Shown: positions 1-64,000 of the stretch, in pieces
How the letters are laid out: every line of letters begins with the position of its first letter
How positions within the stretch are numbered: the first letter of the stretch is position 1
Source of the DNA: Deltaproteobacteria bacterium GWA2_38_16
Lineage (GTDB): Bacteria; Bdellovibrionota; JACOXK01; 2-02-FULL-40-11
NCBI GenBank assembly: GCA_001797335.1
Contig: MGPE01000013.1
Coordinates: 14,853-78,852, forward strand
Direction of reading: 5' to 3'
Length of the DNA stretch: 64,000 bases
Notes under the pieces: generated by a model
What the model was told of the DNA's origin: nothing
Seen by the model: only the letters and a program-made list of their open reading frames with translations
The model's database searches: none
Program-made: the position numbers and the translations under genes

Positions 1-234
1 GAGGTAGATTTTATGATCCAAAAAGGGGGTCGCTTTCATCTCATCGAAGCCAAATTAAAAGAAACTATTGAAAAGAAAGACGCACGGCAACTTTTCGATG
101 CTCAATCTCTATTGGGGCAAGAAAATATTTTAAGTCTCAATATGATTACTCCAACAGAAACAGTGAGTTCGCTTGAAGGAGGGAAAATTTTTATCTACCC
201 CTTGGATCAGCTTCCTAAAACGCTATTTGAGTAA
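1..234 (+). CDS. C-terminal fragment of an ATPase with a DUF4143 domain (partial)
   Basis: The reading frame is open from the first base of the window, so this is the 3' end of a longer gene and the ATG at 13 is probably internal. The translated end begins EVDFMIQKGGRFHLIEAK. That pattern, an acidic EVDF followed by an IEAK core, is typical of the C-terminal DUF4143 domain of AAA-type ATPases often annotated as mobile-element or restriction-like accessory proteins. The P-loop part lies outside the window. The role of the family is poorly known. The assignment rests on this short motif alone. It is followed by the promoter region of rho. Confidence 0.6.
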   Translation, partial: EVDFMIQKGGRFHLIEAKLKETIEKKDARQLFDAQSLLGQENILSLNMITPTETVSSLEGGKIFIYPLDQLPKTLFE

Positions 235-266
235 AGCATGGATTAGGAGAATGACACAGAAAAAAC

Positions 267-295
267 TTGACAAAATGAGGGGATTTGAACATATT
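267..295 (+). promoter_or_regulatory. Sigma-70 promoter candidate for rho
   Basis: A consensus -35 TTGACA (267-272) is followed after 17 bases by CATATT (290-295). The expected start near 302 gives a rho leader of about 155 bases. Rho genes in other bacteria are autoregulated through their leaders, and the length here would allow that, but no specific attenuator is visible. Confidence 0.45.
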
Positions 296-456
296 AGAGG
301 CATCATTTCAGGGCATATCTAAAAATCCTTTGAAATAAAAAAATCCAATAATAATGAATAGCCAAGAAAGAATGAAAAGCTAGTAACAATAATAAAATGG
401 TCCCACCAAAAAAAAGTGATAGGAAACCTTCACCCCATCCAGAGGAGCATAAAACT

Positions 457-1803
457 ATGGCAGAAAATGTAACCAAATCTAACCCTCCAATTAAAGACAA
501 AGAAGATAATAAAGATGTTGTCTCTTCTTCCGAAACGCTCTCTAGGGGAAATGTTTTGCATCTAACAGAACTTAAAGAAATGAAGATTAGCGAGCTAACC
601 CAGCTGGCCAAAAAATTTAATATTGAAGGTGCCAGTGGAATGCGAAAACAAGATTTGATTTTTGCACTTCTTCAGGCTCATACAGCAAGCGCTGGCGTTG
701 TTTTTGGCGATGGCGTTTTAGAAATTTTACCAGATGGATTTGGATTTTTACGAGCGGAAGATTACAATTATTTACCTGGCCCTGATGATATTTATGTTTC
801 TCCTTCACAAATTCGTAAATTTAATTTGCGCACCGGAGATACGATCTCAGGTCAGATTCGCCCACCCAAAGATTCTGAGCGTTATTTTGCTCTCTTAAAA
901 GTAGAATCTATTAATTTTGAACATCCCGATGTTGCCAGAGATAAGATTTTATTTGATAACTTAACGCCTCTTTATCCAAATGAAATGATTAATCTAGAAT
1001 ACGACACCAAAAATTATTCAACTCGGGTGATTAATCTTTTAACTCCCATTGGAAAAGGGCAACGAGGACTTATTGTAGCAGCTCCTCGAACCGGAAAAAC
1101 AGTGATCTTACAAAATATTGCCAATGCCATTTCAAAAAATCATAAAGAAATAAAATTAATTGTGCTTTTAATCGACGAGCGACCAGAAGAAGTGACCGAT
1201 ATGGAACGCTCTGTCGTCGGAGAAGTCATTAGTTCTACGTTTGATGAACCTGCCACTCGTCACGTTCAGGTTGCCGAAATGGTCATTGAAAAAGCAAAGC
1301 GATTGGTGGAACACAATAACGATGTCGTTATTCTTTTAGATTCTATTACCCGTTTGGCTAGAGCCTATAACCAGGTCGTTCCTCCCAGTGGAAAGATTTT
1401 ATCGGGAGGGGTGGATTCCAATGCTCTTCATAAACCCAAGCGCTTTTTTGGGGCCGCCCGAAATATTGAAGGCGGAGGAAGTTTAACCATTCTTGCTACC
1501 GCTTTGATTGATACCGGTAGTCGTATGGATGAAGTGATTTTTGAAGAATTTAAGGGAACTGGAAATATGGAAATTAATCTTGATCGAAAACTCATGGAAA
1601 AAAGAATTTTCCCTTGTATTGATATTAATAAGTCTGGAACCCGGAAAGAAGAGCTGTTACTTGATAAAGAGACGCTTTCTCGAGTATGGATCTTAAGAAA
1701 AGTGCTCCAGCCCATGAATGTGGTGGATGCGATGGATTTTTTGCTGGATAAACTTTCTGCCACAAAGACTAACAAAGATTTTGTTGAGTCAATGAATACT
1801 TAA
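457..1803 (+). CDS. rho: Transcription termination factor Rho
   Basis: Hexameric RNA-dependent ATPase/helicase that ends transcription at Rho-dependent sites. The 448-residue product has an N-terminal Rho_N segment ([15 protein letters not shown]), an RNA-binding cold-shock-like domain ([14 protein letters not shown]), a Walker A loop (APRTGKT) and a Walker B stretch ([16 protein letters not shown]). A longer frame opens at 397. The ATG at 457 is preferred because AGGAG (443-447) lies 9 bases upstream, and 397 has no ribosome site. It is followed 17 bases later by rpmE, a common bacterial pairing, so rho and rpmE are likely cotranscribed. Confidence 0.95.
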
Positions 1804-1820
1804 TGGTATAGAGAGCAGCT

Positions 1821-2042
1821 ATGAGGAAAGATATTCATCCCAAATATGCACCTGCCAAAATCATTTGCAACTGTGGCAATGTGATTGAAACCAGAGCTAC
1901 CAAAGACACGATTCACATTGAAATTTGTTCCCATTGCCATCCTTTTTATACTGGAAAGCAAAAACTCATTGATTCTGCAGGCCGCATTGATCGATTCCAA
2001 AAACGCTACGCTAACGTCAAAACCGCTACACCTAAAAAGTAG
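1821..2042 (+). CDS. rpmE: 50S ribosomal protein L31
   Basis: Small protein of the large ribosomal subunit, 73 residues. It starts MRKDIHPKY and carries two cysteine pairs (CNCG and CSHC) followed by HPFYTGKQK, the signature of the zinc-binding (C+) form of L31. It lies between rho and prfA, an order shared with many bacteria (rho-rpmE-prfA-prmC), which supports the call. Confidence 0.96.
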
Positions 2043-2063
2043 CTAATATCTTCTTAAAATTCT

Positions 2064-3134
2064 GTGGAAAATGCCGTATTTCAAAAATTAGAAACCATCG
2101 AAAAGCGCTTTCATGAGCTTGGTGAAGAGCTCTCTAATCCAAAAACCCTTGGAAATTCTGAAGATTTTAAAAAATTGTCTAAAGAAAGATCAGGATATGC
2201 TGAGACTGTAGAAGTGTTTGGGCAGTATAAAAAAGTGTTAGCCGATATTGCCTCTAATCAAGAATTGCTGTTAGAAAAAGATAAAGAAATGCAAACTTTG
2301 GCCAAAGCAGAGCTAGAGATGTTAGGGCCAATAAAAATAGAGCTAGAAAAAAAACTAGAAATTCTTTTATTGCCTAAAGACCCCAATGACGAAAAAAATA
2401 TTTTACTAGAAATTAGAGCCGGCACAGGAGGAGACGAAGCCTCTCTTTTTGCATCGGATCTGTTTCGAATGTATTCTAAGTATGCAGAATCCCAAGGATG
2501 GAAAATTGAGGTGTTAAATACGAGCTGGACCGGTGTGGGAGGATTAAAAGAAATTATTCTCATGATTTCTGGAATCCGAGTTTATAGCCAATTAAAATAT
2601 GAAAGTGGTGTGCATCGGGTTCAGCGGGTTCCCAAAACAGAGGCGCAAGGGCGTATTCACACTTCTGCTGTAACAGTAGCCGTGTTGCCCGAGGCCGATG
2701 AAGTCGAAGTGAATATTAAACCTGAAGATATTAAAATTGATGTGTTTCGGTCTTCCGGCCCTGGGGGACAAAGTGTAAATACCACAGATTCTGCGGTTCG
2801 TATTACCCATATTCCTTCGGGAGCAGTGGTGAGTTGCCAGGATGAAAAATCACAACATAAAAATAAAGCCAAGGCGCTTAAAATTTTAAGAGCCAGGCTC
2901 TATGATTTAGAGCAACAAAAGCAGGAAAAAGAAAGATCTGAACATCGAAAAAGTCAAATTGGCACAGGAGATAGATCTGAAAAAATTAGAACCTATAATT
3001 TCCCTCAATCTCGAGTTACAGATCACCGAATTGGATTAACCCTTCACAGTTTACAAAATATTTTAGAAGGTCATTTGGAAGAATTGATTCCCCCGCTTCA
3101 AAATCATTTTCAAAAACTTAAACTAGAAACTTAA
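2064..3134 (+). CDS. prfA: Peptide chain release factor 1
   Basis: Class I release factor that reads UAA/UAG and triggers peptide release. The 356 residues match the usual RF1 length. The GGQ loop ([17 protein letters not shown], near residue 232) is the catalytic tripeptide that PrmC methylates. The codon-recognition motif takes the RF1 form PxT ([10 protein letters not shown]), not SPF, which excludes RF2. The start is GTG at 2064, 21 bases after rpmE, with no strong ribosome site, so translation may be coupled. The gene for its methylase, prmC, follows directly. Confidence 0.95.
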
Positions 3135-3153
3135 AATGAAAGAGAAAATATAA

Positions 3154-4044
3154 GTGGATTGGACCGTTTTAAAACTCATTGAATGGACAGATGCCTATCT
3201 TAAAAAACAAGGGATTTTAAAAGCACGATTAGAAAGTGAAATGCTTTTAGCCCATGTGCTTCATAAAAAAAGAATTGATTTATATGTAGCGTTTGATCGG
3301 GTGGTTTCCGAAGCAGAATTGGCTTCTTTAAAAGGGCTAATTCAGCGACGATCTCGGAAAGAACCGATTCAGTATATTTTGGGAACGCAGGAATTTTGGT
3401 CTTTACCCTTTAAAGTAGGTCCCGGGGTTTTAATCCCCCGCCCAGAGACAGAGTGTTTGGTAGAGGAGGCATTGAAAATACTTGGTCCTCTTCATATCTT
3501 AGACCTAGGCACGGGTAGCGGAGTAATACCCATTGCTTTGGCCAAAGAAATCCCGGAAGCCAAGTTTTATGCTGTGGATATTTCAGATAAAGCTTTAGAA
3601 TATGCAAGAGAGAATGCCACGACGCATCACGTGTTAGAGAGAATTCAGTTTCAAAAAAGTGATCTTTTTTCCTCTATTCCTAAAGACCAAAAATTTGATG
3701 TGATTCTGTCTAACCCGCCCTATATTTCTACGGGGGAGTGGAATGGGCTTGAAACTCAAATTAAAGAATTTGAACCCAAAGAAGCACTTTTAGCAGGAGA
3801 AGAGGGGATAGAGGTACACCGGCGTATTTTAAAAGAAGCTCCTCAGTACTTAAAATCTGAGGGAGCGGTTATTTTAGAAATTGCCCCCCATCAGGCTTCT
3901 TTGTTAAAAGAATATGTGGTAAGGGAAAAGGTGTTTAAGCACTTTGAGATTGTAAAAGATTATGGGCATAAAGACAGAATACTTATTGTTTGGGTGGGTG
4001 GCGCTGAAGGAGAGGCTCCATCGCCGCGCCCGGAACGAATGTGA
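3154..4044 (+). CDS. prmC: Release factor glutamine methyltransferase PrmC
   Basis: S-adenosylmethionine-dependent enzyme that N5-methylates the Gln of the GGQ motif in release factors. It has the PrmC N-terminal helical domain, a SAM-binding motif (DLGTGSG), and the catalytic NPPY (SNPPYIS, near residue 187). It starts with GTG at 3154. The C-terminus is odd: the last 16 or so residues (from WVGGAEGEAPS, rich in Gly, Pro, Arg) are encoded by the left half of a palindromic dispersed repeat (3996-4082). The original end of the protein has apparently been replaced or lengthened by the insertion. The catalytic domain is complete, so activity is probably kept. Confidence 0.93.
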   Translation: MDWTVLKLIEWTDAYLKKQGILKARLESEMLLAHVLHKKRIDLYVAFDRVVSEAELASLKGLIQRRSRKEPIQYILGTQEFWSLPFKVGPGVLIPRPETECLVEEALKILGPLHILDLGTGSGVIPIALAKEIPEAKFYAVDISDKALEYARENATTHHVLERIQFQKSDLFSSIPKDQKFDVILSNPPYISTGEWNGLETQIKEFEPKEALLAGEEGIEVHRRILKEAPQYLKSEGAVILEIAPHQASLLKEYVVREKVFKHFEIVKDYGHKDRILIVWVGGAEGEAPSPRPERM

Positions 4045-4082
4045 GGACGGACGATGGAGAGAGTCCTTCAGCGACAGGACCC
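3996..4082. repeat. 87-bp palindromic dispersed repeat, copy A
   Basis: Arms starting GGGTGGCGCTGAAGGAGAG and ending GTCCTTCAGCGACAGGACCC fold back on each other around a centre of about 30 bases. A second copy lies at 23039-23124 in the same orientation. The two copies differ by paired changes that keep the stem (CGCTG/CAGCG here, CATCG/CGATG there). The left half overlaps the 3' end of prmC, which stops inside it at 4042-4044. No family name is known to me. Confidence 0.85.
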
Positions 4083-4097
4083 ATGAGCTAAGTTTTT

Positions 4098-5357
4098 ATG
4101 GATAAAATTATCATACATGGCCCGTCATATTTAAAGGGAGAAGTGTCCATTAGTGGAGCCAAAAATGCAGCCCTCCCCATTTTGGTTTCATCGCTTTTAT
4201 CTTCTGGTACTTACGAAATTTCGAATGTCCCTCATCTCAAAGATATTGAAACAATTCTTTCTCTTCTTTCTCATCTAGGTGCAACGGTAAAAAGAAATAA
4301 AGAAGAAGTGAAAATTTCATCAGATGCCATTTCTTGTTTTGAGGCTCCCTATGAACAGGTAAAAACCATGCGGGCATCTATTTTAGTATTAGGCCCTCTT
4401 TTGGCGCGCTTTAAAAAAGCAAAAGTGTCACTGCCTGGTGGGTGTGCCATTGGCGAGCGACCCATTAATCTTCATCTGGCAGCCTTAGAAAAATTAGGAG
4501 CAGATATTCAATTAGAAAATGGATATGTGATCGCCAAAACGGCAGGCCTGAAAGGGGCGCGCATTTACTTTGATACTCCAACCGTGACAGGAACAGAAAA
4601 TATGATGATGGCAGCAACATTAGCCCAAGGAGTGACTGTCCTTGAAAATTCAGCCAGGGAACCAGAAATTACAGATCTTGCCAATGCCTTAAATCAAATG
4701 GGTGCTTTTATTTCGGGAGCGGGGACGGATACCATTACGATCGAAGGAGTAAGAGAGCTTAAAGCAACTTCTTACAGAGTCATGCAAGATCGCATTGAAA
4801 CAGGTACCTTTCTTATTGCCGTGGCTGCAACAGGAGGCGAAGTTGAAATTAAAAATTGTAATTCTATTCATCTAGAAGCGCTGATTGAAAAATTAACTGC
4901 TGCGGGCGTAAAAATTTCATGTCAAAAAGATTCTATTTTGGTTAAATCAGATCGGATCATTCAAAATCTCCATGTGCAAACACAGCCGTATCCGGGTTTC
5001 CCTACGGATCTTCAAGCACAGCTCATGGTCTTGCTATCGCAAGCTCAAGGGGCCAGTGTGATTACAGAAAATATTTTTGAAAATCGATTTAATCATGTGG
5101 CAGAACTCCGTCGAATGGGAGCCAATATTACCATTGATGGAAGAACCGCGGTGATTGAAGGTTTTACCCCTTTAAGTGGGGCTCCAGTCATGGCCACGGA
5201 TTTAAGAGCCAGTGCTTCCTTAGTGATTGCAGGGTTAATTGCCCGAGGGAAAACAGAAATTTCTAGAGTCTATCATTTGGATCGAGGCTATGAACAGTTG
5301 GATCAAAAACTTAAAACTTTAGGAGCTAACATTGAACGGGTAAGAGGGGTATCATGA
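4098..5357 (+). CDS. murA: UDP-N-acetylglucosamine 1-carboxyvinyltransferase MurA
   Basis: First committed step of peptidoglycan synthesis: transfer of enolpyruvate from PEP to UDP-GlcNAc in the cytoplasm. It has 419 residues, the normal size. The N-terminal SGAKNAA (Lys22) and the mobile catalytic loop [10 protein letters not shown] with the active-site Cys116 (the fosfomycin target in Cys-type enzymes) are both present. The last four bases overlap the start of the HIT gene (ATGA), which indicates coupled translation. It begins 15 bases after the repeat that ends prmC, so the repeat sits between two operon genes. Confidence 0.96.
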
Positions 5358-5704
5358 ACGCAGATTGTTTATTTTGTAAAATTATCGATCAAAAAATTCC
5401 ATCAGAAAAAGTGTATGAAGACAAAGAGGTGTATGCTTTTAAAGATATTCATCCAAAAGCCCCTTTTCATATTCTGATCGTCCCCAGAACCCATATTGAT
5501 TCTTTAGCTAAAATCGATGAGAAAAATATAACGCTCTTAAATCCCATTTTTTTAGCCGCTACGAAAATTGCTAAGCAGGAAGGCTTTTTAGAAAAAGGCT
5601 TCCGAACCGTTTTTAATTGCAATCGTGAGGGCGGACAATTGGTTTATCATCTCCATTTACATCTCCTGGCAGGAAAACAGCTGGGCGGTGCAATGGGAGC
5701 TTGA
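5354..5704 (+). CDS. HIT family protein (HINT-like purine nucleoside phosphoramidase)
   Basis: Small cytoplasmic nucleotide hydrolase or transferase of the histidine-triad superfamily, 116 residues. The N-terminus CLFCKIIDQKIPSEKVYED is the usual HINT opening, and the triad HLHLHLLAG lies near the C-terminus (around residues 100-106). In related enzymes the middle His of the triad is the nucleophile for AMP-amine or acyl-AMP substrates. The true substrate cannot be read from sequence. Its start overlaps the murA stop by 4 bases. Confidence 0.9.
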   Translation: MNADCLFCKIIDQKIPSEKVYEDKEVYAFKDIHPKAPFHILIVPRTHIDSLAKIDEKNITLLNPIFLAATKIAKQEGFLEKGFRTVFNCNREGGQLVYHLHLHLLAGKQLGGAMGA

Positions 5705-5731
5705 CTCTGTTTAAGCTTATTTGATATGCCT
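5702..5731 (+). promoter_or_regulatory. Sigma-70 promoter candidate for rpsU-yqeY-dnaG-rpoD
   Basis: TTGACT (5702-5707), whose TGA is also the stop codon of the HIT gene, is followed after 18 bases by TATGCC (5726-5731) with an upstream TGA resembling an extended -10. A short GC stem (CCCC...GGGG, about 5736-5755) lies in the leader before rpsU. Confidence 0.4.
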
Positions 5732-5780
5732 TATGGATCCCCGTTTTCATGGGGGTAATAAGAAAGAGAGGTGATTATTC

Positions 5781-5975
5781 TTGCCAGGAATTAGAGCAAA
5801 AGAGGGGGAATCCTTTGAATCCCTCATGAGACGATTTAAAAAACAATGTGAAAGAATAGGCATACTCTCTGAAATTCGTAAACGAGAACATTACGAAAAA
5901 CCCAGTGTCCGTTTAAAAAAGAAATCTATTGCGGCTCGTAAAAGAGCTTTAAAAAAAACACCGAGTCGATATTAA
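5781..5975 (+). CDS. rpsU: 30S ribosomal protein S21
   Basis: Small-subunit protein needed for mRNA start-site pairing, 64 residues, strongly basic. The sequence ([32 protein letters not shown]) matches S21 throughout. It starts with TTG at 5781, chosen because GAGAGGTGA lies about 8 bases upstream and the family begins at this point. First gene of the rpsU-yqeY-dnaG-rpoD operon, the expanded form of the macromolecular synthesis operon. Confidence 0.95.
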
Positions 5976-5978
5976 TTC

Positions 5979-6425
5979 ATGTCTATTAAAGAAAATTTAA
6001 ATGAGCATTTAAAAGAAGCCATGAAGGCGGGCGAAGAGCTTCGTGTTTCTACGATTCGCTTGTTAAAGGCTGCGATTAAAAATAAAGAAATTGAACTTAT
6101 TAAGCAAATCGATGACCCAGAAGTCATTGCCTTGATCCGGAAAATGGTAAAACAGCGAAAAGAGTCTATTGAACAATTTCAAAAGGGTAATAGGCTGGAT
6201 TTGGCAAATAAAGAGCAAAAGGAAATTGATATTTTAAATGCTTACCTCCCAAAAGAAATAGACTCAAAAGAACTAGAAACTAAAGTTCAAACCATTATTG
6301 CTAAAGTGGGGGCTACTTCCCTTAAACAAATGGGGGAAGTGATGAAAGCGGTTGGCCAAGAGCTTTCTGGTAGCGCAGATATGAAAATGGTAAGCGATAT
6401 CGTTCGTAATAAGTTATCTAAATAA
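5979..6425 (+). CDS. yqeY: GatB/YqeY domain protein
   Basis: Protein of 148 residues whose whole length matches the YqeY family, related to the tail domain of GatB, the tRNA-dependent amidotransferase subunit. Typical pieces are STIRLLKAAIKNKEIE near the N-terminus and MGEVMKAVGQELSG near the C-terminus. The precise role is not established; a link to tRNA has been proposed from the GatB relation. It starts 3 bases after rpsU and is followed at once by dnaG, a position conserved in many bacteria. Confidence 0.93.
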   Translation: MSIKENLNEHLKEAMKAGEELRVSTIRLLKAAIKNKEIELIKQIDDPEVIALIRKMVKQRKESIEQFQKGNRLDLANKEQKEIDILNAYLPKEIDSKELETKVQTIIAKVGATSLKQMGEVMKAVGQELSGSADMKMVSDIVRNKLSK

Positions 6426-6427
6426 AA

Positions 6428-8182
6428 GTGTTATCTATCCCAGAAGATAAAATTAATGAGGTCCGAGATCGTGCCAGTATTGTTTCTATTATTTCCCACT
6501 ATGTAAATCTTAAAAAGGCGGGGATTAATTATAAGGGACTTTGCCCATTCCACTCAGAAAAAACACCTTCTTTTGTTGTCAGTGAAGCAAAGAAAATTTA
6601 CCACTGTTTTGGGTGTGGAAAGGGAGGCAATGTATTTACGTTTCTCATGGAGCATGCCAAGCTTTCTTTTCCAGAAACGGTTCAAAAATTAGCATTAGAT
6701 TTAGGAATTTATCTTCCCCAAAAACCCTTAACGGGGCATCAACAAGAAACCAAACAAAAAAAAGAACTTTTTTATAAACTTAATAAAAGCGCTTTATTCT
6801 TTTTTGAGGCACAGCTTAAAAAGAATCAGCGTGCTTGTGCTTTTTTAAAAAAACGAGGGATGTCTCTTCAAACCATTGAAAAATATCATTTGGGTTATGC
6901 TCCGAATAGCTGGGATGAATTATTTAAGTTTTTTAAATCTAAAGGAGTATCTTCTAAAGATATGTCAGAGATTGGATTGGCTCGATTTCGAGATCGAATT
7001 ATTTTCCCTTTGTTTGATTTAAGCCAACGGGTGTTGGGATTTGGAGGAAGATCTCTTGAAGAAAGTTCTCCCCCTAAGTATTTAAATTCTTCAGAATCTC
7101 TTATTTATAATAAAGGAGAAGAGCTGTATGGGCTCTCTTCTGCTCTTTCAGAAATTGGAAAAAAAGGAGTCATTCTTGTTGAAGGGTATTTTGATTGTTT
7201 AACGCTTCATCAAGCAGGTTTTAAAAATGCAGTAGCTACCATGGGAACGGCACTTACGCCAAGACATGTTGAAATCTTAAAACGATTTACAGATCAATTT
7301 TATGTCTTGTTTGATGGCGATGATGCGGGGAAACAGGCGGCAGAACGAAGTCTCCCTATTTTTTTGCAAAAAGGAATTTTGCCTAAAATCATTGAATTAG
7401 ATCAGGCAAAAGATCCCGATGAATATCTTCAGAAAATGGGAAAAGAAAAATTTCCTCAAAAAATAAAAAGTGCTTCGTCTCTTCTTACTTTTGTTCAAGA
7501 GCGTATTATCTCTCGGTCTCAAAATTTAAGTTCTTATAAAACAAAGGTCATAGAAGCCATGAGCCTCTATCTAAAAGACATTTCTGGTATAGAGCAAGAA
7601 GAGGCTATTAAAAAATTAGCGGATCGTCTTCAAATAGAAGAAAAGTGGATTTTAAAATCTTTACAAGAAGGGGGTATTCAAGATCAAAAAAAGGGGAATT
7701 GGAAAGAAGCACTTTCTAGTGAATACAGCGCTATAGAGCTGGAACTTATTGAATTTTTTGTGCTTTTCCCTTTATGGCTAGCGCAGATTCAATCTCAAAA
7801 AGTGCTTGATCTTTTAGAGAATTTAGAGATAAAGGATGTCTTTTTAGCGCTCATAAACCAGTATGCACAAAAACAAACTATTGATTTTTCTTTGGTTTTA
7901 GAAAAAATAGAGTCTTTGCGTTTGAGAGATCGTTTAACTCGGGGCGTATTAGAAAAAGAAAATCAGGGCAGGAGTGAACAGGAGTGGAAGTCGATTTATG
8001 AGGAATGCATGAAGCGACTTCAAAAGAAATATTTAGAAAACATGGAAAAACAATTGTTGAGTCAAATTCAAGCCCTGGAAAAATCTGGAGAAAAGTCTGA
8101 AATCGATCAAGAAGTTTTAAAGAAAGATCTTCTTCGTCAATACCAAAACGTTGTAAAACAAAAAATGGGGTTTAATGCATGA
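6428..8182 (+). CDS. dnaG: DNA primase
   Basis: Makes RNA primers for the replisome. The 584-residue product has the N-terminal CHC2 zinc-binding domain ([12 protein letters not shown], then HCFGCGKGG), and the TOPRIM catalytic domain with its acidic residues ([10 protein letters not shown] and [12 protein letters not shown]). A helical C-terminal region that would contact the DnaB helicase follows. It starts with GTG at 6428, 2 bases after yqeY, and overlaps rpoD by 4 bases (ATGA), so expression is coupled to the main sigma factor. Confidence 0.95.
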
Positions 8183-10143
8183 AAAAGAAAGTCAAAAAAA
8201 TATCTTTACGCAATAATAAGAGCAAGAAAAATAAACTTAAATTAAAACTATCTAAAAAGCCGAATCATAAAATCAAAACAAAAGCAGCCAATACTAAATC
8301 TCAGGACTTAGAAGTAAAATCTGAAGAAACGATTGTTATTCCTCCATCCTCTAAAGTAGATACTGACATTAAAGAAATTAAAAAACTGATTGAACTGGGT
8401 AAAGAGCGTGGTTTTTTAACCTATGAAGAAATTAATGAAACCCTTCCACCGGATATTGTTGCTCCTGAAAAGATTGATGACATTATGGCTCTTTTTAACC
8501 AGATGGACATTGATGTCGTTTCTTCTAAAACGGCTGCTCCTACGTCCGAAGAAGATTTGGAATCTGAGGGGGGAGAAAATTTATTAGCATTAGAGGAAGA
8601 AGAGGGGGAAGGGCTCTTTGCTGCAGCAGAAGAAGAGGAAGAAGAAAAAGAAGAAGTTGTTACCAAGGCAGATGATCCTATTCGAATGTATCTTCGAAAA
8701 ATGGGATCTGTATCTTTGTTGACGCGTGAGGGAGAAGTTGAAATTGCAAAACGTATCGAATTTGGTGAAACAAAAGTTTTAAAACAACTCTTAAACTCTA
8801 ACGTGGGAGTAAAAGAAATATTAGATATCGGAGATAAACTTAAAAAAGTAAAACTTCGGGTTCGAGATGTGATTAAAGGCTTGGATGAAGAAGATATGAT
8901 CAATGAAGAAGTCTATTTAGCCAAGGCTTTAAAAGTGGTCCAAAAAATTAAAAACTATACCGAAAAAGTTTCCCCTCTACAAAGAAAGCTTAAAAGTAAA
9001 AAACTTAAAGCCGATGTAAAAAAAGATTTAGAAGAAAAAATCCAAAAATTAGATGATGAAACGGTTACAGATTTTCGGGAAGTAAATTTTAATCGAAAGA
9101 CATTGAATAAAATTGTCGGGAAATTAAGTCAGTTTGTTTTGCGAATAGAAGAAGCCGATTATGAAAAAGAAGTGTTTTTAAGCCGTGCAGAAGTTAAAGA
9201 CGAAGGAGAACTAAAAAAACTGGTTAAGCTTGCAGGAAAAGGGAAAAAAGCGAGAAGTCTTTTAAAATCGCGTTCTCTTCGGAAAGAAGATTTAGTAGAA
9301 ATTGATAAAGAGATTAAAAATGTTCATCGAAAATATCGAAGAATTGAGCTTGAAAGTGATCAGGATGTAAAAGAGCTTAAAGAAATTTATTATGCCATTC
9401 GCTCAGGGGAGCGCGAAGCAGACATTGCTAAAAATGAGCTGATCGAAGCTAATTTGAGGTTGGTGGTTTCTATTGCTAAAAAATATACCAATCGAGGACT
9501 TCAATTTTTGGATTTAATTCAAGAAGGAAACATAGGGCTCATGAAGGCGGTAGATAAGTTTGAATATCGAAGAGGCTATAAATTTAGTACCTATGCAACG
9601 TGGTGGATTCGTCAGGCCATTACCAGAGCCATTGCCGATCAGGCAAGAACCATTCGAATTCCGGTGCATATGATTGAAACCATTAATAAGCTTATTCGAA
9701 CTTCTCGCTATTTAGTTCAAGAAATTGGAAGAGAACCCACCCCTGAAGAAATTGCTGTAAAAATGGAACTTCCAGTGGATAAAGTGAGAAAAGTATTAAG
9801 AATTGCAAAAGAGCCCATCTCTTTAGAAACTCCTATTGGAGAGGAAGAAGATAGTCATTTAGGAGATTTTATTGAAGATAAAAGGCAAATTAATCCTCAA
9901 GATGCGGTCATTAATTTAAATCTCTCTGAACAAACCAGACGTGTACTTTCTACTTTAACTCCCAGGGAGGAAAAAGTATTAAGGATGCGTTTTGGAATTG
10001 GAGAAAAATCAGATCATACCCTAGAAGAAGTGGGGCGCGATTTTGATGTCACCAGAGAGAGGATTCGTCAGATTGAAGCAAAGGCTTTACGAAAACTGCG
10101 CCATCCTAGTCGAAGTAAAAAATTAAAGGCTTTTGTTGATTAA
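8179..10143 (+). CDS. rpoD: Primary RNA polymerase sigma factor RpoD (sigma-70)
   Basis: Housekeeping sigma factor, 654 residues. In order: a very basic N-terminal tail of about 55 residues, region 1.1, a Glu-rich linker, region 1.2 ([21 protein letters not shown]), a long charged nonconserved region (about residues 220-410), region 2 with [16 protein letters not shown] and the -10 reading helix ([14 protein letters not shown]), region 3, and region 4 with the -35 helix ([18 protein letters not shown]). The large insert before region 2 is typical of proteobacteria. Last gene of the operon; a tRNA gene follows 32 bases later. Confidence 0.97.
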
Positions 10144-10175
10144 TAGTGGGTTTTATTGTTAATAAGAGTAAATGT

Positions 10176-10249
10176 GGGCCTGTAGCTCAGTTGGTTAGAG
10201 CCTCCGGCTCATAACCGGGTGGTCCCAGGTTCGAGTCCTGGCGGGCCCA
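10176..10249 (+). tRNA. tRNA with anticodon CAT (elongator Met, or Ile2)
   Basis: A full cloverleaf can be drawn: acceptor GGGCCTG/CGGGCCC, D arm GCTC...GAGC, anticodon loop CTCATAA, T arm CCAGG TTCGAGT CCTGG. The first pair is G-C, so it is not an initiator. Elongator Met and lysidine-modified Ile2 cannot be separated by eye. CCA is not encoded. Confidence 0.93.
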
Positions 10250-10263
10250 TTCTTTGAAAAATT

Positions 10264-10971
10264 ATGCTTAAAGATTTACACATTCTGCAGGATCTTCAAA
10301 AAATCGACTTAGTAATCGATTCCTTTCAAAACAATAAAGAAGAATTTCCAAAATTAATTGAACAATTTAATCAACGTTTAGGCGAAGAAAAGCATAAAAT
10401 TGAAGTTAAAAAACAAGCCCTTTTAGAACTTGAGAAAAAGAAAAAAGGTTTGGAATTGGATTTGTCTGATAAAGAAGAAAAAATAAAAAAATCTGAAGAA
10501 AAAATGATGTTGGTGAAATCCAATGAAGAGTATCAAGCTATGAAAAAAGAAATAGAAATGGCTAGAGCCCAAAATTCCTTTTTAGAAGAACAAATTTTAG
10601 AAGTGATGCTTCAACTCGATGAAGTTAAAAATGCCTTAAATATCTTTGAGCAGGAAATGTCCAATAGTACAAAAGTGATTGAGGCCCAAAAAAAGAAAGT
10701 AGAAGATGATCTTTCTCACCTCGATGAATTGCTAATGGGCAAAAAGGGGGAGAGGGAAACCCTTTTAAAGGATTTATCTAAGGAGAGTCTTTCAGCTTAC
10801 AATCGACTTCGTACTAAAAAAGCACTGGCGGTTACTGAAACACGGAATGGCAAATGTGTAGGATGTAGTATGTCGCTTCCTCCCCAATTTTATAATGAAA
10901 TTCAAAAATGTGATACTCTAAGATTTTGCCCCAGCTGTCAGCGCATTTTAATTTATACGCCCACCACTTAA
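10264..10971 (+). CDS. Coiled-coil protein with C-terminal C4 zinc ribbon (DUF164 type)
   Basis: Product of 235 residues. The first three quarters form a long charged coiled coil (about residues 15-180). The C-terminus has two CxxC knuckles (GKCVGCSMSL and FCPSCQRILIY), the zinc ribbon found in this family. Members are widespread, often beside RNase HI or RNase P RNA as here, and are suspected to bind nucleic acid. No catalytic residues are visible. It starts 15 bases after the tRNA, so it may be read from the same transcript. Confidence 0.85.
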   Translation: MLKDLHILQDLQKIDLVIDSFQNNKEEFPKLIEQFNQRLGEEKHKIEVKKQALLELEKKKKGLELDLSDKEEKIKKSEEKMMLVKSNEEYQAMKKEIEMARAQNSFLEEQILEVMLQLDEVKNALNIFEQEMSNSTKVIEAQKKKVEDDLSHLDELLMGKKGERETLLKDLSKESLSAYNRLRTKKALAVTETRNGKCVGCSMSLPPQFYNEIQKCDTLRFCPSCQRILIYTPTT

Positions 10972-10981
10972 AAAAATATTT

Positions 10982-11386
10982 ATGATGAAGTATTCCCTTT
11001 ATGTTGATGGTGCCTCTCGCGGGAATCCTGGCCATGCAGGTGCAGGAGCGTATTTGGCTGATGAAGAAGGTAGGGAAGTTGCAAGCCTTTATCAATATTT
11101 GGGAGAGGCTACCAATAACATGGCGGAATATGCAGCGTTGCTTTTGGGGCTTAAAGCAGCCAAAAAGAGAAAAATAAAGTTCCTCATGATTTTAGCAGAT
11201 TCAGAACTGATGGTGCGGCAAATTCAAGGGGTTTATCAGGTCAAAAATCCTACCTTGAAAAAAAACTATGATACCGCTATGAAGTATTTAAAATATTTTA
11301 ACTATACGATTTCACATATTAGGCGAGAAAAAAATAAGATTGCAGATCAACTGGCCAATAAAGCCATTGATGAATACTTAACTTAA
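10982..11386 (+). CDS. Ribonuclease HI-like protein
   Basis: Likely cleaves RNA in RNA-DNA hybrids. At 134 residues it is the short, reverse-transcriptase-like form of RNase HI. The acidic catalytic set is present: Asp in YVDGASRGNPG, Glu in NNMAEYAAL, Asp in LADSELMVRQ, and the final Asp in KIADQLANK. Many genomes carry this type in addition to RnhA, so the cellular share of its activity is uncertain. It follows the zinc-ribbon gene by 10 bases and precedes the RNase P RNA by 14. Confidence 0.88.
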   Translation: MMKYSLYVDGASRGNPGHAGAGAYLADEEGREVASLYQYLGEATNNMAEYAALLLGLKAAKKRKIKFLMILADSELMVRQIQGVYQVKNPTLKKNYDTAMKYLKYFNYTISHIRREKNKIADQLANKAIDEYLT

Positions 11387-11400
11387 AAAAGTTTAGATTT

Positions 11401-11832
11401 AGATCGCAGGGTTGATCGGATGATCGCTGTTTGTAGGGATGAGAATCCTTAACACAAAGAGAGGAAAGTCCGGGCTCCATAGGGTAGTGATGCTGGGTAA
11501 CGCCCAGGAAGAAATTTTCAGAAATGAAAATCTTCTTACGGATAGTGCAACAGAAAGTAAACGTGGAATAGCCTTTCGAGGGTCTATTCCTCATGGTGAA
11601 ACGGTGAGGTAAGAGCTTACCAGTAAGAAGGGTGACCTTCTTAGCTATGAAAACCCCATCAGGAGCAAGACAGAATAGGAAAACAGCTTGAGGTTACCCG
11701 TCTCAATAACATATGTTTCTGTTTTCGGGTGTGTCGCATGAGGGGAAGAGTAATTTTCCTCCTAGAGAAATGATCGTCACTTCTTTATAAAAAGAAGTAC
11801 AAAACCCGGCTTATAGATTAACTCTGTGATCT
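11401..11832 (+). ncRNA. rnpB: RNase P RNA (bacterial type A)
   Basis: Catalytic RNA that trims the 5' end of pre-tRNAs. The conserved core is plain: GAGGAAAGTCCGGGCTCC near the 5' side (P4/CR I) and ACAAAACCCGGCTTATAGA near the 3' side. The ends pair to form P1 (AGATCGCAGGGTT at 11401-11413 with AACTCTGTGATCT at 11820-11832), which fixes the boundaries. Length is about 432 bases. The 3' end touches the stop codon of the convergent barrel-protein gene, and no strong intrinsic terminator is seen. Confidence 0.95.
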
Positions 11833-12757
11833 AAAATCTTTTGGCAGCACCAATAAAGAAATTATTTCCAATCATATTGGCCCCTAAAAGACCAATATGA
11901 ACGCCTCCTAAAACATCTACATCCTTATTCAAATGATATTCTACGGCAGGGGTAAGAGACATAATTTCATCAAAACTATATCCCAAATTTTGAAGATCTA
12001 ATTTAAGCCGTGCATCAAAATCCGGCGTTACTTTAAAAACTCCTAAAGTATTTAAAGATGCCAGCCCGACTTCTTTATTGCCAATCCCGGGCATGAGTTC
12101 TCCTTGAAGGCTAAAACGGTCAATGACTTCTTTTCTAAGAGCAATGCTGGGAAAAACAGCAAAGGAATTATTTTTAGTTAACGAATAAGCACCTTTTCCA
12201 AAAGCCCCTATTTTAAATCCCAGAGCCAATTCTGGATTTTGAGCATCTTCTGTTAAGGCGCGATATAAAAATCCTGCCCGCAGGCCACCAAATTCAAACC
12301 CTCTTTCTGTTTGGGGAAAAACGCCTGTTTCACCGGTAAATTCCCAATCTTGAAAACGACTATATCGTCCTTTGAGATAAAGATTAGCTCCTAAGTTATC
12401 CGATGTGAAATAATGGTAACCCAGTTGAGCTTGCCCATCGATTAACCCTTGAGGAAGGACCAAGGGGCGATAAACACTGGAAGTGGGATAAGAAGAAGGA
12501 GTAACTACTTTAAGAGGAGCTACTTTTTCTATGAGTACAGGTTCTTCTTTTTTGGAAAGTGTTGGAAGTGGAAGGGCAACCTTTTCATGTTCTTCTACTT
12601 TAGCTTGGGGTTTAGCTTGGGGGTTTTCCTTTTTGATGGGTGTTATTTTTTTTGCAATTTTTTTATGAACAGCTTTTTTAAGCTTCACTGTCGTTTTTTC
12701 ATAAGACAGTGAAGGGACCAATAAACCAATCAGTAATAATATAATAATTTTTTTCAT
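11831..12757 (-). CDS. Probable outer-membrane beta-barrel protein
   Basis: Product of 308 residues. It has a signal peptide (MKKIIILLLIGLLVPSLS), then a Lys/Pro/Glu-rich linker of about 80 residues that may span the periplasm or bind the cell wall. After that come repeated amphipathic beta strands, ending in a terminal Phe (FFIGAAKRF) as in substrates of the BAM complex. No family name is recognised. The ribosome site AAGGAGGT lies inside a long inverted repeat (see 12758-12808). It is the last gene of a minus-strand operon with a HAMP membrane protein. Confidence 0.75.
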   Translation of the reverse strand: MKKIIILLLIGLLVPSLSYEKTTVKLKKAVHKKIAKKITPIKKENPQAKPQAKVEEHEKVALPLPTLSKKEEPVLIEKVAPLKVVTPSSYPTSSVYRPLVLPQGLIDGQAQLGYHYFTSDNLGANLYLKGRYSRFQDWEFTGETGVFPQTERGFEFGGLRAGFLYRALTEDAQNPELALGFKIGAFGKGAYSLTKNNSFAVFPSIALRKEVIDRFSLQGELMPGIGNKEVGLASLNTLGVFKVTPDFDARLKLDLQNLGYSFDEIMSLTPAVEYHLNKDVDVLGGVHIGLLGANMIGNNFFIGAAKRF

Positions 12758-12808
12758 AGGGTAACGACCTCCTTATTATGGAGAGATTATAAGGAGGTGC
12801 TCCCTATG
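12758..12808 (-). promoter_or_regulatory. Inverted repeat covering the ribosome site of the barrel gene
   Basis: ACCTCCTTAT (12767-12776) and ATAAGGAGGT (12789-12798) are perfectly complementary with a 12-base loop, and weaker matching extends to CATAGGG/CCCTATG on the outside. In the minus-strand RNA the first arm, which reads like the 16S anti-SD tail, would pair with the AAGGAGGT ribosome site and hide it. Confidence 0.75.
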
Positions 12809-12826
12809 AAGTCAATAAAAAGAAGA

Positions 12827-13192
12827 TTAAGCGGCTTTTTTATGAACCTGGCTTATTTCTTGATTGCATTCTTGTTTATAGCCCTCTGCTTCTTCCTCGA
12901 GTTTTTTCATATCTTTCTCAAGGGAAGAGGCGCGGCTAATCAGTTCTCGGACTTTCGGTTCATGTACCACATTTGGATTCCCACCTTTAGAAAGTCCAAT
13001 GACTTGCTGTCCAATTTGAGCACAGGTTTCTTGATATTCACGAGTTACTTTATGCTTTTTAGCATTTAAAGAAGTCAGATGTGCGGCTTCTTTGGCTCGG
13101 ATAGACAAGACCTTGCTTTCTTCTGCGGTGAATTCTCCCGCTTTTTTGACCCATCCTTTAAAGGATGTGAGCCAACTTTCGATCGGTTTCAT
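12827..13192 (-). CDS. Small coiled-coil protein of unknown function
   Basis: Product of 121 residues starting MKPIESWLTSFKGWVKK. A start further upstream at 13264 is open, but the ATG at 13192 has GGGGGTAA just before it and does not overlap the HAMP gene. The sequence is hydrophilic and helical, with a charged coiled coil in the second half (SSLEKDMKKLEEEAEGYKQ). There is no signal peptide and no cysteine cluster. It lies 16 bases after the HAMP protein gene, so it may be a cytoplasmic partner of that membrane protein. No homologous family is recognised. Confidence 0.7.
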   Translation of the reverse strand: MKPIESWLTSFKGWVKKAGEFTAEESKVLSIRAKEAAHLTSLNAKKHKVTREYQETCAQIGQQVIGLSKGGNPNVVHEPKVRELISRASSLEKDMKKLEEEAEGYKQECNQEISQVHKKAA

Positions 13193-13208
13193 GATTATTA
13201 CCCCCTTT

Positions 13209-13691
13209 TTAAGCAACTTTTTTAAGTTGCTCTGGTTGTTGTTTGACATCTTTCGTATTTTCATACTTTTTTTGTAGCGATTCCATCATTGTATTAAAGT
13301 TTTCCACCAGTTCTTGAAACTCATCATTTTTTCGAACATGAAAAGGCATGTGTTGAAATCCTTCTTGAGCAATTTGTTTCATGCGTCTTTCCAGTGCATA
13401 AATAGGCCCTGCTATCCGATGCGTAATAAATATGCCAACTAATGTTAAAACACTGATTAAGACTAAAAAGATTGTCAGTAGATTTTTATTTAAGAAATTT
13501 TTTTCAACTTGGATCAGTTCTTGAGCCAGGGGTGAAGAAATAAGCCCAGATTCAATCAGTGGATTTAAATTGAGATTAATATAGTATTTGGCAGCAACGA
13601 CAAAAACCAAACAAATAATGGATGCTACCCCAATTAAAAGGCCAATATAGCGAAATTGAAAATCTTGGTTAATAATATATTGTTTTCTCAT
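13209..13691 (-). CDS. Two-TM HAMP-domain membrane protein without output domain (paralog 1)
   Basis: Product of 160 residues: a short basic start (RKQYIINQDFQFRY), TM1 (about 14-36), a small periplasmic loop, TM2 (about 70-92), then a HAMP-like segment beginning THRIAGPIYALERRM and a short coiled-coil tail. There is no kinase, cyclase or chemotaxis signalling domain. Two related proteins lie at 33574-34155 and 35753-36331. All share the opening R..Y.I...FQ and the (T/S)H(R/K).AGP..AL motif. The start overlaps the stop of the propeller-like protein gene by ATGA, so the two are made together. Confidence 0.8.
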   Translation of the reverse strand: MRKQYIINQDFQFRYIGLLIGVASIICLVFVVAAKYYINLNLNPLIESGLISSPLAQELIQVEKNFLNKNLLTIFLVLISVLTLVGIFITHRIAGPIYALERRMKQIAQEGFQHMPFHVRKNDEFQELVENFNTMMESLQKKYENTKDVKQQPEQLKKVA

Positions 13692-14923
13692 TTGTGCGAC
13701 ACCTTTTCTGTATCAATAGTAAACGTGGTGGCAGGAGCCATCATTTTTCCATTAGAACTTTGAATGGCAAAAAGGCTGACATCTAAGGTTCGATACGCGG
13801 TTTCAATAAGGGGTAATTCAACAGAACTTTTCTTTAATGGCCCTAGAGGAACCTGAGTTTTTTGAGGGGGTAAAGGTAAAAGCTTCTTTTTAGCAGCTGC
13901 TGGCATTTTCCCCTCTTTTGGAGTTAGAGAAAGTTCTGCAAAGTAAAGAGCTTGTTTACTGTATTTAGGCATTTTCCAGTTTAAAACAACTTTTCCGTTT
14001 TCAAGCTTTATGTCTCTATTTAAAACAATGACGTTTTTGTTGGCTTTCCACCGAAGCTCCATCAGAGATCCTTCTTGAGTTACGAGATAAAGCTTTTGAT
14101 GAGCCAGAGAAAAGCCTGCAGGTGGGTGTTTATATAAGTGAGCGTATTGAAAATCTTGATTAGGAGAATATTTTCCAATGATCATTTGTTTTTCCCAATC
14201 AATAATGTGAAGAGAATATTTTGGATCTATGGTTACTAAAAGCTCTCGACTCACATAAAATCCACTCTTAATTTGTGTTTTGGGCAAGGTTAATTCTTTG
14301 ATAATTTCTTGTGGATGTTCGGGATCTATTTCTACAAGAATGGTGTCTTTGTCTTGAGAAAGCGATAGCGTTAAGAAATGGGTTTGTGGATTGTCCCACA
14401 TTTCTTCAACAGTCATATTTTGAGGGATCATGTCTACAAATCCCAAGGATTTTATGACTGGAACGGTTGTTGAAATATCAATGACCTTCATTTCTCTATT
14501 TTGGCATAGGCCATAAAGTTTTTTGGGTGAATCGGGATGAGGGCTTAAGGCAACTATAGGACTTTGGAGATACGATTTTAAATTAAAAAATTCGTCCGAT
14601 TTTTTTTGGCCCACTGAAATTTGAATGAGATTAAATCCCTCACTGATATAGAGAGTTTCTGTTTGAGGAGAGATAGTCATGGCAGAAATGGTTTTAGAAA
14701 ATTGTCTAAGCAGTGTTTTTAAATCAAGAGATGTGGCCGTTAAAACTGTAGCATTTTCAAATAGGCGTTCATTATTAAACGTTTCTTGATCTAAGGCTAC
14801 TAACGTAGGTTCTGTGAGAAAAAATACATGGCGGCCTTTTTGTTCACTTTCTCTTTGAAAGTAAACCAGGCTTACACATATAACTACCAGTGCTGTTCCT
14901 ATCATTAAAATATATCGAGACAT
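13688..14923 (-). CDS. Membrane-anchored beta-propeller-like protein with C-terminal FnIII-like domain
   Basis: Product of 411 residues. One N-terminal TM segment (YILMIGTALVVICVSLVYF) probably anchors it in the inner membrane facing the periplasm. Residues of about 35-290 contain repeated beta-strand blocks with motifs of the ALSPHPDSPKKLYGLC type, as in YVTN/WD-like propellers. The C-terminal part resembles a fibronectin type III module, with a Pro/Lys-rich stretch. No enzyme motif is visible. It is the first gene of the operon, behind a consensus promoter (14975-15002), and overlaps the HAMP gene by 4 bases. Confidence 0.6.
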   Translation of the reverse strand: MSRYILMIGTALVVICVSLVYFQRESEQKGRHVFFLTEPTLVALDQETFNNERLFENATVLTATSLDLKTLLRQFSKTISAMTISPQTETLYISEGFNLIQISVGQKKSDEFFNLKSYLQSPIVALSPHPDSPKKLYGLCQNREMKVIDISTTVPVIKSLGFVDMIPQNMTVEEMWDNPQTHFLTLSLSQDKDTILVEIDPEHPQEIIKELTLPKTQIKSGFYVSRELLVTIDPKYSLHIIDWEKQMIIGKYSPNQDFQYAHLYKHPPAGFSLAHQKLYLVTQEGSLMELRWKANKNVIVLNRDIKLENGKVVLNWKMPKYSKQALYFAELSLTPKEGKMPAAAKKKLLPLPPQKTQVPLGPLKKSSVELPLIETAYRTLDVSLFAIQSSNGKMMAPATTFTIDTEKVSHK

Positions 14924-14974
14924 ACGACGACATTCCCCTTTTCAATAAACGTACCGCTTTCAACTATATCTTTA

Positions 14975-15002
14975 ATTATAGTCCGGAAGATGGGTTTGTC
15001 AA
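14975..15002 (-). promoter_or_regulatory. Consensus sigma-70 promoter for the propeller-HAMP-barrel operon
   Basis: On the minus strand TTGACA (complement of 14997-15002) and TATAAT (complement of 14975-14980) are separated by 16 bases; both hexamers are perfect. The expected start is about 14968, 45 bases before the ATG at 14923. Confidence 0.75.
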
Positions 15003-15021
15003 TTTTTGCCAACTTGCTCTA

Positions 15022-15078
15022 TGTCATTCTGAGCGAAGCGAAGAATCTCAGAGATCCCTCGCTATGCTCGGGATGACA
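15022..15078. repeat. REP-like palindrome of the GTCATTCTGAGCGAAGCGAAG family
   Basis: Starts TGTCATTCTGAGCGAAGCG and ends CTCGGGATGACA, so the two ends are complementary. Related copies in this window lie at 26127-26216, 39973-40000, 54894-54963 and 55018-55043. The family is widespread in bacterial genomes. Confidence 0.85.
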
Positions 15079-15201
15079 GAGGCGCACTTTTTGCTAAATT
15101 GGGAAAGGTGCTCAGGAGACAGACGCGTACATAAAATATATAGTTATATTCAATAGTTATATAATAAATAGAGGTATAAGATTTTATATTTGATTAAATC
15201 C

Positions 15202-15226
15202 TTTACGCTTTTAAAAAGAGTGTAAA
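15202..15226. promoter_or_regulatory. Imperfect palindrome, possible activator site upstream of the sigma-54 promoter
   Basis: TTTAC and GTAAA arms frame an A/T-rich centre. It lies about 106-130 bases before the predicted start at 15332, the usual distance for enhancer sites of NtrC-type activators. The link is by position only. Confidence 0.3.
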
Positions 15227-15305
15227 AAAGATGTTTAAGCGTGGCCATATATCTAAGTATTTATTTTTCTTAATTAATTTAAATTATGAGGATTTCTGAT
15301 CAGCT

Positions 15306-15321
15306 TGGCACAACCCTTGCT
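15306..15321 (+). promoter_or_regulatory. Perfect sigma-54 promoter before a putative small RNA
   Basis: TGGCACAACCCTTGCT fits the -24/-12 consensus (TGGCAC N5 TTGCT) at every informative base, with GG and GC 10 bases apart. The expected start is about 15332. There is no open reading frame with a ribosome site downstream before the terminator at 15407-15448. Confidence 0.75.
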
Positions 15322-15331
15322 TCCTTTGGCC

Positions 15332-15448
15332 TTTGTAAAATTCTCAGAAGCATATCTAAGAACACCTTCTGTCAAATTTTACACAACACAACGATACCTT
15401 ATTATTGAAACGGTTTAGGTCGCCCGGCCTAGACCGTTTCTTTTTTTT
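15332..15448 (+). ncRNA. Putative sigma-54-dependent small RNA, about 117 nt
   Basis: The segment between a perfect -24/-12 element and a strong intrinsic terminator has the layout of a trans-acting small RNA. A 5' stem-loop begins within 3 bases of the predicted start: TGTAAAATT with AATTTTACA (15334-15342/15375-15383) and CAGAAG with CTTCTG (15345-15350/15366-15371). An unpaired A/C-rich stretch follows (15384-15406), then a 13-bp terminator stem and eight T. No plausible ORF is present. No known RNA family is recognised. Transcription has to be shown. Confidence 0.6.
15407..15448 (+). terminator. Rho-independent terminator of the putative small RNA
   Basis: GAAACGGTTTAGG (15407-15419) pairs with CCTAGACCGTTTC (15428-15440), 13 pairs with one G-U, loop of 8, then a run of eight T. 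It has no protein gene upstream on this strand, so it needs another transcript to explain it. Confidence 0.85.
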
Positions 15449-15450
15449 GT

Positions 15451-15572
15451 ATACTGTTGAAAAAGGCTCATCTGCGTTGTTGCCCTCGTCGGCTCTCCTT
15501 CAACGTACCACTCAAGTACGCCTCAGTCGCGCCTCCTCGGGCGCCTAGCATCTGAACCTTTTTGAACAGTAT
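15451..15572. repeat. 122-bp palindromic element
   Basis: Ends are near-complementary: ATACTGTTGAAAAAGGCTCA at the left and CTTTTTGAACAGTAT at the right. The GC-rich interior (CCTCGTCGGCTCTCC, then GCGCCTCCTCGGGCGCC) contrasts with the A/T-rich surroundings. From memory, very similar elements ending TTGAACAG recur in deltaproteobacterial genomes. Only one copy is in this window. Confidence 0.65.
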
Positions 15573-15705
15573 GCTCTTTGTGAAAATTAGTGACGATTTT
15601 GGGCACAGTGTTTAAAAAATAAGCCTCATTTCCAATCCTCTTTCTTTTGGTGAAAAATGGAAAATCCTGAGTTGTTTCTTTAGCTTATCATGTAAATATT
15701 TAAAG

Positions 15706-15721
15706 TGGTCCAATAATTGCT
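15706..15721 (+). promoter_or_regulatory. Sigma-54-like promoter for the lipoprotein pair
   Basis: TGGTCCAATAATTGCT keeps TGG and TTGCT with GG and GC 10 bases apart, but departs from consensus at the CAC positions. The expected start is about 15732, giving a leader of 32 bases that contains AGGAGG just before the ATG at 15764. Confidence 0.45.
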
Positions 15722-15763
15722 TTCTCTTTGGCTTGGTAGTTTAGAACATTAGGAGGAACGTAT

Positions 15764-16960
15764 ATGAGAAAACTATTTTTAATTATTATTATGATGGGTT
15801 TAATGGCCAGTGGTTGTAGCCCAAAATTAGGAGGATCTGACCAGCCATCAACCCCTAAAACAAATCAACCTTCTCAGCAACAACAAGAAGAAGAGTCTGC
15901 TCAACCTCAAGAAGATGAAGATGAAGTTTCAGGCAATATTTTACCCCCTAAAAAAGAAGATGACGAAGACGAAAACAAAAAAGATGAGGACAAAGAAGAT
16001 ATAGCTTTAGAAGATAAATCTTCTAAAGATGATTCGTCTTCTAATAATACGATAGAAGAAGATAAAAATATTTCGAATGAAGTAACGATGAGTGATAGTG
16101 AAAGACCGGCTCCTTATACAGATGTTTTTGTAGCTCCTGATAATAAAAGCAGTGAAGTCGCTGTTGATGATTACAATCATAAATTAGTGGGATTTGCTTG
16201 GATGGTTGGAGGAGGTTTGGTATTCGGCACTTCTATGGCAGTAGATCGAATTGGGACAAGACTCTATGATGTTTTTAGTAGATTACAACCAGGTATTGCG
16301 GCGCTACAGTTTCGAGAACATCGACAAATTTATAATATTACTCTTAAGGCGATGGAAAAGCTTCATATCCGAAAAAATGTGGCTAAAAAAATTCTTCGAA
16401 AATTTATGTATGCAGGTTCAGCCAGAGCTTTATCTGTAAAAAGAGGTGGTTCTAAAATCCTTCAGTGGCTTGGAAGGGCAGGTAAAGTGGGTGGGGCCGT
16501 GATATCTGTTTTTGGGGTTATTGAAATGGTTTTGGAACCCACAGACCTAGCAGATGCAGAGATTCGTCCTGAGGATAGATTTGAAGATTTAAAGCGGGCC
16601 GTATTTTCTTTAGAAGAAAATCCTCAAGATAAAAATATTCAAGATTGTGTTTTGAGATCTGTGATTAGTTATTTACCAGATGTCATTAATTCTTTAAAGC
16701 TTGAGTATAATGAATATTTTTATGCTTTAGAAGAAGCAATGGCTAATCAAGAGCTCAGTTCGGAAGATAAAGAAACAGCTCAAAAAGAGTTTAATGAATT
16801 TGAAGTAGAGCAGACAAAACTGATTGATTTTTTTCAGAATAGTTTAGAAACCTTGAGTCGGCTGTACTACGCCACGGATGTAGATCGTTCTCATGCAAAT
16901 GAGATTTTAAAAGAAAATGTTCAAAAGTTAGAACAAATTCTTGAAGAGAAACAATCATAA
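15764..16960 (+). CDS. Lipoprotein of unknown family (tandem paralog 1)
   Basis: Product of 398 residues. The signal peptide MRKLFLIIIMMGLMASGC ends in a lipobox (MASGC), so the mature protein is lipid-anchored. A very acidic, Gln/Glu/Asp-rich linker of about 100 residues follows. The rest is a folded region with two hydrophobic helices (FAWMVGGGLVFGTSM and VGGAVISVFGVIEMVLEP) and a helical, charged C-terminus. The core LADAEIRPEDRFEDLKRA...LPDVINSLKLEYN is shared with the next gene. AGGAGG precedes the ATG. No characterised family is recognised. The hydrophobic helices suggest insertion into a membrane. Confidence 0.75.
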   Translation: MRKLFLIIIMMGLMASGCSPKLGGSDQPSTPKTNQPSQQQQEEESAQPQEDEDEVSGNILPPKKEDDEDENKKDEDKEDIALEDKSSKDDSSSNNTIEEDKNISNEVTMSDSERPAPYTDVFVAPDNKSSEVAVDDYNHKLVGFAWMVGGGLVFGTSMAVDRIGTRLYDVFSRLQPGIAALQFREHRQIYNITLKAMEKLHIRKNVAKKILRKFMYAGSARALSVKRGGSKILQWLGRAGKVGGAVISVFGVIEMVLEPTDLADAEIRPEDRFEDLKRAVFSLEENPQDKNIQDCVLRSVISYLPDVINSLKLEYNEYFYALEEAMANQELSSEDKETAQKEFNEFEVEQTKLIDFFQNSLETLSRLYYATDVDRSHANEILKENVQKLEQILEEKQS

Positions 16961-16980
16961 TATAAAGGAGGTAACTATAT

Positions 16981-18000
16981 ATGATTAATTATAAAACAAT
17001 GGTGATTGCATCTTTGATTGCAATCATGGCTTTAGGATGTGGATCTTCTAAAGATAGCAGTTCAAGTCAGCAGAATCCAAATTCTGCAGTGTCCCCTGCA
17101 CATAATCAAACACCAGGGTCTGATCAAATCCAAGACCAACCGTCTGATGAGATAGCCGGTGGAAGTATTCCTTCTGGGAATAAGGCGTCAGATTCAAGAG
17201 TTGCTGCGGGATTAGCATGGCTTGTCGGAGGCAGTTTCGTTTTTGCTGTGGCATATCCTATAGAGAGATTTTCTACGGAGCTTTTCGCTGTGTATAAAAG
17301 TCTTCCTTCTAAAGGACTTCGGCTGCTTGATTTTTTGGCCGCTAGACAAAAATTAATAAGTGCAACCATGCCGGGTATTCAGTGGATGCGTCCGCGATTT
17401 GCTGGAAAAGTACAAAGTTATGCCAGACGTCTCTTAATAGGAGATTTAACCATGGCCGATTTAGCTGCTAAGGCAAGAAGAACGCGCATGGCGATGTGGG
17501 GAGGACGTACTCTGTATGCTGTTGGAGCGGCAATGACTGTCATTGGGATTGTCGATCTTGTTTTAACTCCTACTGAATTGGCCGATGGTGAAATAACCTC
17601 TCAAGATCGCTTTGAAGATTTAAAGCGCAGTGCATGGTCTTTGGCTGAAAAACCTCAGGATGTTGAATTACAGGATCATCTCATTAGAAATACCATTGCT
17701 TTTTTGCCAGATGTAATTCACTCCTTAAAACAGGAATATAACACTCGGTTGACTGAAATTACTGTTTTAGATGAACAAGAGGGGATCAGTGCTGAGAAGA
17801 AAAGAGTTGCTCAAGAAGAATTTAAGAAATTTGAAGAAGGACAATTGAAAGCCATTGCCTTTTGTGAACGTAGCTTAAAAGCTCTTCAAGAAGTACATGA
17901 GTCAGATATTAATAGCCTAGATGAAGCAGGACGACAAAAAGCAATGGAAATTCTCAAGAAGAGCATTGAAGAATTGAATAAAATCTATGTCAAAGAATGA
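16981..18000 (+). CDS. Lipoprotein of unknown family (tandem paralog 2)
   Basis: Product of 339 residues, related to the gene before it over the folded region: LAWLVGGSFVFAVA, GAAMTVIGIVDLVLTPTELADGEI, SQDRFEDLKRSAWSL and LPDVIHSLKQEYN all align. It has a lipobox signal peptide (SLIAIMALGC) and a Ser/Gln/Pro-rich linker about half the length of its neighbour's. The strong ribosome site AAAGGAGGT lies just before the start. The stop codon lies in an 11-bp perfect hairpin shared with the convergent gene. Function unknown; tandem duplication followed by divergence is the simplest history. Confidence 0.75.
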   Translation: MINYKTMVIASLIAIMALGCGSSKDSSSSQQNPNSAVSPAHNQTPGSDQIQDQPSDEIAGGSIPSGNKASDSRVAAGLAWLVGGSFVFAVAYPIERFSTELFAVYKSLPSKGLRLLDFLAARQKLISATMPGIQWMRPRFAGKVQSYARRLLIGDLTMADLAAKARRTRMAMWGGRTLYAVGAAMTVIGIVDLVLTPTELADGEITSQDRFEDLKRSAWSLAEKPQDVELQDHLIRNTIAFLPDVIHSLKQEYNTRLTEITVLDEQEGISAEKKRVAQEEFKKFEEGQLKAIAFCERSLKALQEVHESDINSLDEAGRQKAMEILKKSIEELNKIYVKE

Positions 18001-18017
18001 TCATTAATCATTCTTTG
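17991..18017. terminator. Hairpin across two convergent stop codons, possible bidirectional terminator
   Basis: CAAAGAATGAT (17991-18001) and ATCATTCTTTG (18007-18017) are perfectly complementary with a 5-base loop. The arms carry the end of the lipoprotein gene (plus) and of the oppA-like gene (minus). No long T run follows, so terminator strength is uncertain. Confidence 0.5.
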
Positions 18018-19587
18018 AGATCGAGATGTTCTTTAGAATATTATTGGACATGGGATTTAGAGTGTAGCCTTTGACATAGGATTTTAGAAGAACATTTTGA
18101 GAGTCGATAAAGAGCGGTATTATGGGAACGTCTTCTTCTGTTAAAAGATGTTGCGCCTTCTGATATAGAGTTAGGCGTTTTTGAGAATCCAGTTCTTTAG
18201 CGGCCTCTTCGATCAATTGATCATATTCTTTATTTTTCCACTGAGTGTGATTATTACCAGAGTAGGAAGTAAAAAGGTTCATGAAATTATCGGGATCTGG
18301 AAAATCAGCTCCCCAGCCTAGTCTCCATAGCTCTGGAGGATTTGTTTCTAACATTTTTAGGTGAACTTTCCATTCTTGGTTATCAATGCTAACCGTAACA
18401 TTTAAATGCTCTTTCCACTGGCTTTGAAGAAACTCTGCAATGATTTTATTATCATCTCGTGTGTCATACACCATTTTGATGGAAGGAAAATGCTCTCCCT
18501 TGGGATATCCTGCCTGGGCTAAGAGAAGCTGGGCTTTTTCTTTGTCGAATTTTAATCCAATGGTTTCGTCATATCCAAACATGCCTTTGGGAATCCAACT
18601 AGAGGTAGGGATTTGGTTTCCCTGTAAGATGGTAGAGAGTTGAGAGCGATCAATAGCCAAAGAAAAAGCTTTCCGAATTCGACTATCGGTAAACGGTTTT
18701 TTCTTTACATTCATACCGTAGTAATACCCTCTTAAAAAAGGAGAGTTCTTGTAATCAGCCAGATTTTTATAGTGAGAGATCAGAAGCGGAGGAATTCGAC
18801 GAATCAAGTCTACTTTGTTTGTATCATAGAGGGAAAGTGCTGTAGAATCTTCATTAATAATATAGGCTGTAGCGGTTGAGATTTTAGGTTTTTCTCCGTA
18901 ATAAGAGGGATTCGCTTCTAATGTTACACTATAATCATGCTTCCACTCTTTAAGTCGAAAAGGACCACAGGTGACGATATTTTTAGGATCTGTCCAAGCA
19001 TCTTTAAACTGTTCAATAATATCTTTTCGAATGGGAAAGGTGACCCAAAAAAAGGGAATCTTTAAAAAGTAAGAAGCCGGATGCCAAAGATCCACTACCA
19101 ATGTGTGATCGTCTTGGGCATGAATGCCTACTGTGTCAAAGTCAGTGAGTTTTCCAGCGTTATATTCTTTGGCATTTTTAACATCAAAGAGGAAATACGC
19201 ATAATCAGAAGCCGTTTTTGGATTTAAAAGTCGTTCCCATCCATCGACAAAATGGGAAGCCAGGATGGGTTTTCCATCTGTCCACAACGCATCAGAACGC
19301 AAATGAAATGTATAGCGCTTTCCATCAGAAGATATATCCCATCGTTCAGCCAGTGCAGGTTTAACGTTTAAATCTGAGTCAAACTGAATGAGTCCTTCCA
19401 TGAGATTAAATAAAATATCAGCAGAAACGTTATCCGTAGCCAGGGACCAGTCTAGCGTGGGAGGTTCAGAAGCAATAACAAATCGAAATTCTTTTTCAGG
19501 GTGAGAATGGAATTTCTTGGGGCCAAAAAAATTCCAGGCTATAACTAAGATGATCAGTGCTAAAATGATTCCATATATTTTTTTCAT
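18004..19587 (-). CDS. Peptide ABC transporter substrate-binding protein (second copy)
   Basis: Solute-binding family 5 protein of 527 residues. The ATG at 19587 is preferred over the open frame to 19644 because AAAGGA lies 8 bases upstream and the N-terminus becomes a proper membrane segment (MKKIYGIILALIILVIAW). No lipobox Cys is present, so it is likely tethered by an uncleaved helix or secreted. Family features: EPPTLDWSLATD at the start of the mature part, WTDGKP, RKAFSLAIDR, and the C-terminal GADFPDPDNFM. Closely related to the protein at 21363-22973. Last gene of the operon after the two permeases. Confidence 0.88.
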   Translation of the reverse strand: MKKIYGIILALIILVIAWNFFGPKKFHSHPEKEFRFVIASEPPTLDWSLATDNVSADILFNLMEGLIQFDSDLNVKPALAERWDISSDGKRYTFHLRSDALWTDGKPILASHFVDGWERLLNPKTASDYAYFLFDVKNAKEYNAGKLTDFDTVGIHAQDDHTLVVDLWHPASYFLKIPFFWVTFPIRKDIIEQFKDAWTDPKNIVTCGPFRLKEWKHDYSVTLEANPSYYGEKPKISTATAYIINEDSTALSLYDTNKVDLIRRIPPLLISHYKNLADYKNSPFLRGYYYGMNVKKKPFTDSRIRKAFSLAIDRSQLSTILQGNQIPTSSWIPKGMFGYDETIGLKFDKEKAQLLLAQAGYPKGEHFPSIKMVYDTRDDNKIIAEFLQSQWKEHLNVTVSIDNQEWKVHLKMLETNPPELWRLGWGADFPDPDNFMNLFTSYSGNNHTQWKNKEYDQLIEEAAKELDSQKRLTLYQKAQHLLTEEDVPIIPLFIDSQNVLLKSYVKGYTLNPMSNNILKNISISKND

Positions 19588-19600
19588 AGGTTGAGTCCTT

Positions 19601-20446
19601 TCATGCGTTTTTAAGTTTTGGATCCAAGGCATCTCTGAGCCCATCTCCTAAGAGATTAAATGCTAAAACCGTTAGAAAAATAGAAAATCCAGGGAAAATG
19701 ATTAAATGGGGAAAACTTTTAAAGGCCTGAAATCCATCATTAGCCAAAGATCCCCAGCTGCTAAAGGGAGGCTGAAGTCCAAGCCCAATAAAACTTAAAA
19801 AAGATTCCGATAAAATAGCTGCCGGAATTTCAAATGTTAACGTTACAATAATAGGGCCTAAAATATTGGGAAGAATGTGTTTAAAAATAATAAAACGATT
19901 TTTGACTCCTACGGCACGAGCAGCTTCAATAAAGGCCATTTCTTTAAGTTGCAAGACTTGTCCTCTTACAATTCTAGAAACATCCACCCAGCCCACAATG
20001 GTTAAAGCTAAAAAAATTCCAAATAATCCTTGGCCAAAAATAACGCGAATTAAAATAATAAGAAGAAGTGAAGGGAAGGTATAAAGAATATCGACGATTC
20101 TCATCAAAAGATTATCAATTTTTCCTCCCACATATCCAGAAAGCGATCCATACAGGGTGCCTACGATTAAAGAACAGATGGCGACGATGAGTCCCACAGA
20201 AATGGACATACGAGAACCATAAATGACTCGACTTAAGAGATCTCGCCCTAAAATATCGGTTCCCATCCAAAAGGTGCGATTGGGAAACATGAGCCTTTGG
20301 GAGGGATTTTGAATTTCATATCCATAGGGAGCCAGGAGATTGGCAAACAGGGCAACTAAAATAATAAAAATAATAAAAAAAAGACTTAAGAGCGCTGGTT
20401 TATTTTTAGAAAGTGTTTTAAAAGCATCGCTCCACAGTGTATTCAT
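19601..20446 (-). CDS. oppC: Peptide ABC transporter permease, OppC/DppC type
   Basis: Inner-membrane permease of 281 residues with the short N-terminal helix and domain typical of OppC (FANLLAPYGYEIQNPSQR, then FWMGTDILGRDLLSR). Several TM helices follow, with the EAA loop (EAARAVGVKNRFIIFKHILPN) that docks on the ATPase. Its start overlaps the oppB stop by 4 bases. No ATP-binding subunit is encoded here, so the pore must use an ATPase from another locus. Confidence 0.92.
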   Translation of the reverse strand: MNTLWSDAFKTLSKNKPALLSLFFIIFIILVALFANLLAPYGYEIQNPSQRLMFPNRTFWMGTDILGRDLLSRVIYGSRMSISVGLIVAICSLIVGTLYGSLSGYVGGKIDNLLMRIVDILYTFPSLLLIILIRVIFGQGLFGIFLALTIVGWVDVSRIVRGQVLQLKEMAFIEAARAVGVKNRFIIFKHILPNILGPIIVTLTFEIPAAILSESFLSFIGLGLQPPFSSWGSLANDGFQAFKSFPHLIIFPGFSIFLTVLAFNLLGDGLRDALDPKLKNA

Positions 20447-21363
20447 GATACTTTGATCCTGGGATCAATAACGGCGTATAAAACATCTACTAAAATATTG
20501 GCTAAAATTAAAAGTACGGCATAGATAAGTGTTACTCCCATAATAAGAGGGTAATCACGATTCGTGACGGCTAAAATAAAATGTTTGGCCATGCCTGGGA
20601 TAGCAAAGACATGTTCAATAACAAAAGATCCTGTAATAATTCCAGCCAAGAGTGGCCCAGAAATGGTAATAACGGGAATCAGAGAATTTTTAAGTACATG
20701 TTTTAAAATAACCGGAAATTCACTTAAACCTTTAGCGCGGGCAGTTCTTACATAGTCTGCTTTAATGACATCGAGCATGCTGGTTCTCATAAGCCTAGCA
20801 ATAATGGCAACTGGGCGAAGTCCCAACGCTGCCACCGGTAAAATTTTATATTCCCATCCGCCTTCCCAAAGACCCGCCGGAAACCACCCCATTTTAAAGG
20901 AGAAAAAATAAATAAGAAGTGCCGCGACCAAAAAACTGGGAAGCGTAATGCCAGAAATGGCAATAAACATAGAAGAACTATCTAACCAGGTTCCATGCTT
21001 ATAGGCGGCAATAATTCCCAGAGGAATTCCTAAAAGAAAGGCCAGAAAGGCTGCATAAAGTCCCAGTTCTACGGAAACAGGAAGGCTATCTTTAATGATG
21101 TCTGTCACGGAGCGCCCCAAATATTTATAAGAAGGGCCCAGATCTCCTTGAATTAACCCCTTCATATAATAAAAATATTGTGACCAAAGGGGGCGATCTA
21201 GATGATATTTGGCTTCAATATTGGCCTTAATTTCTGGGGGAATGGCTTTGTCTTTATCAAAAGGGCCGCCCGGAGTAATGCGCATAATACAAAAAGTAAT
21301 GGTGGCTAAAACAAAAATAACTGGAATAGAAATAAAAATGCGCTTTAAAATAAAAGGGATCAT
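20443..21363 (-). CDS. oppB: Peptide ABC transporter permease, OppB/DppB type
   Basis: Inner-membrane permease of 306 residues. It has the OppB N-terminus (ILKRIFISIPVIFVLATITFCIMRITPGGPFD), the usual six-helix layout, and the EAA loop (YVRTARAKGLSEFPVILKHVLKNSLIP). Start and stop each touch a neighbour: 1 base with the binding-protein gene upstream, 4 bases with oppC downstream. The tight packing implies one transcript. Confidence 0.93.
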   Translation of the reverse strand: MIPFILKRIFISIPVIFVLATITFCIMRITPGGPFDKDKAIPPEIKANIEAKYHLDRPLWSQYFYYMKGLIQGDLGPSYKYLGRSVTDIIKDSLPVSVELGLYAAFLAFLLGIPLGIIAAYKHGTWLDSSSMFIAISGITLPSFLVAALLIYFFSFKMGWFPAGLWEGGWEYKILPVAALGLRPVAIIARLMRTSMLDVIKADYVRTARAKGLSEFPVILKHVLKNSLIPVITISGPLLAGIITGSFVIEHVFAIPGMAKHFILAVTNRDYPLIMGVTLIYAVLLILANILVDVLYAVIDPRIKVS

Positions 21364-22973
21364 TATCGCTCAAGCCAAAATTCGTCTAAACTCCAACGGT
21401 CTAAAGGATTGAGTTTTGCCCCTTTAACTTCATTTCTCCACATCGATTGATGAGCATAAATATAGAGAGGAATAATCACAGCCTCTTCTTCTAGGAGCAT
21501 TTTTTGGGCTTGATTATAGAGCTCTACTCGTTTTTGTGGATTATTTCCCATGAGCTTTGCTTTTTCGACAATTTTGTCAAATGTTTTACTTCCCCACTGA
21601 GTGTGGTTATTGTCGCTATAGGAAGTAAAAAGACTCATGAAATTATCGGGATCTGGATAATCGGCATTCCATCCCAAACGAAAAATATCAAACGAAGTTT
21701 TAAGAGGCTCTTTGTGAGATGATTGAAGTGAATTAGTGTATACTTTCCATTCTTGGTTATCGAGACGAACTTCAATTCCTAAATTTCTTTTCCATTGAGA
21801 CTGAAGGCTTTCGGCAATGGTTTTATGAGTCTCGCTGGTATTAAAAAGAAGTGTAATGGGTGGAAATGTTTTTTTTCCTTCACCGTAGCCTGCTTTTTTC
21901 ATCCATTCTTTGGCTTGGGTAGGATTAAAGGGTATGCCAATAGAAGGATTGTGTCCCAACATTCCCTGAGGAATAAGGGTGGAAGTGGGGATATCTCCTT
22001 TTTGAAGCATATCGGTAATTTCTGTTCTATTAATGGCTGCCGAAAAAGCACGTCTTACATAGGCATTCGAAAGGGCTTCTTTTTTCGTATTAAGACCAAT
22101 GTAGTAGGTGCTTAAATAATTTCCCGAGCGATATTCCGGTGTATTTTTAAGATGAGGAATATCTAGCGGAGGAACTTGCCGAATAATATCTAATTTTTTG
22201 GTTTGGTAAAGACTAAGCGCGGTAGAAGCTTCCACAATCATAAAGCATATAATTTTTTTAAGTTTTGCTTTGGCTCCATAATAATTGTCATTGCGTTCAA
22301 GAATGAGTTGATAATCATGTTTCCAGTGAGTCAATTTAAAAGGGCCATTGGTTATAATATGTTCTGGTTCTGTCCAGGCATCTCCATATTTTTCAATAAT
22401 GTCTTTTCTTAAAGGGGAAAGATCTGGAAATGTGGAAATATGTAAAAAGTAGGCTACGGGTTTTGTGAGGGTTACTTGAAACGTAAAGTCATCTAGGGCT
22501 TTAATCCCCACATCAGCAATATTTTTGATTTTCCCTTCGTTAAAAGCCTGAGCATTTTTAACATCAAATAAAAAGTAGGCATATTCAGAGGCGGTTTTAG
22601 GATCAATAATCCGTTTCCAAGAATATTCAAAATCAGGGGCAGTGACTTTTTTTCCATCAGTCCAATACACATCATCTCGCAGGTAAAACGTATAGACAGA
22701 TCCGCTGTGTGTAATTTTCCAGGATTTTGCGACCTTGGGGATAATCTTTAGGTCTGGAGTAGAAAAGTCATAATCTGTAAGTCCATCCATCGTATTTTCA
22801 ATAACCAAACTTGAAGTCGTATCGGCAGCTTTGGAAGGATCCAGTGTAGGAGGTTCTGTTTCTAAATTAAAGTAGAGTGTGTCATTAGAAAGTTTTGCTT
22901 TTTTGGAACAAAACGTAAGAGAAAATAGGCAAAGTACAGAAAGAAGGAGTGTAAATATTTTTTTTAATTTCAT
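21363..22973 (-). CDS. oppA: Peptide ABC transporter substrate-binding lipoprotein
   Basis: Periplasmic oligopeptide-binding protein, 536 residues, solute-binding family 5. The signal peptide ends in a lipobox-like FSLTFC, so it is probably lipid-anchored. The mature part opens ETEPPTLDPSKAADT and shows WTDGKKV, RRAFSAAINR and NADYPDPDNFMSLF, all shared with the second binding protein at 18004-19587. Two binding proteins around one pair of permeases suggest two substrate ranges or a duplication. It is the first gene of the operon. Confidence 0.92.
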   Translation of the reverse strand: MKLKKIFTLLLSVLCLFSLTFCSKKAKLSNDTLYFNLETEPPTLDPSKAADTTSSLVIENTMDGLTDYDFSTPDLKIIPKVAKSWKITHSGSVYTFYLRDDVYWTDGKKVTAPDFEYSWKRIIDPKTASEYAYFLFDVKNAQAFNEGKIKNIADVGIKALDDFTFQVTLTKPVAYFLHISTFPDLSPLRKDIIEKYGDAWTEPEHIITNGPFKLTHWKHDYQLILERNDNYYGAKAKLKKIICFMIVEASTALSLYQTKKLDIIRQVPPLDIPHLKNTPEYRSGNYLSTYYIGLNTKKEALSNAYVRRAFSAAINRTEITDMLQKGDIPTSTLIPQGMLGHNPSIGIPFNPTQAKEWMKKAGYGEGKKTFPPITLLFNTSETHKTIAESLQSQWKRNLGIEVRLDNQEWKVYTNSLQSSHKEPLKTSFDIFRLGWNADYPDPDNFMSLFTSYSDNNHTQWGSKTFDKIVEKAKLMGNNPQKRVELYNQAQKMLLEEEAVIIPLYIYAHQSMWRNEVKGAKLNPLDRWSLDEFWLER

Positions 22974-23038
22974 TGTATTCGGTCTTAACGTATCAATTCT
23001 ATGAAGTCAAAGGAAAGAGCAAACTATATTATTTGAAT

Positions 23039-23124
23039 GGGTGGCATCGAAGGAGAGGCTCCATCGACGCGACCGGAACGAAGTGAGGACGAACGATGGA
23101 GAGCGTCCTTCGATGACAGGACCC
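23039..23124. repeat. 86-bp palindromic dispersed repeat, copy B
   Basis: Second copy of the element at 3996-4082, here free between oppA and the TusA-like gene. The arms GGCATCGAAGGAGAG and GTCCTTCGATGACAGG form the stem. The substitutions relative to copy A occur in complementary pairs. The loop holds GGAACGAAGTGAGGACG. Confidence 0.85.
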
Positions 23125-23187
23125 AAAAAATATTTAGGTAAGTAGAGTTTGACGGGCTAGAAATGATGTGTTAGAAGTTCTTAACTT

Positions 23188-23424
23188 ATGGAATTATACG
23201 AAACCGTAAAAAAGCTGGATTTAAGAGCGGATATTTGCCCCTTTACCTTTTCAAAAACAAAGCAAGCCTTAGCCTCTATTGAAAGTGGGGATATTATCCA
23301 AGTGCGCCTGAACGCAGGAGAACATATGGAAAATGTTCCAACTTCTGTGCTGAGTGAAGGCCATCAAGTCATTGATATTGTTAAGGATGGTAGCTCTTAT
23401 CTGCTTTATATCATGAAACAATAG
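23188..23424 (+). CDS. TusA-family sulfur carrier-like protein
   Basis: Product of 78 residues with the TusA/SirA fold pattern: KKLDLRADICPFTFSKTKQALASIESGDIIQVRLN. The active-site Cys in the CP motif is kept. TusA proteins pass persulfide sulfur in tRNA thiolation and related pathways; stand-alone members of other types regulate or carry sulfur for diverse enzymes. The neighbour is a PHP-domain protein, overlapping by 1 base, so the exact pathway is not evident. A weak promoter (TTGACG at 23149) lies upstream with almost no leader. Confidence 0.8.
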   Translation: MELYETVKKLDLRADICPFTFSKTKQALASIESGDIIQVRLNAGEHMENVPTSVLSEGHQVIDIVKDGSSYLLYIMKQ

Positions 23425-24518
23425 TGAACCTGTTCCGATCGTTTAGGTTGGTCCAACTTCAAATCATCGGTATTCTTTTTTCTGTATCTACCTTTTCTGT
23501 ATTTGGCTGGGCAGAATCTTCCTGGATCTTTTTTCAAAATCATCTTCATTCTCATAACGATCATACCTTTAGTCGTTTCCCAGAAAGTACAGATCTTGAA
23601 GATTCTTATAGTAGCGAGGGCATTCAAGCACTTATTGACCAAGCCAAAGAAGAGGGGATTGATGCTCTGGCCATTACCGACCATAATACGATTAGCCAAT
23701 GGTTTGATCCCGTATTTCAAGAAGAAAAAGAAGTGCTTCTCTTGCCTGCGATGGAGTGGACCAATATGTTTGGAGGGCATGCGAGCCTTCTGGGATTTCA
23801 TGCAGATCATGAGGGGAAAGCCATTGTTCCCCGCCATCCTCGTACCACTTTAGAAGCCAGTGATTATATCGACATGATGGATGAAACCCACACCCGGGGA
23901 GGGTTGGTGATTATTAATCACCCAAAATCTTTATACGTTCCTCATCGGTGGCCAGCTAATTTATATGATGCTGATGGCATTGAACTTAATTTTTCTTCTT
24001 TTATGCAGCCAGGGGCCACCCTTGAATGGTGGGAAGGGCAGTTAAAGATGGGCAAAAAATTATTTTTATTAGGTGGCAGTGATTATCATGCAGGAAATTT
24101 TTATGGAGCGCCCTTTGAATCTACCAATCTTATTTTGGTTGAAGAACGGTCTTTAAATGTTTTGTTTGAATCCTTAAAAGCTGGAAAAATTCAGGTTTTG
24201 CGTTCCCCAGCTTCTCCCCGAGTAGATATACATGCTATCCGAATAGATGGGCAGGCTTTTGGCATTGGTGAAGAAGTGTTATTACTTCCTTTACAAAGTC
24301 TTTTTCTTCAGATAAAAGTGACCGGTGGTAACGGTGGAGAGCTTGAGATTTATAGTCATCAAGGTTTGGTAGAGACAGTTAAGATTACAGAAGATGTTTT
24401 TGAATATAGTGACGCTTATTTACCAAAGTATCGAAATGATTATCTGTGGTTTAAAGTAAAAATGGATTCTGAATTAGAAACGGTCGTTAATCCTCTCTAC
24501 CTGACGCAACGTTTTTAA
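23424..24518 (+). CDS. Secreted PHP-domain metal-dependent phosphoesterase
   Basis: Product of 364 residues with a GTG start overlapping the previous stop. An N-terminal signal segment (IIGILFSVSTFSVFGWAE) points to export. The metal-binding His/Asp motifs of the polymerase-histidinol phosphatase fold are visible: HLHSHNDHT, ALAITDHNT, an Glu in PAMEWTN, VIINHPKS and GGSDYHAGN. The C-terminal 90 residues look like a small beta domain. Substrate unknown. It lies 8 bases before ald on the same strand. Confidence 0.85.
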   Translation: MNLFRSFRLVQLQIIGILFSVSTFSVFGWAESSWIFFQNHLHSHNDHTFSRFPESTDLEDSYSSEGIQALIDQAKEEGIDALAITDHNTISQWFDPVFQEEKEVLLLPAMEWTNMFGGHASLLGFHADHEGKAIVPRHPRTTLEASDYIDMMDETHTRGGLVIINHPKSLYVPHRWPANLYDADGIELNFSSFMQPGATLEWWEGQLKMGKKLFLLGGSDYHAGNFYGAPFESTNLILVEERSLNVLFESLKAGKIQVLRSPASPRVDIHAIRIDGQAFGIGEEVLLLPLQSLFLQIKVTGGNGGELEIYSHQGLVETVKITEDVFEYSDAYLPKYRNDYLWFKVKMDSELETVVNPLYLTQRF

Positions 24519-24526
24519 ATAAATAT

Positions 24527-25633
24527 ATGATTATTGGTATTCCAAAAGAAATTAAAAATCACGAAAATCGTGTGGGTCTTATTGAAGTTGGCGTAAAAGT
24601 GTTAGTCCAGCAAGGTCATAAAGTCCTAGTCGAAAAAAATGCAGGGATGGGCTGTGGCATTCGCAATGAAGATTACCAAGAAGCCGGTGCGATTTTAGTC
24701 GATTCGGCTAAACAAATTTATGACGATAGTGACATGATTGTAAAAGTAAAAGAGCCTGTCGATCCAGAAACGCATTATCTTCACGATGGGCAGATTTTAT
24801 TTACCTTTCTTCATTTGGCAGCCGTTCCTACATTGGCCAAAGAATTGATGAATAAAAAAGTCAGTGCCATTGCTTATGAGACGATTCAACTTTCGGATGG
24901 ATCTTTGCCCGTTTTAAAACCCATGAGTGAAGTGGCTGGGAAAATGGCTCCTCAATTGGGAGCCTATCTTTTGCAAAAAGATAAGTCTGATAAAGGAAAA
25001 GGGGTTTTATTGGGAGGGGTTCCAGGGGTAAAGCGAGGACAAGTAACCATTGTGGGTGGCGGAGTGGCCGGAATGAATGCAGCTAAAATTGCTGTAGGGA
25101 TGGGAGCCGATGTAACGATTGTTGATCGAGATGTGAGACGGCTTGAATATTTGGATGATATTTTTGGAACTCAAATTAAAACCTTAATGTCTAATATTTC
25201 TAATATCGAAGAATCTGTTCGAGAATCTGATTTGGTGATTGGAGCCGTGCTTGTTACCGGAGCCAAGGCTCCGAAACTTGTGACCAAAGAAATGGTTTTT
25301 AAAATGGAACCTAGTTCTGTCCTCATTGATATTTCTATTGACCAAGGGGGCTGCATTGAAACAATGAAGCCTACGACTCATGATAATCCCACGTTTGATT
25401 TAAAAGGGGTGATTCATTATGGAGTCACCAATATTCCTGCTGCTGTGGCAAGAACCTCAACTTATGCGCTAACCAATGTGACATTTCCCTACGTGCTGCA
25501 ATTAGCCAATAAGGGCTTTGAAAAAGCCATTCAGGAAAATGAAGCACTCTATAAAGGCGTTAATATCTGCCAAGGAAAAGTAACCTATAAAACTGTGGCA
25601 GATGATTTAGGCCTAAAATTCGAAAAACTATAA
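24527..25633 (+). CDS. ald: Alanine dehydrogenase
   Basis: NAD-dependent oxidative deamination of L-alanine to pyruvate and ammonia, or the reverse. The 368 residues match the family throughout: [17 protein letters not shown] at the start, the substrate-binding region with His in [19 protein letters not shown], and the Rossmann loop [14 protein letters not shown] followed by Asp in TIVDRD. It lies 8 bases after the PHP gene. A new promoter for the next gene begins 4 bases after its stop. Confidence 0.95.
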
Positions 25634-25637
25634 GATT

Positions 25638-25692
25638 TTGACATCTCAGAACTTTTAGGTACAATATAAGTATAGTGCACTTTAAAAAGTGC
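25638..25692 (+). promoter_or_regulatory. Sigma-70 promoter with a start-proximal hairpin
   Basis: TTGACA (25638-25643) and TACAAT (25660-25665) are 16 bases apart. Just after the expected start at about 25672 comes a perfect 7-bp stem, GCACTTT/AAAGTGC with a 2-base loop (25677-25692). It could be an operator or a 5' RNA stabiliser. Confidence 0.6.
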
Positions 25693-25745
25693 CAGTGGGG
25701 GGCTGAACGTAATTATCTAACCCATTAGAACTATTAAAGAATTTC

Positions 25746-26915
25746 ATGAATACAAAAATATTATGGATACAAAAAGAATCTGCTCTAAACCTAGAGTGTA
25801 TTCGTTTATTTCAAGAACATGGGTGGGAAGTGGCAAGTATTTCTTCAGGAGCTCTGGGGGTTGAAAAAGCACAAAGTTTTGAACCTCATTTGATCCTAGT
25901 GGGGGAAGACATTTCTGATTTTGATGCATTGACAGTGATTAAAAATATTAAAAGTGTTCCCAATAAAACGGTTTGTCCCATTATTTTGATGGGGAGTGAA
26001 GCCTTAGGGAAAAAAATAGAAAAAGAAGAAGAAAAATGGAAGCCGCTTATTCAATTTTTTATGGTTTCTCCTATTAAAGCAGATGAACTGGTTCGGATGT
26101 GTGAAAAGATTTTAGGGAAAGAGCCTGTCATCCTGAGCTCTGCGAAGGATCTAGGTCCTGAGATTCTTCGGGCCTCTGGCCCTCAGAATGACGGAGGGGC
26201 ACCTCCGAATGACGGAGACATGAAGACCCTAAAAGAATATCTGGCGTTAAAGGAAAAAGAGCTTTCTGATTTTGAAAAAGATTTTAGCCGAGCCAAGGAA
26301 CAACTTTCCATTGCAGAGAAAAAAGCTTCTGAGACGGAATATGAGCATAAAAAAATGGTAGAACAACATCAGGATCTTTTAAAGCGCATTGAGCTTTTGA
26401 CGGCGGAAAATGAGGAGCTTAGAGATCGCTATGGGAAAGAAATAAAATCCAGAGAACAAGAACTTCAAACCAAAACGGATAAACTTTTGGCCCAAGAGCG
26501 AAAACTAGATCAGGCCAATAAAAAATATGAAGAACTTAAAGAAAGAGTGAAGCGAGATATTCAACATATCCGGGTTCGTGAAAAAGAATTAGAAGCAAAA
26601 CTGGAGATCTTAAAAAAAGATTCCGAAACTCTCCTGATGACGAAAGATAAAAAACTTTTAGAGTTTAAACGAAAAATGGATTCCTTAGAATATGAAATAG
26701 AAAATATTCGCGAAAAAGCACTTCATTCGGAAAAGAAAGTTCAATTGTGGAAAGAGCGGATTGAAAGAGTCTTAAGAGCATTGAAACTTGGAACCTCGCT
26801 TTTAGAAAGTGAAGATCTTGAAGGCGCTCTAGAGGAGGCTCAAGAAGAAGCCCAGGAAGAATCTGCAGCTCAGGATTCTGAAAAACCTACCCAAAAATCC
26901 CAAAAAATTGCCTAG
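25746..26915 (+). CDS. Pseudo-receiver plus coiled-coil protein
   Basis: Product of 389 residues. Residues of about 1-122 fold like a response-regulator receiver, but the phosphorylation site is lost: HLILVGEDI replaces the usual DLILLD, and the acidic pocket near the N-terminus is ILWIQKES. After it comes a segment (about 128-158) read from a REP-like repeat, then a coiled coil of about 200 residues and an acidic Glu/Gln tail. The layout recalls FrzS-type pseudo-receiver proteins, by architecture only. It lies upstream of smc in the same direction. Confidence 0.65.
   Translation: MNTKILWIQKESALNLECIRLFQEHGWEVASISSGALGVEKAQSFEPHLILVGEDISDFDALTVIKNIKSVPNKTVCPIILMGSEALGKKIEKEEEKWKPLIQFFMVSPIKADELVRMCEKILGKEPVILSSAKDLGPEILRASGPQNDGGAPPNDGDMKTLKEYLALKEKELSDFEKDFSRAKEQLSIAEKKASETEYEHKKMVEQHQDLLKRIELLTAENEELRDRYGKEIKSREQELQTKTDKLLAQERKLDQANKKYEELKERVKRDIQHIRVREKELEAKLEILKKDSETLLMTKDKKLLEFKRKMDSLEYEIENIREKALHSEKKVQLWKERIERVLRALKLGTSLLESEDLEGALEEAQEEAQEESAAQDSEKPTQKSQKIA
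26127..26216. repeat. REP-like palindrome inside a coding region
   Basis: GTCATCCTGAGCTCTGCGAAG opens it and CCTCAGAATGACGGAGG closes the first palindrome, with a further half copy (CCTCCGAATGACGG) after it. The reading frame of the pseudo-receiver gene runs through it without a stop, giving a low-complexity Gly/Pro/Asp linker. Confidence 0.85.
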
Positions 26916-26955
26916 AAAAAATACTTTAGACGTGATACGTTAAAAAAGATCGTTG

Positions 26956-26985
26956 CTGTTAAAGTATTGTCTGTTAAAGTACTGT
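26956..26985. repeat. 15-bp tandem repeat before smc
   Basis: CTGTTAAAGTATTGT is followed directly by CTGTTAAAGTACTGT, one mismatch. It sits 29 bases before the smc start codon, where an operator or overlapping promoter would be expected. No regulator is assigned. Confidence 0.5.
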
Positions 26986-27013
26986 AATATATAGTCATTT
27001 AAGCTCTTAAACT

Positions 27014-30000
27014 ATGAAAATACGGCGTTTAGAACTCATCGGATTTAAGTCATTCATGAATAAAACCACTCTTCATTTTGAGGATGGGATTACAGGCATT
27101 GTAGGTCCCAATGGATGTGGCAAAAGTAATGTGGTGGATGCTCTCTTTTGGGTAATGGGGGATCAAAGTGCCAAACATCTTCGGGGTACAGAGATGGGGG
27201 ATGTGATCTTTGCGGGAAGTGATCAAGAACCTCCGTCTGGTCTTTCAGAAATCAATATTACTTTTTCTACAGAAGATGGAGGAGTGCCTGCCGAATATAG
27301 TCAATTTCCCGAAGTGACCATTTCAAGACGTTTATATCGATCGGGCGAAAGCGAATACCTCATTAATAAAACTCCTTGTCGGCTAAAAGATGTTGCTGAA
27401 TTTTTTATGGATACCGGTATTGGGACAAAGTCTTATTCTATTATCGAACAAGGACAAATTGGAAGAATTGTTAGCCAAAAGCCAGAAGACAGAAGAAGTC
27501 TCATTGAAGAAGCTGCCGGTATTACCAAATTTAAGAGTCGGAAACGAGAAGCTTCTCTTAAAATGGATGCCACAGATCAAAATTTATTGCGCATTAATGA
27601 CATTATTTCTGAGATTAAACGACAAATTGATAGTTTGGAGCGCCAAGCAAAAAAAGCAGAAAAATATAAGCAGATTAAAGAACAAATTCGAGAAATAGAA
27701 TTAACATTGATGAGTCGAGAATATGATGATTTTTCTCAAAAACTTAAAGAAGTTGAAACTGCGCTTCAAGAACACAAAAATCAGCACGGCGAATTTTTGG
27801 CAGAAATTCAAAAGATAGAAGCACTGATTGAAAAATTAAAACTTCATCTCACTTCTTTAGAAAAGGATTTACAGGTTTCTCAAGAATCAGTGTATTCGTT
27901 GCAACATCATATTCAAGAACTGGAAAATCAAATCGAAATTAAAAAGAAAGAAACAGAAAATTGGAAAGCCCTTGAACTTAAAGATAAAAAAGATGAAGTG
28001 GTTATCGTAGAAAAAAAGGAGAAGCTTCAAAAAAATATTTTAACATTGGTAGATGCTGCGGATGAATTCTTAAAAGAAGATGGGCAGTTAAAAACTAAAG
28101 AAGAAGAAAAAGAGGTTGTCCTTCAAGGGGAAATTCAAAAACAAGGGGTCTTAAATCAAAAAATTGAAGAACATCAGTCAGAATTGGTTTCACTGCTTAC
28201 CCGTTTAGCGCAATGCCAAAATACCATTGTCAATATTGAGCAACAAAAAAAGAGTTTAGATGCTAAAGAAGAACATTTAGAAGAAGAAGCAGAAAAATTA
28301 AAAACTGATATTGAGCATGTTTCATACCAAAAAGAAACCGCTGAGCACCAGATATCAGAGGTCCAAACCAAACAAAAAGATTTGGGAGAAGCGCTGAAAG
28401 ATTCTAATGAGCGGTTAGTGCATCAAAAAGAAGTATTGGAACAAAAGCGTGCACTCAAAGATAACGCCAAAGAAGAGCTACAAAAAGTCAGTTCCAGGCT
28501 TCATTCATTACAAGAGCTTGAAAGAAGGTTGGAAGGATTTGAGGTGGGAGCTCAGAAATTATTGCCTCAAAAAACAGCCTATCAGATTTTAGGAATTTTG
28601 GCTGATGTCATAGAAGTAGATCCTCAGTATGAAGTAGCCACAGAAACAGTTTTGCAACAAAAACTTCAATATATTGTTATTCAAGATCGGCAACGTCTCT
28701 TAGAGGCTATTGAGTATTTAAAAGCACAAAAATCCGGTCAGGCTCATTTTATTGTTTTAAATCAGACTTCGTCTATTCCGGTCGATCGATTACAGGTGAC
28801 TTCTTTAGAACCTTTATGGAAAAAAATAAAAGTAAAAGATCCTTATCAAGCACTTCTTCAGCACCTTTTAAAGGATACCTATGTAGTGCCGGATTTAAAG
28901 ACGGCTTTTGAATTTTGGGATCGTTCTCCCCATCTTTATACCTTTGTAACGGTGGAAGGAGAAATGGTAAATGCCTCAGGGGTTATTCGAGGAGGCATGT
29001 ATAACGATGCTCAGCCCGGAATTTTATTTAAAAAACGTGAAATAAAAGAATTAGAAGAAAAACAAAAAACACTTGAAGTGGCCTATCAGAATTCTCAAGG
29101 GGAGGTTGAAGAAGGTGAGAGAACTATTTTAGCCATAACCGAAGAGATTCAAAAAATTTCTCAAGGACTTCACGAGCAAGAAGTAAGCCACGCCAGTTTT
29201 TCTAAAGATATTTCAAAAACAGATGAGGATTTTGAACGTCTTCAAGAAGAAAAGGAAGTCTTGACCTTTGAAAAAGAAGAATTAACGCTTAGCCGGCAAG
29301 AGCTTCTTCAAACTCTTTCCAAAGAAAAAAATAATGCTAGCTTATTAGAAGAAACAAAAAAAGCTAAAGAAGCATCTTTGGAAACTGAAAAATTAACCCA
29401 AGGTCGGGTAGCTCAGGATATTGAAAAACAAAAGAAAGATATTCATCAAATTCAAGTAGATAGAGCAGCCCTAAAAGAAAAAGAATCCGCCATTCAAAGA
29501 CAAAAAGAGCATTTGGAACAAAATTTAAAAACCCTCGATCAAGAGCTTGAAGAAAAAAAGACAGCTATTTGTTTATCTCAGGAACGGCAAGAGGCTATTC
29601 AAGGTGAAATAACGGGAGCCAGAGAATCTTTAAATCAAAAAATTTCGGAATTAGAGACCTGTCGAATGACGCTTGTTTCTTTAAAGACAGAATTTGATAC
29701 ACAGCAAGAAAAGCTTAGGGTTTTAGAAGAGGGCGTAAAAAAACATCGTCTGACGTTTTCTCACATTGAATCTGAAATGCATGCTAAGGAATTATTAATT
29801 TCCCAGTATCAAATGTCGATCAAACATTTAAAAAGCCAAGTGGAAGAAAAATATGTGCTTGATTTAGGTGCGGTAGCGGATCGCTATAAACTAAAAACCG
29901 TTACCGAAGAAGATAAAGCACTTTTAGCCACTCTCAAAGAAAAAATAGCTCGAATGGGAGAAATTAATTTAACGGCCATTGAAGAATTTGATAGTTTAAA

Positions 30001-30607
30001 CCAACGATATCAATCTTTAGAAACACAAAGACAAGATCTTTTACAATCCTTAGATAGTCTTAAAAAAACTATCGAAAAAATTAACCGAATTACCCGTGAG
30101 CGATTTAATGAAACATTTGAAGTAGTCAATAATAACTTTAAAAAAGTGTTTCCTCTCTTATTTCAAGGTGGGAAAGCAGAGCTCATTTTAACGGATACGC
30201 ATAATCTTTTAGAAACCGGGGTAGACATTATGGCCAAACCCCCTGGGAAAAAACTTCAAAATATTAATTTGCTTTCTGGGGGAGAAAAAGCATTAACCGC
30301 CGTTAGTCTTATTTTTGCTATCTTTCTTATGAAGCGAAGTCCTGTCTGTGTGCTCGATGAAGTAGATGCTCCCTTAGACGATGCCAATGTGGGGCGTTTT
30401 AATGAAATGGTGAAGACCATGACCGATAAATCTCAATTTATTGTGATTACACACAATAAGAAAACCATGGCCATGGCCGATGTGCTTTATGGAGTAACGA
30501 TGGAACGTCCCGGAATTTCTTCTATTATTTCTGTGAAATTGGAAAAAGCAGTTCAAATGACTCAAAAAACGTCTAAAGTTCCCCATCAACCTGAAGCCTC
30601 AGCGTAA
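27014..30607 (+). CDS. smc: Chromosome segregation protein SMC
   Basis: Condensin-like ATPase that compacts and segregates the chromosome, 1197 residues. The N-terminal Walker A (GPNGCGKSNVVDAL, near residue 32), a long coiled coil, a hinge around residues 510-680 (ending in the GG-rich GVIRGG), the return coiled coil, the ABC signature LLSGGEKALTAVS and Walker B CVLDEVDAPLDDANVG are all present. The start ATG at 27014 fits the family start (KIRRLELIGFKSF). ftsY follows after 4 bases, an arrangement also found in Gram-positive bacteria. ScpA and ScpB are not in the window. Confidence 0.96.
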   Translation: MKIRRLELIGFKSFMNKTTLHFEDGITGIVGPNGCGKSNVVDALFWVMGDQSAKHLRGTEMGDVIFAGSDQEPPSGLSEINITFSTEDGGVPAEYSQFPEVTISRRLYRSGESEYLINKTPCRLKDVAEFFMDTGIGTKSYSIIEQGQIGRIVSQKPEDRRSLIEEAAGITKFKSRKREASLKMDATDQNLLRINDIISEIKRQIDSLERQAKKAEKYKQIKEQIREIELTLMSREYDDFSQKLKEVETALQEHKNQHGEFLAEIQKIEALIEKLKLHLTSLEKDLQVSQESVYSLQHHIQELENQIEIKKKETENWKALELKDKKDEVVIVEKKEKLQKNILTLVDAADEFLKEDGQLKTKEEEKEVVLQGEIQKQGVLNQKIEEHQSELVSLLTRLAQCQNTIVNIEQQKKSLDAKEEHLEEEAEKLKTDIEHVSYQKETAEHQISEVQTKQKDLGEALKDSNERLVHQKEVLEQKRALKDNAKEELQKVSSRLHSLQELERRLEGFEVGAQKLLPQKTAYQILGILADVIEVDPQYEVATETVLQQKLQYIVIQDRQRLLEAIEYLKAQKSGQAHFIVLNQTSSIPVDRLQVTSLEPLWKKIKVKDPYQALLQHLLKDTYVVPDLKTAFEFWDRSPHLYTFVTVEGEMVNASGVIRGGMYNDAQPGILFKKREIKELEEKQKTLEVAYQNSQGEVEEGERTILAITEEIQKISQGLHEQEVSHASFSKDISKTDEDFERLQEEKEVLTFEKEELTLSRQELLQTLSKEKNNASLLEETKKAKEASLETEKLTQGRVAQDIEKQKKDIHQIQVDRAALKEKESAIQRQKEHLEQNLKTLDQELEEKKTAICLSQERQEAIQGEITGARESLNQKISELETCRMTLVSLKTEFDTQQEKLRVLEEGVKKHRLTFSHIESEMHAKELLISQYQMSIKHLKSQVEEKYVLDLGAVADRYKLKTVTEEDKALLATLKEKIARMGEINLTAIEEFDSLNQRYQSLETQRQDLLQSLDSLKKTIEKINRITRERFNETFEVVNNNFKKVFPLLFQGGKAELILTDTHNLLETGVDIMAKPPGKKLQNINLLSGGEKALTAVSLIFAIFLMKRSPVCVLDEVDAPLDDANVGRFNEMVKTMTDKSQFIVITHNKKTMAMADVLYGVTMERPGISSIISVKLEKAVQMTQKTSKVPHQPEASA

Positions 30608-30611
30608 TCTT

Positions 30612-31484
30612 GTGAATATATTTGGATTTAAAAAAAAAATATCTCAAGAATCCTTAAAACTTTTAGAAGAAGCACTGTATAAGTCAGATGTTGGAGTAGA
30701 GACCACTCAAAAAATCATGAAAGCCTTACAAGAAAAAATGAGTTGTTCCTCCTCGCTTTCTTTTGAAGAAGTCAAAACTATTTTTTATGAAATAGCATTG
30801 CCAAAGTTAATAGCGCTTGAAAAAAAGGCGATCACTTCTTCTCATCCCTCGGTTATTTTTTTAGTTGGTGTGAATGGTGTTGGAAAAACAACCACGTTGG
30901 CAAAGCTGGCCTTCCTTTTTAACCAAGAACATAAAAAGGTTTTGTGTATTGCGGCCGATACATTTCGAGCAGCTGCACAAGAGCAATTGGATCAGTGGGT
31001 ACAAAAGCTCAATATTGAACTTTTTTTGGGAAAAATGGGAATGGATCCTTCGGCCTTATTATTTGATGGGATGGTACAGGCCAAAGCAAAGGGGATAGAC
31101 ATTATTTTATGTGATACGGCCGGTAGACTTCAAACCAAAAAGCCCCTCATGGACGAACTTAAAAAAATGAAAAGAACGGTTCAAAAAGTTTTACCTGAAA
31201 TTGCTCCAGAAATATGGATGGTGATAGATGCAACAACAGGGCATAATGTTCTTTCTCAGTGTCAGGAATTTCATGAGACTTTAGGCTTAACGGGGCTTAT
31301 TATTACAAAACTGGATAGTTCTGCTAGAGGAGGGATGGTTTTAACATTAGCAGATACTATTTCAGTTCCCATTGTTTATTTAGGAATCGGAGAAAAATCA
31401 AAAGATCTTATCCCCTTTCAGGCAAAAGTTTTTTTAGACATGCTTTTTGAAAAGGCGAATGCCGAAAAATATCCACAAGAATAA
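30612..31484 (+). CDS. ftsY: Signal recognition particle receptor FtsY
   Basis: SRP GTPase that docks ribosomes making membrane proteins at the inner membrane. At 290 residues it is the short form without a long acidic A domain. GTPase motifs: G1 GVNGVGKTTTLAKLA, the insert CIAADTFRAAAQEQL, G3 CDTAGRLQTK, G4 ITKLDSSARGG. It starts with GTG at 30612, 4 bases after smc. Its last 51 bases overlap the 3' end of the convergent protease gene, so the two transcripts share antisense sequence. Confidence 0.95.
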   Translation: MNIFGFKKKISQESLKLLEEALYKSDVGVETTQKIMKALQEKMSCSSSLSFEEVKTIFYEIALPKLIALEKKAITSSHPSVIFLVGVNGVGKTTTLAKLAFLFNQEHKKVLCIAADTFRAAAQEQLDQWVQKLNIELFLGKMGMDPSALLFDGMVQAKAKGIDIILCDTAGRLQTKKPLMDELKKMKRTVQKVLPEIAPEIWMVIDATTGHNVLSQCQEFHETLGLTGLIITKLDSSARGGMVLTLADTISVPIVYLGIGEKSKDLIPFQAKVFLDMLFEKANAEKYPQE

Positions 31485-33383
31485 AATAAAAGGAATAAAA
31501 AATCCAATCAACTGATGAGAAGATGGTCCAGAAGAATGTGAAGAAGTAGGGGTATCTATAAAACCACAGGCTCCCAAATTGAATGTTTTATCTTCTTTTT
31601 GATCCGAGGCAGAAATGGCTACTGTATCGTCTGGAAATTGTTCAGGGACATAAGTAGGAAGTTCATTGTTATTAATGAGATATAAAGCGCTGTAAAGATC
31701 GATGATGCCGCCGGCAGTTGTTTTATTTTCTAAGGAAGTTAAGCGCCTTGCTGATTGAGTGAGTGCAAATTTTATTTCTCCAGGATCTGTTTTTTTATCA
31801 TTAGGGGTATTTTTTTCTAATAATTCTAAATAAACCAGAGCCGCTACGCCTGACGTAACTCCAGCTGCCATCGATGTTCCACTCATGTAAATGTATTCAT
31901 TTTTTTGAAAGGAGTCTGCATCTTGGATATCGCGGAGGCTTGCTTTTAAACTAAGAATGTATCTTCCCGGAGCTCCCACGTGGACAAGTTTTGGACTGTA
32001 GTTTGAAAAACTGGCTAAAGTATCTTTAGGATCGGTGGCAGCCACAGATATTAAATGATTAAATTGAAAGCTGGCAGGATAATAAGGCGTTGTATCGTTA
32101 TTTTTTCCTTCATTCCCGGCGGCGGCTACAAACAACATATTGGGCGCATTTTTAATAGAATCTTTAATGGTTTGAGATGCTCCCGTAGAGCCCCAGCTAA
32201 GATTAACCACCTGGGCTCCCATGATTTTTGCATATTCAATAGCTTCAGCAACGACGATGGAGTTAGCCAGGCTATATCCTAGTTTTTTGGTAGTTTGATT
32301 TGTGGTTTCATCGGTTTCTTCAATAATTGAGATAGAGCCTATTTTAAGAGGCATGATTTCAATATCGTTTAAAACAATTCCAGGAATGCCTCTTTGGTTA
32401 TTGGAGAGAGCTCCAATGACTCCCCCAATATGGGTTCCATGAGAGGCTTCTTTAATTAAAGCTTCTTCATCGGTTTTTAGTTGTTCTTTATATTGGTCGC
32501 GTTCATTTTCTGACACATTTTCATCAATCCATTCCAAAAAATTAAGGTCTGCAGATGCATCGTTATCAATATTAAAAAAATCCCATCCTAACGTATCATC
32601 GACATAGCCATTATGGTCATTGTCAATATTGTCATCTGGGATTTCTGCAGTGTTTTTCCAGATGTGAGTTTTTTCAATGGTTAGTTTTTGTTGAGAAAGA
32701 TCGGAAGCGTTTAATTCTGTAAAATCCGGGTGGTAAATATCAATTCCTGTATCGGGAATGGCGACAATGACTTTACCTTCTGACCTTAATGCCCAGGCTT
32801 CTACAATTTTCCCAAAAGCAATATCTGCATTTTTTTTAGTTTCCGTTTTAAAGGGAGAAAGTTCTCCTCCCTTATTTTTAAGATACCAGAGTGCCTCATC
32901 ATAATCATTGGGTAGTTCTGTGATGTTGAGCGTCATGACATAGTTGGGTTCACTGTATCTAATTTTTGGGTGATGATCTTTTTGAATAAGATTGATGATT
33001 TCAGAAACCGTATAAAGAGAGGTATTGAGTTTAAACTGCGCGACACCGGTTTGTGAATGATAGTCTAAAAGGGTCAGTTGAAATTGTTTGGCGATGTTTT
33101 CTACATCTTTTAAAGAAGTTCCTACGATAAACCCCACAATGATTTCATCTGCAATATATCGCTCTCCTTTACTATTTTTAACGATCTGAATTTTTTTAGG
33201 ACCCGAAGCAATTTTTTTAATAAAGGTGCTTTTAAGAGGACTCTTCTGGGCGGGAATTCTTTTTTGTTCTACAGGTTCTGACAGTGGTTTTTGGAAAGGG
33301 GGAGGGGAATCTTTAAGCCAATACAATACACCCATGGCCAAAAACAATAGAAATACACTCAAATACTTTTTTTTAAAGAACAC
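31434..33383 (-). CDS. Membrane-anchored subtilisin-like serine protease (S8)
   Basis: Product of 649 residues. It has an N-terminal signal or anchor (YLSVFLLFLAMGVLYWL), a propeptide of the I9 type (about 70-150), then the S8 catalytic domain. The triad is Asp211 (AIPDTGID), His315 (SHGTHIGG) and Ser504 (SGTSMAAG), with the oxyanion Asn424 in AAAGNEG. A Ca-binding-like loop DNIDNDHNGYVDD follows Asp211. The C-terminus has Cys-Gly-Phe, a Ser/Pro/His-rich spacer, a hydrophobic helix and a basic tail, so it may be a sorting or anchoring signal. The 3' end overlaps ftsY by 51 bases. Confidence 0.9.
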   Translation of the reverse strand: MFFKKKYLSVFLLFLAMGVLYWLKDSPPPFQKPLSEPVEQKRIPAQKSPLKSTFIKKIASGPKKIQIVKNSKGERYIADEIIVGFIVGTSLKDVENIAKQFQLTLLDYHSQTGVAQFKLNTSLYTVSEIINLIQKDHHPKIRYSEPNYVMTLNITELPNDYDEALWYLKNKGGELSPFKTETKKNADIAFGKIVEAWALRSEGKVIVAIPDTGIDIYHPDFTELNASDLSQQKLTIEKTHIWKNTAEIPDDNIDNDHNGYVDDTLGWDFFNIDNDASADLNFLEWIDENVSENERDQYKEQLKTDEEALIKEASHGTHIGGVIGALSNNQRGIPGIVLNDIEIMPLKIGSISIIEETDETTNQTTKKLGYSLANSIVVAEAIEYAKIMGAQVVNLSWGSTGASQTIKDSIKNAPNMLFVAAAGNEGKNNDTTPYYPASFQFNHLISVAATDPKDTLASFSNYSPKLVHVGAPGRYILSLKASLRDIQDADSFQKNEYIYMSGTSMAAGVTSGVAALVYLELLEKNTPNDKKTDPGEIKFALTQSARRLTSLENKTTAGGIIDLYSALYLINNNELPTYVPEQFPDDTVAISASDQKEDKTFNLGACGFIDTPTSSHSSGPSSHQLIGFFIPFILFLWIFFGIRLFKKHV

Positions 33384-33423
33384 CTTATTACCCCAACCAA
33401 CGATTTACTTATTATTCTACCAG

Positions 33424-33454
33424 AATGGATTCCCCGGTCAAGCCAGGCGATGAC
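33424..33454. repeat. Half-palindromic REP-like sequence
   Basis: ATGGATTCCCCGGTCAAGCC followed by AGGCGATGACA resembles the common REP type built on GATTCCCCGGTCAAG and GGGAATGACA. It lies in the divergent space between the protease gene and a HAMP-protein gene. Confidence 0.5.
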
Positions 33455-33573
33455 ATACGGCAGAATTTTACTTTTAAAACCTCCCTTGGTATAATTAAGA
33501 CATTAGGTGGAACGTTACTAGAGATTGAGACCGAAACATAACATAACATATTGATTTTATTAGTGAATTTACA

Positions 33574-34155
33574 ATGAATGAACAAGGAAAACAGGTTCGC
33601 AGAACCCAGTATTTAATTAATCGAGGGTTTCAGCTTCGATATATGGGAATTTTTGTTCTGGCCTCTTTATTTGCCGTATCGGTCATTGGTGGGCTTCTTT
33701 TTTATCTGGTTGAAGTGAATTGGATGGTGCAGCTAGAGAGCGGGCTTCATCTTTTTCCAGAAGTAGAAGATCTTTTGGCTCAAGAAAGATATTGGGTGTT
33801 GCTCACTGCAGGAAGTGGATTTTTTATTTTTGCAGGGATGCTATCGGTGTGGGGATTATTTTTAAGTCATCGGGTAGCTGGGCCTGTTTTTGCGCTCAGT
33901 CGCAGAATGAATAAAATTGTTTTAGAGCAGGATTTAATGACTCCTCTTTTTTTAAGAAAGAAAGATGCTCTTCAAGAAGTAAAAGAGTTTTTTAATGTCA
34001 CGTTAGAATCTCTTAGAAGTCGCCTAAAAGAGGAAGTGGATTTTTGGCAAAAATTGCAAGAGAGATGTTCAGCTCCTCAATTGCAAGGTGCGGTCAGGAT
34101 CATTGAAAGTTTAAAAAAGGATAAAGAAAAATGGTTAAGAGCGTCTCCATCTTAA
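33574..34155 (+). CDS. Two-TM HAMP-domain membrane protein without output domain (paralog 2)
   Basis: Product of 193 residues related to those at 13209-13691 and 35753-36331. Order: basic start with RRTQYLINRGFQLRY, TM1, periplasmic loop of about 30 residues, TM2, then the HAMP-like LSHRVAGPVFALSRRMN and a helical tail. No transmitter domain is present. The end overlaps the next gene, an exported protein, by 25 bases, so the two are translationally linked. A role as membrane adaptor or sensor for the partner protein is an inference. Confidence 0.78.
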   Translation: MNEQGKQVRRTQYLINRGFQLRYMGIFVLASLFAVSVIGGLLFYLVEVNWMVQLESGLHLFPEVEDLLAQERYWVLLTAGSGFFIFAGMLSVWGLFLSHRVAGPVFALSRRMNKIVLEQDLMTPLFLRKKDALQEVKEFFNVTLESLRSRLKEEVDFWQKLQERCSAPQLQGAVRIIESLKKDKEKWLRASPS

Positions 34156-35204
34156 AATATACGAGCATCGTCTGTGCCGTTATACTCTTAGGGAGTATGG
34201 GGATAAGTCTTGCTAAAAAAGGGGTTATTTCAAAATCGGTAAAACAACGAAAACCGGCCATGGTAACCCCTGTGCTTAAAAACCCACAAGAAAGTCCTTT
34301 GGTACAAGTATTTGTCCGGTTAGAGGCACAAAATATTGGTGAAAAAACATATGGTTTATTTAATTCACAAACGATGGAAATATTAACAGAATATGCCGAG
34401 TCTATTTTATCTAAGGCTTCTTTTCAGGATCAAAAAAATCCACTTTATATTGATAATCCCGATCTTCATCGGATGGTTTGTTTTTTTGTGACATCTTATG
34501 TGTATGCTGCCGAAGCACAACATTTACCCAAAGATACTCAAATTTATTTGGTAGCAGAAGATCCCATAGAACAAGATCAAAAATTAACCCTTGAAATCCA
34601 GCATGTTCAAGATGTGTTTAATAAATGTGAAAATCTAGAACTTCAGCTTTTACCAACAGGGGTGGTCTATTTTAATTGGGATCAAGATAATTTTTTAAAT
34701 GGGGTTCCCCTAGAACCTCCTCGGGTTGCCCAAAGCGATATTCCAGAAGAATTTAAAGATGATCCCTTGTTGGCACAGCTATATACCACGGCTCAAGGGT
34801 ATGCCCAAAGAGAAGGGGAAAAAAGTAAATTGGGAAGTGAGATGGTGAGTCTCTTATTAGAAGGGGTTAAAAACCAATTGGCCAGTGGGCATCCCAATAT
34901 TGCAAAGTTAGCTACTGTTTTTGCAAAACAAGCGGGTACAAAAGTAGCAAAGCAAGCCTGGAAAGAAAAATCAGCGTTGATTGCATCTCTTACGAAAGAT
35001 GATTCTAATTTATTTCAAACCAGTCAGGTTCAACAAGAAACGGCTGAAGCGCTGACCAATTTGGTGGCCTTGCCGGGGAAAGCAACTATTTCAAAAACAG
35101 CCTTTACAGATTCCATTAAAAAAATCATGAGCAGCGATGTTAAAATGAATTTTAGAATTGGAAAGGATACCATTTATGCGGGGTTTAAACTGGAATTTAA
35201 GTAA
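34131..35204 (+). CDS. Exported protein of unknown function
   Basis: Product of 357 residues. N-terminal hydrophobic segment (TSIVCAVILLGSMGISLA) suggests a signal peptide. The remainder is mixed alpha/beta with two or three Cys and no recognised motif. The C-terminal 60 residues end with strands of the MNFRIGKDTIYAGFKLEFK kind, which could close a beta sheet. AAGGA lies 7 bases upstream of the ATG. It overlaps the HAMP gene before it (25 bases) and the secreted protein after it (29 bases), which marks a three-gene unit. Confidence 0.65.
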   Translation: MVKSVSILKYTSIVCAVILLGSMGISLAKKGVISKSVKQRKPAMVTPVLKNPQESPLVQVFVRLEAQNIGEKTYGLFNSQTMEILTEYAESILSKASFQDQKNPLYIDNPDLHRMVCFFVTSYVYAAEAQHLPKDTQIYLVAEDPIEQDQKLTLEIQHVQDVFNKCENLELQLLPTGVVYFNWDQDNFLNGVPLEPPRVAQSDIPEEFKDDPLLAQLYTTAQGYAQREGEKSKLGSEMVSLLLEGVKNQLASGHPNIAKLATVFAKQAGTKVAKQAWKEKSALIASLTKDDSNLFQTSQVQQETAEALTNLVALPGKATISKTAFTDSIKKIMSSDVKMNFRIGKDTIYAGFKLEFK

Positions 35205-35790
35205 AATACTTTTTATTCTATGCATAGTGATGTTTGCTCCTTTGACCATTAGAGCACAGAGTGAAGAAGTGTCTCAGCCTTTGTATAATAAAGGACTTTT
35301 ACTGATTGAAAAAGAAATGCTTAGGCTTTCAGATATTCCAAAGAAAAGCTGGTCTGAATCTGAAAAAAATCAATATCGAGCTCTGTTATTTTTAGAAGAT
35401 TATTTTTTAAATCGAGGAGTAACGCCGTGGACCATGAAGGTACTTCATCGGTTAATTAAGATGAGAGACAATACTCAAGATAATTATAAAAAAGCATTTT
35501 TAGAGTGTGAGGCGTGGAAAGTGCTGGATCACGATTTAAAAAACAATGAAAATAAAGATTTAATTCAAAATCTTATGGATAAACGGAAATTTACAAAAAA
35601 AGATCATGTGATGTTTAGAAAAATGGCTTCAGCTAAGGTATCTAGTTGTATTGGGTTTATTGGAACCAACTGGAGTTGGAAAGGTCCTGCATATGCAGAT
35701 CTTTTATATGATGTGAAAACCAGAAATGCCATTGAAAGTGTTAAAACCTCGGTTAAGATTCGTGAGATAAGTTCTGAGAAAACGGAATAA
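35176..35790 (+). CDS. Secreted protein of unknown function
   Basis: Product of 204 residues. The ATG at 35176 is preferred over 35158 because GAAAGGA lies about 9 bases upstream and it gives a clean signal peptide (LSKILFILCIVMFAPLTIRAQ). The mature protein is helical and charged, with Cys pairs in LECEAW and SSCIGF. No family is recognised. It is the third gene of the HAMP-linked unit. Its last 38 bases overlap, tail to tail, the HAMP gene on the other strand. Confidence 0.65.
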   Translation: MRGLNWNLSKILFILCIVMFAPLTIRAQSEEVSQPLYNKGLLLIEKEMLRLSDIPKKSWSESEKNQYRALLFLEDYFLNRGVTPWTMKVLHRLIKMRDNTQDNYKKAFLECEAWKVLDHDLKNNENKDLIQNLMDKRKFTKKDHVMFRKMASAKVSSCIGFIGTNWSWKGPAYADLLYDVKTRNAIESVKTSVKIREISSEKTE

Positions 35791-36331
35791 GCGCTGCTTT
35801 TTTCTTTTTTAACAATGCCTCTAAAGATTCAACGACATCTTTCATTTTTGAAATTTCTTTATCCTGTAATAATTGAGAGATGTGTTCGATGTCATCTTCG
35901 GTCATAGTTCGAAGCATTTCTACCCATTGATTAAAGGGAATTTTAAGTTCTTTAAATTCATCGCGACGTCTTAAGCCAAGATATGCGGTATAGTCTCCAT
36001 TTTTAAGTTTGGTCATCTCTCGGGTCAGCGCATAGAGGGGGCCTGCCATTTTGTGGGATAAAAAAATGCCCGCAAAAAATAAAAAAACAGAAATGACTAA
36101 AAAGGATCCAATCCAGATGATAAGAACCAGATGGCGCTCTTTGGCCAAAAGCGATAAGAACTCTGGTTGAAGATGGACATTATATTTAACAAAAATTAAA
36201 TTATTAGCATAAATGAGTTTTCGAATCAGAATTCCAACGAGGAGCGCAGCAATGAGGGCAATGAGAACCAAGCTGCTTGAAAACATAAGTTGGAATTTAG
36301 GATGGATGAGATAACGCGTGCGAAATTTCAT
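35753..36331 (-). CDS. Two-TM HAMP-domain membrane protein without output domain (paralog 3)
   Basis: Product of 192 residues of the same type as those at 13209-13691 and 33574-34155: FRTRYLIHPKFQL at the start, two TM helices, LSHKMAGPLYALTREM, and a C-terminal coiled coil of about 80 residues. No output domain. Its start overlaps the stop of the DUF3047 gene by ATGA, repeating the coupling seen at 13688-13691. The 3' end overlaps the convergent secreted-protein gene by 38 bases. Confidence 0.78.
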   Translation of the reverse strand: MKFRTRYLIHPKFQLMFSSSLVLIALIAALLVGILIRKLIYANNLIFVKYNVHLQPEFLSLLAKERHLVLIIWIGSFLVISVFLFFAGIFLSHKMAGPLYALTREMTKLKNGDYTAYLGLRRRDEFKELKIPFNQWVEMLRTMTEDDIEHISQLLQDKEISKMKDVVESLEALLKKKKAALIPFSQNLSHES

Positions 36332-37011
36332 TTTTTAAGGATGGAGTGGGAATAGCCGATTTTTATTTCATCAAAAAGAGACTGGCCTTCTGTTTCACTA
36401 TCGTCACTATCACTCATAAAGGCAATGGCGCCAATCTTATCGTCTACTTCATCTTCTCCGAAAGCCTGTTTATAATCTTCCACCACATTTCTTTCTTCTT
36501 GTATCCAGCCTTCTTTTTTTCCATTTTGAAGAACAAAAATTTGAATTCGGCTAGAAAGTGAACTTTTGGTCCGAGTACCTTGGGCTAACTTGTCATCCCA
36601 GACATATTCGATACATTTTGAAAAAATAAATACTTTGGCTGGGAAAATCACATAGATTCGAGCTGCAAAATCTTCTACTTTTTCATCTTCTTTTTTAGGG
36701 AAACGGTTCACTTTCCACTTCCAGCTGATGAAGGGTTTAGAAGTAGGGTTATAAAATTCTTTATCTGGAAATTCATAGTAAATGCCAGAGGCAGCATTTT
36801 TAGCAGTGGCTTGAATAAAATCCTGCCCTGGCCCTTTAATAATTTTATAGTCTACCTTCCCTTTATAGAGTTTTTCTTTCCAAATTTTTAAGACATTGGC
36901 CTCAGAGAAGGTAAAGTATTTCAAAAAATCAGCTGCTTGGACAGGTGAATAATGAAAGAGAGAAAATAAGACAATTCCTACAAAAACCACAATACCTTTT
37001 TGCCAAATCAT
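36328..37011 (-). CDS. DUF3047 periplasmic protein
   Basis: Product of 227 residues with a signal peptide (GIVVFVGIVLFSLFHYSPVQA). The mature part follows DUF3047: FISWKWKVNRFPK, then EDFAARIYVIFP, EYVWDDKLAQGT and the acidic end IAFMSDSDDSETEG, which in this family resembles a carbohydrate-binding or concanavalin-like beta fold. No enzyme activity is established. It overlaps the HAMP gene downstream by 4 bases, so it is probably the periplasmic partner of that membrane protein. Confidence 0.8.
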   Translation of the reverse strand: MIWQKGIVVFVGIVLFSLFHYSPVQAADFLKYFTFSEANVLKIWKEKLYKGKVDYKIIKGPGQDFIQATAKNAASGIYYEFPDKEFYNPTSKPFISWKWKVNRFPKKEDEKVEDFAARIYVIFPAKVFIFSKCIEYVWDDKLAQGTRTKSSLSSRIQIFVLQNGKKEGWIQEERNVVEDYKQAFGEDEVDDKIGAIAFMSDSDDSETEGQSLFDEIKIGYSHSILKK

Positions 37012-37061
37012 ATCAAAAAGTGTAGCAGATTTGATATTTTAAATGCAACTCTTTAATTTTC

Positions 37062-37090
37062 TTGACACTCGAGACTCAACTCACTAAACT
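37062..37090 (+). promoter_or_regulatory. Sigma-70 promoter for zapA-fau-ymdB-tyrS
   Basis: TTGACA (37062-37067), 17 bases, TAAACT (37085-37090). The expected start near 37097 gives a leader of about 19 bases to the ATG at 37116. Confidence 0.6.
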
Positions 37091-37115
37091 TCTTGAAATA
37101 ACAGGTTTTTTTATC

Positions 37116-37397
37116 ATGAAACATACCTACGAAGTAGAAATTATAGGTCAGCGATTTAATATTAAGAGTGAAGAATCTCAAGATCATGTGGATCGAGTGG
37201 TGAGCTACATCAATGAACAGATTAAGGCTATTTCTAAAGATTCTAAAACCATGTCTACTCATCATGCCACGATTCTAACTCTTCTTAATTTAGCCAATGA
37301 ACTTTTTAAAAGCCGACGAGAAGTTGAAAGTTATAAGGGTATGGTCATAGAAAAGACAAAGAATATTATTCATTTAATCGATGCCCAATCCGAGTAG
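37116..37397 (+). CDS. zapA: Cell division protein ZapA
   Basis: FtsZ-ring stabiliser of 93 residues. The start at 37116 (MKHTYEVEIIGQRFNIKSEES) matches the family N-terminus. The longer frame to 37062 runs into the promoter. The second half is a coiled coil for dimer formation, and the middle has the usual LTLLNLANELFK. The last 17 bases overlap the next gene. zapA beside a 5-formyl-THF cyclo-ligase gene is a widespread order, in many bacteria with 6S RNA between them; here there is no room for it. Confidence 0.88.
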   Translation: MKHTYEVEIIGQRFNIKSEESQDHVDRVVSYINEQIKAISKDSKTMSTHHATILTLLNLANELFKSRREVESYKGMVIEKTKNIIHLIDAQSE

Positions 37398-37959
37398 TGA
37401 TAAACAGAAACTTCGACAACGGTTTTTAGAAGAAAGACTTGCGTATCCCCCTTTAGAAATCAAAAAAAAAAGTGATTTTGTTCAAAAAAGATTTTTAAAG
37501 TTTTTAAAAACAGTATCTTCTGTTAAGACCGTGGCACTTTATGCAGAGTGTAAGAATGAAGTTTCAACCAGAGAGATTTTTAAACATCTTCGAAAGAAAA
37601 AAATTAGAGTAGTATATCCAAAAATAAATCGGCAAAAAAAAACCATGGCTTTTTGTGAAGTGAAAAATTTAAAATCTATGAAACATGCTTCTTATGCTAT
37701 TTTAGAACCTAAGCCAGGGGCTCTTTCGGTGGCGGTGCAAGATATTGATATGGTTGTTGTTCCGGCTATTGTTTTTGATGAAAAAGGACATAGACTTGGC
37801 TATGGAAAGGGATATTATGATCGCTTGCTTTCTGACTGCTCCTCAAAAACGGTAGGGCTTGCCTTTGAATTTCAAATGGTGAAGCATCTCCCCCGAGAGC
37901 AGTGGGATCGATCGGTTCATATGATTATTACAGAAAAGAAAATGAGGACGATTCAGTAA
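37381..37959 (+). CDS. fau: 5-formyltetrahydrofolate cyclo-ligase
   Basis: ATP-dependent conversion of 5-formyl-THF to 5,10-methenyl-THF, 192 residues. Family marks: KQKLRQRFLEERL at the N-terminus with the ATP-contacting Arg, and the C-terminal loop GHRLGYGKGYYDRLL, which binds phosphate and folate. It overlaps zapA by 17 bases and is followed by the phosphoesterase gene after 6, so all four genes to tyrS are likely one operon. Confidence 0.93.
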   Translation: MPNPSSDKQKLRQRFLEERLAYPPLEIKKKSDFVQKRFLKFLKTVSSVKTVALYAECKNEVSTREIFKHLRKKKIRVVYPKINRQKKTMAFCEVKNLKSMKHASYAILEPKPGALSVAVQDIDMVVVPAIVFDEKGHRLGYGKGYYDRLLSDCSSKTVGLAFEFQMVKHLPREQWDRSVHMIITEKKMRTIQ

Positions 37960-37965
37960 ATTTAT

Positions 37966-38763
37966 ATGGTTAGAATTTTATTTATTGGAGACATTGTGGG
38001 AGAACCCGGCAGGCAGGCTATTGCAACGCTGGTCCCTCGACTTCGTGAAAGAGAAAAAATTGATTTTGTGATTGCTAATAGTGAAAATGCGGCGGGTGGG
38101 GTAGGGGTAACCCCTCCTATTATTAAGAGCTTATTGGAAAGTAAAGTGGATGTGTTAACTTCTGGAAATCATGCGTGGGATAAAAAAGAAGGAATTCTCA
38201 TCTATGACCAAGAGCCAAGACTGATTCGCCCTGCCAATTATCCAAAGACCGTTTATTACCCTGTTCCGGGAAAAGGTTCATTGGTTTTGGAAACAAAATC
38301 AGGGGTTAAAGTAGGAGTGATTAATCTCATGGGGCGGGTATTTTTGGATCAATTGGATTGCCCTTTTCAGGTAGGAGACGAGGAATGGAAAAAAATATCT
38401 TCTCAAACAAAAGTTATTATTATTGATATACATGCAGAAACTACTTCTGAGAAAAAGGCACTTGCATTTTTCTTTGAGGGAAGAGTGAGTGCAGTCTTAG
38501 GAACACATACCCATGTTCAAACGGCCGATGAACAGATTTTAAGGGTGGGTGGGACAGCTTTTATTTCTGATGCTGGGATGACGGGTCCCCACGATTCTGT
38601 GATTGGTGTTGATAAAGAAAAAGTACTAAGAAAATTTTTAACACGCATGCCAGCTAAATATGATGTGGCCAAAAACGATGTTCGTTTGCAAGGCGTGATT
38701 ATTGATATTGAAGAGCGTACCGGAAAAGCTACAGCCATTCGAAGGGTGAATGAATCATTATGA
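37966..38763 (+). CDS. ymdB: YmdB-like metallophosphoesterase (TIGR00282 family)
   Basis: Product of 265 residues matching the YmdB family along its length. It has metal-binding GDIVGEPGRQ, SENAAGG, SGNHAWD, DIHAETTSEK and GTHTHVQTAD. YmdB of Bacillus hydrolyses 2',3'-cyclic and 3',5'-cyclic nucleotides and affects biofilm choices; the role in Gram-negative bacteria is unclear. The stop overlaps the tyrS start by 4 bases (ATGA). Confidence 0.9.
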   Translation: MVRILFIGDIVGEPGRQAIATLVPRLREREKIDFVIANSENAAGGVGVTPPIIKSLLESKVDVLTSGNHAWDKKEGILIYDQEPRLIRPANYPKTVYYPVPGKGSLVLETKSGVKVGVINLMGRVFLDQLDCPFQVGDEEWKKISSQTKVIIIDIHAETTSEKKALAFFFEGRVSAVLGTHTHVQTADEQILRVGGTAFISDAGMTGPHDSVIGVDKEKVLRKFLTRMPAKYDVAKNDVRLQGVIIDIEERTGKATAIRRVNESL

Positions 38764-39983
38764 TAACTTCTCAACAACAATTAGAAGAACTAAAACGTGG
38801 GACCATTGATTTTATAGATGAAAAAGATTTTATTAAAAAAGTTGAAAAATCACTTAAAACAAAAAAACCATTGCGGGTAAAATTGGGGGTAGATCCCACA
38901 GCTCCGGATATTCACCTGGGCCATACGGTAGCCCTTCAAAAATTAAGACAATTTCAAGATTTAGGGCATCATGCTGTTTTAATTATCGGAGATTATACGG
39001 CCTTAGTTGGAGATCCTTCGGGAACTCAAAAAACAAGGCCTCAATTATCGCAAGATCTCATCAAAAAAAATGCTCAGACCTATTTTGATCAAGTTCAAAA
39101 GATTTTGGACATGAAAAAAACAGAAGTTCGATACAATGGCGAATGGTTTTCAAAGATGTCCTTTGTGGAAGTTATTAAATTAGCCTCTCGAATGACCGTA
39201 GCCCGAATGCTTGAGAGAGATGATTTTTCAAAACGCTTTAAAGGGGGAACTCCTATTTGTATTCATGAGTTTATTTATCCTCTGATGCAAGGCTATGATA
39301 GTTTGATGGTTCAAGCGGATGTTGAACTGGGCGGGACAGATCAAATTTTTAATTTATTGGTTGGACGGCAACTCCAAAAAGAAGAAGGGGGAGAGTCTCA
39401 AGTAGTTTTAACAATCCCACTCTTAGAGGGAACCGATGGGATTCGCAAAATGAGCAAATCCTATGACAATTATATTGGAGTGACAGAAGCTCCTTCTCAA
39501 ATTTTTGGAAAGGTCATGAGTATTTCTGATGAATTAATGTGGAAATATTATAATTTACTGAGCCGCTGTTCACTTCAAGAAATCGAAGAAAAGAAAGAAA
39601 AGGCAAACCAGGGGACACTCAATCCTAAATTTGCCAAAATGGAATTAGCCTATGAGCTGGTGACTCGTTTTTATTCCAAGAAAGAAGCCGACAAGGCTCA
39701 GGAAGAATTTAATCGCATTTTTCAATCCAAACAAAATCCTTCGGATATAGAAGAAGTGGCATTAGCGGTGACTGATCCAAAAATATTAGTCACTCAGCTC
39801 ATGCTACTTTCTCACTGTGCGGCCACCAGCAGTGAAGCCAAACGCCTCATTCAGCAAGGTGCCGTATCTATTGGAAATCAAAAAATATCAGACATTAAAG
39901 CCCTCGTGGATACGAACGGTGAAGTTATTTTAAAGGTTGGGAAAAGAGTATTTAAAAAGGTAATTTTTAAACCGTCATCCTGA
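38760..39983 (+). CDS. tyrS: Tyrosyl-tRNA synthetase
   Basis: Class I synthetase, 407 residues, of the TyrRS subgroup with KMSKS spelled out. It has the HIGH-type motif HLGH (PDIHLGHTVALQK), the Tyr pocket in QGYDSLMVQADVELGGTDQ, KMSKS in IRKMSKSYDN, and a C-terminal S4 domain (EAKRLIQQGAVSIGNQKI). The final residues and the TGA stop are supplied by a REP-like repeat (39973-40000), so the C-terminus has probably been shifted a little. Confidence 0.95.
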   Translation: MITSQQQLEELKRGTIDFIDEKDFIKKVEKSLKTKKPLRVKLGVDPTAPDIHLGHTVALQKLRQFQDLGHHAVLIIGDYTALVGDPSGTQKTRPQLSQDLIKKNAQTYFDQVQKILDMKKTEVRYNGEWFSKMSFVEVIKLASRMTVARMLERDDFSKRFKGGTPICIHEFIYPLMQGYDSLMVQADVELGGTDQIFNLLVGRQLQKEEGGESQVVLTIPLLEGTDGIRKMSKSYDNYIGVTEAPSQIFGKVMSISDELMWKYYNLLSRCSLQEIEEKKEKANQGTLNPKFAKMELAYELVTRFYSKKEADKAQEEFNRIFQSKQNPSDIEEVALAVTDPKILVTQLMLLSHCAATSSEAKRLIQQGAVSIGNQKISDIKALVDTNGEVILKVGKRVFKKVIFKPSS

Positions 39984-40000
39984 GTGAAACGAAGGATCTG
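39973..40000. repeat. REP-like half element at the tyrS stop
   Basis: CGTCATCCTGAGTGAAACG then AAGGATCTG. The TGA at 39981-39983 is the stop codon of tyrS. Same family as 54894-54963, with which it shares the variant GAGTGAAACGAAGGATCT. Confidence 0.75.
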
Positions 40001-40006
40001 TTTCTC

Positions 40007-40513
40007 TTAATGATGGTGGGGTTCTTCTTTTGTCTCTTTTAAGTTTTCTTTGAGTCTTCTGCGAACGGCGGCCTTAATTTTTTCGGCCACACGATGTTCG
40101 ATGACAATGTATTTGGCGACCTGTTCTTCTGTTAAAATCTTTTTTAAAGAATCTACTTTTTCTTGTTCTATAGATCGAATGTTTTGTTTAATGGAATCCA
40201 TTTTTTCAATCATTTTGGCCAGATCCACTTCAGAAATAGATTTGTCTTTTTCCTTTTGAGAAAGCTCTTCTCGCAAGTGTAAGAGTTGATCAATGGCTAC
40301 TACTTTTTTGGTATCCAACTCTTGCATTAGTTTTAAAACGTGTTCTTTTTTTTCTCCTTCTAAGTGGAGTTCTTTAACGACTTTTTTATGAAGAATGGTA
40401 TTTAGTTTCTTTTGGAGCTCTGCAACGCGATGAGTGGCCTCGAGGGGAGAAAGGCTGCTTAGGGCAAGCCACAGTACAAATGTCCAGAGTCCTAAAAAAT
40501 ATTTTTTATTCAT
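40007..40513 (-). CDS. Periplasmic Spy/CpxP-like helical protein with His-rich tail
   Basis: Product of 168 residues: signal peptide (YFLGLWTFVLWLALSSLSPLEA), then an all-helical charged domain with a pattern like the heavy-metal sensor/Spy group (KKILTEEQVAKYIVIEHR resembles the LTxxQ region). The C-terminus EEPHHH may bind metal. It is the last gene after an ECF sigma factor and its anti-sigma factor, so it is either a target chaperone or part of the signal path. The AAGGACTT ribosome site precedes the ATG. Confidence 0.7.
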   Translation of the reverse strand: MNKKYFLGLWTFVLWLALSSLSPLEATHRVAELQKKLNTILHKKVVKELHLEGEKKEHVLKLMQELDTKKVVAIDQLLHLREELSQKEKDKSISEVDLAKMIEKMDSIKQNIRSIEQEKVDSLKKILTEEQVAKYIVIEHRVAEKIKAAVRRRLKENLKETKEEPHHH

Positions 40514-40515
40514 GG

Positions 40516-41034
40516 TTAAGTCCTTTCGGTTGCCTCTAACATGGTTTCTTCTAAATTTTGAATAATCTCTTCCAATTGTGCATCGTCAAGATCATTCATG
40601 TCGTCTAAAATGGAATCTTCTGAATGGTCAGACACATCATGAGAATCCATCCGAATTAACTCTTTAGCCAAAGAGCCATACACATTTTTTTGTTGAAAAA
40701 GACTTAAATCTTCAATTTGATTAACGGCCAGGACCACCAAAATAACACCTAGGGCTGCAGAAAAAGCAAATGTAGGCACAGAAAAAAGAGAAAAAAAACG
40801 TTTTAAAAGAGGCTGGGGTTGATTTTCTTCAATACGAGATCTTGTTCTTTGAAGAAGGGTTGAAAAATAAGCCTCACCCGGATCTTCCACAGGAGCTTTT
40901 TTAAGTTCTTGTAGAGAATCTAAGAGTTTTTTAAATTCTTGGCAGGATGTACAAGAATTTAAATGTTCCAATGTACCTTCCGTATTATGCGTATGATTAT
41001 CAATTAAAAAGGATTCACATTCATGGCAATTCAT
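40516..41034 (-). CDS. Membrane anti-sigma factor with zinc-finger domain
   Basis: Product of 172 residues. The N-terminus carries the ZAS-type motif MNCHECESFL ... LEHLNSCTSCQEF, with the H(3)C(2)C zinc site that binds ECF sigma factors. One TM helix lies around residues 90-110 (FSAALGVILVVLAV). The acidic C-terminal part would face the periplasm and ends in repeated Asp/Glu-Leu blocks. It overlaps the sigma gene by 4 bases (ATGA), the classic sigma/anti-sigma arrangement. Confidence 0.87.
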   Translation of the reverse strand: MNCHECESFLIDNHTHNTEGTLEHLNSCTSCQEFKKLLDSLQELKKAPVEDPGEAYFSTLLQRTRSRIEENQPQPLLKRFFSLFSVPTFAFSAALGVILVVLAVNQIEDLSLFQQKNVYGSLAKELIRMDSHDVSDHSEDSILDDMNDLDDAQLEEIIQNLEETMLEATERT

Positions 41035-41603
41035 CTCAATTCTCCTCTCGTATGATCTTTAAACATTCCTTTTAATTTTAAAATAGCTTGGTGATAGTGA
41101 ACCTTGGCTGTACTTTCGGTACAATCTAGAGCTTCGGCAATTTCTTTAAAGGCCAAGTCATCAAATACCCTTAAAATAATGGCAGTTTTTTGTTGCTGTG
41201 ATAGGGCATTAATTTTTTCTAATAGAATTTGAGTATGCTGTTCTCCAATAATCTTTTTTAAAGGGTGGCTACTTTGAACTTTTAGTTTTTTCATGGCAGG
41301 GGTTTCTAAATCAATCTTAGAAATTTGTTGTTCTTTATTTTTAAGATGGTCTTTACACTGGTTAATGGCAATTTTGTAAAGCCAAGTTTTAAAACTGGAT
41401 TCCCCCCTAAAGGTGTTAAGATTAAGATAAACTTGCATGAAGGTTTTTTGCACGACTTCATCTGCATCGCTATGGTTTGCTAAGATACGCATGGCCAGAC
41501 CATAGATGGGCTTTTGAAACTGTAAGAAAAGTTCATTAAACGCTTTTTCATTGCCTTCCTTAAACTCTAAAACTAAGTTATTGATATTTTCATTGGGTGT
41601 CAT
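41031..41603 (-). CDS. ECF-type RNA polymerase sigma factor
   Basis: Product of 190 residues: sigma region 2 (LFLQFQKPIYGLAMRILANHSDADEVVQKTFMQVY, then FKTWLYKIAINQCKDHLKN) and region 4 (ALSQQKTAIILRVFDDLAFKEIAEALDCTESTAKVHYHQA). Regions 1 and 3 are absent as expected for ECF factors. The closest broad type is RpoE-like. Its upstream region carries an ECF-like promoter (41650-41676), so it probably activates its own operon. The anti-sigma gene overlaps it. Confidence 0.92.
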   Translation of the reverse strand: MTPNENINNLVLEFKEGNEKAFNELFLQFQKPIYGLAMRILANHSDADEVVQKTFMQVYLNLNTFRGESSFKTWLYKIAINQCKDHLKNKEQQISKIDLETPAMKKLKVQSSHPLKKIIGEQHTQILLEKINALSQQQKTAIILRVFDDLAFKEIAEALDCTESTAKVHYHQAILKLKGMFKDHTRGELR

Positions 41604-41649
41604 AAAAGGCCTTCTTTATTCTTATCGCTTTTCTGGCACCCAAGACCAT

Positions 41650-41676
41650 TGGACGACAGAAAAACAAAAAGGTTTA
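41650..41676 (-). promoter_or_regulatory. ECF-type promoter of the sigma/anti-sigma operon
   Basis: On the minus strand AAC (complement of 41672-41674) and CGTC (complement of 41652-41655) are separated by 16 bases, the spacing and core of ECF promoters. About 40 bases of leader with AGAAGG lie before the ATG at 41603. Confidence 0.55.
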
Positions 41677-41756
41677 TATTTATATTAAAAAAGTATAAAA
41701 ATAATTAAACTTTTTAGGGGGCAATCAAATTTCCCTAATTATAACATAGAATTACG

Positions 41757-41786
41757 TTGACAACAACATGAAACATTCATTAGGGT
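41757..41786 (+). promoter_or_regulatory. Sigma-70 promoter candidate for tRNA-Ala
   Basis: TTGACA (41757-41762), 18 bases, TAGGGT (41781-41786), 15 bases before the tRNA. The -10 is weak. Confidence 0.4.
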
Positions 41787-41801
41787 TGGTGCGTTTATGG
41801 T

Positions 41802-41874
41802 GGGCCCGTAGCTCAGTTGGGAGAGCACTAGCTTTGCAAGCTAGGGGTCGCAGGTTCGAAGCCTGTCGGGTCCA
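41802..41874 (+). tRNA. tRNA-Ala, anticodon TGC
   Basis: Cloverleaf: acceptor GGGCCCG/CGGGTCC, D arm GCTC...GAGC, anticodon loop TTTGCAA, T arm CAGG TTCGAAG CCTG. CCA is not encoded. It lies about 1.3 kb before 16S rRNA. This is the species that often sits inside the 16S-23S spacer, where only tRNA-Ile is found here. Confidence 0.93.
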
Positions 41875-41896
41875 TATCCTTCTTTATATTTTTCTC

Positions 41897-43060
41897 TTGG
41901 TTATTCTGTGTGTCTTTCTCTTTCGTACTACTCCTGAGCGTGCATATGGGGATTTTGATATTTATTATGCGGCCAGTCAAAATTTTTTAGATTTAAAACC
42001 TATCTATATCTTTCATGGGGGGAGTGAGGAATTTAAATATTCTCCTCTCTTTGCTTTTCTTTTTTCTCCGTTGACGTGGTTACTCAAAACCGTGGCTTTA
42101 TATGTGTGGAATGGACTTTGTGGCATTTTTTTTATTTTAACCCTTTATCTTTTATTTTCTATTAAAAATCTTTCTTTGAAGGAGGTTCAGTGGAAAGAAT
42201 TTTTGTTGATGCTGCTTTTAACGGCTTTTGTTGCACGCTATTTAATTTATCATATTAAAATTGGCCAGGTAAATATTTTGATAGGATTTTTATTGATGCT
42301 TATGACCTATTGTTTTCTAAAAAAACGGCATGATTTTTTAGTGGCCATGCCTTTGGCTGCTTCTTTAATGATAAAATTATTTCCTCTTCTTTTTGTAGCT
42401 TATTTTTTTCTGCGGGGGAGATTTAAAATTGTGTTTTATGCACTTCTTTGTATCGGAGGATTTCTTCTTCTTCCTCTACTGTACACAGGAATTGATCAGT
42501 GTTTTCAATATACCAGAGAATGGGTTCAACTTCTTCGGCAGACTCCAGCGACTATGATTTATAGTCCTAAAAATAATTCACTGTTATCCTTTTATTCATG
42601 GCTTTTTATTGTGCGACATGAACCTTATGCCATTTTTGAATATTTTGACATTAAGACAACCATTTCTTTAACGACCTATCTGAGTTGGATAGGGACGTGT
42701 CTTGGATTATTCAGTGTATGGTTTTTAAATAAAAGACGCTTGGACATAGACATGGCCGGTCTTTTTATATTGGCAGTGATCTTTAATCCTTTAGCCTATA
42801 AAGAATTATTTTATCTTCAAATAGTGCCTTATTTTTTTGCACTTTATTTTATATTTTATGAAAAGGTTTCAAAAGTTTGGAAATATCTTGTTTCTTTTGG
42901 GGTGGGAATAAGCTTTTTGGTGTCCAATAGTATCAAAAGTGCTTATTTGCCAGATGCGATTCTATGGAAATTTTTGGAATACAGGCCTCTTTTGTGGGGA
43001 GCATTGCTTTTATTCTTATCTCTCTTATTTATTAAATTTTTAGATGATAAATTTGCTTGA
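41897..43060 (+). CDS. Multi-TM glycosyltransferase-like protein (GT87/DUF2029)
   Basis: About ten TM helices and the family motif GDFDIYYAASQNFLDLKPIY followed by FKYSPLFAFLFSPLTWL, as in GT87 polyprenol-phosphate-dependent mannosyltransferase-like proteins. Asp in the DFDIYY loop is the presumed catalytic residue. The start is uncertain. The frame is open back to 41768, but that part is the tRNA-Ala gene. The TTG at 41897 is the first plausible start after the tRNA, giving 387 residues with a shortened first helix and no visible ribosome site. The stop codon overlaps the rRNA promoter. Confidence 0.65.
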   Translation: MVILCVFLFRTTPERAYGDFDIYYAASQNFLDLKPIYIFHGGSEEFKYSPLFAFLFSPLTWLLKTVALYVWNGLCGIFFILTLYLLFSIKNLSLKEVQWKEFLLMLLLTAFVARYLIYHIKIGQVNILIGFLLMLMTYCFLKKRHDFLVAMPLAASLMIKLFPLLFVAYFFLRGRFKIVFYALLCIGGFLLLPLLYTGIDQCFQYTREWVQLLRQTPATMIYSPKNNSLLSFYSWLFIVRHEPYAIFEYFDIKTTISLTTYLSWIGTCLGLFSVWFLNKRRLDIDMAGLFILAVIFNPLAYKELFYLQIVPYFFALYFIFYEKVSKVWKYLVSFGVGISFLVSNSIKSAYLPDAILWKFLEYRPLLWGALLLFLSLLFIKFLDDKFA

Positions 43061-43083
43061 CTTTGAAATGAGCATTATATAAT
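43057..43083 (+). promoter_or_regulatory. Promoter of the rRNA operon
   Basis: TTGACT (43057-43062) and TATAAT (43078-43083), 15 bases apart. The TGA inside the -35 is also the stop codon of the upstream gene. It is about 95 bases before mature 16S. Confidence 0.5.
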
Positions 43084-43111
43084 TCTACTCACTTCGATAA
43101 TCGGAAATCTT

Positions 43112-43150
43112 GGTCTTTGAAAACTAAACAGCAAGTTTTAATTTTTTGCG
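43112..43150 (+). promoter_or_regulatory. boxA-like antitermination element and 16S 5' processing arm
   Basis: GGTCTTTGAAAACTAAACAGC resembles the rRNA boxA leader. From 43126 the arm starting AAACAGCAAG matches, as reverse complement, the segment 44797-44819 after 16S (ending CTTGCTGTTT), forming the long stem cut by RNase III. Confidence 0.65.
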
Positions 43151-43178
43151 AGCATTAGTGATTCAAACTATTTTTATA

Positions 43179-44740
<1,562 letters not shown>

Positions 44741-44845
44741 TAAATCGATGTTATCCTAAGCCAAAAGCGAAGGATAATATTTAGATTAGGTCATTTCGTA
44801 AAAAATTTTCTTGCTGTTTAGCTTTGGAAGACCAGGAAAGCACAG

Positions 44846-44922
<77 letters not shown>

Positions 44923-44960
44923 AAGTTTTGGTTTTCATAAAGTTTGCTAAACGTTAGCAA

Positions 44961-44982
44961 TCGGTCTTTGACAATCGTATAT
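44961..44982 (+). promoter_or_regulatory. boxA-like element and 23S 5' processing arm
   Basis: TCGGTCTTTGACAATCG repeats the boxA pattern seen before 16S. GACAATCGTATAT (44970-44982) is perfectly complementary to ATATACGATTGTC at 48103-48115 beyond 23S, so the two bracket the 23S precursor. Confidence 0.65.
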
Positions 44983-45037
44983 ATTTCGTTTCAATTTTGA
45001 AAATGCATAGGAAACTCTCTATTTAATTATAATTTAT

Positions 45038-48062
<3,025 letters not shown>

Positions 48063-48132
48063 ATAAATGAGTTTCCAGTTGTTTTTTAAGAACGGGATGA
48101 AAATATACGATTGTCGAAATTTTTATAAAGTT

Positions 48133-48248
48133 TGTGGTGTCTATAGCGGAGGGGTCACACCCGATTCCATTCCGAACTCGGCCGTTAAGCCCTCCTGCGG
48201 TGATGGTACTGTACGGGAAGCCGTGTGGGAGAGTAGCGCGATGCCACA
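48133..48248 (+). rRNA. rrf: 5S ribosomal RNA
   Basis: TGTGGTGTCTATAGCGGAGG at the 5' end pairs with the GATGCCACA end. The internal CCCGATTCCATTCCGAACTC and GTAGCGCGATGCC segments are typical. About 116 bases, 70 bases after 23S. Confidence 0.94.
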
Positions 48249-48255
48249 ATTAATT

Positions 48256-48299
48256 AAAAAAGGGCTGACCCAAAAGGTTAGCCCTTTTTTGTTTTTTTA
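48256..48299 (+). terminator. Rho-independent terminator of the rRNA operon
   Basis: AGGGCTGACC and GGTTAGCCCT form a 10-bp stem with a short CAAAA loop, preceded by A residues and followed by two T runs. Confidence 0.9.
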
Positions 48300-48310
48300 T
48301 CGGAGTATAC

Positions 48311-50014
48311 ATGGATATTAAAACATACGGACCGGCCAAGCTTTTAATTAAAAATAATGTTCGTATCCTAGAGCTTCGGGGAACAGAAGAGGAGATGGCC
48401 TTTCAACATGGAACTCTTTTGGCCCAAGATATTCAAAAAGGTCCGATCCCTTATTTATCCAAAAAATTTGAATTTGAACTTCAAAATGACGGGCCTTTAA
48501 AAAAACATCCGCTTCTTCAAAAAGTTGTTTTGAAATACATGGATTGGGTGTTTAAGCACCTCATTGCCTATATTCCTCTAGAATATAAAAAGGTAGTTAA
48601 AGCCTTAAGCACGGCTGCCAACATTAGCGAGATGGATATTTTAAGAGCGGCTTCAATGCCCGATGCGATGACGATTTTATCTCGGCATGCGGCCGGGAGA
48701 TTTTTTTTAAAAAAACAAAATATTCAAACCTTTGGATGTACCAGTTTTATTGTATTGGGTGAAATGACCCAAACCCAAGAGCTCATGCAGGGAAGAAATT
48801 TAGATTTTCCTGTGGCTGAATATTGGGACAAATATGCAAGTGTGCTTTATTGTTATCCTAAAGAGGGACAAAAGTATTGTTCAATTACTTCGGGGGGGAT
48901 TCAAGTTCCTGGAGTGACCGGTTTTAATGAATCTGGGCTTATTTTAGCGATTCATCAATTATTTTCAACGCATGTGACCTCTCATGGAATGCCGGTTGTT
49001 ATTCTGTGCGATGAGATTGTGAGGAAAGCCAAAACCATTAATGAAGCGATAGAGATTGTTAAAAATATCAAGAGAGCGGGGAATTGGGCTATTTCCCTAG
49101 CAAGTCATAAAGAAAAAAGAGCGGTGGTGATTGAAACGTCGCCCTCCCAGGTCTATGTGCGCGAATCAACGAATGGACTGATTGCACAATCTAATTTTTG
49201 TTTTAGCGAAAAATTAAAAAACCATGAAATGTTTTTTAATTTAACCACCGCTGAAGATAATCACTTTCGTCATGATCGTCTTATCGATGAGTGCCAAAGA
49301 CTGAAAGGTCAAATGGACGAAAAGAAAGGGATTGCTCTTCTCGGAGATCATTTTGATCAAAAATCTCAAGCCACCAAAGCCATTGGAAGGGTGGTTTCCA
49401 CCATTTATAATGTTCAATCTGCTTTTTTTAGACCGGAGCAAAAAAAGTTTTGGGTTTCAACAGGCATGGCCCCAGCAAATTTATCGGATTTTATGGAACT
49501 TCCCTTTGATTTTGATTGGAATTTAGAAACATATGATTTTAACCGAAAAATTTCTCCGAATCCTTTTATCCATACGCATCAAGGTGAGGCGATGCGAGCC
49601 TATACGAAAGCCTATGATTATTTTTCAAATGACAAAGATTTTGAAAAAACAGTGGAATGTTTGAACCAAGCCTTAGCACAAGACTCTTCAGAGTTTGCTT
49701 TTCATTTAGCAAAAGGTTTTATGCTCTTAAAGCTCAGGCGATTTGATGAGGCATTAAAAGCATTTGAAGTGGGAAAAACCATTACATTAAGCGTTCATGA
49801 AAGTGCACTCTTGAATTTATTTCAGGGGAGATCTCTGGATTTATTAAATAGGAGATCAGAGGCTCTTTCTTTTTATGCGCCCTATTTAGAAACCATCAAA
49901 ATTGATCATAAATTGCAGAAAGCTTTTCAGCGGTCTTATCAGAGATCTTATAAGGACAAAGACATTGACAAAACTATTTTTCAGTTTATCTTTGCTGATT
50001 TTCTGGCGTATTAG
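48311..50014 (+). CDS. C45-type acyltransferase/peptidase fused to TPR-like repeats
   Basis: Product of 567 residues. Residues of about 1-400 match the acyl-CoA:6-aminopenicillanate acyltransferase (C45, Ntn hydrolase) group. The likely nucleophile is Cys143 in FGCTSFIV, followed by LMQGRNLDFP, with GVTGFNESGLILAIH downstream. Autocleavage before the Cys would be expected for this class. The C-terminal 120 residues carry two or three TPR-like helix pairs (YFSNDKDFEKTVECLNQAL and LRRFDEALKAFEVGK). No signal peptide is visible. Substrate unknown; most relatives are poorly studied. It starts 12 bases after the rRNA terminator. Confidence 0.8.
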   Translation: MDIKTYGPAKLLIKNNVRILELRGTEEEMAFQHGTLLAQDIQKGPIPYLSKKFEFELQNDGPLKKHPLLQKVVLKYMDWVFKHLIAYIPLEYKKVVKALSTAANISEMDILRAASMPDAMTILSRHAAGRFFLKKQNIQTFGCTSFIVLGEMTQTQELMQGRNLDFPVAEYWDKYASVLYCYPKEGQKYCSITSGGIQVPGVTGFNESGLILAIHQLFSTHVTSHGMPVVILCDEIVRKAKTINEAIEIVKNIKRAGNWAISLASHKEKRAVVIETSPSQVYVRESTNGLIAQSNFCFSEKLKNHEMFFNLTTAEDNHFRHDRLIDECQRLKGQMDEKKGIALLGDHFDQKSQATKAIGRVVSTIYNVQSAFFRPEQKKFWVSTGMAPANLSDFMELPFDFDWNLETYDFNRKISPNPFIHTHQGEAMRAYTKAYDYFSNDKDFEKTVECLNQALAQDSSEFAFHLAKGFMLLKLRRFDEALKAFEVGKTITLSVHESALLNLFQGRSLDLLNRRSEALSFYAPYLETIKIDHKLQKAFQRSYQRSYKDKDIDKTIFQFIFADFLAY

Positions 50015-50021
50015 GAGGAAT

Positions 50022-51524
50022 ATGAAAAAGTATTTAATATTATTAGGCGTTATCGGTGTTTTTGTTGGTGGGATTTTCTACTATCAATTATCTCAAATAA
50101 CAGAATTAGTGATTCTTCACACCAATGATCATCATGGATACTGCTGGTCCGAAAATGGCAAGGGCGGTTTTGCTAAACAAATGACAATTCTTAAAAACGT
50201 CAGAAAAAAATATAAAAATGCGTTGGTCCTTTCAGCCGGAGATGTCAATACCGGAGCTCCCGAAGCCGATTTTAATCAGGGAGAACCCAGCTTTAAAGGA
50301 ATGAATATACTAGGATTTGATGCCATGGCTATTGGAAATCACGATTTTGATAACTCTCTTCCCGCTTTAAGAATGCAAGAACAATGGTCCGCCTTTCCTT
50401 TTTTATCTGCCAATATTTATGACAGGAAAACTCAAGCCCGCCTCTTTAAACCTTATATCGTGAAAGAAGTGGGAGGAATTCGGGTAGGAATTTTAGGACT
50501 TACTACCGAAGAAACCAAAGTGGTGACCAATGTAAAGTATGTGAAAGATATTGAATTTAAAGATCCTATCTTAGAAGCTAAAAAGATACTTCCTGAATTA
50601 GAGAAAAAAGCAGACATCCTTGTGGCTCTGACGCATATGGGATTTTATCCAGATCGGGCTCATTCAGATAATCCCTATAAGGGAGATATTGAATTGGCTT
50701 CTGAAAATCCACATATTCATTTTATTATCGGAGGTCACTCTCATATCTTGATTCCAAAACCCGTAGAAGTGGGGCGTACTCCTATTATGCAGGCCTATCA
50801 ATATGGGAAATATATGGGAGAACTTCATATTAAAATTAATAAAAAGAAACAGCTCATTAAAGGTTTTTCTTATGTGATGCATGACCTCAATGAAAAAGTG
50901 GCGGAAGATTCCGAGATGGTTGCTTTCCTAGAGCCCTATCTTCAAAAAGCAAAAGTATATTTTGATGAAAAAATTGGAGAATCTATGGTGGATCTCATGG
51001 GAGAAAGAGACGTGGTGCGATCGCAAGAGACAAATTTAGGAAATCTTGTAACTGATCTTTTTCGATCGGTGACCAAAGCCGATGTGGCCATTCAAAATGG
51101 AGGGGGGATTCGAGCCTCCATCCCAAAGGGGAAGGTTTCATTTGGAGATGTAAGACGAGCTTTTCCTTTTAATAATACGATTGTGGTTTTAAAACTGAAA
51201 GGCCAAGAAATTTTAGAACTTTTAAATCGATCGGCTTCTCTGGCCAGACCGGCGGGGGGATTTTTACAAGTAGCTGGGCTTTCTTTTGTTATAGAAGGCG
51301 GCCAAGTTAAAAATGTTAAAGTTCAGGGGAAATCCTTACAACTTGAAAAAGTATATTCTCTTGCCACCAATGACTTTGTGGCCAATGGGGGGGATGGATA
51401 TGAACTCCTAAAAAACAAACCCCGCCAAGATACGGGGTTTGTCATTTCAAGTGCACTCAAAAACTATATTATTTCTAAAAAAGTAATAGCGCCTAAAATC
51501 GAAAAACGAATCGTCGTTAAGTAA
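50022..51524 (+). CDS. 5'-nucleotidase/UDP-sugar hydrolase family protein
   Basis: Exported metallophosphoesterase of 500 residues. The ATG at 50022 is chosen because AGGAGGAAT lies directly before it and a signal/anchor helix follows (YLILLGVIGVFVGGIFYY). Metal site: TNDHHGY, SAGDVNTG, IGNHDFD, LTHMGF and GGHSHI. The C-terminal nucleotidase domain has ETNLGNLVTDLFRS, QNGGGIRASIPKG and NDFVANGGDGYELL. It resembles UshA and related enzymes that release phosphate from nucleotides in the periplasm. It ends in a hairpin shared with the convergent gene. Confidence 0.92.
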   Translation: MKKYLILLGVIGVFVGGIFYYQLSQITELVILHTNDHHGYCWSENGKGGFAKQMTILKNVRKKYKNALVLSAGDVNTGAPEADFNQGEPSFKGMNILGFDAMAIGNHDFDNSLPALRMQEQWSAFPFLSANIYDRKTQARLFKPYIVKEVGGIRVGILGLTTEETKVVTNVKYVKDIEFKDPILEAKKILPELEKKADILVALTHMGFYPDRAHSDNPYKGDIELASENPHIHFIIGGHSHILIPKPVEVGRTPIMQAYQYGKYMGELHIKINKKKQLIKGFSYVMHDLNEKVAEDSEMVAFLEPYLQKAKVYFDEKIGESMVDLMGERDVVRSQETNLGNLVTDLFRSVTKADVAIQNGGGIRASIPKGKVSFGDVRRAFPFNNTIVVLKLKGQEILELLNRSASLARPAGGFLQVAGLSFVIEGGQVKNVKVQGKSLQLEKVYSLATNDFVANGGDGYELLKNKPRQDTGFVISSALKNYIISKKVIAPKIEKRIVVK

Positions 51525-51531
51525 TTAACGA
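51514..51531. terminator. Short hairpin across two convergent stop codons
   Basis: TCGTTAA (51514-51520) and TTAACGA (51525-51531) pair perfectly with a 4-base loop. It includes the stop codons of the nucleotidase gene and the opposing secreted-protein gene. Too short to be a sure terminator. Confidence 0.35.
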
Positions 51532-51929
51532 GGTCGTTCTTCTCCGACATCTACGCTTGCCGTGCCTTCAATAAGAACAGGTTCAATTGGAAGAGGGGTG
51601 CCAATGGGTGCTTCATAAGGTCCTGTATAAGTACAGGTAACCGTGTGGTACCCCACGACATTGGCAATGTATCGGCCAAAGTCATCAATGAGCCCAGCCG
51701 ATGTGGTCCAACATCCTGTCAGATCTAGATCTTTAAGCCAGTTTCCATCTTTATCATACGCACGAGCTGTAAACTCCACTTCCCCTCCATACCGTGTAAA
51801 CGCCATGGGTGGAAATACCTGAATAGAAGCAACAGTAACGGGAGCAGGATCATTGCCATTGTCTGCAAAGATAGGAATAACGACCAGAAAACTAAAAGCA
51901 ATTAAACTGAAAAAAAGAACTTTTTTCAT
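51525..51929 (-). CDS. Small secreted protein with Ig-like fold (BIG2-like)
   Basis: Product of 134 residues with a signal peptide (VLFFSLIAFSFLVVIPIFA). The mature part looks like a single bacterial Ig-like domain: VASIQVFPPMAFTRYGGEVEFTARAYDKDGN followed by WTTSAGLIDDFGRY, the pattern of invasin/intimin-type BIG2 repeats, with two Cys that may pair. Function is not evident; such domains often mediate surface contact. It stands alone on the minus strand, convergent with the nucleotidase gene. Confidence 0.7.
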   Translation of the reverse strand: MKKVLFFSLIAFSFLVVIPIFADNGNDPAPVTVASIQVFPPMAFTRYGGEVEFTARAYDKDGNWLKDLDLTGCWTTSAGLIDDFGRYIANVVGYHTVTCTYTGPYEAPIGTPLPIEPVLIEGTASVDVGEERPR

Positions 51930-52010
51930 AAACGATACCCTCCGAATATAACTATAAAGCCTAAAAATCTTTCTTTACAAGCATAAAATTGGCGTGTTAA
52001 AAACTCTACT

Positions 52011-52760
52011 ATGTCTGGACATTCTAAATGGAAAAAAATAAAGCACAAAAAAGAAGCCTCAGACGCTAAAAAAGGCAAAGTTTATACCACGCTGATTAAA
52101 GAAATTACCATTGCGGCCAGGAAGGGCGGAGGAGATCCTGATTTTAATCCTAGCCTGAGAGCGGCCATTATTACGGCCCGACAAGCCAACATGCCCAGTG
52201 ACAATGTTGATCGAGCCATCAAAAAAGGAACCGGTGAAATGGAAGGGGTTTCTTATGAGGAAATTACATATGAAGGATATGGCCCCGGCGGGACGGCTCT
52301 TATTGTTGAAGTAATTACGGATAATAAAAATAGAACGGTAGGAGAAGTTCGTAATATACTGACTCGATATAACGGAAACATGGGAGCTGCAGGGAGTGTG
52401 GCTTGGATGTTTACCAAAAAAGGGGTCATTACGATCGACAAAAAAAATGTTACAGAAGAAAAATTGATGGAAGTAGCACTTGAAGCGGGAGCAGATGATA
52501 TTAAAGATGAAGAGGATGTGTTTGAGGTGTATACAACACCAGAAAATTTTGAAAATGTGTGTAAAGCACTTGAAAATAATAAAATTAAAAATGAATCTGC
52601 AGAAATTTCGATGATTTCAAATTCCACGATTCACCTGGAAGGAAAAACGGCTGAACGCATGCTGAATCTTATGGAAGCGTTAGAAGAGCATGATGATGTA
52701 AAAAAGGTGCATGCCAATTTTGATATTGATGAAAAAGAAATAGAAAAACTCGCAAGTTAA
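52011..52760 (+). CDS. yebC: YebC/PmpR family regulator
   Basis: Product of 249 residues matching YebC/TACO1 from [22 protein letters not shown] to the end. Family members bind DNA or assist translation of proline-rich stretches, depending on subtype. The position before ruvC-ruvA-ruvB is conserved in many bacteria. Its stop overlaps the ruvC start by 1 base. Confidence 0.95.
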
Positions 52761-53284
52761 TGACTCAAAAAAGAGTATTAGGAGTTGATCCTGGTTCCCG
52801 AGTAACGGGTTATGGTATTGTTGAAGAAGAAGAGGGAAAGTTACACGCAGTTACTTATGGAGCCATTTCTCTTTTTTCTGAAAAATCCTTTCCTGCTCGT
52901 TTAAAAAAACTCTATCAAGAATTAGAAATACTGATTGAGCAGTACAAACCTACGGAATGTGCCATTGAAACAGTCTTTTTTGCTAAAAACGTGAGCAGTA
53001 GTTTAAAGTTGGGTCAAGCCCGGGGGACAGTTTTAACTGTGTGTGCCAATTATAATGTAGAGGTGTCTGAATACAGTCCCACTCAAATTAAAAAAGCTAT
53101 TATTGGATATGGAAGATCTTCTAAAGAGCAACTTCAAAAAATGCTTTATTTAATGTTGGGAGTGAAAGATTTGGCTCACTATAAACTTGATGTATCGGAT
53201 GCTTTATCTATTGCTATTTGTCACCTAAATTCTATAAGATTCAATGAAGTGAGGGAAAAATATGATCGGGCAACTCAAAGGTAA
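52760..53284 (+). CDS. ruvC: Holliday junction resolvase RuvC
   Basis: Cuts four-way junctions after RuvAB branch migration. It has 174 residues; the acidic catalytic set is visible at VDPGSRVTGYG (Asp10), CAIETVFF (Glu) and KLDVSDALSIA (Asp near residue 143). It overlaps yebC by 1 base and ruvA by 23 bases. Confidence 0.95.
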   Translation: MTQKRVLGVDPGSRVTGYGIVEEEEGKLHAVTYGAISLFSEKSFPARLKKLYQELEILIEQYKPTECAIETVFFAKNVSSSLKLGQARGTVLTVCANYNVEVSEYSPTQIKKAIIGYGRSSKEQLQKMLYLMLGVKDLAHYKLDVSDALSIAICHLNSIRFNEVREKYDRATQR

Positions 53285-53858
53285 TGTTGTTTTTAAAAAA
53301 ACAGATAAGGTGACTGTGGATGTTCATGGAGTGGGATATGAAATTACGATTCCCTCATCCACTTTTTATAAGCTTCCTGAAATAGAAAACGCAGTTCATT
53401 TATATATTCATACGCATGTTCGAGAGGATAATATTCAGCTTTTTGGATTTTTAACAGCCGGAGAAAAAGAATTTTTTCAATTACTCATGACGGTGAGTGG
53501 AGTAGGGCCAAAAGTAGCGCTTTCGGTTATTTCTGAAATTTCTCCTCAGGAACTCGCCACTGTTATTTTAACTTCCAATATTCAACGGCTAAGTTCTATT
53601 CAAGGCATTGGAAAAAAAACAGCAGAAAGATTAGTCCTGGAGCTTAAAGAAAAAATAAAAAAACTCTCTTCTGTGATTGTGGCCACAGATACGGTTTCGG
53701 ATTCTCAAGTGATTCACGATTTGGTTTCGGCATTATCCAATTTGGGGTATAAACAAGTAGAAATTGATCGAGCCTTGTCTCAGGTGAGATCTAGGATTAA
53801 TGAAAAATCTAAATTTGAAGAATTATTGAAACAATCTCTTCATTTTTTAAGAGCATAA
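53262..53858 (+). CDS. ruvA: Holliday junction DNA helicase subunit RuvA
   Basis: Junction-binding tetramer subunit, 198 residues. N-terminal OB fold (MIGQLKGNVVFKKTDKVTVDVHGVGYEI), two helix-hairpin-helix motifs (TVSGVGPKVALSVIS and SIQGIGKKTAERLV), and a C-terminal RuvB-contact domain. It begins inside the end of ruvC. Confidence 0.95.
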   Translation: MIGQLKGNVVFKKTDKVTVDVHGVGYEITIPSSTFYKLPEIENAVHLYIHTHVREDNIQLFGFLTAGEKEFFQLLMTVSGVGPKVALSVISEISPQELATVILTSNIQRLSSIQGIGKKTAERLVLELKEKIKKLSSVIVATDTVSDSQVIHDLVSALSNLGYKQVEIDRALSQVRSRINEKSKFEELLKQSLHFLRA

Positions 53859-53861
53859 CCA

Positions 53862-54890
53862 ATGGATGAAATCATCACAGGCAGTAATCAGCAAGAAGCG
53901 GATTCTCTCATTGAACAAAAACTCCGCCCTGAAACGTTAGAAGACTTTGTAGGGCAGGATAAGATTAAAGAAAATTTATCTATTTCTATTCAAGCCGCTA
54001 AGCAAAGAAATGAAGCGTTGGACCATTGCATTTTTTATGGTCCTCCGGGACTTGGGAAAACAACCTTAGCTTATATTATTGCTAGAGAATTAGGTGTAAC
54101 CATGATCAGCACCTCTGGGCCTGCGTTGGAAAAACAAGGGGATTTGGCTGCGATCCTGACTAATTTAAAAGAAAAAGAAGTGTTGTTTATTGATGAAATT
54201 CACCGTCTCAATCGTGTGGTAGAAGAAGTATTATATTCGGCTATGGAGGATTATTGTTTGGATATTATTATTGGGCAAGGTCCTTCAGCTCGAACGGTAA
54301 AACTCACCCTTCCTAAATTTACCCTTATTGGGGCGACCACTCGTGCAGGTCTTTTAACCTCGCCTCTTCGGGGAAGATTTGGAATTGTACATCGGCTAGA
54401 TTACTATGGTTTTTCAGATTTAGAAAAAATTGTAACTCGATCATCAAAAATTTTAAAAATTGAAACGGATACAGAAGGGGTGGGAGAAATTGCCAAGCGT
54501 TCGAGAGGCACTCCCCGAATTGCCAATCGACTGATTCGTCGGATTCGAGACTATTCAGAGGTGAAAGCGGATGGTATTATTACCAAAAAAGTAGCTTTAG
54601 AAGGGCTAAAAATGTTAGATGTGGATCAGGAAGGTTTTGATATTATGGATCGAAAAATACTCCTCACCATCATTGAAAAATTTAAAGGCGGTCCTGTGGG
54701 TATAGAAACCATTGCAGCAGCCATCAGTGAAGAAAAAGATACGATTGAAGATGTGTATGAACCTTATTTAATTCAGCAAGGATTTATTAGCCGCACTCCC
54801 AGAGGCCGGGTGGCTACACTCTCAGCCTATAAGCATTTTGGAATGGCACATTCAAAGGCGACATCACCTCCTCAGGAATCCTTTTTTTAA
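53862..54890 (+). CDS. ruvB: Holliday junction ATPase RuvB
   Basis: AAA+ branch-migration motor, 342 residues. Walker [13 protein letters not shown], Walker [10 protein letters not shown], sensor 1 [11 protein letters not shown], the arginine-finger region SPLRGRFG, and the C-terminal winged helix. It starts 3 bases after ruvA. A REP-like element follows 3 bases after the stop. Confidence 0.96.
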
Positions 54891-54893
54891 TGC

Positions 54894-54963
54894 CGTCATC
54901 CTGAGTGAAACGAAGGATCTCGTACTTTAAGAATAAGATTCTTCGCTTTGCTCAGAATGACAG
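54894..54963. repeat. REP-like palindrome after ruvB
   Basis: GTCATCCTGAGTGAAACGAAG at one end and CTTTGCTCAGAATGACAG at the other are complementary over most of their length. It may stabilise or end the ruv transcript. Confidence 0.85.
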
Positions 54964-54981
54964 TATTCTAGAGTTTTTTTT

Positions 54982-55006
54982 CAACAGATGTTGTATTTTT
55001 GCAACA
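54982..55006. promoter_or_regulatory. Candidate activator site upstream of the lpxC sigma-54 promoter
   Basis: CAACA-GA-TGTTG (54982-54993) is a perfect palindrome, followed after 8 bases by another CAACA (55002-55006). It lies about 137-161 bases before the predicted start. NtrX-type proteins are reported to favour CAA...TTG sites. The link is an inference. Confidence 0.35.
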
Positions 55007-55017
55007 CTTTTGCTTGC

Positions 55018-55043
55018 GTCATCCTGAACGAAGTGAAGGATAT
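55018..55043. repeat. REP-like half element
   Basis: GTCATCCTGAACGAAGTGAA followed by GGATAT: one arm of the same family, without a nearby partner arm. Confidence 0.7.
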
Positions 55044-55115
55044 TGTATAGATTAACTCATTGAATTTACTTAATAAAATAAATTTTATTGCTTTTTTTAA
55101 AGAAAAAAGAAATAG

Positions 55116-55131
55116 TGGCACAGCTTTTGCT
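55116..55131 (+). promoter_or_regulatory. Perfect sigma-54 promoter before lpxC
   Basis: TGGCACAGCTTTTGCT fits the -24/-12 consensus at every informative base. The expected start (about 55142) is only 11 bases before the lpxC ATG, so the mRNA would be nearly leaderless. The A/T-rich palindrome 55072-55089 upstream could favour DNA bending. Confidence 0.75.
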
Positions 55132-55152
55132 CATATTTAACTGTGCAAGATT

Positions 55153-56067
55153 ATGGATTTTCAAAAAACCATTCGAAAGGCAATTCAATTTAAGGGTATT
55201 GGACTTCATACTGGAAAATCTTCTGAAGTAACTCTAAAGCCTGCCTTGGCTGATACAGGAATTGTTTTTATTCGAACGGATATTTCTAAGAAAATTTCTA
55301 TTCCTGCCTTAAATCACTTTGTTGTGGATACGACACTCTCTACTACTCTAGGAAAAAATGGGGTAACGATTGCAACCGTTGAGCATTTGATGTCTGCTTT
55401 GTGGGGATTAGGGATTGATAATGCAGAAATTGAAGTAAATGGACCTGAAATTCCTATTCTCGATGGCAGTAGCTTTGAATTTGTTCGAAAAATTCAAAAA
55501 ACAGGTGTTATAGAGCTAGATCGTTTAAAAAAGATGCTCGTGATTACAGAACCGGTATCGATTTCTGATGGAGATCGATCTTGCTCTTTGTTAAGATCTC
55601 GATCTTCAAAAATTTCATGTATGATTGAGTTTAATCATCCGCTGATTCAAAAACAAAAATTTTTAATGAAGCTTACTCCGAAAAATTTTATTGAATATAT
55701 TGCCGAAGCCCGAACCTTTGGATTTTTAAAAGATGTAGAGAGATTACGTGCTCAAGGCTTGATTGCCGGTGGATCTTTAGAGAATGCGGTGGTGTTAGAT
55801 GAAAAGCGGGTTTTAAATAAAGAAGGGCTGAGATATAAAGATGAGTTTGTACGCCACAAGGTGTTAGATGCCATTGGTGATTTGGCTTTGATGGGAGTTT
55901 GGGTGACTGGCCATTGGGTGAGCCATAAAGCGGGGCATGATCTTCATTATAAACTTATTCAAAAAGTGCTGACTCAAAAAGCCGGTTATCTTGTGGGGAT
56001 TCCCGAGGAAACAGCATATCAACGATTGTCAGAATTTCATTCTCTTTTCCAACCCGCTTCAGCATAA
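55153..56067 (+). CDS. lpxC: UDP-3-O-acyl-N-acetylglucosamine deacetylase LpxC
   Basis: Zinc enzyme for the committed step of lipid A synthesis, 304 residues. Zinc ligands: His78 in TVEHLMSALWGLGIDN and the later HKVLDAIGDLALMG motif (His and Asp). The proposed base Glu77 precedes His78. PEIPILDGSSFEF is also typical. Its presence indicates an LPS-type outer membrane. A perfect -24/-12 element lies upstream. In other Gram-negatives LpxC is mostly controlled by proteolysis, so sigma-54 control would be unusual. First gene of the operon with ntrY-ntrX. Confidence 0.96.
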   Translation: MDFQKTIRKAIQFKGIGLHTGKSSEVTLKPALADTGIVFIRTDISKKISIPALNHFVVDTTLSTTLGKNGVTIATVEHLMSALWGLGIDNAEIEVNGPEIPILDGSSFEFVRKIQKTGVIELDRLKKMLVITEPVSISDGDRSCSLLRSRSSKISCMIEFNHPLIQKQKFLMKLTPKNFIEYIAEARTFGFLKDVERLRAQGLIAGGSLENAVVLDEKRVLNKEGLRYKDEFVRHKVLDAIGDLALMGVWVTGHWVSHKAGHDLHYKLIQKVLTQKAGYLVGIPEETAYQRLSEFHSLFQPASA

Positions 56068-56089
56068 AACTTTACATAAAAACTGAGCG

Positions 56090-56118
56090 TTTACAGCATG
56101 ACAATGCTATTGTATACA
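56090..56118 (+). promoter_or_regulatory. Sigma-70 promoter candidate for ntrY
   Basis: TTTACA (56090-56095), 17 bases, TATACA (56113-56118). Its start would fall near 56125, just before the ATG at 56128, giving another almost leaderless message. Confidence 0.55.
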
Positions 56119-56127
56119 TTCAAGTAG

Positions 56128-58398
56128 ATGGAAGAAGCTCAAGTACTTAAACGCATGCAGCGCAAAGAACAACGGCGTCGCAAGCGTGAACGTATTATTA
56201 TTGTCACTTTGTCGCTCTTTTTTGCTGCATTAACCTATGCGGAAATTCACCTGACCTCTTTGGGAGGAAAGCTTCCTTTTATCAGCAGTGTTTTGTTTTT
56301 CGCTCTGATCAATGTAAATATTATTATTATTGGGCTTCTCATTTTTTTAGTTTTTAGAAATGTCATTAAGCTCTTTTGGGAAAGACACTCTCGTATTTTA
56401 GGATCAAAGTTAAAAACCAAATTGGTTGTGGTATTTGTTAGTTTTGCTCTTATTCCTTCAATTCTTTTATTTACGATCTCTGCTTTTTATATAGATAATA
56501 GTTTTGGAAAATGGTTTAGCTTTCAATTAACCAATTCTATCCAAGATGCCTTGGATGTACATAATAACTACTATCAAACGCTACGTGAAAAAGGTTTTCA
56601 TTTTGGAGACAATATCAGTAGTTATTTATTGCAACAAAAGCTCTTAAAGAAAAATCAACGACAGATCTTAGAAATAGCACTTAAAAATTTTCAAAAAGAT
56701 TATGCTCTGGATGCAATAGAAATTTTTTCTAATCTCGAAGGAAAAGGGATTGCCACTCGCAATCCAGATTTTAGACAAAAACCATTTCCACCTTTAGAGC
56801 AATCTTTTTTAAAAGAAGGATTTTTAGGAAGACAAGCTTCTATTGTACAGCATGTCAAAGAGGGAGATTTGGTTCGATGTGTAATGCCTGTGTATGAAGA
56901 TGTTTTAAAGAAAAAAGTTATTGCAGCGTTAGTGATTAGTTCTTATGTCTCTCCACAAATTGTTGAAAAAGTAGCAAAAATTAATTCCACCTATAATGAA
57001 TATAGAGAAGTAAAACCCTTAAAAAAATCTCTAAAAGCCATTTATTTTACTCTGTTACTCCTTATGACCCTTCTTATTATTTTTACAGCGGTATGGTTGG
57101 GATTTCATTTGGCTAGAGAGCTTACCATCCCTATTCAAAGGCTAGTAGAAGGAACCCAGGAAGTAGCACAACGAAATTTGGATGTTCAAATTCAGTATGA
57201 GGGGAAAGATGAGCTTTCAATGCTGGTGCGGTCTTTTAATAAAATGACTCAGGATCTTAAAGGGAATAGCCAGAAACTGGCGTTAGCATATGCAGAGCTT
57301 CAAAAAACAAATACGGAATTAGGAGATAGCAGTCGGTATAGTGAAGCTATTTTAAAAAATATTAAAGCAGGAGTTGTTTCTGTTAATTCCCAAGGAATGA
57401 TTACAACCATTAATAAGGCAGCAGAAGAACTTTTAGGGATTAAGGCTTATAAATATATGGGGACTTCTTATCAAAAAGTATTGCCTTTAGAATATTTAAA
57501 ATTGGTTGAAGAAATGCTTCAAGAATCTCCGGAGGTATCGGAACATACAGTTGGAAGACAAATTAAAATTCAAGTTCAAGGGAAAGATCTTACGTTGTTG
57601 GTGAGCGTTACCATGATGAGAGACGAAGATGGGAAATATTTAGGGATGGTGTTGGTCCTTGATAATTTAACCGATTTGATCAAAGCTCAGCGGGTAGCTG
57701 CTTGGAGAGAAGTGGCTAGACGCATTGCGCATGAAATTAAGAATCCTCTGACTCCTATTAAATTGTCTGCTCAAAGACTTCGTCGAAAATATCTTTCATC
57801 AGCAGATCAGGTGTTTGATGAATGTACGAAAATGATTATTACTCAGGTGGATGAGCTTAAAGAATTGGTTAATGAATTTTCTCAATTTGCAAAGCTTCCA
57901 GAAGCCAATCCTCGTCCGTCTCATCTTCAAGCGATTGTGAAAGAGGCTTTAACCCTCTATCAAGAGGCCCATAAACATATTATTTTTGAGTATGTGGAAC
58001 ATCATCCGATCCCCTTGATGGAGCTTGATCGCGAACAAATGAAACGTGTTTTTATTAATATTTTTGATAATGCAGTTTCTGCCATTTCTGGTAAAGGAAG
58101 AGTAGCTGTAGAGGTTCGATATTATTCGGCTTTACAATTGGTGATCATTGAGATATCCGACTCTGGATCAGGGATTTCAGAAGAGGTTAAATCTCGGTTA
58201 TTTGAGCCTTATTTCTCAACTAAAAAAGAAGGAACAGGTTTGGGACTGTCCATTGTTAGAAAAATTATTTCGGATCATCAAGGATATATTCGGGTGACCA
58301 ATCATAAACCTCAGGGAACTAAATTTATTATTGAACTCCCTATTACGTTGACACAACGAGAACCGTATCATGAAGAGAAACCACATCTTAGTAGTTGA
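56128..58398 (+). CDS. ntrY: Sensor histidine kinase, NtrY type
   Basis: Product of 756 residues. TM helices at about 25-90 and 100-130, a periplasmic or extracytoplasmic sensor part, TM around 310-330, HAMP (ARELTIPIQRLVEGTQEVAQ), PAS (about 410-510), and the kinase core. The H box is RRIAHEIKNPLTPIKLSAQR (phospho-His near 535), the N box NIFDNAVSAI, then DSGSGIS and GTGLGLSIV. The H box with KNPLTPI is typical of NtrY. It overlaps the regulator gene by 29 bases. It probably phosphorylates that protein; the signal is unknown. Confidence 0.92.
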   Translation: MEEAQVLKRMQRKEQRRRKRERIIIVTLSLFFAALTYAEIHLTSLGGKLPFISSVLFFALINVNIIIIGLLIFLVFRNVIKLFWERHSRILGSKLKTKLVVVFVSFALIPSILLFTISAFYIDNSFGKWFSFQLTNSIQDALDVHNNYYQTLREKGFHFGDNISSYLLQQKLLKKNQRQILEIALKNFQKDYALDAIEIFSNLEGKGIATRNPDFRQKPFPPLEQSFLKEGFLGRQASIVQHVKEGDLVRCVMPVYEDVLKKKVIAALVISSYVSPQIVEKVAKINSTYNEYREVKPLKKSLKAIYFTLLLLMTLLIIFTAVWLGFHLARELTIPIQRLVEGTQEVAQRNLDVQIQYEGKDELSMLVRSFNKMTQDLKGNSQKLALAYAELQKTNTELGDSSRYSEAILKNIKAGVVSVNSQGMITTINKAAEELLGIKAYKYMGTSYQKVLPLEYLKLVEEMLQESPEVSEHTVGRQIKIQVQGKDLTLLVSVTMMRDEDGKYLGMVLVLDNLTDLIKAQRVAAWREVARRIAHEIKNPLTPIKLSAQRLRRKYLSSADQVFDECTKMIITQVDELKELVNEFSQFAKLPEANPRPSHLQAIVKEALTLYQEAHKHIIFEYVEHHPIPLMELDREQMKRVFINIFDNAVSAISGKGRVAVEVRYYSALQLVIIEISDSGSGISEEVKSRLFEPYFSTKKEGTGLGLSIVRKIISDHQGYIRVTNHKPQGTKFIIELPITLTQREPYHEEKPHLSS

Positions 58399-59719
58399 CG
58401 ACGAAAAAAGTATTCGTAATGCCCTGCGTGATTTGTTGTCTGATGAGGGCTATCAAGTTTCTGAGGCATCGGATGGAAAGGGAGCGCTTCAGTTTTTAAC
58501 TAAAGAAAGTCCTGATATTATATTTTTAGATATTTGGATGCCTGGGATGGACGGTTTAGAAGTTTTAAAAGAAATAAAAGCAATCGATTCTCATTGCTCA
58601 GTTGTGATGATGTCTGGACACGGGAATATTGAAACAGCCGTTAAAGCGACAAAACTAGGAGCTTTTGATTTTATTGAAAAGCCGTTGTCTATTGATAAGC
58701 TTTTAGTTGTCATCAAAAATATTTTATCAGTTCAAGAACTCCAAGAAGAAAATAAGATGCTTCGTCAAAAAGTAAAGAATCAGTTTGAAATGGTGGTCTT
58801 TGGTTCTTTGATGAAATCTTTGCAAGAGCAGATTCAAGTAGCAGCTCCTACCCATAGTTGGATTTTAATTACGGGTGAAAATGGAACGGGAAAAGAATTA
58901 GTGGCAAGACAGATTCATGAACAAAGCTTGAGACAGAAAGAACCTTTTATTGAGGTTAATTGTGCTGCCATCCCAGAAGAACTTATTGAGTCGGAACTCT
59001 TTGGGCATGAAAAAGGAGCTTTTACAGGAGCCACAACCTCTAAAAAAGGAAAATTTGAGTTAGCAAATGGGGGGACATTATTTTTAGATGAAATTGGAGA
59101 TATGAGCTTAAAGACACAGGCTAAAATTTTACGGGTGTTGCAAGAACAAAAATTTGAGCGTGTAGGGGGAGCGGTAACTTTTAAAGTGGATGTGAGGGTG
59201 CTTGGGGCCACGAATAAAAACCTTCAAGAAGAAATTAAAGAAGGACATTTTCGAGAAGATTTATATTATCGACTGAATGTAATTCCCATCCATGTGCCAC
59301 CGTTAAGAGAACGAAGAGAAGATATTCTTTATTTGGTAAATTATTTTTTGCAGCAAATTGCTCAGGAAAATGGTAAGAAAATAAAACATATTTCTAACGA
59401 GGCTCTTGAAATTTTACAAAACTATGATTGGCCTGGGAATGTACGAGAACTCAAAAATATTATTGAAAGAGTATTTATTATGACACCATCACAAATTATT
59501 GAATGTGAAGATATTCCTACTTCTATTCGAGAATATGAAGGAGAAGTCCCTGTTCTGCCTCAGGATGATCTTCGCCATGCTCGAATGAAATTTGAAAAAG
59601 AATATATTTTTAAAAAATTAAAAGAATATGAAGGCAACGTTTCTAAAACAGCTAAAGCCATTGGAATGGAACGTACGAATCTTCATCGAAAAATAAAACA
59701 ATATCAAATTGAGATCTAA
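58370..59719 (+). CDS. ntrX: Sigma-54-dependent response regulator, NtrC/NtrX type
   Basis: Activator of 449 residues. Receiver with Asp54 (FLDIWMPGMDG), AAA+ domain with Walker A GENGTGKE, the sigma-54 contact loop GAFTGAT in FGHEKGAFTGATTSKKGK, Walker B LFLDEIGD, and a C-terminal Fis-type helix-turn-helix (VSKTAKAIGMERTNLHRKIKQ). The intact GAFTGA means it can act on sigma-54 promoters, several of which are seen in this window. ntrX fits its pairing with ntrY, but NtrC cannot be excluded. rpoN itself is not in the window. Confidence 0.92.
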   Translation: MKRNHILVVDDEKSIRNALRDLLSDEGYQVSEASDGKGALQFLTKESPDIIFLDIWMPGMDGLEVLKEIKAIDSHCSVVMMSGHGNIETAVKATKLGAFDFIEKPLSIDKLLVVIKNILSVQELQEENKMLRQKVKNQFEMVVFGSLMKSLQEQIQVAAPTHSWILITGENGTGKELVARQIHEQSLRQKEPFIEVNCAAIPEELIESELFGHEKGAFTGATTSKKGKFELANGGTLFLDEIGDMSLKTQAKILRVLQEQKFERVGGAVTFKVDVRVLGATNKNLQEEIKEGHFREDLYYRLNVIPIHVPPLRERREDILYLVNYFLQQIAQENGKKIKHISNEALEILQNYDWPGNVRELKNIIERVFIMTPSQIIECEDIPTSIREYEGEVPVLPQDDLRHARMKFEKEYIFKKLKEYEGNVSKTAKAIGMERTNLHRKIKQYQIEI

Positions 59720-59721
59720 CA

Positions 59722-60783
59722 ATGCCGAGCCAGAAAAAAATAACATTAGGAAATGTAGAAATTGGTGGAGGTGCGCCCGTTGTCATTCAGTCAATGACGA
59801 TGTCTCCTACCTATGATGTTCAAAAAACAGTTCAAGAAATTAAAGGATTAGAAGAAGTTGGATGTGAAATTATCCGAGTGAGTGTGCCAGATAAAAAATC
59901 AGCTGAAGCTCTTCCTCATATTTTAAAGCAAATTTCTATTCCTCTCATTGCCGATATTCATTTTGATTATCGGATGGCTTTTCTTTCGATCGATGCGGGG
60001 GTTCAGGGAATTCGAATTAATCCTGGCAATATTGGTTCCTTTGAAAGAACCAAAGAAATTATTCAAAAAGCCAAACAAAAAAATGTGGCTATCCGAATTG
60101 GAGTGAATGGGGGATCTTTAGAAAAAGACTTGTTAGATAAATATGGGTATCCAACGACAGAAGCCTTGGTTGAAAGTGCAGTTCGGTATGTGGAACTTTT
60201 TGAAAAAGAAAATTTTACTAATTTTAAAATTTCTATGAAATCGTCAGATGTGAAAACGACCATTGAAGGATATCGGAAATTGTCTCAAGTGGTCGACTAC
60301 CCTCTTCATTTAGGTGTTACCGAAGCAGGGCCTGCTTTTAGTGGATCTATCAAATCTGCGGTGGCGTTTGGAGCGCTCCTTGCTGATGGAATTGGAGATA
60401 CTATCCGTGTTTCTTTAACAGCGGATAGTCGAGAAGAAATTAAAACGGCTAAAGAAATTTTAAAGTCATTAGGCTTAAGAACTTTTGGGGCAGAAATTAT
60501 TTCTTGCCCTTCTTGTGCTCGGGCTGAGATTGATGTGGTTGCCCTTGCTAATAAAGTTGAAAAAGCAGTGGCTCATGTGAAAAAACCTCTAAAGATTGCT
60601 GTGATGGGGTGTGCAGTGAATGGTCCCGGAGAAGCCAGAGAGGCGCATGTGGGAATTGCAGGAGGGAAAAAGGAAGGGCTTTTATATTTAGATGGGAAAA
60701 CCATTCAAAAAGTTTCTGAAAGTAAACTATTTGAAACACTGATGGACCAAATTCAAACGTTGGAGAATAATAAAACGCCATGA
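59722..60783 (+). CDS. ispG: 4-hydroxy-3-methylbut-2-en-1-yl diphosphate synthase IspG
   Basis: Iron-sulfur enzyme of the MEP isoprenoid pathway, 353 residues, the short bacterial form. N-terminal TIM barrel (PVVIQSMTMSPTYDV, IADIHFDYRMA, GIRINPGNIGS) and C-terminal cluster domain with SCPSCARAEIDV and MGCAVNGPGEA, whose Cys bind the [4Fe-4S]. It starts 2 bases after ntrX and overlaps proS by 4 bases. Confidence 0.95.
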   Translation: MPSQKKITLGNVEIGGGAPVVIQSMTMSPTYDVQKTVQEIKGLEEVGCEIIRVSVPDKKSAEALPHILKQISIPLIADIHFDYRMAFLSIDAGVQGIRINPGNIGSFERTKEIIQKAKQKNVAIRIGVNGGSLEKDLLDKYGYPTTEALVESAVRYVELFEKENFTNFKISMKSSDVKTTIEGYRKLSQVVDYPLHLGVTEAGPAFSGSIKSAVAFGALLADGIGDTIRVSLTADSREEIKTAKEILKSLGLRTFGAEIISCPSCARAEIDVVALANKVEKAVAHVKKPLKIAVMGCAVNGPGEAREAHVGIAGGKKEGLLYLDGKTIQKVSESKLFETLMDQIQTLENNKTP

Positions 60784-62069
60784 AACTTTCGCACTATTTT
60801 ATACCTACTCTGCGTGATGTGCCTTCTGAAGCCGAAGTAATTTCTCATCAATTGATGCTTCGTGCGGGCATGATTAAGAAGGTTGCTGCTGGGATTTTTA
60901 GTTATTTACCTTTGGGATTAAGAGTTCTTAAAAAAGTGGAAAATATTATTCGAGAAGAAATGAATCGTGCAGGGGCTCATGAACTTTTAATGCCCATGCT
61001 TCAACCTGCCGAATTATGGGAAGAAAGTGGTCGATGGAAAGCCATGGGTAAAGAAATGGCACGGCTGAAAGATCGCCATGATCGAGATTTTTGTTTGGGG
61101 CCCACACATGAAGAAGTGATTACAGATATTGCTAGAAATTTCCTTCAGTCTTATCGACAGCTGCCGGTAACTCTTTATCAAATACAAACGAAGTTTCGAG
61201 ATGAAGTCCGTCCCAGATTTGGTCTTATGCGGGGTAGAGAATTTTTGATGAAAGATGCCTATAGTTTTCATGAAACCTCTGAAGGATCTCTCAAAGAATA
61301 TCAAAATATGTATCAAGCGTATGTTCGTATTTTTAGCCGGTGTGGATTGGCATTTAGATCTGTGGAAGCAGATACGGGAAATATTGGGGGATCGACCTCT
61401 CACGAATTTCATGTATTAGCAAAATCAGGTGAAGATGAAATTTTGTCTTGCGATCAGTGTCAGTATTCAGCCAATTCAAATCTCATTCAGAAAAAACAAG
61501 ATGATGTGTGTATTAAATGTAAAAAAGGAAAATTTCAATCTTATCGAGGGATTGAAGTAGGGCATATTTTTTATCTTGGGAATAAATATAGTCAGTCGAT
61601 GAAGGCCTCTTTCTTAAATGAAGAAGGGAAGTCTGTGTATTTTGAAATGGGATGTTATGGCATTGGAGTGGGAAGAACAGCTGCCGCTGCAATTGAACAA
61701 AATAATGATAAAGATGGAATTGTTTGGCCCATTTCACTAGCACCTTTTCAAGTGGCCCTGGTTCCTTTGGATATTTCTGATTCGAAAGTAAAAACAGTGA
61801 CTCATGCTTTATATGAAGGGTTAAAAAAAGAAAATATTGAAGTTTTAGAACATGACAAAGATGAGCGAGCAGGAGTTAAATTTAAGGATATTGATTTAAT
61901 AGGCATTCCGATTCGTGTGACTCTGGGAATGCGGGGATTGGCCCAAAATAAAGTGGGAATAAAGTTGAGGAATGAAAAAGAAGAAAAAATGGTTGATGTG
62001 GATCAAGCCCTCCATAACATCATAGAAACTCGAAATGAACTTTTCAGAAAAATTAATCCTAGCACTTGA
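60780..62069 (+). CDS. proS: Prolyl-tRNA synthetase, short form without the INS editing domain
   Basis: Class II synthetase of 429 residues. Motif regions: RAGMIKKVAAGIFSYLPLGLRVLKK, FRDEVRPRFGLMRGREFLMKDAYSF, and GCYGIGVGRTAAAAIE (motif 3). The sequence passes from EFHVLAKSGEDEI to GIEVGHIFYLGNKYS through only about 35 residues that contain two CxxC pairs. The bacterial-type enzyme has an insertion of roughly 180 residues here that clears Ala-tRNAPro. Editing in trans, or none, is implied. It overlaps ispG by 4 and pyrF by 35 bases. Confidence 0.93.
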   Translation: MKLSHYFIPTLRDVPSEAEVISHQLMLRAGMIKKVAAGIFSYLPLGLRVLKKVENIIREEMNRAGAHELLMPMLQPAELWEESGRWKAMGKEMARLKDRHDRDFCLGPTHEEVITDIARNFLQSYRQLPVTLYQIQTKFRDEVRPRFGLMRGREFLMKDAYSFHETSEGSLKEYQNMYQAYVRIFSRCGLAFRSVEADTGNIGGSTSHEFHVLAKSGEDEILSCDQCQYSANSNLIQKKQDDVCIKCKKGKFQSYRGIEVGHIFYLGNKYSQSMKASFLNEEGKSVYFEMGCYGIGVGRTAAAAIEQNNDKDGIVWPISLAPFQVALVPLDISDSKVKTVTHALYEGLKKENIEVLEHDKDERAGVKFKDIDLIGIPIRVTLGMRGLAQNKVGIKLRNEKEEKMVDVDQALHNIIETRNELFRKINPST

Positions 62070-62706
62070 TTTTGAAAATGCCCCGGAAGCAATACGATGG
62101 GTAGAGATGTGTTTGCCTTTTGTTAAAACCTTTAAAGTAGGGCTAGGGCTTTTTACGCAGGAAGGTCCTTCTATTGTTCGAGAAATTCAAAATCGGGGAG
62201 GAAAAGTTTTTTTAGATCTAAAATTTCATGATATTCCCAATACCGTTCGTCATGCGTGTGAGGCGGTCCGTTCCTTAAATGTTTTTATGTTAAATGTGCA
62301 CTGTATCGGCGGAGTGGAAATGATGAAAAGAGCCAGTGAGGTTTTTAAAACGATGCCCTCTAAACCTCTTTTGATAGGGGTTACGATTTTAACCAGTCTT
62401 CCTTCTTCTGAAAAAAGGGTGCTCGATCTAGGCAATCAGGCCAAAGAAGCAGGGTTGGATGGAGTCGTATGTTCAGTAAAAGAGGTAAAAAGTATTAAAT
62501 CAAAATGTGGAAAAACATTCATAACGGTGACTCCCGGTATTCGATTGGAAGAATCTTCTGTGAAAAACGATGATCAAAAAAGATCATCTACTATTCAAGA
62601 AGCCTTAGCTTCAGACAGTGATTTTTTAGTATTAGGACGTTCTCTTTTTCAAAGCAAAGATCCTTTGAAATTTTTAAAAAATACCATCGAAAAATTTTCA
62701 TTATGA
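62035..62706 (+). CDS. pyrF: Orotidine 5'-phosphate decarboxylase
   Basis: Last step of UMP synthesis, 223 residues. The catalytic Asp-Lys-x-x-Asp set is in FLDLKFHDIPNTV, with the N-terminal LILALDFENAPEAI and the phosphate-binding end VTPGIRLEES and LVLGRSLF. It starts inside the end of proS (35-base overlap) and overlaps rlmB by 4 bases. Confidence 0.95.
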   Translation: MNFSEKLILALDFENAPEAIRWVEMCLPFVKTFKVGLGLFTQEGPSIVREIQNRGGKVFLDLKFHDIPNTVRHACEAVRSLNVFMLNVHCIGGVEMMKRASEVFKTMPSKPLLIGVTILTSLPSSEKRVLDLGNQAKEAGLDGVVCSVKEVKSIKSKCGKTFITVTPGIRLEESSVKNDDQKRSSTIQEALASDSDFLVLGRSLFQSKDPLKFLKNTIEKFSL

Positions 62707-63467
62707 ATCAGTTTATTTTTGGTATTCATGCTGTTTGTGAGACGTTAAAATTAAGGCCCAAAGATGTTGCGCACATTATTATTATTAAAGAACGTCTTTC
62801 TTCTTTAGTAGAAATTGTTCGATTGGCTGAAAAAAATCAGGTGCCGATTTCATCTTATAAAAAAGAAGAGTGGATGAAATGGGTGCAAAGGCAGGTGTCT
62901 CATTTTAAAGAAGAGATGAGTCATCAAGGTATTGTGGCACAAGTAAAGTCACAAAAAGCGATTTCTTTGGAAGAAGTTTTAGATCATCTAAAAGAAAAAA
63001 ATGAGCTAGGATTGATTTTGGTATTGGATGAAATTACGGATCCACAAAATTTAGGAGCTCTCATTCGAACGGCCGCCTGTGCCAAAGCACACGCAGTCGT
63101 TATTCCTGAGCGAGGAGCTGCCCAAGTAACATCGGTTGTGACAAAAGTTGCGCAAGGAGGAGTAGAACATGTGGTGGTCTGTGGAGTTTCTAATATTAAT
63201 TATGCTTTAGAAAAATTAAAGAATCGTGGATTTTGGGTAATGGGATTGGATGCAAAAGCCGAAGTCTCTCTTTTTGATATGGATGCCCATCAATCCTTGG
63301 CCTTGGTAATTGGAAATGAAGAAAGTGGTCTTAGGCGTCTTGTTCGAGAGAAATGTGATCTTTTGGTGAAAATTCCCATGCCGGGAGCCATGGACTCTTT
63401 AAATGCTTCTACGGCTGGAGGGATTGCTCTTTTTGAAGTTGTTCGAAAACGTCTAAAAAAATCTTGA
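62703..63467 (+). CDS. rlmB: 23S rRNA 2'-O-methyltransferase RlmB (SpoU/TrmH family)
   Basis: SPOUT methyltransferase of 254 residues, probably acting on G2251 of 23S rRNA. It has the N-terminal substrate-binding domain (QFIFGIHAVCETLKLRP) and knot motifs LDEITDPQNLGALIRTAACA, LVIGNEESGLRRLV and IPMPGAMDSLNASTAGGIALFE. Last gene of the lpxC operon. Its TGA stop forms part of the -35 of the next promoter. Confidence 0.9.
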   Translation: MNQFIFGIHAVCETLKLRPKDVAHIIIIKERLSSLVEIVRLAEKNQVPISSYKKEEWMKWVQRQVSHFKEEMSHQGIVAQVKSQKAISLEEVLDHLKEKNELGLILVLDEITDPQNLGALIRTAACAKAHAVVIPERGAAQVTSVVTKVAQGGVEHVVVCGVSNINYALEKLKNRGFWVMGLDAKAEVSLFDMDAHQSLALVIGNEESGLRRLVREKCDLLVKIPMPGAMDSLNASTAGGIALFEVVRKRLKKS

Positions 63468-63492
63468 TTTTTATTTGTGAAATTAATATCTT
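63464..63492 (+). promoter_or_regulatory. Sigma-70 promoter candidate for the tRNA-tuf cluster
   Basis: TTGATT (63464-63469), 17 bases, TATCTT (63487-63492), about 68 bases before the first tRNA. Confidence 0.45.
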
Positions 63493-63534
63493 AACAAAGT
63501 TTATCTAAAATTTTTTGGAGAAGTGTGTAAAAGT

Positions 63535-63550
63535 GCTGGCGTAGATCAGC
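63535..63550 (+). repeat. Partial copy of the tRNA-Thr 5' end
   Basis: GCTGGCGTAGATCAGC differs by two bases from GCTGGCGTAGCTCAGT at the start of the tRNA-Thr gene (63561-63576), 26 bases away. No tRNA body follows it. Confidence 0.7.
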
Positions 63551-63560
63551 AAAAATTTTT

Positions 63561-63633
63561 GCTGGCGTAGCTCAGTTGGTAGAGCAGCTGATTTGTAATC
63601 AGCAGGTCGCGGGTTCGAATCCCATCGCCAGCT
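63561..63633 (+). tRNA. tRNA-Thr, anticodon TGT
   Basis: Acceptor GCTGGCG/CGCCAGC, anticodon loop TTTGTAA in CTGAT...ATCAG, T arm CGGG TTCGAAT CCC(A). CCA not encoded. First of four tRNAs before tuf. Confidence 0.94.
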
Positions 63634-63636
63634 CGG

Positions 63637-63719
63637 GGAGAGGTACCCAAGCGGCCAAAGGGATCAGACTGTAAATCTGACGGCGCAAGCCTTCGGAGGT
63701 TCGAATCCTCCCCTCTCCA
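63637..63719 (+). tRNA. tRNA-Tyr, anticodon GTA
   Basis: Long variable arm (class II), acceptor GGAGAGG/CCTCTCC, anticodon loop CTGTAAA in CAGA...TCTG. CCA not encoded. Three bases after tRNA-Thr. Confidence 0.94.
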
Positions 63720-63736
63720 AATAAAAGGTTTAATGA

Positions 63737-63812
63737 GCGGGAGTAGCTCAGTTGGTAGAGCATCAGCCTTCCAAGCTGAGGGTCGCGGGTTCGAACCCCG
63801 TTTCCCGCTCCA
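63737..63812 (+). tRNA. tRNA-Gly, anticodon TCC
   Basis: Acceptor GCGGGAG/TTCCCGC, anticodon loop CTTCCAA in CAGC...GCTG, T arm GCGGG TTCGAAC CCCGT. CCA is encoded (63810-63812). Confidence 0.94.
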
Positions 63813-63826
63813 AAAATGGGTGTATT

Positions 63827-63899
63827 GCCCACGTAGCTCAGTTGGCAGAGCACTTCCTTGGTAAGGAAGAGGTGACCGGTTCGATCCCGGTCGTGGGCT
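63827..63899 (+). tRNA. tRNA-Thr, anticodon GGT
   Basis: Acceptor GCCCACG/CGTGGGC, anticodon loop TTGGTAA in CTTCC...GGAAG, T arm CCGG TTCGATC CCGG. CCA not encoded. Last tRNA before tuf. Confidence 0.94.
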
Positions 63900-63908
63900 T
63901 GGATGTGA

Positions 63909-64000
<92 letters not shown>

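Follow-up and report, generated by a model that had tools for sequence, protein, structure and literature searches.

A putative sigma-54-driven small RNA with seeds complementary to ribosome-binding sites of exported-protein genes in uncultured 'Deltaproteobacteria'

The 64,000-nucleotide stretch of DNA analyzed here (the window) contains a conserved intergenic element that we read, with high confidence, as a sigma-54-driven, Hfq-less, trans-acting antisense RNA that would occlude the ribosome-binding sites of mRNAs for exported proteins. Two short segments within the conserved core of this small RNA (sRNA), seeds A and B, are exact complements of ribosome-binding sites present at dozens of exported-protein genes, and each is made up of an anti-Shine-Dalgarno core (ACCU) plus a specific tail of 4-6 nt. 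At the level of sequence, the conservation, the promoter and the complementarity are established. The locus has the following features.

15201 to 15227, plus strand: candidate enhancer (activator) site, dyad TTTAC-N15-GTAAA, starting 105 bases 5' of the -24 element
15306 to 15321, plus strand: sigma-54 promoter, -24 TGGCAC / -12 TTGCT, a perfect consensus that recurs in 8 of 8 homologous loci
15332 to 15448, plus strand: putative small RNA of about 117 nt, fold z -6.8, with covariance model matches; start placed by promoter spacing
15334 to 15383, plus strand: predicted 5' hairpin, 9 bp plus 6 bp, missing in G003
15360 to 15367, plus strand: seed B, GAACACCU, in the hairpin loop, complement of the ribosome-binding site AGGTGTTC
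15390 to 15399, plus strand: seed A, AACGAUACCU, in the unpaired linker, complement of the ribosome-binding site AGGTATCGTT, invariant in 8 of 8 homologues
15407 to 15448, plus strand: predicted intrinsic terminator, 15-bp stem plus T8, with covariation

The perfect -24/-12 element noticed in the preliminary description was confirmed as TGGCACAACCCTTGCT. The pattern TGGCAYN5TTGCW occurs twice in the window, compared with 0.07 expected from the shuffled window, and TGGCA[CT]N5TTGCT is present at the same place in all eight homologous loci, with the -24 GG, the -12 GC and their spacing identical and the flanking sequence divergent. Fixed spacing of these elements, rpoN (found in G000) and encoded enhancer-binding proteins (about ten PF00158 matches among the sigma-54 activators of G000) are features of a sigma-54 transcription unit. 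With the promoter kept at every locus and rpoN encoded, the proposal of a sigma-54-driven small RNA is well supported. As had also been stated, no credible ORF lies between the neighboring genes, one ending at 14923 (minus strand) and the other starting at 15764. The RNA at 15332-15449 folds with -35.1 kcal/mol (z -6.8), and none of 200 shuffled sequences was equally stable. Its 5' stem-loop is as described, pairing 15334-15342 with 15375-15383 (9 bp) and 15345-15350 with 15366-15371 (6 bp), and the linker between hairpin and terminator is present and unpaired. The terminator and its eight T (15441-15448) were likewise borne out, but its stem, first given as 13 bp, is 15 bp long (15407-15421 with 15426-15440). 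Repeat-like elements reading CATTCTGAGCGAAGCGAAGAATCTC...GGGATGACAG and GTTGAAAAAGGCTCATCTGCGTTG... are found on both sides of the sRNA gene (15020-15080 and 15450-15575), and the second is also located 3' of the sRNA in G005.

A covariance search in relatives, proposed in the preliminary description as a check, recovered promoter, core and terminator in 8 genomes. The model matched 8 of 368 phylum genomes (E 1e-30 to 5e-11), and BLAST against 59 relatives returned the same eight: all sampled genomes of the same family except one, the pair from a second family within the class, and G010 from another class. A scan of 84,980 species genomes for the core pattern gave 7 records, all from uncultured groundwater or RIFCSP 'Deltaproteobacteria', and the sRNA was not seen in the other genome lineages scanned beyond the 8 phylum genomes. 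Rfam showed no relevant match for the sRNA at gathering or at permissive thresholds. In the alignment of the eight homologues, the promoter is invariant and the core GAACACCTTCTGTCAAATTTTACACAACACAACGATACC is almost invariant; the terminator stem varies in sequence with its pairing preserved, 10 of 14 pairs being changed on both sides. Judged by its sequence, the promoter-hairpin-terminator element is not due to chance. G003 has lost the hairpin's 5' arm but retains an intact core with both seeds, which argues that the core is under stronger constraint than the hairpin. Seed A is predicted to be unpaired with a probability of 0.84-0.98 and is largely unpaired in the folds of all eight homologues, in which seed B lies partly within the hairpin loop. 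It is also evident that in family f1 and in G010 the sRNA gene adjoins the same operon on the opposite strand, encoding a HAMP protein, a 145-aa protein and an outer-membrane-like protein, and this shared neighbor suggests old vertical inheritance. The genome-wide model search did not find the sRNA in G002, a member of the same family; the HAMP-protein match there lies in a different gene neighborhood and was set aside as uninformative on this absence. Hfq (PF17209), on which enterobacterial trans-acting sRNAs usually depend and which is not essential to the class, was detected in none of 12 phylum genomes (G000-G007, G009-G011 and G014), near-complete ones included, with the control genomes positive.

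The preliminary description had named GlmY/GlmZ as models and a gene at 58370 as the matching activator. That gene does encode an NtrX-like protein (58370-59719), part of an NtrY-NtrX-like pair (56128-59719), but its role as activator of the sRNA is not supported. The lpxC-ntrY-ntrX operon (54989-59719) has its own perfect sigma-54 promoter (55116-55131) with the palindrome TGTTGTATTTTTGCAACA upstream. Promoter and box recur at the same operon in G003, G006 and G007, four genomes in all, the TGTTG-N8-CAACA box being perfect in three of the four and carrying 1 mismatch in the other; this recurrence suggests NtrX autoregulation coupled to LPS synthesis. The box is absent upstream of the sRNA promoters, where four family members (the window, G001, G004 and G005) carry a different dyad, TTTTAC-N14..16-GTAAAA with 0-2 mismatches, at the same -105 position; among the upstream regions of the sRNA homologues, those of class f2 and of G010 do not have this dyad. 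NtrX was therefore rejected as the sRNA activator, which is probably another protein. GlmY/GlmZ act on glmS through RapZ. That the sRNA is a GlmY/GlmZ-like regulator switched on by the window's NtrYX pair is thus unlikely: the sigma-54 promoter and the presence of the pair would agree with it, but the sRNA has neither an Rfam covariance match nor a sequence match to GlmY/GlmZ and lacks the lpxC-ntrYX box upstream, and the model does not fit a core that complements the ribosome-binding sites of many mRNAs.

Ribosome-binding sites were examined because a weak "second copy" of the sRNA in G006 (C19:8570) turned out to lie antisense to a gene start; it was rejected as a copy and is a target candidate. 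In G000, GGTATCGTT is found at most 14 nt from a start codon 18 times, compared with 4 for the reversed pattern. We then compared seven genomes with the sRNA (G000, G001 and G003-G007; 11.5 Mb) with 20 genomes without it (51.4 Mb). The word GGTATCGTT immediately 5' of ATG (GGTATCGTTATG) occurs 23 times in the former and 4 times in the latter (P = 9e-14), and GGAGGTGTTC precedes the start codon of 18 genes in the former and 4 in the latter (P = 2e-10). Predicted target leaders are accordingly of two types, GGAGGTATCGTTATG and GGAGGTGTTC-N-ATG. As an unbiased check, word counts that made no use of the sRNA were taken over 782 genes called in a 43% sample of G000, the genomes being draft, the gene calls heuristic and the signal-peptide caller a simple hydrophobicity rule. 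No other 9-mer in this sample ends 0-3 nt ahead of a start codon as often as GGTATCGTT, and all six of its cases are signal-peptide genes. Similarly, GGAGGTAT is found in 10 of 210 signal-peptide genes and in 0 of 572 others (P = 2e-6). Scanning the whole sRNA with 8-mers, we found windows that favor signal-peptide genes at AACGATACCT (15390-15399) and GAACACCT (15360-15367); the remaining windows with matches had few of them or were terminator-T words favoring other genes or neither class. Seed B by itself is not significant within the G000 sample. The total duplex energy of the core at gene starts showed no excess over shuffled cores, so exact seed words were used, and the case rests on these words. 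A search with the 22-base complement, allowing 3 mismatches, returned almost only the sRNA gene itself. Seed A is kept in G010, yet no real gene there was found to carry an exact seed-A ribosome-binding site; seed-target covariation in that genome, through a loop seed that differs (GAAUACCUCC), was rejected since the matching site GGAGGTATTC is not enriched. One seed-B gene was found in G002, although the sRNA was not.

Genes with a seed-A site nearly all encode signal-peptide proteins; in G000 two genes depart from this, one PolX-like and one protein kinase-like, the latter with a longer spacer. One predicted target lies in the window.

51525 to 51942, minus strand: predicted target, gene for a secreted protein of 134 aa whose ribosome-binding site and start read GGAGGGTATCGTTTATG

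Orthologues of this gene in G001, G003 and G004 keep the site, and orthologous targets retain a site across two families. In two orthologue clusters (L206 of G000 with L165 of G003, and L081 of G000 with genes of G001 and G005), one genome has a seed-A-type site and another a seed-B site, a swap that is hard to explain without the sRNA. The products of seed-B genes include exported proteins as well as a sigma-28-like factor, the latter in G001, G004 and G005. This factor gene carries both a sigma-54 promoter and the seed-B site in those genomes (L232, L189 and L190, respectively), and in G000 the seed-B site is absent from it. Among the predicted duplexes, an mRNA of G006 pairs over about 45 nt, from the ribosome-binding site to about codon 10 (-51 kcal/mol), and an mRNA of G004 engages both seeds at once with the intervening sRNA segment looped out (-28 kcal/mol). 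At L016:8560-8622 (G006:C19, minus strand), the start of a gene is antisense to the sRNA core over about 35-45 nt; it encodes a secreted HEFFH-containing protein and adjoins bacterial microcompartment-like shell genes. A gene start of this kind, copied in antisense, may have given rise to the sRNA.

It could be argued that AGGTATCGTT-ATG is merely the word this clade favors for exported genes, or a protein-bound site, and that the sRNA is an antisense copy or mimic of it with one or few targets. The reverse complement of the core does resemble a gene start (AAGGTATCGTT GTG TTG TGT AAA ...), and the G006 gene matches it at length. We nevertheless regard this explanation as quite unlikely, because two distinct words complementary to distinct parts of the sRNA are both enriched, orthologues switch between them, and relatives that lack the sRNA seldom contain either.

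The genes addressed overlap in kind with those served by sigma-54 itself. About 41 perfect sigma-54 promoters are found in the G000 sample of ~0.9 Mb (loci L075-L094, L191-L210 and L238), and of the 30 that have a gene close by, we count about 22 in front of genes for exported proteins, so that sigma-54 seems here to be devoted to the exported proteome. Some sigma-54-promoter genes also carry seed sites (L082, L085, L193 and L207), and the sRNA may therefore take part in a feed-forward loop with the regulon of its own sigma factor; among seed-A targets there is one clear case of a sigma-54 promoter.

We propose that sigma-54 RNA polymerase and an enhancer-binding protein would produce a transcript of about 117 nt that stops at the intrinsic terminator. 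The single-stranded seeds in linker and loop would then pair with mRNA sites reading (GG)AGGTATCGTT-ATG or GGAGGTGTTC-(N)-ATG, spanning the Shine-Dalgarno sequence and the spacer, often up to the start codon. Translation should be blocked where pairing covers the Shine-Dalgarno sequence, and the mRNAs addressed would nearly all be those of signal-peptide proteins (periplasmic, outer-membrane, lipoprotein or secreted). We infer transcription, silencing and an inducing signal from this arrangement, in which the sRNA is very probably a global brake on proteins put into or through the envelope. The same complementarity would serve an RNA that raises expression, by protecting the mRNA or opening an inhibitory structure, and activating sRNAs are known; such a role is very unlikely, however, given that the paired stretch, from Shine-Dalgarno sequence through spacer to start codon, should exclude the 30S subunit. 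That the element is a leader RNA or attenuator is hardly credible, since, although promoter and terminator lie 5' of the lipoprotein gene at 15764 in the window, the downstream genes vary by subgroup and are often on the opposite strand, and the terminator is strong and conserved.

If the proposed brake operates, one RNA addresses a whole functional class, the exported proteins, in a lineage without detectable Hfq. We lean slightly toward the further reading that two ribosome-binding-site "barcodes" have been standardized on many exported-protein genes and are read by this one sRNA. On this reading much of the secretome would form one post-transcriptional regulon, overlying a sigma-54 regulon that mostly drives exported-protein genes. 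The sRNA regulons known so far come mostly from experiments on cultured species and involve short, diverse target sites. In the present case a regulon can be assigned from sequence alone, because one ribosome-binding site, nearly identical among the targets, is seldom found in relatives that lack the RNA. The seed-target code is directly testable, and a general method is suggested, namely to look for ribosome-binding-site words enriched only where a given intergenic RNA is present.

The sRNA has the properties of trans-acting sRNAs: its own promoter and terminator, a conserved structure, no ORF, and an unpaired conserved seed complementary to several distant mRNAs. The complementarity of its core to ribosome-binding sites resembles that of NfeR1/AbcR1, Qrr and RybB/MicA. 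In enterobacteria, RybB and MicA, sigma-E-driven and Hfq-dependent, each repress many envelope-protein mRNAs at or near translation starts through a short seed and varied target sites; unlike the sRNA described here, they have no standard target ribosome-binding site. Qrr of Vibrio is sigma-54-dependent, about 110 nt long and terminator-ended and pairs with several mRNAs, but is an Hfq-dependent quorum-sensing regulator, and the sRNA has no Rfam covariance match to it. The rhizobial NfeR1 (alpha-r14) and AbcR1/2 are multi-target RNAs whose unpaired anti-Shine-Dalgarno seeds bind at the translation starts of mRNAs that include those for periplasmic transport proteins, and NfeR1 is Hfq-independent (PMC10746234). 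NfeR1 is transcribed from a sigma-70 promoter and its seed is the generic CCUCCUCCC, whereas the seeds here combine ACCU with a specific tail and, unlike in NfeR1/AbcR, the target sites are near-uniform up to the start codon; the CCUCCUCCC motif is absent from the sRNA, which has no Rfam match to alpha-r14 or AbcR and showed no relation to them in sequence. Pxr of Myxococcus xanthus is a small structured RNA with a predicted sigma-54 promoter and upstream enhancer region in an Hfq-less host (PMC5684412). Compared by description, Pxr is reported only in myxobacteria, has three stem-loops and controls fruiting-body development, whereas the core reported here was confined, among the genomes scanned, to one group of uncultured 'Deltaproteobacteria'. 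A sigma-54-dependent promoter is also mentioned for enterobacterial glmY (PMC6075780). By analogy, the closest systems would be NfeR1 and AbcR1/2 in mode of action, and Pxr, Qrr and glmY in transcription. By the Rfam and motif comparisons, the sRNA belongs to none of NfeR1/AbcR, Qrr and GlmY/GlmZ. It is probably a new family, whose general mode of action is known and whose target code is unusual and near-uniform.
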